The position numbers were made by a program, and so were the translations under genes. The notes under the pieces are model-generated. The model searched no databases. It worked only from the letters and a program-made list of their open reading frames with translations, and was not told the origin of the DNA. This document shows positions 1 through 21,320 of a DNA stretch of 21,320 bases, piece by piece. This DNA comes from a virus: positions 1-21,320 of IMG/VR virus record IMGVR_UViG_3300010396_000109. The stretch is one strand, 5' to 3'. The stretch's first letter is position 1; every line of letters begins with the position of its first letter.

Positions 1-375
1 CCGGCGCTCGCGGATCGTCTGGCGAAGCTCCCTATCCCGGATCAAAAGCGGATCGCGGCCGGCGAAGGTCTCCCGGTGGTTGTTAAGGAGGGATCGAAGA
101 CGACCGTGCAGAAGATCGCTCCGGAGCATCTCGGCCCCATGTGGAAGCAGGTAATCGCGGGGGATCGCGTTCGGAGTGAGTCGGAACAAGCCGCGAAGAT
201 TGCTCAGCAAACCGCGATGAAGCCCGCGAAGACCCCCGACAAGATTCTCGGCCGAACCCTCGACATCGAGCGGGAAGTCGTGATGTTCGGGCGGGAAGCC
301 GTTCCCTTCAAGGAACTGATCGAGATGGTGCGAAGAATCAAGTCGCTCCGAAAGTCCGCTCTGGCTCAACAATAA
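1..375 (+). CDS. 3' end of unrecognised gene (possibly ParB-like)
   Basis: The frame is open from the first base of the window to TAA at 373-375, so the gene begins upstream; the GTG at 76 is only an internal codon. About 124 residues are visible. The first part (LAKLPIPDQKRIAAGEGLPV) loosely resembles the 'LP...Q..I..GE' stretch after the helix-turn-helix of ParB/Spo0J-like proteins, but I cannot confirm this. The rest is charged and probably helical, ending in a basic segment (RRIKSLRKSALAQQ) that could bind nucleic acid. No catalytic motif is visible. It is on the same strand as the integrase but separated from the next gene by a 167-base gap holding a promoter-like dyad and a tRNA-like element. 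I therefore treat it as the end of an upstream unit, function unknown. Confidence 0.6.
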   Translation, partial: PALADRLAKLPIPDQKRIAAGEGLPVVVKEGSKTTVQKIAPEHLGPMWKQVIAGDRVRSESEQAAKIAQQTAMKPAKTPDKILGRTLDIEREVVMFGREAVPFKELIEMVRRIKSLRKSALAQQ

Positions 376-376
376 A

Positions 377-410
377 ATTGCTACAATCCCCGCAGTTCAC
401 TTGTAGCGAT
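377..410 (+). promoter_or_regulatory. Extended -10 promoter inside a 10-bp dyad
   Basis: Just after the upstream stop codon, TGCTACAAT (379-387) matches an extended -10 element (TGnTAnnnT); no good -35 is visible. The same bases lie in an inverted repeat: arms 377-386 and 401-410 pair over 10 bp with one G-T, around a 14-base centre. The second arm would lie just downstream of the predicted start near 394. This could be an operator dyad, or an RNA hairpin ending the upstream transcript, though no U-tract follows. The next elements are a tRNA-like sequence and small genes on the same strand. Confidence 0.4.
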
Positions 411-415
411 CATGC

Positions 416-488
416 CGGAAGTGTAGATTCTCAGCTGTGTTCCGTTGGAGCTAACGGAATCGTAATGGTTCGATCCCCCTATTTCCGC
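416..488 (+). other. tRNA-like element, possibly a degenerate tRNA
   Basis: A 73-base segment has several tRNA hallmarks at the right spacing. CGGAAGT (416-422) pairs with ATTTCCG (481-487) as a 7-bp acceptor stem with one G-U, leaving C488 as discriminator. Positions 468-476 (GTTCGATCC) carry the conserved G53 T54 T55 C56 G57 A58 and C61. TAG then CTCAGCTG (424-437) recalls the D-arm consensus. Against it, the T stem has two mismatches, the D arm is shortened and poorly paired, and the anticodon arm (TCCGT 441-445 with ACGGA 454-458) closes an 8-base instead of a 7-base loop. No CCA is encoded. I cannot assign an anticodon. It may be a decayed or highly diverged phage tRNA, another structured RNA, or chance. 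Confidence 0.3.
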
Positions 489-542
489 CGCGTGTAACGC
501 ATGTAGCGGAGATTCAACCTAAGCTGAATAGGAAGGTGAGAG

Positions 543-917
543 ATGGAAGAGCAAGACCAAACCGATGGCGTCAACGAGCGTGATAAAGGCCCGTGGGCGT
601 TCCTGACGCTCGAAGAAGCATGGGCTAAGGCGGATGCGATGAACGAGGGTAAGGTCGGCATCCAGAGGAGGTATCATGTATGGGAAGTGGTGCGTGGAAA
701 AAATAAGGTGTACGCGGTCTCTGACAACGGCAAGCAAAAGGCTTGTGGCCACGCCGCACTGTATTGGGAGATCGTGACCGCGACGAGAATCACCGAGTCC
801 CCCGATCAATGGTTTGTGCGGCAGCGTGTCGCAACAGCTAATGAGGAGGATTTGCGGGACTTCAAGCGGTACCTCGAAGAGAGGCAGAAGCGACGGAAGA
901 AGCGAAGAACAGATTAA
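543..917 (+). CDS. Hypothetical protein, 124 aa
   Basis: ATG at 543 follows a good ribosome binding site (AGGAAGGTGAG, 530-540). The protein is soluble, with no signal peptide or membrane segment. Its middle contains a short probable beta region (YHVWEVVRGKNKVYAVSDNG) suggesting a small compact fold. The last 25 residues are strongly basic (RRYLEERQ-type helix then RRKKRR), so nucleic-acid binding is possible, though this is inference from charge only. It sits 18 bases before the next small gene and upstream of the serine recombinase on the same strand, so the three probably share a transcript. I recognise no family. Confidence 0.7.
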   Translation: MEEQDQTDGVNERDKGPWAFLTLEEAWAKADAMNEGKVGIQRRYHVWEVVRGKNKVYAVSDNGKQKACGHAALYWEIVTATRITESPDQWFVRQRVATANEEDLRDFKRYLEERQKRRKKRRTD

Positions 918-935
918 ACACGTCTGGGAGAGGCT

Positions 936-1154
936 ATGAACAAAGCGGTTCGTAAAGTGTTAGATCGTATGACCGACGAGGATTTACGAGCGGCGTACCT
1001 CCAGGTCAAAGCCCGCATCCGACAATTGCAACGGAGCAAGACTCCCTGTAAGATCGGCGGGGGGTCCGATCATCCAGGGAGTAAGACCGATGCGATACCA
1101 AACGGCGTTGTACGGCCGCACAAGCCGCGACGACGCGAAAAGGCTCACAATTGA
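936..1154 (+). CDS. Hypothetical small basic protein, 72 aa
   Basis: ATG at 936 follows GGGAGAGG (924-931) at suitable spacing. The N-terminal half (to about residue 33) looks like a single charged helix with DEDLRAAYLQVKARIRQL spacing; the C-terminal half is Gly-, Pro- and Arg-rich and probably disordered. Its last 65 bases overlap the start of the serine recombinase in another frame, so the two genes are likely translationally linked. Position and size would fit a small accessory or excision factor for the recombinase, but nothing in the sequence proves it. An overlap this long also leaves open that translation is minor or that the gene is spurious. Confidence 0.5.
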   Translation: MNKAVRKVLDRMTDEDLRAAYLQVKARIRQLQRSKTPCKIGGGSDHPGSKTDAIPNGVVRPHKPRRREKAHN

Positions 1155-2649
1155 GATACAACAAACGGCCTTGCGGTCGTGGAGTACCACCGATCCGCTC
1201 GTTGAATCCGTTGTCGATGAATTTTGGGATGCGGACGTGTCGGGGAAACGTCCGCTCTGGGAACGGCCGGCCGGAGCAAGGATGCTCGATGGCATCTCCG
1301 CCGGCCGGATAAAATCCGTGGCCGTGGTGTATCTAGATCGGTTCGGGCGGACGTTGCTGGATAGCCTGCAAGCCGCTGCGAGGCTGGAACAGCAAGGCGT
1401 CAAGCTGGTCGCGGTGAACGATGGATGGGACGCGAGGAGGGACGACGATCCGCTGTATTTCCATATCCGGGCCGCTATAGCGGAGAGCGAGCATCGGAGG
1501 ATCAAACGCCGAACTGAAGACGGACGCAAGCGAGCCTCCGAGCGGGACAATGCCCCGCCCGGAGGCTCGCTCATTTTCGGATACCGGATGGGACCGAACG
1601 GAGCTTTCCTCATCGATCCCGTGGAGGCCGCAATCGTGCGGCAGGTTTTCAGCTTGGCCGCGAGCGGGGATTCTCACTCAGCAATCCTTGCATGGCTCGA
1701 ACAGACCGGAGTATCACCGGGTCGCCGTTGGCAGAAGCGGATACCCGGCGCGGACGTGCGGATCGCGTCCCACCACGCTTCCGCCAGCTGGCGACATTCC
1801 CGCGTAGGCCAAATCCTCCGATGCCGCGCCTACATCGGGGAACGGACCTACGGAGGGACGGTCTACCCCGTCCCGCCGATCGTCGATAGGGACACTTGGG
1901 ATCGTGTACAGGAGATTTGCACACGGTATAAAAGGCAACGCGCGCACGGTCCACAGAAGGGATTGCTCTCTGGGTTGCTCCGATGCAGCATGTGCGGTGG
2001 AACATATCACTACATGAGCAATAAGACATACGAAGCGAGGTACACATGCACCGGGAGGAGGCAAGGGAGATGCGCCGGAGCAAGGCTCCCGGTGACACCC
2101 ACCGATGAGACCGTGTGGGGGCTTGTCCGGGAATGGCTATCCGATCCCGCAAGCGTAATCCGGGAAGCATCCGTCGCATGCGGACGAGCGGAGGATTCGC
2201 TTGCTGCAATTGAGACCGAGGAAGCACGGATCGCAGGAGCCGTCGAGCGGATCGACGGAGACGTGAAGAATCTTTGGGCGGAGCAAACCTCGCATGGCTG
2301 GCCCTTCGCCTGGATCGCGGGGAAGCTGGATGTGTTGAACGGAGAACGAAAACGTCTTCTCGCGGAGCAAGACTCCCTCCGCTCTCGACGCGCGGCGGTG
2401 AGTCTCGATAAAGAGTCCATCGCCTCCCTCATGGAGACAATCAAGGCTGGCTCGGAACTCTGGCTCTCCGGCGACGAGACGCGCGCGGAGGTTATCCGCC
2501 GACACGTAACCGCAGTAGAGGTCCGACCTAACGGGCATGGGGTCATACACTACGGTATCGGGCTAACTCACTTCCTCGACTTTCCTACTACTTGTAGTAC
2601 GCAACCAAGCGAAGCGAGCTTTCGGCTACCATTCCGTTTCCTCCCGTGA
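1090..2649 (+). CDS. Large serine recombinase (phage integrase)
   Basis: The 519-residue protein has the large serine recombinase layout. The N-terminal catalytic domain (about 1-145) holds YGRTSRDD with candidate nucleophile Ser12 beside Arg10, and YLDRFGR (81-87) with further active-site arginines. A recombinase domain follows (about 155-290, starting GGSLIFGYRMG). A zinc ribbon (about 293-330) has Cys299, Cys302, Cys320 and Cys328. A charged coiled coil occupies about 370-435, as in integrases where it controls directionality. Family members integrate and excise phage or mobile DNA at short att sites. ATG 1090 has GGGAG at 1077-1081. The final residues after LTHFLDFP are Ser/Phe/Pro-rich and unlike a usual C-terminus. 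It is the only gene in the window that points to lysogeny. A transposon recombinase is possible but the phage setting favours an integrase. Confidence 0.93.
   Translation: MRYQTALYGRTSRDDAKRLTIEIQQTALRSWSTTDPLVESVVDEFWDADVSGKRPLWERPAGARMLDGISAGRIKSVAVVYLDRFGRTLLDSLQAAARLEQQGVKLVAVNDGWDARRDDDPLYFHIRAAIAESEHRRIKRRTEDGRKRASERDNAPPGGSLIFGYRMGPNGAFLIDPVEAAIVRQVFSLAASGDSHSAILAWLEQTGVSPGRRWQKRIPGADVRIASHHASASWRHSRVGQILRCRAYIGERTYGGTVYPVPPIVDRDTWDRVQEICTRYKRQRAHGPQKGLLSGLLRCSMCGGTYHYMSNKTYEARYTCTGRRQGRCAGARLPVTPTDETVWGLVREWLSDPASVIREASVACGRAEDSLAAIETEEARIAGAVERIDGDVKNLWAEQTSHGWPFAWIAGKLDVLNGERKRLLAEQDSLRSRRAAVSLDKESIASLMETIKAGSELWLSGDETRAEVIRRHVTAVEVRPNGHGVIHYGIGLTHFLDFPTTCSTQPSEASFRLPFRFLP
1530..1570 (+). 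repeat. Strong hairpin inside the recombinase gene
   Basis: GCGAGCCTCCG (1530-1540) pairs perfectly with 1560-1570, and after one A/C mismatch GCGGG (1542-1546) pairs with CCCGC (1554-1558), leaving a 7-base loop. The 16 GC-rich base pairs lie at the junction between the catalytic and recombinase domains (codons about 147-160). It could slow or stop transcription or translation, or be a by-product of codon use. Confidence 0.6.
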
Positions 2650-2661
2650 CATTCTAGCCCC

Positions 2662-2690
2662 TTGCTTCCGCGTGTCCACCGGAGTAGAAT
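2662..2690 (+). promoter_or_regulatory. Sigma70-type promoter for the small membrane gene
   Basis: TTGCTT (2662-2667) and TAGAAT (2685-2690) are separated by exactly 17 bases, close to the TTGACA-17-TATAAT consensus. The predicted start is near 2697, giving a short leader before the ribosome binding site at 2711-2715 and ATG 2720. It lies 12 bases after the recombinase stop, so the downstream membrane protein can be expressed independently. Confidence 0.5.
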
Positions 2691-2712
2691 CGCTCATCGC
2701 CCTCTACTCCGG
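2679..2712. promoter_or_regulatory. Perfect 10-bp dyad over the -10 box and RBS
   Basis: CCGGAGTAGA (2679-2688) is repeated as its exact reverse complement TCTACTCCGG (2703-2712), 14 bases apart. The left arm covers most of the -10 TAGAAT and the right arm takes in the first two bases of the GGAGG ribosome binding site. As the predicted transcript starts inside the loop, an operator for a dimeric repressor is more likely than an RNA hairpin. If transcription reads through from the recombinase, the hairpin would partly hide the ribosome binding site. Confidence 0.5.
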
Positions 2713-2719
2713 AGGTATC

Positions 2720-3031
2720 ATGCCCGCATCACCGTTCGCCGAGTTATCCCACCGCGCAACCCCCACGAGGAAGCAACCCGCAGGCCGAAGTGTCTGTATG
2801 GCCGTCGCTGGGTTGCTTGCCGCGTTTACGGGGGTGAGCGCGTTGACTACGATCCTCGTTCTCATCCGCGCGGTCCGGTTCGTCGGCTCGGCTCACATGG
2901 CCGATGCCGCCGAGTCGGTCGCCTACGCTGGTTGCTACCTCGCAGGAGTATGGGCCGCGATCATCCATCTCCTTCTTGCTCTCGCCGTCGCGTTGACCTT
3001 CTTCGCCGTCATCCCATCACGAACCCGATGA
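2720..3031 (+). CDS. Small membrane protein with two TM segments
   Basis: I chose ATG 2720 because GGAGG lies at 2711-2715; an in-frame upstream start at 2672 lies before the predicted transcription start. The 103-residue product has a short basic N-terminus (RATPTRKQPAGR), then two hydrophobic stretches at about 26-52 and 66-97, separated by a short charged loop, and ends in SRTR. Size and topology would fit a class II-like holin or a superinfection/immunity membrane protein, but no family motif is visible. It has its own promoter and dyad, and converges on the late operon, overlapping the tail-fibre 3' end by 23 bases. This separate control suggests expression at a different time from the virion genes, perhaps in lysogeny. 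Function unproven. Confidence 0.65.
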   Translation: MPASPFAELSHRATPTRKQPAGRSVCMAVAGLLAAFTGVSALTTILVLIRAVRFVGSAHMADAAESVAYAGCYLAGVWAAIIHLLLALAVALTFFAVIPSRTR

Positions 3032-5225
3032 TTCCGGAGAACTGGTTACGGACTCCGGAGCCGTCGCTATAGAACGTCTGAGTGCCGCTCCCGCCTCCGA
3101 ACTCCAGCCAAGCGTAGAAGTGCTGTCCGAGGGGGGCGATCTTCTTCAGGAGCAAACTGATCTGATTGATCTGCCCCGCGAGAAAGTTTGACTGTCCGCC
3201 CGCTACGTCCGTCAGCATCGGAGAGGAGGTCGAGTCCTCCCCGAACCCCAACCGGACAGCGGAGGCGACGGAGGAACCACCGAGGGCCGCAATCTGTAGG
3301 TCAATCGCGTCCTCCTGCACGCCTACCATGATCCCCACCTGATTCGCGGTATTCCCGTTCGCCTGCCTCCATCCGCTCGTACTCCACGTCCACTGTGCGG
3401 TGTGATCGATGACGCAAAGCCTTCGCATCACCCGGTTGTAGTAGTTGAAGACAAGCCGGTTCGCGGAGCTATCCTCCGTGATTCCCCCCGATGTCATCCC
3501 CACCGTACCTAGATATAGATGGTCATGCGCGCCAGACTTCACGATCACCCCGTCTTGATGGTCGAGGGCGGTTGACCGGGAGGTCGAACTGAGCCATGCG
3601 ACGGCTTGCAACGTGAGGGAACCGCCGTTGTTCCAGAGGTAAATATCGCAAGGGAAGCCCGTGGCAGGTAACGTGACAGACAAGGGAGAGAAAAAGAATT
3701 GCTGCCAGAGTGTACCGTTGTAGAGGCTAACGAGATTACCCTTGTACGGCATGAAATTGACGGAGGTAGCCCCGGTGAAGTCCGTCACGGACACCGGGTT
3801 AGCGGCGTCGAGGGAAAGCCTCCCTTGACATATACCTTGGAGCGAGACCGAGGCACCGCCCGTAGACGCAATCGTGATGTTGGTCCCGACCGGCGTTACG
3901 GTGATGTTGCTCCCCGCGACGATGGACACCGCTCCCGTCTCGCCATTCAGCGAGGTAACTCCACCACCACCGGAACCGTTGCTCGCGGCGGTGATTAACC
4001 CGTGAGAGTCTACCGTAATGTTCGCGGCGGTGTAACTCCCCGCTGAGACCCCGCTCGCGTTTAGAGAGATCGCAGGAGTAGTACCACCACTGGACGCTAT
4101 CGGGGCTGTCCCGCTCACGGAGGTTACACCACTACCGCCCGTCGCGGAGATGGTGATATTGCTTCCGCTCGGCGTAACTGTAACGCCCGTCCCCGCGACC
4201 AGGCTCACCGCTCCGGTTTCCCCGTTGAGCGATGATACGCCGCTTCCGCCGCTTGCCATACCTCGCTGAGTGTAGAAGTTGCTCCCGTCGCAGAATATCC
4301 GTACACCCTGATTCATCGTCAGAGCAAGGGAGGACGCGCCGTCGATCGTGGACACACCCGATCCGATATTGACCGTTCCCGCCCCCCGGTTCTCCACGTC
4401 GAGGAACCAAGACGCCCCCGCACTCGATGCCGATGGCAGGCCGGCCGTAACAGTGGAGGCGTTGGAGAAGGTGAGAAGCTTGCCGGAATCGCTTGTCGGG
4501 ATGGGGTAGAGCGTTCCCGTCTGGATGTCCACCCCGCCACCACCGGAACCGCCCGAACCGTTGCTTGCGGCGGTGATGTGACCGCTCGCGTTCACCGTGA
4601 TGTTCGCGGAGGTAAAGCTCCCCGCTGTCACCCCGGACGTAGCGTGGGAGATATTCGGGGTGGAGCCTCCGGAGGACACGACCGGAGTTGTCGCGGTAAC
4701 GGAGGTTACACCACTACCGCCCGTCGCGGAGATGGTGATGTCACCCGCGACCGGCGAGTTATCTGTGATGGTGATCCCGGTTCCGGCGACCAGTGTTACC
4801 GCCGACGTAATGCCGTCCACGGACGGGACACCGGAACCGCCGCCACCCGAAACCGCAGCCCATGTACCGCCGCCCTCGCTTACGTAGAGGGTGTTCGTCG
4901 CGGTGTCCCATATGGCCGCGCCAAGAGGCGCGGCGAATGTAGGTGTGGCCGCAATAGTCTGAAACCCCCCGCCGACGATCTGGTTATGCCCGTCGTGCGA
5001 TCCCGCGAGCAACAACTCGAACATGTTGCCGCCGGTCGACACCCCCGCCTCGTAAAGCTCGCCCTCAAGGAGCGGGACACCCACCGCGACGGAATACGGC
5101 CCGCGACGAGTGCGGATCGTGGTCCGGTCATACACCGGCGAAGCAAGGGGCGGGCGCGCCCAGAGGATGCCGGCGAAGGGTGTCGCCGGCTCACTCGAAA
5201 CGACGGTAACATACGGTGGGAACAT
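3009..5225 (-). CDS. Repeat-rich tail fibre / receptor-binding protein
   Basis: The 738-residue protein is the last gene of the late operon. Residues 1-130 form an N-terminal region likely to attach to the tail, ending in a Gly-rich linker. Residues about 133-458 hold a Gly/Ser/Thr-rich beta repeat: one long unit at 133-228, a second at 328-421 and a half unit at 423-458. Each unit starts near S(L/V)(N/D)G(E/I)T and contains VTP..NITI and ITAASNGSGG. A different domain (about 232-325, WFLDVENRGAG, GSNFYTQ) interrupts them. The C-terminal domain (about 459-738) carries NYYNRVMR and WRQANGNTANQ, which I recall from C-terminal domains of phage tail fibres. Such proteins bind the host surface. 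ATG 5225 is 4 bases after the preceding stop. No intramolecular chaperone or enzymatic motif was seen. Confidence 0.8.
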   Translation of the reverse strand: MFPPYVTVVSSEPATPFAGILWARPPLASPVYDRTTIRTRRGPYSVAVGVPLLEGELYEAGVSTGGNMFELLLAGSHDGHNQIVGGGFQTIAATPTFAAPLGAAIWDTATNTLYVSEGGGTWAAVSGGGGSGVPSVDGITSAVTLVAGTGITITDNSPVAGDITISATGGSGVTSVTATTPVVSSGGSTPNISHATSGVTAGSFTSANITVNASGHITAASNGSGGSGGGGVDIQTGTLYPIPTSDSGKLLTFSNASTVTAGLPSASSAGASWFLDVENRGAGTVNIGSGVSTIDGASSLALTMNQGVRIFCDGSNFYTQRGMASGGSGVSSLNGETGAVSLVAGTGVTVTPSGSNITISATGGSGVTSVSGTAPIASSGGTTPAISLNASGVSAGSYTAANITVDSHGLITAASNGSGGGGVTSLNGETGAVSIVAGSNITVTPVGTNITIASTGGASVSLQGICQGRLSLDAANPVSVTDFTGATSVNFMPYKGNLVSLYNGTLWQQFFFSPLSVTLPATGFPCDIYLWNNGGSLTLQAVAWLSSTSRSTALDHQDGVIVKSGAHDHLYLGTVGMTSGGITEDSSANRLVFNYYNRVMRRLCVIDHTAQWTWSTSGWRQANGNTANQVGIMVGVQEDAIDLQIAALGGSSVASAVRLGFGEDSTSSPMLTDVAGGQSNFLAGQINQISLLLKKIAPLGQHFYAWLEFGGGSGTQTFYSDGSGVRNQFSGIIGFVMG
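4117..4157 (-). repeat. 41-bp direct repeat, copy 1 (tail fibre)
   Basis: This stretch is identical to 4699-4739, 582 bases (194 codons) away in the same frame. It encodes part of the ITISATGGSGVTSV element of the fibre repeat. Exact identity at synonymous sites suggests recent duplication or gene conversion. Confidence 0.85.
4699..4739 (-). repeat. 41-bp direct repeat, copy 2 (tail fibre)
   Basis: This is the partner of 4117-4157 and belongs to the first full fibre repeat unit. Recombination between the two copies would delete or add a 194-residue block in frame, giving a fibre of different length. Confidence 0.85.
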
Positions 5226-5229
5226 GTGC

Positions 5230-5682
5230 TTACTCTTCGATGATGAGGACTAAAGCCATCGTCTCGGCTTGGTTGCTTGTCATGCGGAGTCCAAGTTCGA
5301 CCCCGCCTTTAACGATAATCTCCATCCCTTGAGGGAACGGATATATCAACGCTGCCTGCGGGTGAATCTCCCACGTCCGTAGAATCGTCCCGTAGGTCGG
5401 TTCGCTCGCGTAGGTGGTTTTGTAAACGCCTTGCGGCGTCTCCGCGAGATCGCCGTCAAGGGGGGATGCCGTGACGCTGGTAGTCCCGCCAACAGCATCG
5501 GCCGTGACGATGCCAAGCTCAATCTTGACAGGTGTATCCGTGTTGGTCGTGCCTTTCCCCGACACTTCTAGACCCCGGATTTTTAGACGCTGATTCGCGG
5601 GGGCTTTGACCGTGAAAAATGTCTTCGTAACCGACGTGACGGCGACTTCGCCGACGTTACATTGCAGAGGCAAAGCGGACAT
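5230..5682 (-). CDS. Virion/tail protein of unknown function, 150 aa
   Basis: ATG 5682 follows AAGGAG with 6-base spacing. The sequence is rich in Val, Thr and Gly and predicted to be mostly beta (VAVTSVTKTFFTVKAP, KIRGLEVSGKGT). It ends with an acidic LVLIIEE. There is no signal peptide or membrane helix. It lies between two tail-tip proteins and the fibre gene, so a fibre adaptor, decoration or baseplate-like role is the natural guess. The pattern of a beta protein describing 'KIRGLEVSGKGTTNTDTPVK' recalls small structural proteins common beside phage fibres, but I cannot name the family. Confidence 0.75.
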   Translation of the reverse strand: MSALPLQCNVGEVAVTSVTKTFFTVKAPANQRLKIRGLEVSGKGTTNTDTPVKIELGIVTADAVGGTTSVTASPLDGDLAETPQGVYKTTYASEPTYGTILRTWEIHPQAALIYPFPQGMEIIVKGGVELGLRMTSNQAETMALVLIIEE

Positions 5683-5695
5683 TGAAACTCCTTAT

Positions 5696-6466
5696 TTACC
5701 AGTAGACTTCTAACCGGCTGAGATACAAACTGAAAGTGCCGACAGGGATCTCCACAAGCAAACCCCCTTGCGACCCACGGGGCGCGTTGCTGAAGCTCGG
5801 TACGGTGGGGGTCGTCCACGAGATAATCGGAAAGCTCTCGATATACGAGATTCGGGTTCCGGATGGATAATTGGGAGCGATGCTGTATTGGATCGGGTTC
5901 CCCGCCGTGAAGGTGGTATTAAAGAGAACGTCCATGTTCCGCCCCCCGAATAGAGCATTTTCACCCGCTATAGGTGGTTTCGGCTTGTTCCCCGCACCGG
6001 CGACCGTCGCGGGGATCGGCGGCAGGCTCGTGACGACCCCGAACGAATTGGAGGATGTCACCATGAGCCGATAAGCGGATGGGAACAGGATGCCGCTCGT
6101 CGAGACGACACCCCCCGGAGAGTTAACGAGAGGCCCGAACTCGGAGACCGCCACGCCGCACGCAAGGAAAGTCCCTTGCCATGTGATGTTCACCCCGATA
6201 AGAAGTTGCTTCACGTTGGGCAGGTCCGGGAATAGCGGATAACCGGAGGCGAGTATTAGCGTATTCCAGGATACCCCATCCCACGGAACCACTAGTGCAA
6301 TGCCATCGTTGAACGCTTCACCGGGATTACCTCTGAATACCAGAGGCGAGACGGTGGGAAAGGTGATGTAGGGACCAGGTCCGTAGGTACCGATCTGTCC
6401 CGGTGAGTACAAGTCCATACTCATTTGCAACGCGGCCGGCAGATGGTTGGGTGGGTTCGGTATCAC
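5696..6466 (-). CDS. Tail-tip/virion protein of unknown function, 256 aa
   Basis: I chose GTG 6466 because it forms a 4-base GTGA overlap with the preceding stop, the junction type used repeatedly in this operon; TTG 6469 is the alternative. The protein is rich in Pro, Gly, Ser, Thr and aromatic residues with few charges, and looks like a beta-sandwich virion protein. Examples are WDGVSWNTLILASGYPLFPDL in the middle and FSLYLSRLEVYW at the C-terminus. The last part (about 185-256) could be a carbohydrate-binding-like beta domain, but this is inference from composition. It lies among other tail-tip genes and probably belongs to the adhesion apparatus. I recognise no family. Confidence 0.7.
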   Translation of the reverse strand: MIPNPPNHLPAALQMSMDLYSPGQIGTYGPGPYITFPTVSPLVFRGNPGEAFNDGIALVVPWDGVSWNTLILASGYPLFPDLPNVKQLLIGVNITWQGTFLACGVAVSEFGPLVNSPGGVVSTSGILFPSAYRLMVTSSNSFGVVTSLPPIPATVAGAGNKPKPPIAGENALFGGRNMDVLFNTTFTAGNPIQYSIAPNYPSGTRISYIESFPIISWTTPTVPSFSNAPRGSQGGLLVEIPVGTFSLYLSRLEVYW

Positions 6467-7377
6467 CAATCACTCCCCCCGTCGATAACACCCGGACCGT
6501 TAATCGTTCGCCCGATATTCACGTTCAGACCGCTCACAAACTGGTTGCCGATCCCGTCCGTCCCCGTTGCGCCCTTCCAATCTCCGACGTAGAGGTCTGT
6601 GGTTTGCAGGTACGCGATCCCGTTGAAGGGGTCGCCGAACGACGATCCCCCACCGAAGATGAAGTACCCGTTACCCAGAACAAGGGACGATCCCACACCC
6701 GCGAGAACACCGTAGGATTCGCTCGGATGGTCCACGAACGACGCCGGAGTGGTGTCCGTGTAATAAGGAGTGTGGTAGGAACAGATGACAACGGGCAGAC
6801 CTCCGGGGTTAGCCCCCGCTATCGGATACACTCGGATCGGCGACCCCATCGGTAGGGGGAGGTTATCCCAGGGGTTGACGATCCAAGCATTCGCGGGGTC
6901 CGCCCCAACCGCTCTAGGGCACGGAGCGGAGTAGGAGAAGCAAGGCCATGCGGTCGCCCCCCCGATGGGCGTGGAGGTCAGGGACGTGATGACCGCAAAC
7001 ATCGGCTCCGGGGGGACAGCAGCGGGTAAGTAGTAACCGGACGTAGGCTCTCTCGCAAGGAGGTAGTATCCGGGCGGGAACTCCGATGTGGTGGCGTTCA
7101 TCACCGTATAAACGTGATCCGTGTTGGTGATGTCCGAAATCGTCGGTGGGGTTGTGGTCCAATCCACTTTGACCATTACCGCCGTGCCGAGACTTGCTTT
7201 CAACGCCACCGTGGGGGCGGGGATCGCGGTGAGGATGTGGCCGAGAATTACATCCTGTCTCCCCGCTTGCGAGGGAAGTACATCCTGCGGCGTGTCAACC
7301 GGCATCCGCCCTTGCTCGTATGCCTGAAGCATCCGCCGGAGACGCACCACGTCGTTCGCATCGAAAGCGTATAACAC
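6463..7377 (-). CDS. Tail-tip/virion protein of unknown function, 304 aa
   Basis: GTG 7377 follows AGGAG at 5-6 bases. The N-terminus (FDANDVVRLRRMLQAYEQGRMP, about 5-26) is a charged helix that could be an oligomerisation or anchoring segment; it reminds me of N-termini in planctomycete prophage structural proteins, from memory only. The remainder (about 45-304) is Gly/Pro/Thr/aromatic-rich and probably beta, with two Cys near 150 (PCFSYSAPCP) and a Gly-rich segment near 250. No enzymatic motif is visible. Its stop overlaps the next gene by 4 bases, so the two are probably translated together, and both likely belong to the host-recognition end of the tail. Confidence 0.7.
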   Translation of the reverse strand: MLYAFDANDVVRLRRMLQAYEQGRMPVDTPQDVLPSQAGRQDVILGHILTAIPAPTVALKASLGTAVMVKVDWTTTPPTISDITNTDHVYTVMNATTSEFPPGYYLLAREPTSGYYLPAAVPPEPMFAVITSLTSTPIGGATAWPCFSYSAPCPRAVGADPANAWIVNPWDNLPLPMGSPIRVYPIAGANPGGLPVVICSYHTPYYTDTTPASFVDHPSESYGVLAGVGSSLVLGNGYFIFGGGSSFGDPFNGIAYLQTTDLYVGDWKGATGTDGIGNQFVSGLNVNIGRTINGPGVIDGGSDW

Positions 7378-7385
7378 GGAGTCTC

Positions 7386-7763
7386 CTAGTCGTTAAATAG
7401 CTGATACGACACGTTGACGGTTGCCGTGTCCGCTTTCGCCATGAACGCGATACCCGGAGTTAATCTCAGCAACGCGAACTCACCCGGTTTGAGGCGTCCG
7501 AAGGGGAGGAAACCGGATGCGTTTAATCCGTAATCCACGAAGTTAGTCGTGTCGAGGTTTTGAATCAGCAAGAACCCGTTCGTGGTGATGCTGGCGAACG
7601 AGTAGGCGGTTGCGGTGACGGGGACCGCGAGAATCTCCGCGTTAACCCCGATGGCATTCTGGTTGTACTGTCTTGTGAGCCGGTTCGAGGAAGCAAAGCC
7701 GCTCCCGTCACTCGGATTCGTGACGCTGAATGACAGGCTCGCGGTGATCTCATTCGCCATCAT
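7386..7763 (-). CDS. Small virion protein of unknown function, 125 aa
   Basis: The start is ATG 7763 (ATGA overlap with the preceding stop) or ATG 7760 (TGATG); the longer frame back to 7814 runs inside the upstream gene and lacks support. The protein begins ANEITASLSFSV and is Ala/Thr/Phe/Val-rich with predicted beta strands throughout. A hydrophobic core (NGFLLIQNLDTTNFVDYGL, FGRLKPGEFALLRL) resembles small phage decoration or tail-tip proteins that report 'PGEFALLRLTPG'-type strands. Its position between the 390-residue protein and the tail-tip genes supports a structural role. No family name can be given with confidence. Confidence 0.75.
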   Translation of the reverse strand: MMANEITASLSFSVTNPSDGSGFASSNRLTRQYNQNAIGVNAEILAVPVTATAYSFASITTNGFLLIQNLDTTNFVDYGLNASGFLPFGRLKPGEFALLRLTPGIAFMAKADTATVNVSYQLFND

Positions 7764-8932
7764 TGCACCTGTTGAAAATTCTGGGGTAGTTCGAGCGCAG
7801 CAAACGTGAGCCACGGGTAAGGCCGGACGGTTATAAACACCGGGGCAGCGCCGTCCGCTAATTTCTGACCGAAGCCGTCGAGTAGTCCGTCGCGCGGCTG
7901 GCCATCATCCGTGATGAACTTTTGCTTTGTCCACGGGAGGGAGGTTGACACCCGGAATCGGTAGTAGCTTCCCTTGTCGAGTAACTGAATGTCCCACGTC
8001 TTCCGCGCGTGGAATAAGTACGTAGCACGCAAGTAAGGGAAGATCGAGCCGTCCGGAAGCTGCTTGTTCTGCCTTTGACATGTGATGCTCTGACACTTCA
8101 CCTGTCCGGGGCCGAACCCGAAAAAGACATCCGCGTTGACGGAGTCTTGGAAAAGCAACGCCGTCTCCGGGATCGGCGACAAGATCGATTCGTTCCTCGT
8201 CATTGTGATGAGGAGCGTTGATCTATCCATCATAGGGGGCGGAACGAAGATTTCACCCGCGCTAGACGCGAGCGGTTTAAACGCAACATCAATGATCGTC
8301 GCGGTCCCCGTGGAACCCGTCCAGGCCGTTCCGAGGGTGATATTCACCCCGTCCGTGATCGCCGATACCGTCGTGTTGAGGACTGTCTTCCCCGCGTATA
8401 TGGTCACGGGATCGCCAACGGTGAAGAGGGCCGTCGCCGTAGTAGCAACGAGGGAGGAGCCGTGAGACACGCTCGCGGAGATGCCGGAGCCTTGAACCCC
8501 GTAGATCGGCACCTTCTCCGTTTGCCAGTGGGTTTCTAACTCCGGGATGGCCGCGAGCGGGTTGTCAAATTGCTCATCCTTTTCCTCTCCCGTACCTCCG
8601 CCATCGCTGTCCTTAGAGTCGTGTCCGCCCTCCTCCTTCGCGCCGTCCTTTTGCTCCGGGGTTGTGTAGACGCACGTAACTTCCCACTCCAACGCACCAG
8701 GTGCCATCCGTTGCGGGTCGATGGATCGACAGCGACAGTACGGGTGGAACTCCCCGCCGAACTGATAGGGGGTGAAGAGTCTCGGGAGGCCGATAGCGTT
8801 CGCTACCGTCATCGGCCCGTCGAGAACGCTGGTAGTTAACACACGGAACTTCCGCGTGATAGTGTGCTTGCCGCATTCAAAGCTCGCCACCGGACTACCC
8901 GGACGCTCTTGCGCGATGCCAATAATCCCCAC
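7760..8932 (-). CDS. Tail protein of unknown function, 390 aa
   Basis: GTG 8932 overlaps the tape-measure TAG by one base (TAGTG). Three parts are visible. Residues 1-95 include a Cys pair in HPYCRCRSIDP, followed by LEWEVTCVYTT, a beta region. Residues about 96-122 are a hydrophilic acidic linker (KEEGGHDSKDSDGGGTGEEK). Residues about 125-390 are beta-rich with an Ala/Thr/Gly-rich insertion (about 155-210) that reads like an inserted Ig-like or carbohydrate-binding module (VTIYAGKTVLNTTVSAITDG). In siphoviruses the gene after the tape measure is normally the distal tail protein, so a distal-tail or hub-like role is likely by position. Sequence similarity to that family is not apparent to me. 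Confidence 0.7.
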   Translation of the reverse strand: MGIIGIAQERPGSPVASFECGKHTITRKFRVLTTSVLDGPMTVANAIGLPRLFTPYQFGGEFHPYCRCRSIDPQRMAPGALEWEVTCVYTTPEQKDGAKEEGGHDSKDSDGGGTGEEKDEQFDNPLAAIPELETHWQTEKVPIYGVQGSGISASVSHGSSLVATTATALFTVGDPVTIYAGKTVLNTTVSAITDGVNITLGTAWTGSTGTATIIDVAFKPLASSAGEIFVPPPMMDRSTLLITMTRNESILSPIPETALLFQDSVNADVFFGFGPGQVKCQSITCQRQNKQLPDGSIFPYLRATYLFHARKTWDIQLLDKGSYYRFRVSTSLPWTKQKFITDDGQPRDGLLDGFGQKLADGAAPVFITVRPYPWLTFAALELPQNFQQVQ

Positions 8933-10518
8933 TACATCACCGCTTTCTTGACGCCGGCCTTACCCGCCTTCTTCGCCTTCACCGCGTTCTCGATTGCGAT
9001 TAACGCTTTCAACTGGTCGTTAGCGACCTTGAACATCTTGTCGCCGTTCTGCTTGGCTATGATGGAGAATGCCTCCGAAGAACCCCGCTCCACCGCCGCA
9101 TTCTCCCGGTTCCCCTGGACTACTCCCGTCGAACCCGCCGCGTTGACGCCCATTGCCTTTTTCTTGTCATCCAGGAACTTCTTTTTCCTACTATCAAGCT
9201 CCTTTTGCTCCCGATCTACGCTCTCCCGTATGGAGGTCTCGATTGTCCCGGAGGATCGTTTCATGGAGGCTTTCACGTCTCGCACGGCCTTGTCCCAAGC
9301 CTTGTCGAACCCCCCAGAGAATCCCGTAGTGATTCCTTCGTACAACATGTCGCCGAAGGATCGGAAGAGTTGAGGCAAGACATCGGTGAAGACATGGAGA
9401 ACAGCGTTCGCAAATTCCGTTATCCAGAGTTGAGCCTTCCGGAAGTACAGATGGACGTAGTCCGAGAAGTTCTTGAACGCGAACTCGACCCCGTGAGCAA
9501 AATCGATTATGTCCTCTCGGTACTTGTTCACCCACTTCAACGCGTCCGTGATCCCACCCGCGATCAACTTCACGAACGGAGCAATCGTGATCGCGGCGGT
9601 TCTCCCCAACCCCGTAAACGCGGCCTTCATATCGGTTATGGAGGCTTTCGCCTGCTCAACCTGCTCCGCGTTCGCACGGGACATGCCGAGACCTAAATCC
9701 CCGGCATCCCGCATTGCGGCCTTCAACCCATCGATCCCGCCCTTCGTTTGTCTCAGCATCATCTCCCCGGACTCTCCGAGGATAGCAACGGCCCGGTTCG
9801 CTCTGTCCGCTGGATCGGGGATGCGGTTCAGAGCTTCCGCGACGGACACGAACGCCTCGTCTACCCCCTGATCCTTCAACGCGGCGATGTCAACCCCGAG
9901 GTCTGCAAGCGCCCCGCGCATCACCACGCCACCGGCACCCGCTCGCGCGATACTACCTCTCAGCTTCTCCAAAGACCCCGCCACACCCTCGAAGCTGACG
10001 CCGGCCTTCTCCCCCGCGTGAGCCATCCCCGCCATTGCTTCCGTGCCGATCCCTAGCTTGTCCGCCGTCTTCGCAAGTGCGTCGATACCCTCCGTGGACG
10101 CCAGCCCGGAACCAACCCACGCCGCGCCAGCGCCGACAGTAGCAAGACCGAGGGCCGCGACAGCTGCGACAACGAGGCTTAATCCCGCCGTAGCAATCGT
10201 GGTTGCCGCGCCGAACGCACCCATCGCGGTTGTCGCCGAGAGGATGCCCGTCACGGAGGAGGAGAACGCCTTCCCTATCGCTCCGCCTAGGAATGCGGCC
10301 GGTTTCAACACGGTCGTTATCACCCCCACGCCCGGCATCGCCGCGAACGCGGCTTTCATCTTCTCGCCGATCTCCTTGAACTTCGAGGAAATCCCTTCCC
10401 CGTGCTTGTCCACATCGGCCCGGAGCTTCACCACCTTCCCGGTGGTCTTGTCCGCCGCCCCATCGATAGAGGCGGTGTTCCCACGAAGGTTGATGTCAAA
10501 ATTCGCAACAATTGACAT
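8932..10518 (-). CDS. Tail tape measure protein
   Basis: The protein follows the chaperone gene by only 3 bases and is Ala/Gly/Lys-rich and helical, with a hydrophobic segment at about 70-140 (repeated AAVAALGLATVGAGAAW-type stretches), as in tape measure proteins that enter the host membrane. Residues about 140-300 (LAKTADKLGIGTEAM, GEKAGVSFEGV, RANRAVAILGESGEMML) match the typical tape-measure core. The last 100 residues are a charged coil with a basic C-terminus. The tape measure sets tail length at roughly 0.15 nm per residue, so 528 residues imply a rather short tail, near 80 nm (rule of thumb from the family, not measured). No lysozyme or peptidase domain is visible. Confidence 0.9.
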   Translation of the reverse strand: MSIVANFDINLRGNTASIDGAADKTTGKVVKLRADVDKHGEGISSKFKEIGEKMKAAFAAMPGVGVITTVLKPAAFLGGAIGKAFSSSVTGILSATTAMGAFGAATTIATAGLSLVVAAVAALGLATVGAGAAWVGSGLASTEGIDALAKTADKLGIGTEAMAGMAHAGEKAGVSFEGVAGSLEKLRGSIARAGAGGVVMRGALADLGVDIAALKDQGVDEAFVSVAEALNRIPDPADRANRAVAILGESGEMMLRQTKGGIDGLKAAMRDAGDLGLGMSRANAEQVEQAKASITDMKAAFTGLGRTAAITIAPFVKLIAGGITDALKWVNKYREDIIDFAHGVEFAFKNFSDYVHLYFRKAQLWITEFANAVLHVFTDVLPQLFRSFGDMLYEGITTGFSGGFDKAWDKAVRDVKASMKRSSGTIETSIRESVDREQKELDSRKKKFLDDKKKAMGVNAAGSTGVVQGNRENAAVERGSSEAFSIIAKQNGDKMFKVANDQLKALIAIENAVKAKKAGKAGVKKAVM

Positions 10519-10521
10519 AGC

Positions 10522-11183
10522 TTATGTCCTCGTTGGGATCGATGCGAGCGTGTGATGGAGTGACGCGAGGAAGTCCTCGTCGGACTGCTCTTCCGGTGTC
10601 CGATACGGCATGAAGTCTTCCGCCGTCTTGAATGCTCCACCAGATCGATTCACGTTGTAAAACATGGACATCAACATCCCCCATTGGATGTCTTCACGGT
10701 CGATCCCGAGGCCGTGTTCCGCGTCGAACTGTTGCCAGTCGAGCCATTGCTTTGCGGTGAGAAGGGGGAAGAGGTAATCAGGATGGGGGAGGCCGAGACG
10801 CAAGCAAAGATGGAAGGCTTGCGTCTCGGCCGGACTTAGTTTTTTGGTTCTTGCTTCGTTTCGATCCCGGATGCCGTCAACACCGCGACCATCAACGCTT
10901 CCATCGCGGGGAGCGAGATATCGAGGCACGCTTCGACATCCTCCACGTTGGCGAACAACCTCGTCCCGTTGTCATCCGTGAGAGTACGCGAGAATACGTC
11001 ATGCACGAAAGCAAGATTACTTGTGGACTCTTGCGAACCGTACTTCGTTTGAATCTCGACCAGTTCCTTCGAGGTCATCTCCTGGATGATCACATACGCA
11101 TCCTCCCCATACTCCGGGAGCGGGTATTTCACCCGCTTGAGCCGGAGGGGGGAGGCAAACGATTCTCGACTAACACACCCCAT
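10522..11183 (-). CDS. Tail assembly chaperone GT, -1 frameshift product
   Basis: This is the long form made when ribosomes slip back one base at A AAA AAC (10845-10839). It corresponds to complement(join(10522..10839,10839..11183)), about 220 residues. The first 115 codons are shared with the short form; after the slip, reading continues LSPAETQAFHLCLRLG to TAA 10522. The second frame has no convincing start of its own near the junction, and lies directly before the tape measure gene, as T does in lambda-like phages. The T part has WLDWQQFDAEHGLG and DEDFLASLHHTLAS, the small helical composition known for these proteins. G and GT keep the tape measure soluble and recruit tube subunits in a family-typical ratio; they are not in the virion. 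A 15-bp stem downstream supports the frameshift. Confidence 0.85.
10791..10831 (-). promoter_or_regulatory. Stimulatory stem-loop of the frameshift site
   Basis: A perfect 15-bp inverted repeat: bases 10817-10831 pair with 10791-10805 around an 11-base loop (10806-10816). On the mRNA the stem starts 7 nt after the slippery heptamer, the optimal spacing for a -1 frameshift stimulator. It lies wholly within the T reading frame. Confidence 0.88.
10836..11183 (-). CDS. Tail assembly chaperone G (short form)
   Basis: ATG 11183 follows AAGGGGGG on the coding strand, 10 bases after the tube gene stop. The 115-residue protein contains a positive N-terminal half (LRLKRVKYPLPEYGEDAYVIIQEMTSKELVEI) and helical segments up to MEALMVAVLTASG, the typical layout of siphovirus G-like tail assembly chaperones (compare Phage_TAC-type families). 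It ends ETKQEPKN just before TAA, and the last codons form the slippery heptamer. It is located between the tube and tape-measure genes, the diagnostic position. Most ribosomes should stop here; a minority give GT. Confidence 0.85.
   Translation of the reverse strand: MGCVSRESFASPLRLKRVKYPLPEYGEDAYVIIQEMTSKELVEIQTKYGSQESTSNLAFVHDVFSRTLTDDNGTRLFANVEDVEACLDISLPAMEALMVAVLTASGIETKQEPKN
10839..10845 (-). promoter_or_regulatory. -1 frameshift slippery heptamer A AAA AAC
   Basis: In the G frame the codons read CCA AAA AAC TAA, giving the canonical X XXY YYZ heptamer directly before the stop. A one-base slip backwards keeps AAA pairing in both sites and leads straight into the open T frame at CTA. 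Confidence 0.9.
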
Positions 11184-11192
11184 AAACCCCCC

Positions 11193-11621
11193 TTAGAACC
11201 CTGGATTGCCGGACACGGAAATTGTCACGTCGGCCGTAATCATCGCGCCCTTTTTCCGGCTCACCTTGAACCCGGAGACGAGACCGACGAAGGACTTCTT
11301 TTGCTGCACTTCCGCGCCGATGATTGGGTACTCGATCTCCCATCCCGCGATTACGGATGACGCAAGCAGGCCGGTGAGGACTACGGTAGTAGCCGTATCG
11401 AGCGGATCGTATGCGATGGTGAAAGTCACTTCACCCGGATCAATCTGCGCGCCTCCCTTCGTGGTGAACTTATCACCGAGAAGCGAACTATCGAAGACGG
11501 TCGTCTTCGCGTCCGCGCCCTCAATGTGGTCCACGATGGAACCTAGAACCACATACGTAACGCCGCCGAGAGGATCGCAGGAGAGCGTAACGCCTAGGCC
11601 GACACGCTTTGTCAGAGACAT
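11193..11621 (-). CDS. Major tail tube protein
   Basis: ATG 11621 follows AAGGAG at good spacing. The 142-residue protein is beta-rich, Gly/Thr/Val-dominated and begins SLTKRVGLGVTLSCDP. The middle contains GEVTFTIAYDPLDTATTVVLTGLL, and the end VSGFKVSRKKGAMITADVTISVSG; this 'GxVxGFKxSxKKGxxItAdVtIxvSG' ending is a hallmark of lambda gpV/HK97 tail tube-like proteins. It polymerises into hexameric rings around the tape measure, forming the DNA channel. Order tail completion - tube - G/GT - tape measure confirms the call. It should be among the most abundant virion proteins after the capsid. No C-terminal Ig-like domain is attached. Confidence 0.85.
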   Translation of the reverse strand: MSLTKRVGLGVTLSCDPLGGVTYVVLGSIVDHIEGADAKTTVFDSSLLGDKFTTKGGAQIDPGEVTFTIAYDPLDTATTVVLTGLLASSVIAGWEIEYPIIGAEVQQKKSFVGLVSGFKVSRKKGAMITADVTISVSGNPGF

Positions 11622-11630
11622 ATCAACTCC

Positions 11631-12035
11631 TTAATGAAGGATTCTTAACGTAAATGAGACGACGTGCAAGCCCTCATCGGTGTTCTGCTCGACCTTAGGC
11701 GTGTAGTCGTCTGCTTGATCGGACACGAAGGAAGCAAGGACTGAGGTAGCCCCCATGACACCTTGAAAGCCGTTGAGGAGACCGCCGGAGAACACCGGCT
11801 TGACGAGGGAGTCCGCGAGAGATTCAACGGCATCAATGTCTATCCCGTATATCTCGAAATCGTACTCCGTCTCCGCGATGGACGGGGAGCCGTCCAGGAG
11901 CAAATCTTGCGTGGAAGGACGGCGGACGAACATGATCGCGGGGTTTGTCGTGTAGTCCTCCGCGATCTTATTTTGCTCTATCGGAGACGTGATTGTCTCT
12001 TGGAGGTACGTCACAAGATCGATGTCGATTTGCAT
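11631..12035 (-). CDS. Tail completion/terminator protein (DUF3168-like)
   Basis: I chose ATG 12035, giving a TGATG one-base overlap with the preceding stop; a TTG one codon earlier is less likely. The 134-residue protein starts QIDIDLVTYLQETITSP, has PAIMFVRRPSTQDLLLDG in the centre and a hydrophobic C-terminal strand VVSFTLRILH. Its size and place between the gp10-like neck protein and the tail tube match the tail terminator or completion proteins, which cap the growing tube and join it to the head. Sequence similarity to DUF3168 is only suggestive (ETEYDFEIYGIDIDAVESLAD.LV pattern), so position carries most of the weight. Confidence 0.7.
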   Translation of the reverse strand: MQIDIDLVTYLQETITSPIEQNKIAEDYTTNPAIMFVRRPSTQDLLLDGSPSIAETEYDFEIYGIDIDAVESLADSLVKPVFSGGLLNGFQGVMGATSVLASFVSDQADDYTPKVEQNTDEGLHVVSFTLRILH

Positions 12036-12394
12036 CAAGTCGCCCCGTTGAGGACACTGCTGAGTACCCGGATCGCCTCGTTCGTCGCAGGGGATCGCGT
12101 CTCATCCGCTGCGCGATTGAGGAACCTCTGAGCAGGTTGCCGCTTGCTACCGTAGTTCACGAACCCGCCGTAGTACACCGATCCCTCGTTGACGAGTCTC
12201 GCCATCGCCCCGACGTACTTCCGCGAGCGAGGTAACGCGCGAACCTTGATCGTCCGCACCATCCCGCCGGATCGCTTCGGAGCAAGAGCTTTTGCTTTCA
12301 ACAGCACGACCTTTGCTCCGGCCCGCGTACCCTTCCGGAGACCTTCGCGGGTTGCCTTCTTGAGACGTTTGAGGGCTTCTTGAACTTCGTTCAT
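12035..12394 (-). CDS. HK97 gp10-like neck/tail protein
   Basis: The open frame extends to 12505, but ATG 12394 makes a 4-base ATGA overlap with the head-closure stop and gives a family-sized 119-residue protein. It begins NEVQEALKRLKKATREGLRKGTRAGAKVV, then KAKALAPKRSGGMVRTIKV, the charged helix followed by 'A.A.AP..SG.L..sI.v' seen in HK97 gp10-like proteins. It continues RLVNEGSVYYGGFVNYGSKRQPAQRFLNRA, matching the family's 'fvEfGt...pa.PFl.pA' motif. Family members help join head and tail. The gene is unusually Lys/Arg-rich for the operon. Neighbours on both sides fit the usual head-to-tail order. Confidence 0.85.
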   Translation of the reverse strand: MNEVQEALKRLKKATREGLRKGTRAGAKVVLLKAKALAPKRSGGMVRTIKVRALPRSRKYVGAMARLVNEGSVYYGGFVNYGSKRQPAQRFLNRAADETRSPATNEAIRVLSSVLNGAT

Positions 12395-12750
12395 ACAATC
12401 CCCGTCTTTTGCTCCGTGCAAATCAGCGTCAGCCAGATGTTCCGTTCCTCGTGGTTCCAAATGCCGCCGATGTTGAAAGTCCGGCCGTTCCACTGAACCC
12501 GGCATTTTTCATCGATCCCCGCAAGATACCTCATCGTTATCATGTGGGAGGCCGTCGCAACCATCTGCCGAGCAACCTCCGCTTTCTTCCCCACGGAGGT
12601 AGCCGATTCGATGCTGGCATTCGGGGTTGCGAGCGTGGTCCATGAGTACACGGGCTGACCACGATCCCCCGTAGAGGTCACGGTCTTGCTCTGCACGGTA
12701 ATCTTGTGCCGGAGACTCCCCGCACGAACGAAGATCGGTGTTACGGGCAT
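12391..12750 (-). CDS. Head closure protein (Phage_H_T_join family)
   Basis: ATG 12750 overlaps the connector stop by one base (TGATG). The 119-residue protein opens RAGSLRHKITVQSKTVTSTGDRGQPVYSWTTLAT, the family's characteristic 'aG.LrhrItiq......d..G....W....' start, and includes KKAEVARQMVATASHMITMRY and a C-terminal WNGRTFNIGGIWNHEERNIWLTLICTE. These match SPP1 gp16-like head closure or 'head-tail joining' proteins that seal the connector after packaging. It is flanked by the connector and gp10-like genes, the standard siphovirus order. Confidence 0.88.
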   Translation of the reverse strand: MPVTPIFVRAGSLRHKITVQSKTVTSTGDRGQPVYSWTTLATPNASIESATSVGKKAEVARQMVATASHMITMRYLAGIDEKCRVQWNGRTFNIGGIWNHEERNIWLTLICTEQKTGIV

Positions 12751-13406
12751 CAGTCGTACTCCTTCGGAGAGCAGGAGCTAATCCATTGCTGGATGCCCCA
12801 CGGAATCTTCGCCAGAGCAACCTCCGTCGTGGTCTCCCGGTGTTCCCACAGATGCGCGGCGAGCATCATGATCGCCTGTTTGATTCTCTGCGGGACGAGG
12901 TTCACCGCCGTCCATCCCGCCGTGAACGTCACTTGGACGGCTTGAAAAGCAAGGGGGGATGTCGCCGGCCAGACGTTGTACGGGGATGGTGCGAGCAACC
13001 CCGGCTCGGAGTAGGCGTCATACTGATAAAAGCTCGGATCGAGGGTCGTCAGTGGGAATGGCTGAGCAATCATGCTGATCGACGGATCAACGTATTGCAC
13101 GACATCAACGGAAATCAACGGGGGAAACGGCAGGCGGAATATCCCGTACCGCCACGTCGGAGGGCGGGCGTCGTCAACCTGCCGTCCGGGGAACTGGTTG
13201 ACCGTCATCAACCATTGCTGTTGAGCAATCACCCTCCGGCATGCCGTTTCGACGTACTCCCTCGCAGCAAGGATAAAGCCCGTCATGGTCGCCACGTCCG
13301 CATCTGTAGTGAGGATGCGGCAATGGGAGGTCATGTCCGCCAGGACTACGGGTTCCCAAGTTGGAGGGGTAAGCAGCTTGAGGCCGTAGCCTGGGGACAT
13401 GGCCAT
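12750..13406 (-). CDS. Head-tail connector (phiE125 gp8 / HK97 gp6-like)
   Basis: The 218-residue protein has a mostly helical start with LTPPTWEPVVLADMTSHCRI, then ILAAREYVETACRRVIAQQQWLMTVNQFPG, the typical connector phrase of phiE125 gp8-like proteins. In the middle are LPFPPLISVDVVQYVD, and at the end VQVTFTAGWTAVNLVPQRIKQAIMMLAAHLWEHRET, the conserved 'v.ft.GY......vP..ik.Ai..lv.hwyenRe' segment. These proteins form a ring under the portal and prepare docking of closure and tail. It is longer than HK97 gp6 (about 110) but normal for the phiE125 branch. ATG 13406 lies 2 bases after the previous stop. Confidence 0.87.
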   Translation of the reverse strand: MAMSPGYGLKLLTPPTWEPVVLADMTSHCRILTTDADVATMTGFILAAREYVETACRRVIAQQQWLMTVNQFPGRQVDDARPPTWRYGIFRLPFPPLISVDVVQYVDPSISMIAQPFPLTTLDPSFYQYDAYSEPGLLAPSPYNVWPATSPLAFQAVQVTFTAGWTAVNLVPQRIKQAIMMLAAHLWEHRETTTEVALAKIPWGIQQWISSCSPKEYD

Positions 13407-13408
13407 TA

Positions 13409-13708
13409 TTAATCCTCACTCTCAAGATATTCGCTATCCTCCATGACTTGCTTGTCCTCCGGGTCCGGTTGGGCCGGCAACCGTTTCGCGCGTGCGATCT
13501 TCTTCGGATCGGAGACTTGCACGGCCGAGGGTCCGCCCCAGGTCGTCTCCGTGACTTCCCTCCCGTCCTTCTCGACCTTCCTGCTGCTCCCCGCGACCAT
13601 CTTCGCGGCGAGCATCTTCTTTCCAATCGAAGCGGGTACATCGTAGATGCCACCCGCATGCAGAATGTAATCCGGCCCGATGGCCGTACCGATCATCTCA
13701 ATAATCAC
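13409..13708 (-). CDS. Hypothetical small virion-associated protein, 99 aa
   Basis: I chose GTG 13708 because GAGGGGG lies 7 bases upstream; a TTG two codons earlier is too close to that site. The protein starts IIEMIGTAIGPDYILHAGGIYDVPASIGKKMLAAKMV, a short beta-helix segment common to small head-region proteins that read 'G....y..G..y.vp...A..li..g.A'. It is followed by a hydrophilic basic middle and an acidic tail (DPEDKQVMEDSEYLESED). It lies between the 178-residue protein and the connector, where many siphoviruses carry a small protein of unknown role. No further function can be deduced. Confidence 0.7.
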   Translation of the reverse strand: MIIEMIGTAIGPDYILHAGGIYDVPASIGKKMLAAKMVAGSSRKVEKDGREVTETTWGGPSAVQVSDPKKIARAKRLPAQPDPEDKQVMEDSEYLESED

Positions 13709-13722
13709 AGACAAACCCCCTC

Positions 13723-14259
13723 TTACTTGTAGTCACCCGCGACAAGCTGCCGCGAGACGAACGGAACGGGAAGGCCGATCACGGCGATGTAGTAGCCCGT
13801 GTGGGCCGCGTCGTTAATGACGATTGTGATTTGTCCAGCCGCGTTGGTCTGGACGTAGAACGCCTTGTTCGCGGAGTACGTTTGAAGCAAGGTTCCTTGC
13901 CCCGCCTTCACCGTCGTACTCACGCTTGGAGCCGTCGCCGTGATGTCGACACCGAAAGGCGAGTCGGACAGGATGACATCCAGATCGGCGGGTATGTTCG
14001 CCATCGCGTTGCCCGCGCCGTCGTTCAGCTGGATCGTGACATCACAACCCGCCACGGCATCCTGCGCGATGGTGAAAGCAACCCCCGCCGGCTCGATGAT
14101 GCCGGAGTAGGTCTCCTGTCCCGCGTGGGTAATCAGGCTCCCCACGTCGAAGACCTCCTCCGACACAACCACAGCGCCGTTCAGCGTTACGCCGTCAGGC
14201 TGTTGCTTCCGATAGATCTTCGTCTGACCGCTGTAACTCGCGTCAGGTCCAATGGCCAT
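13723..14259 (-). CDS. Virion protein of unknown function, 178 aa
   Basis: ATG 14259 follows AGGAG. The protein begins AIGPDASYSGQTKIYRKQQPDGVTLNG and continues with a beta-rich Val/Ala/Thr sequence. A central segment (about 78-140, NDGAGNAMANIPADLDVILSDSPFGVDITAT, TLLQTYSANKAFYVQTNAAGQITIVIND) has the look of an Ig-like or tandem beta domain found in head decoration and spike proteins. It ends with VPFVSRQLVAGDYK. No signal, membrane segment or catalytic motif is visible. Lying directly after the candidate spike-base gene, it may be its partner in a head spike, as paired spike proteins are known in gene transfer agents; this is inference from position only. Confidence 0.7.
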   Translation of the reverse strand: MAIGPDASYSGQTKIYRKQQPDGVTLNGAVVVSEEVFDVGSLITHAGQETYSGIIEPAGVAFTIAQDAVAGCDVTIQLNDGAGNAMANIPADLDVILSDSPFGVDITATAPSVSTTVKAGQGTLLQTYSANKAFYVQTNAAGQITIVINDAAHTGYYIAVIGLPVPFVSRQLVAGDYK

Positions 14260-14269
14260 GAATTAGCTC

Positions 14270-14497
14270 CTAAACCTGTCCGACAACACCCGTCGCGGTT
14301 AGCCCCGTGGACTTCACGCGACGGACTCGGACTTGGATTCGTTGACCGGCGACAGCCGCGTATGTGACCGTGGAACCGCCGAGAGTGACGACAGTAAGAT
14401 TCCCCGCGACACCAACAACCAACTCCGTGAACGGCCCATTCGGATCGTCCACGGAGTCGCTCGGCGTCACGGCGAAAGCGTTATATTCGCCGGCCAT
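14270..14497 (-). CDS. Spike-base-like small virion protein, 75 aa
   Basis: ATG 14497 follows AAGGAGGAG, one of the best ribosome binding sites in the window. The 75-residue protein reads YNAFAVTPSDSVDDPNGPFTELVVG, then VAGNLTVVTLGGSTVTYAAVAG and RIQVRVRRVKSTGLTATGVVGQV. This 'avTPSDstdlp...r.l.vG.aGn..v...gG..vt...v.aG..lpvrv.rv.atGTtAt.ivgl' pattern is what I recall from spike base proteins of the Rhodobacter gene transfer agent rcc01079 type. It would sit on the capsid surface. The good site suggests high copy number. The family assignment is from memory and needs a profile search. Confidence 0.7.
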   Translation of the reverse strand: MAGEYNAFAVTPSDSVDDPNGPFTELVVGVAGNLTVVTLGGSTVTYAAVAGQRIQVRVRRVKSTGLTATGVVGQV

Positions 14498-14506
14498 GAC
14501 TCCTCC

Positions 14507-15031
14507 TTAGCTCGACGTGCGAGAGGTCGAGGTCACGGCCGTCGTGGTGCCGGGGTAGGTCGTGGTAGTGACAGTCAGGGCCGCGTTCGCGTACTCCGGA
14601 TCGATGGAGAGGAGCGTCTTACTGACCGTCGCGGGGTCGTCGGATTCGGGTTGTTTGTGGGAGCAAAACTGAGTCGCAACCACGCTGTCAATCACCGCGT
14701 TCGCCGTCCCACGGACCACGACGAAGCGGACGTACCTGAAGTTCGTCGGCTTCACGACCTCCAACACCAACACCTTGTTCGAGTCCGCATCGGCAGCGTT
14801 TGGCGTGACCGCGCCTGCGAGGTCCGCCATATCCGAACCGTTGGCGACGTTGCCAGCTTGCGCCTTCAAAGCCGTCGTCTGAGTCGCGGTGAGCGTGCCC
14901 AGGCAACATTCGCCAATCACACTCTCGAACCCCTGCATATCGAGGATCGTCGTGTTGATGGCCGACGTTCCCGCGACAACCGCGTTACTCACACGGGTCC
15001 GCTTGCTGGCCGTAACAATGTTCCGAGACAT
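14507..15031 (-). CDS. Conserved phage virion protein, 174 aa
   Basis: ATG 15031 follows GGAG on the coding strand, after a strong hairpin that separates it from the capsid gene. The N-terminus (SRNIVTASKRTRVSNAVVAGTSAINTTILDMQGFESVIGEC) is of a type I recall downstream of HK97-like capsid genes. Further on come TATQTTALKAQAGNVANGSDMADLAG, DSNKVLVLEVVKPTNFRYVRFVVVRGTANAVIDSV and a Thr/Ser-rich tail (about 150-174). The middle resembles beta-sandwich head decoration or spike-anchoring proteins. The tail could be flexible or glycosylated, which is speculation. No enzymatic motif is visible. It is likely a minor or decoration head protein. Confidence 0.75.
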   Translation of the reverse strand: MSRNIVTASKRTRVSNAVVAGTSAINTTILDMQGFESVIGECCLGTLTATQTTALKAQAGNVANGSDMADLAGAVTPNAADADSNKVLVLEVVKPTNFRYVRFVVVRGTANAVIDSVVATQFCSHKQPESDDPATVSKTLLSIDPEYANAALTVTTTTYPGTTTAVTSTSRTSS

Positions 15032-15048
15032 GTATTTACTCCATAAGA

Positions 15049-15078
15049 GGTAGGAGATAGCTGGGGCTATCTCCTACC
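15049..15078 (-). terminator. Strong intercistronic hairpin after the capsid gene
   Basis: A perfect 13-bp inverted repeat (15049-15061 with 15066-15078) closes a 4-base loop, beginning 4 bases after the capsid stop. No U-tract follows (TCTTATGG), so full Rho-independent termination is unlikely. It may act as a partial terminator or as a 3'-end stabiliser that raises capsid mRNA over downstream genes. Confidence 0.75.
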
Positions 15079-15082
15079 GTGA

Positions 15083-16570
15083 TTAGTTGCACTTGATCCG
15101 CGTGAAGGCCTCGGCGAGAACCGGCATACCATCCAACTCCATCCGAGCGATGAAGCCGGTTTGGTTCGCGGCCGCGTACAGTTCGACGAGCCGTTGGATT
15201 TGCATCTCCAGCGAGTCCACGATCCAGTAGAAGGACAAATCCCCGAACAAGCCGATGTACAACCCGGACGAAGCAACGTTGGGGTTGTACTCGGACATGT
15301 TCACCGGACGATCTAAGATCGTGTCCGCTTCCCCGCCGAGACCGCCCGGAACCCAGAGGTAATTGCCGTTACCGTCCTTCAACTGGCGGATCAATTGCAG
15401 GATATTCCGATGGAACAGCCACTCCGCCCGGTTCCAGTACTGGACCTTCTGGTTGTACTTCGCGGCGATCAAAGCATCGACCGTGATGCCGGTAGGATTG
15501 CCGGACAGCACATCTCGGCTTGTGTCGATGCCACGGTTACTCGCTGTGAAGAGACCGAGGGGCTGATTGCTCCCCGTCCCCGACATGAACGCCTTCTCTT
15601 CGCTCACCCCGAACTTGTAGCCGAGGCGGTCTCGGACCAGCCCTTCAGGACCACCGCCAGCAACAGAGCCGTCAGCGGAGAAGCCGCCCGTGACAGACGC
15701 CATGCGGAGCAAGCGATTGCTGACCTTCAACCGCTTCGCCAGCGGGTGAGGCGTCAACTCCCGCTTACCAAACGACATCGCGTTGTCTTCGTTGCCGGTG
15801 TCCAGTTCACTGGTCCAGTCGGCATCGCTGATGTCGTTGTCGAGGGACGGAGCGCCGAGAGACTGTGCGGCCTTGACGACGTACTTCGTGGCCTTCTGAC
15901 GAATGAAAAGGTAGTTGTTCACGAACTTGATGAGCTTCGCAACAAATTCTTGCGGAGCCACCAGGTACCCGCCGACGATGTCGCTGTCCGCCTGGATCGC
16001 ACGTTGAGCGAGCCGCGAGCCTAGTACCTTGTCACCATCGACCAGGTACTGATTAAACACCTGCCGGTATTCCGGGGTGGATCGGCGTTGACGAGTACGG
16101 TACTCTTGCTCCGTCTCGCCGGCCGCACGTTTGTTCGGGGGGAGGCCCGGTTGCGTCCGGCGCTTGACCGTCACTTTGTCGAGACGGTATCGCTTGCCCT
16201 TGAGGATGATGTACTTCCGCTTGCCAGACCGCTCGTCATCGTCATCGTCATCCTCATCGTCTTCATCGTCGCGATCTTCGTCCTCGTCTTCGTCTTCGTC
16301 TTCATCGTCGCGGTCCTCATCCTCCGTGTCCTCATCGTCGCGGTCCTCGTCGTCATCCTCCGCGTCGGCCATGCGCTCCAACGCACCGACCCGTTCGTGA
16401 AGCTCATCGACCTTCTTCATGGTCTCTTCCCAAGACCCCTTCTCGTCGGCTCGCATCGCGCGGCTCTCCTTCTCCGCGCCGTCTTGGATCTTCCGCGCCT
16501 CCGCGATGAGCTTCAGCCGCTCCGCGCGGAGGTCTTTAATCTGCTTCGCCTGATTCGCCGTTTTCGGCAT
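15083..16570 (-). CDS. Major capsid protein, HK97 fold, with delta domain
   Basis: I chose ATG 16570 (GAGG at 5 bases); the open frame to 16594 would overlap the protease. The 495-residue precursor has an N-terminal coiled scaffold/delta region (about 1-70, KQIKDLRAERLKLIAEARKI, DELHERVGALERM). A 44-residue acidic tract follows (71-114) and then a basic segment (KRKYIILKGKRYRLDKVTVKRR). The HK97-fold shell domain starts near EYRQVFNQYLVDG (about 165). It contains GGYLVAPQEFVAKLI (N-arm/E-loop region), SFGKRELTPHPLAKRLKVSNRLL, DRLGYKFGVSEEKAFMSGTGSNQPLGLF (P-domain spine), and ends near TGFIARMELDGMPVLAEAFTRIKC. It forms the icosahedral shell; the delta region is normally removed by the neighbouring protease. 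The acidic insertion is unusual. Confidence 0.95.
   Translation of the reverse strand: MPKTANQAKQIKDLRAERLKLIAEARKIQDGAEKESRAMRADEKGSWEETMKKVDELHERVGALERMADAEDDDEDRDDEDTEDEDRDDEDEDEDEDEDRDDEDDEDDDDDDERSGKRKYIILKGKRYRLDKVTVKRRTQPGLPPNKRAAGETEQEYRTRQRRSTPEYRQVFNQYLVDGDKVLGSRLAQRAIQADSDIVGGYLVAPQEFVAKLIKFVNNYLFIRQKATKYVVKAAQSLGAPSLDNDISDADWTSELDTGNEDNAMSFGKRELTPHPLAKRLKVSNRLLRMASVTGGFSADGSVAGGGPEGLVRDRLGYKFGVSEEKAFMSGTGSNQPLGLFTASNRGIDTSRDVLSGNPTGITVDALIAAKYNQKVQYWNRAEWLFHRNILQLIRQLKDGNGNYLWVPGGLGGEADTILDRPVNMSEYNPNVASSGLYIGLFGDLSFYWIVDSLEMQIQRLVELYAAANQTGFIARMELDGMPVLAEAFTRIKCN
16229..16360 (-). repeat. Low-complexity Asp/Glu-coding tract
   Basis: The + strand is a run of TCATCG, TCCTC and TCTTCG units; a unit TCATCGTCGCGGTCCTC occurs twice (near 16301 and 16331) and once in altered form. 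It encodes 44 residues, 39 acidic, with Arg at regular spacing. Such a repeat can expand or contract by slippage. Confidence 0.85.
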
Positions 16571-16584
16571 GATTACCTCATGAA

Positions 16585-17184
16585 TTACAGACACTCAGCC
16601 AATCGCAACCTCCGCCGGTAGCGATCTAATTCCTCTTGCCAATCAACCCCTTTTGCTCTCTCAATTGCTCTCTGTTCACCCGCAACCGGGAACGCCGTCC
16701 GGATACCCGCAGAGGTCTCTTGGTACGCGGGGGAAAACACGAACGAGACTTCGTAGAGGTCCGCCTTCAGGACGGTCCTATGACTCACCCCGTTCCGCTT
16801 CTCCCACTTGTCATCGATCACGTCGAAAATGAAGGACATCCCGCGTAGGTCTTTCCGCTGGATGGCGATTATCAGGTCCGCCGCGTATGAGTATCCCGCG
16901 ATAGGGCATTCCACCCCGATCCCTCTCGCATCCGGGAGCAACGTCAGAGTGTTCGCGGAGAGCCGTCCGAGGAGACGGTTCGGATCGTGATCGACGGAGC
17001 AATAGACATCGCGGCCGGAAGCAAGGGAGGCGTCAAACGTGCCGGGGGCGATTTCCTCCCGGAACGATCCGTAGAGTAGCTCGCTCGGCTGGTTGTATTC
17101 CACTGCACGGCCAACAAGAGTCTTCCCCTCGTTCGTAGCTCGTACCTCTACCCGCGAGAACCGCCGTTCAATGGTTGGAGTCAC
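16585..17184 (-). CDS. Prohead maturation protease (HK97 gp4 / S78)
   Basis: GTG 17184 shares GTGA with the portal stop. The 199-residue protein starts IERRFSRVEVRATNEGKTLVGRAVEYNQPSELLYGSFREEIAPGTFDASL, the standard opening of the prohead protease family. The catalytic His is likely His66 in VDHDPNRLLGR and the catalytic Ser is Ser117 in LRGMSFIF, followed by DLYEVSFVFSPAYQET, the family's 'l.EVS.v..PAy..t' motif. It cleaves the capsid delta domain and itself during maturation. The C-terminal 35 residues (VDWQEELDRYRRRLRLAECL) are a charged tail, probably a targeting or removable segment. The gene directly precedes the capsid gene, with 14 bases between. Confidence 0.95.
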   Translation of the reverse strand: MTPTIERRFSRVEVRATNEGKTLVGRAVEYNQPSELLYGSFREEIAPGTFDASLASGRDVYCSVDHDPNRLLGRLSANTLTLLPDARGIGVECPIAGYSYAADLIIAIQRKDLRGMSFIFDVIDDKWEKRNGVSHRTVLKADLYEVSFVFSPAYQETSAGIRTAFPVAGEQRAIERAKGVDWQEELDRYRRRLRLAECL

Positions 17185-18611
17185 AGCACACCTTTCTTCG
17201 GCGGTTCCGAGGCCTGCGGCTTGTAATCGGGAAGTCGCCGGACAAGAGCTTTCAGAGCGTCCCCGGAGATTCCGGGGACCATAGCGAGCAAAAGCTGTTC
17301 GGCATCCTGCGGGAATATCGGCGACATCGCGGATAGCAAATCCATTGCTTTCTTCACGTCATCCGGGTTAACCGGCTCACCGCGAGCACCGAGTACCTTC
17401 ATCGTGGATGGGGCTAACCTCGCATCACCGATCTCCGGGGGGAGCGGGTTCTGCCCTTCACGTTTGAGGATTTGATTCAAAGTGAGCCATCCACCGTTCC
17501 GCCCCTTCGCGTAGGCGTCGTAGCGGCTGTTCGTCTCCATCATCTGGATATTGTGCGGGTCGTGACACACGAAGTACCGCATCTGATCCGGCCGGCCGAA
17601 CAGCTTCCGACGATACTCCTGCGCCCATCGAATCAGCCACGGGCGGAGCGTGATAGCGAAGAACTCGATACCCTGTTGCTCGATGTTGCTGAACGTTGCG
17701 TGGGTTAGATCGCGGAGCAGGTGCGGGGGGATATTAAACCATCTGGCGACTTCGACTATCTGAAATAGCCGAGTCTCTAAGAACTGTGCGGTCTCCGGGG
17801 GGACACCAATCGGGTTATACTTCATCCCCTGTTCGAGAATAGCAATGCGGTGGGAGTTATCCGGACCACGATGGAGTAGCTCGAACGATTCGCGGAGGTT
17901 TTTCCGCGCGCGGTCGGTCATCTCTAGCTCTTCAGGGGACTCAAGAATTCCGCCGAGCGTGCAACCCCTGCCGAAGAACGCACCCCCGAATTTCTCCGCC
18001 GCAACGCCGAGGCCGATAGACTCCCGCGCCTGCTGAACGGTGGGGTAGCCCTTCATCCCATCGAATCCGAGGCCGGGGATGTGGACTACCTTCCACCAGG
18101 GGATTCGCCGATCCTCTTCCGCCGCGTACAGCGCGGTGAACTGGTAGTAGATTTCCCCCGTCGCCTCATCCCTCATCGGCTCAACTTGATTCGGCTGGAT
18201 GATGTTGGCTTCGGTCGCAATGTCCTCCGGGGCTTCCTTATCCGTCTCGGCGTACCCGTTGCCCCAGATAAGCGCGTGGGCCGTTATCGTCTCATGGAAG
18301 ACATACGGCGTCATCTCCTCGTTAGGAGATGTGAGGAGTAGCTTGTGAGCGGGAGTGCCTTCTGCCTCATAGTTACCATCCGCCCGCTTCTCGTATGGGA
18401 TCGGCGGAAGGGCCGCGACGTTGGAGGAAATCACACTGACCGCCGCCCAGACAGCGGAGTAGTTCAGTGCGGTGTTTTCATCGACATCAACACCGGAGGC
18501 GGTTGGCTGGTTGCCGAGCATCGCAACAAGCGCGGGGTCGCGGAGAGGGATGCCGGCATACTTCGCCGCCCGCTTCGCTACCTTCCGAACTTGTTTCTGA
18601 AGCCAACCCAT
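17181..18611 (-). CDS. Portal protein, HK97 family
   Basis: The ATG at 18611 overlaps the terminase stop by one base (TAATG), after a GAGGGGAG site. The 476-residue protein shows HK97 gp3-like marks: ALNYSAVWAAVSVISSNVAALPPIPYEK (about 48-75), HKLLLTSPNEEMTPYVFHETITAHALIWGNGYAE (about 88-121). Further marks are VVHIPGLGFDGMKGYPTVQQARESIGLG, a central GVPPETAQFLETRLFQIVEVARWFNIPPHLLRDL and ATFSNIEQQGIEFFAITLRPWLIRWAQEYRRKLF. It forms the dodecameric ring through which DNA is packaged and released. The C-terminus (about 405-476) is Pro-rich and ends KKGVL. Size is within the family range (about 400-480). Confidence 0.95.
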   Translation of the reverse strand: MGWLQKQVRKVAKRAAKYAGIPLRDPALVAMLGNQPTASGVDVDENTALNYSAVWAAVSVISSNVAALPPIPYEKRADGNYEAEGTPAHKLLLTSPNEEMTPYVFHETITAHALIWGNGYAETDKEAPEDIATEANIIQPNQVEPMRDEATGEIYYQFTALYAAEEDRRIPWWKVVHIPGLGFDGMKGYPTVQQARESIGLGVAAEKFGGAFFGRGCTLGGILESPEELEMTDRARKNLRESFELLHRGPDNSHRIAILEQGMKYNPIGVPPETAQFLETRLFQIVEVARWFNIPPHLLRDLTHATFSNIEQQGIEFFAITLRPWLIRWAQEYRRKLFGRPDQMRYFVCHDPHNIQMMETNSRYDAYAKGRNGGWLTLNQILKREGQNPLPPEIGDARLAPSTMKVLGARGEPVNPDDVKKAMDLLSAMSPIFPQDAEQLLLAMVPGISGDALKALVRRLPDYKPQASEPPKKGVL

Positions 18612-20239
18612 TACAGCGTTTGAACTCCCCTCTTGTCGTAAACACTCTTCTTCGGCGGTTCCTGCTTGATCGCGCGAGCAAGGGCCGTAATCGTCGCGGA
18701 GATACCGTCAATCTTGTCGGCGGACTTCTCTTTGCTCGGCTTGATGCAACCCGCCGCGTCCATCTCGATTGCAATGTTGGAGAACATCCAATCAAGGACA
18801 GGATTGCGGTTGTGTTCGATGAGGTTGTTAACGACTAGCTTCTCGAACTCTTTTGTCGCGGCGTTGATGCTGTAGTATCCCTGCCGGACGTACTCAACGT
18901 GGAATCCATCGCCCATGAGATCGGTAGCAAGGGAGGTTGCGTTCCACGGATCAAGTGCGATCTCAGGAACCCTAAACACATCCGCGAGAGCGTTTATGTC
19001 TGCTCGGATTACCCCGTAATCAACGGAGTTACCGGAGGTCAACTTAATCAACCCCATCGACGCCCAATGGTCGATCCTCTGGCGATTGCTCCGCTCTCTC
19101 CCTCTCAACGCGGCTTCGGGGCACCAGAAGAAAGGGAGAATGCGATACTTCAGCCCGACACGGAAGAGCAAGACCAGCGCGTTGATGTCCGTAGTAGTTG
19201 CAAGGTCCAACCCTGCCCAACACTTCAGCCCATGCAAGTCCCGCTCGGAGTATTCTGTCCCGCAAGAGTCCCACCGTTCCGACGAAATCCATCGGCTCTC
19301 GCTCTTCGTCCATTGATTTAACCTGTACCGTCTGAAGATGTTCTCCGTCGCGGCGTCCGCTCTCGCGGCATCCGCCGCCTCTTGCATCTCTCGCTTGTTG
19401 ATCGTGATTCCGTAGGATGGGTTGACCTTCTTCCATGTCTCCTCGCTCCAAGGATCGTCCTTCTCTTCCGTTTCGTAGATCAACGGCAAGAGAGATATAT
19501 CTACTGCCTTACTCTCTTGAACGTCCCTTGCTATCCGCCATTGCCGATAGCAAATACTTGTCCGATCAACTCCCGCCGTGGATATCCAAAAGAGTAAGGG
19601 TTGACGGCGAGAAGCGCCCGCGAAAGCAAGGACGTTCCACAGCTTATCATCGGGCTGAGCGTGCAGTTCGTCGAACAGCGTTCCGGAGGAGTTTGGCCCT
19701 TCCTTCGTGTACGCTTCCGCGCTCAACGCGGTGTACGTGGACCGCGTCTTCGCGTAGTCCATCTCCTTCACCGAGCGGCGGAGACGCACGCGACCTGATA
19801 GCGCATCCGATGCCTCGACCATGTTCGCGGATTCGTCGTAGATGATGGAGGCTTGCTTCTTCGATCCGGCCGCTACGTAGATCTCCGCGCCAGGCTCGCC
19901 GTCGCCACAGAGGAGGTACAGTCCGACACCCGATAGCAAGGTGGACTTGCCGTTTTTCTTCGGGACCGCAATCGCACACTTCCGAAACCGCCGCGTTCCG
20001 TCCGGCATCTTCCAACCGAAGAGCGGTTCAATTACCCGTTCCCATTGCCACGGGAGGAGGTCAAACTTCTTCCCCGCGAACTGCCCCTTGCTGTGTCGGA
20101 GGAATCTTTCAAAGAAGAACCTGACACGGTCCGCCGAAGCCTGATCGAAGTAACACCCAGCCTGAATTGCCGCCTCATCCGACCGATTGCGGATCAACCG
20201 CCCGTCAATTGAGCGATGATTGGAAGGACTCAAATTCAT
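18611..20239 (-). CDS. Terminase large subunit (Terminase_1 family)
   Basis: Start choice is uncertain: ATG 20239 lies directly against GAGGAGG, a TTG two codons later has ideal spacing, and a TTG at 20248 extends the frame; I use the ATG. The 542-residue product has a N-terminal ATPase with LLPWQWERVIEPLFGW, Walker A PKKNGKS (about 93-99) and Walker B LFDELHAQ (about 188-195). The C-terminal RNase H-like nuclease has AGLDLATTTDI (Asp near 345), ALDPWNAT (Asp near 430) and DKIDGISATITAL (Asp near 508/511). It cuts concatemers and drives DNA into the prohead through the portal. The family includes HK97-like terminases. It overlaps the small subunit gene by 35 bases. Confidence 0.96.
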   Translation of the reverse strand: MNLSPSNHRSIDGRLIRNRSDEAAIQAGCYFDQASADRVRFFFERFLRHSKGQFAGKKFDLLPWQWERVIEPLFGWKMPDGTRRFRKCAIAVPKKNGKSTLLSGVGLYLLCGDGEPGAEIYVAAGSKKQASIIYDESANMVEASDALSGRVRLRRSVKEMDYAKTRSTYTALSAEAYTKEGPNSSGTLFDELHAQPDDKLWNVLAFAGASRRQPLLFWISTAGVDRTSICYRQWRIARDVQESKAVDISLLPLIYETEEKDDPWSEETWKKVNPSYGITINKREMQEAADAARADAATENIFRRYRLNQWTKSESRWISSERWDSCGTEYSERDLHGLKCWAGLDLATTTDINALVLLFRVGLKYRILPFFWCPEAALRGRERSNRQRIDHWASMGLIKLTSGNSVDYGVIRADINALADVFRVPEIALDPWNATSLATDLMGDGFHVEYVRQGYYSINAATKEFEKLVVNNLIEHNRNPVLDWMFSNIAIEMDAAGCIKPSKEKSADKIDGISATITALARAIKQEPPKKSVYDKRGVQTL

Positions 20240-20648
20240 CCTCCTCAACCGTCTCGCTCCGGCTCACGTCGATCCGGCTTCTCGCAGCCGGCGAGAAGCC
20301 AAACTCGGCAGACATCCTACGAATCTCGCAAACTAACCCTTGAACGATCTTCATGAGGGGGTTCGCCTTCACCCCTTCCTTCGTGGGGACCGTGAAGCCT
20401 TGCGATTTAAGCTGTTCCATCGCATCCCGCCACTGTGCGAAGGTCTCGCAGTAGACGGCGAGCGTAGATTGGTCGAGGGGGGTGATGAGGTAGGATGCCG
20501 ACAGTTCTGCAACTACCCTATCCCATTCCCCCCTCGCCACGACTGATAACCAGTCGGGAGCGCTCGGAGGGGTTGACCCTCCGATTACTCTGTCCCGGTC
20601 CTGTTCGAGAACCCGGAGACTTTCGGTTTTTGGTTTCCTGCCTCTCAC
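20205..20648 (-). CDS. Terminase small subunit (P27 family)
   Basis: GTG 20648 forms a GTGA overlap with the upstream stop and has AAGGG 6 bases before it. The 147-residue protein starts RGRKPKTESLRVLEQDRD, then PPSAPDWLSVVARGEWDRVVAELSASYLITPLDQSTLAVYCETFAQWRDAMEQL, matching the P27 family pattern 'RGRkP.p......p..L...A...W..i...L...g.lt..D...l..Y......w..a'. Next comes GVKANPLMKIVQGLVCEIRRMSAEFGFSPAARSRI, the family's 'NP....................lGLtP.sR'. It binds the packaging start and hands DNA to the large subunit. The acidic end (VEEDEFESF) overlaps the start of the large subunit gene. Confidence 0.93.
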   Translation of the reverse strand: MRGRKPKTESLRVLEQDRDRVIGGSTPPSAPDWLSVVARGEWDRVVAELSASYLITPLDQSTLAVYCETFAQWRDAMEQLKSQGFTVPTKEGVKANPLMKIVQGLVCEIRRMSAEFGFSPAARSRIDVSRSETVEEDEFESFQSSLN

Positions 20649-21064
20649 GGCTGGCCCTTCAGTTTTGCTAGATGGGACTCCAGGAAATCAATGATTGGCC
20701 GCGTAGCAGGATCACCGGGTTGCGGGAGAGCCGGAGCCGGATTACCCAACACCTTCGCGTCAACTTGATCGGCCGCAGCGTTGAGCAGCGGGATGAATGG
20801 AGCCGCAGCAGGGAGGAGCTTCACAATCCCCGCATCGAGTGCGGCGTGATGCGTGGTTTGTGCGGCGGTGACAACGTGAGAGGCGAGCCGTTGGATCAAC
20901 GGATTACCCAGCAACCCCGTGAGATGGGTCGAGAGACCACCCACAACCGGAGTGCCCCTCTTCGCCTTGATGAACGCGACGACCAGGAACACCAGAGCAA
21001 GGGCCGCGATGATCGAGAGGACCACGATCACGATTACAGGAGAAAGGCTTTTGAGCGCAACCAT
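20645..21064 (-). CDS. Small membrane-anchored protein, 139 aa
   Basis: The open frame runs to 21145, but the upstream residues are basic and Cys/Trp-rich and overlap the neighbour; ATG 21064 starts MVALKSLSPVIV. A single strong hydrophobic helix (about 9-34, VIVIVVLSIIAALALVFLVVAFI) is followed by KAKRG, which orients the rest in the cytoplasm if it is a signal anchor. The remainder is helical and Ala/Leu/Pro-rich, with AAAPFIPLLNAAADQVDAKVLG. It lies directly before the terminase genes and overlaps the upstream TM protein gene by 31 bases. A holin-like or lysis-accessory role is possible, but the long tail is unlike typical holins. Function unknown. Confidence 0.65.
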   Translation of the reverse strand: MVALKSLSPVIVIVVLSIIAALALVFLVVAFIKAKRGTPVVGGLSTHLTGLLGNPLIQRLASHVVTAAQTTHHAALDAGIVKLLPAAAPFIPLLNAAADQVDAKVLGNPAPALPQPGDPATRPIIDFLESHLAKLKGQP

Positions 21065-21320
21065 GAGAGTAGACCCCCGAAGATGATCGAAAACATAGAC
21101 GCGACACCGAGACCAACACCAACGCCGACATGAACGCGAGACCAACCCGTATACTCGGTGTCCTCCGGGTTGTAGTCCGCCGAAATATCTCGTAGTTTCC
21201 CCGCGACTTCCTCAGCCGAATCAAATTCGTAGATCGTGGTAGCGGGAGCGTGTCCCGTAGCATCGGGAGCGGGTTGATAGATCACCGCGAAGCCGCTCGC
21301 CTGAAACTTCGTGTCCTCAC
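21034..21320 (-). CDS. 5'-truncated protein with C-terminal TM helix
   Basis: The frame is open through the window edge; GTG 21285 could start it, but the residues before it (EDTKFQASGFAV) read as coding, so the true start is probably outside. The visible 95 residues have a hydrophilic part (YQPAPDATGHAPATT, SAEEVAGKLRDISADYNPEDTEYTG) and one hydrophobic segment near the end (VGVGVGLGVASMFSIIFGGLLSWL), then RSKAFLL. This is a tail-anchored or membrane-spanning topology. It overlaps the following membrane protein gene by 31 bases, so the two are likely translated together and may form a complex. No family recognised. Confidence 0.6.
   Translation of the reverse strand, partial: EDTKFQASGFAVIYQPAPDATGHAPATTIYEFDSAEEVAGKLRDISADYNPEDTEYTGWSRVHVGVGVGLGVASMFSIIFGGLLSWLRSKAFLL

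Follow-up and report, generated by a model that had tools for sequence, protein, structure and literature searches.

A predicted lambda-type G/GT frameshift signal with a compact hairpin in an uncultured phage

Tail genes around the G/T overlap

The window, a virus record of 21,320 bases, carried its G/T signal on the minus strand, among tail genes arranged in the order tail tube, G, T and tape measure. Upstream of G lay the gene for the tail tube (major tail) protein (11193..11621, minus strand; PF16461, E 5.9e-7; phrog_158, E 1.1e-7), and downstream of T that for the tape measure protein (8932..10518, minus strand; phrog_9483, tail length tape measure, E 4.2e-36). The G-like tail assembly chaperone (10836..11183, minus strand) comprised 115 aa in the zero frame with the C-terminal residues ...EPKN*, matched the PHROG profile phrog_344 (tail assembly chaperone, E 4.5e-10) and could be aligned with G of 21 phages. 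A Shine-Dalgarno-like sequence upstream of G had a computed pairing of -11.6 kcal/mol. The T domain (10522..10839, minus strand), forming the C-terminal part of the predicted GT, lay in the -1 frame and overlapped the end of G, with a G/T overlap of 139 nt. Translation of this frame (KK|LSPAETQ...) remained open for 105 codons after KK and stopped at 10524-10522. Its product matched Pfam PF06223 (Phage_tail_T, Minor tail protein T; E 2.3e-10) at 41.2 bits against a gathering cutoff of 25.9, and also phrog_337 (tail protein, E 1.8e-7). Joined GT proteins were annotated in HK97, KS9, Bcep176, SASD1, Dubu and Jflix2. The preliminary description had called the open 105-codon frame a T-like extension and the whole a tail chaperone GT; the profile matches to G and T, the gene order and the joined annotations in homologues from cultured phages all bore this out.

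Elsewhere in the window, a large serine recombinase (1090-2649; PF00239, PF07508, PF13408) was encoded on the strand opposite to the structural genes, suggesting that the phage is probably temperate. Within this gene, a 21-nt inverted repeat at 1529-1571 was 90% complementary with arms 1 nt apart, and windows over it had the lowest minus-strand folding energy found (-45.5 kcal/mol per 50 nt).

Slippery heptamer and downstream hairpin

The 3' end of G read GAA CCA AAA AAC TAA, so that the last two sense codons fell in an in-frame slippery heptamer, A_AAA_AAC (10839..10845, minus strand), directly followed by the G stop codon TAA (10836..10838, minus strand). The sequence AAAAAAC occurred once in the 21,320 bases when both strands were counted, and A_AAA_AAC was the sole canonical heptamer in the 139-nt overlap. 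Across 6,334 codons there were 12 in-frame heptamers of the form X_XXY_YYZ, three of them with A or T as Y. A search upstream of the heptamer for a Shine-Dalgarno-like stimulator found only weak pairing (-4.1 kcal/mol). Downstream, a 7-nt spacer that includes the stop codon (10832..10838, minus strand) separated the heptamer from a predicted stimulatory hairpin (10791..10831, minus strand), which had a perfect 15-bp stem and the 11-nt loop CTTCCATCTTT, the 41 nt folding alone at -30 kcal/mol. The arms, 10831-10817 and 10805-10791, formed 15 of 15 Watson-Crick pairs around a loop at 10816-10806. The preliminary description was thus accurate in its reading of CCA AAA AAC TAA at the end of G (heptamer at 10845-10839 of the minus strand) and of a perfect 15-bp stem with an 11-base loop 7 nt further on. 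Known stimulatory structures usually, but not obligatorily, start 5-8 nt downstream of the slippery site (PMC4066793), a range that includes the 7 nt found here.

No other perfect hairpin stem in the window was as long. Perfect 15-bp stems with loops of 3-20 nt would be expected by chance 0.0006 times per window, and about 3e-7 times at this particular spot. The fold of 10838-10761 had a z of -8.0 against dinucleotide shuffles. As a recoding control, the stretch of T that the stem occupies was given synonymous codons at random, according to phage codon usage, in 5000 draws, which gave a mean energy of -14.3 kcal/mol compared with -31.4 for the native sequence. Only 2 of the 5000 recodings reached the native energy and none had a 15-bp stem, indicating that the nucleotide sequence carries structure that is not dictated by the T protein. 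Pairing of the 11-nt loop with downstream sequence, as in a pseudoknot, was no better than in shuffled sequence.

Related G/T loci

No close relatives of G and T were found among viral_contigs, searched with the G, T, tail tube and tape measure proteins, or among genome_contigs, searched with the GT fusion. Three phages gave access to distant relatives: Jflix2 and Madraxi, both of Rhodococcus, with 25-27% in G, and KS9 of Burkholderia, with 33% in T. These three, together with phages whose T is related to theirs, made up a panel of 21 phages whose G and T were aligned with those of the window; tape-measure relatives (L007, L011-L015), in which G and T genes could not be recognised by annotation, were left out of this comparison. 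T lay in the -1 frame relative to G in all 21 panel phages, and an X_XXY_YYZ heptamer fell within the G/T overlap in 14 of them. As in the window, the heptamer stood immediately 5' of the G stop in SASD1, Dubu, SP-016, 716R1 and Pm34, and some homologues had G_GGA_AAC or G_GGA_AAG as the heptamer. In KS9-like loci, a distant family, a slippery run of A6-A7 was kept in each of the 30 examined.

Hairpins were compared by a rule adapted from PMC4066793, with onset 4-10 nt after the motif, a G-C closing pair and a stability of at least 7.6 kcal/mol. A qualifying hairpin was present at 12 of 15 sites, namely the window and 11 of the 14 others with a heptamer. The earlier comment on the scarcity of clear stimulators at phage sites was thus only partly right: most of these sites had a hairpin, though that of the window was the most compact of those compared, with the highest energy per nucleotide (-0.73 kcal/mol per nt). 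In total hairpin energy SP-016 and 716R1 were similar to the window and Yara was stronger. Set against mean energies per nucleotide of 0.317 for the clusters of PMC4066793 and 0.452 for its IS3-family hairpins, both obtained with an earlier release of the energy software, the window stem is at the compact end of the known range. An association of AAC-type heptamers with stronger stems was unsupported across the panel, the G_GGA_AAC sites of SASD1, Dubu and PARCL1pr having z values of -0.4 to 1.1. The hairpins of KS9 and Jflix2 covered other parts of T than the window stem, and so are not the same stem by descent. Taken over the 22 G/T pairs, this suggests that hairpins are common at G/T sites but have no conserved place within T, a pattern resembling repeated origin.

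Two capsid relatives, L002 and L003, shared head genes with the window but were rejected as sources of homologous G and T, since the nucleotide similarity of L002 ended at 12747 and the L003 sequence itself ended within the capsid gene. Nucleotide similarity to L002 (about 78%) spanned the head genes and ended sharply just after the connector gene; beyond 12747 L002 had an unrelated tail module, marking this position as a point of exchange between head and tail modules. Just after the stop of the major capsid protein gene and before the next gene, the minus strand at 15049-15078 held a hairpin of 13 perfect base pairs around a 4-nt loop, without a T run. L002, whose capsid protein was 86% identical, had a matching hairpin at the corresponding position, in which a compensatory change preserved the pairing (GGTAGGAG/CTCCTACC versus GGTAGCAG/CTGCTACC), so this hairpin is probably a conserved RNA element, for example a processing or attenuation signal. 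The N-terminal part of the capsid protein contained a long acidic Asp/Glu tract (16150-16390), as did that of L002 with a different sequence.

Probable frameshifting and its alternatives

The sequence itself shows the parts of the signal and identifies G and T, and we consider it very probable that the site directs programmed -1 ribosomal frameshifting of the kind found at lambda G/GT. From these we infer slippage, its rate and the chaperone function, as follows. Most ribosomes translating G would terminate at TAA and release gpG, while a minority, held up by the hairpin with AAA in the P site and AAC in the A site, would re-pair one base back, on AAA AAA, and read on in the -1 frame, producing a G-T fusion of about 220 aa. 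If the system works as in lambda, both gpG and gpGT would bind the tape measure protein, tail tube subunits would be recruited by the T part, and both chaperones would be gone before tail completion. In E. coli, A_AAA_AAG is reported to be more slippery than A_AAA_AAC (PMC5009743), so the rate of frameshifting may be modest. The G and GT products of lambda occur at about 30:1, a ratio that matters for tail assembly (PMC5009743). That the compact stem offsets the less slippery AAC-ending heptamer, or tunes the G:GT ratio to a value far from that of lambda, strikes us as rather doubtful.

Alternatively, T might be a protein of its own, begun at an internal start or by ribosomes that terminate at the G stop and reinitiate there, with the hairpin acting on reinitiation. 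The T frame is open in its own right, and T-like genes are annotated separately in some records (e.g., Madraxi and REQ1). However, the first start in the T frame after the G stop, a TTG at 10803, lies within the stem and has no Shine-Dalgarno sequence, and the next, an ATG at 10677, would cut off the conserved LRLG and W..FD residues. As the only start before the conserved part is this unsupported TTG, and as separate translation would leave the in-frame heptamer at the end of G unexplained, we regard it as very unlikely. Still less probable is that the fusion arises by transcriptional slippage on the six consecutive A residues at the site. Six A are short for polymerase slippage, an in-frame X_XXY_YYZ heptamer with a long stem 7 nt on is what ribosomal slippage predicts, and several homologues have G_GGA_AAC or G_GGA_AAG instead. 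The least credible explanation is that the inverted repeat serves to terminate transcription, or as some other DNA element, and follows the heptamer by coincidence: a plus-strand T6 run does lie 8 bases beyond the stem, but this gap is too long, the tail genes are on the minus strand, a scan found no terminator-like site, and the stem lies within coding sequence at the spacing of a frameshift stimulator.

Several described systems come close to the one in the window. In lambda, whose G/GT heptamer we take to be G_GGA_AAG, G is likewise followed by T in the -1 frame, with the heptamer near the 3' end of G and the pair between the tail tube and tape measure genes; the window differs in its A_AAA_AAC and its very compact perfect stem. 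Xu, Hendrix and Duda (2004), as cited in PMC5009743 and PMC6003738, described this -1 frameshift of lambda together with its conserved equivalents. HK97 has a T homologue annotated as GT made by -1 frameshift but, unlike the window, lacks any perfect stem longer than 5 bp within 78 nt counted from its G stop. Moraxella phage Mcat21 also uses A_AAA_AAC, one codon before the G stop and a few bases ahead of a hairpin with an 8-bp stem, although this hairpin is shorter and weaker (-11.4 kcal/mol). The Rhodococcus phages Jflix2, Madraxi and REQ1 have the closest detectable G and a strong hairpin near the beginning of T, with as many as 13 perfect base pairs in Jflix2, but it lies over a different part of T, so is not the same stem by descent, and the slippery site is less clear. 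The haloarchaeal virus HCTV-2 has A_AAA_AAC as its G-T shift site (PMC5009743). Paenibacillus larvae phage Dragolir, compared by its description, has a possible AAAAAAC G-T frameshift site (PMC6003738), in a phage of 41-44% GC with a Gram-positive host. The site in the window is a very clear case of the phage G/GT frameshift signal, a kind known since lambda, and presents a clean textbook example in an uncultured phage, where automatic gene calling would report G, perhaps along with a T given the wrong start, and would miss GT.
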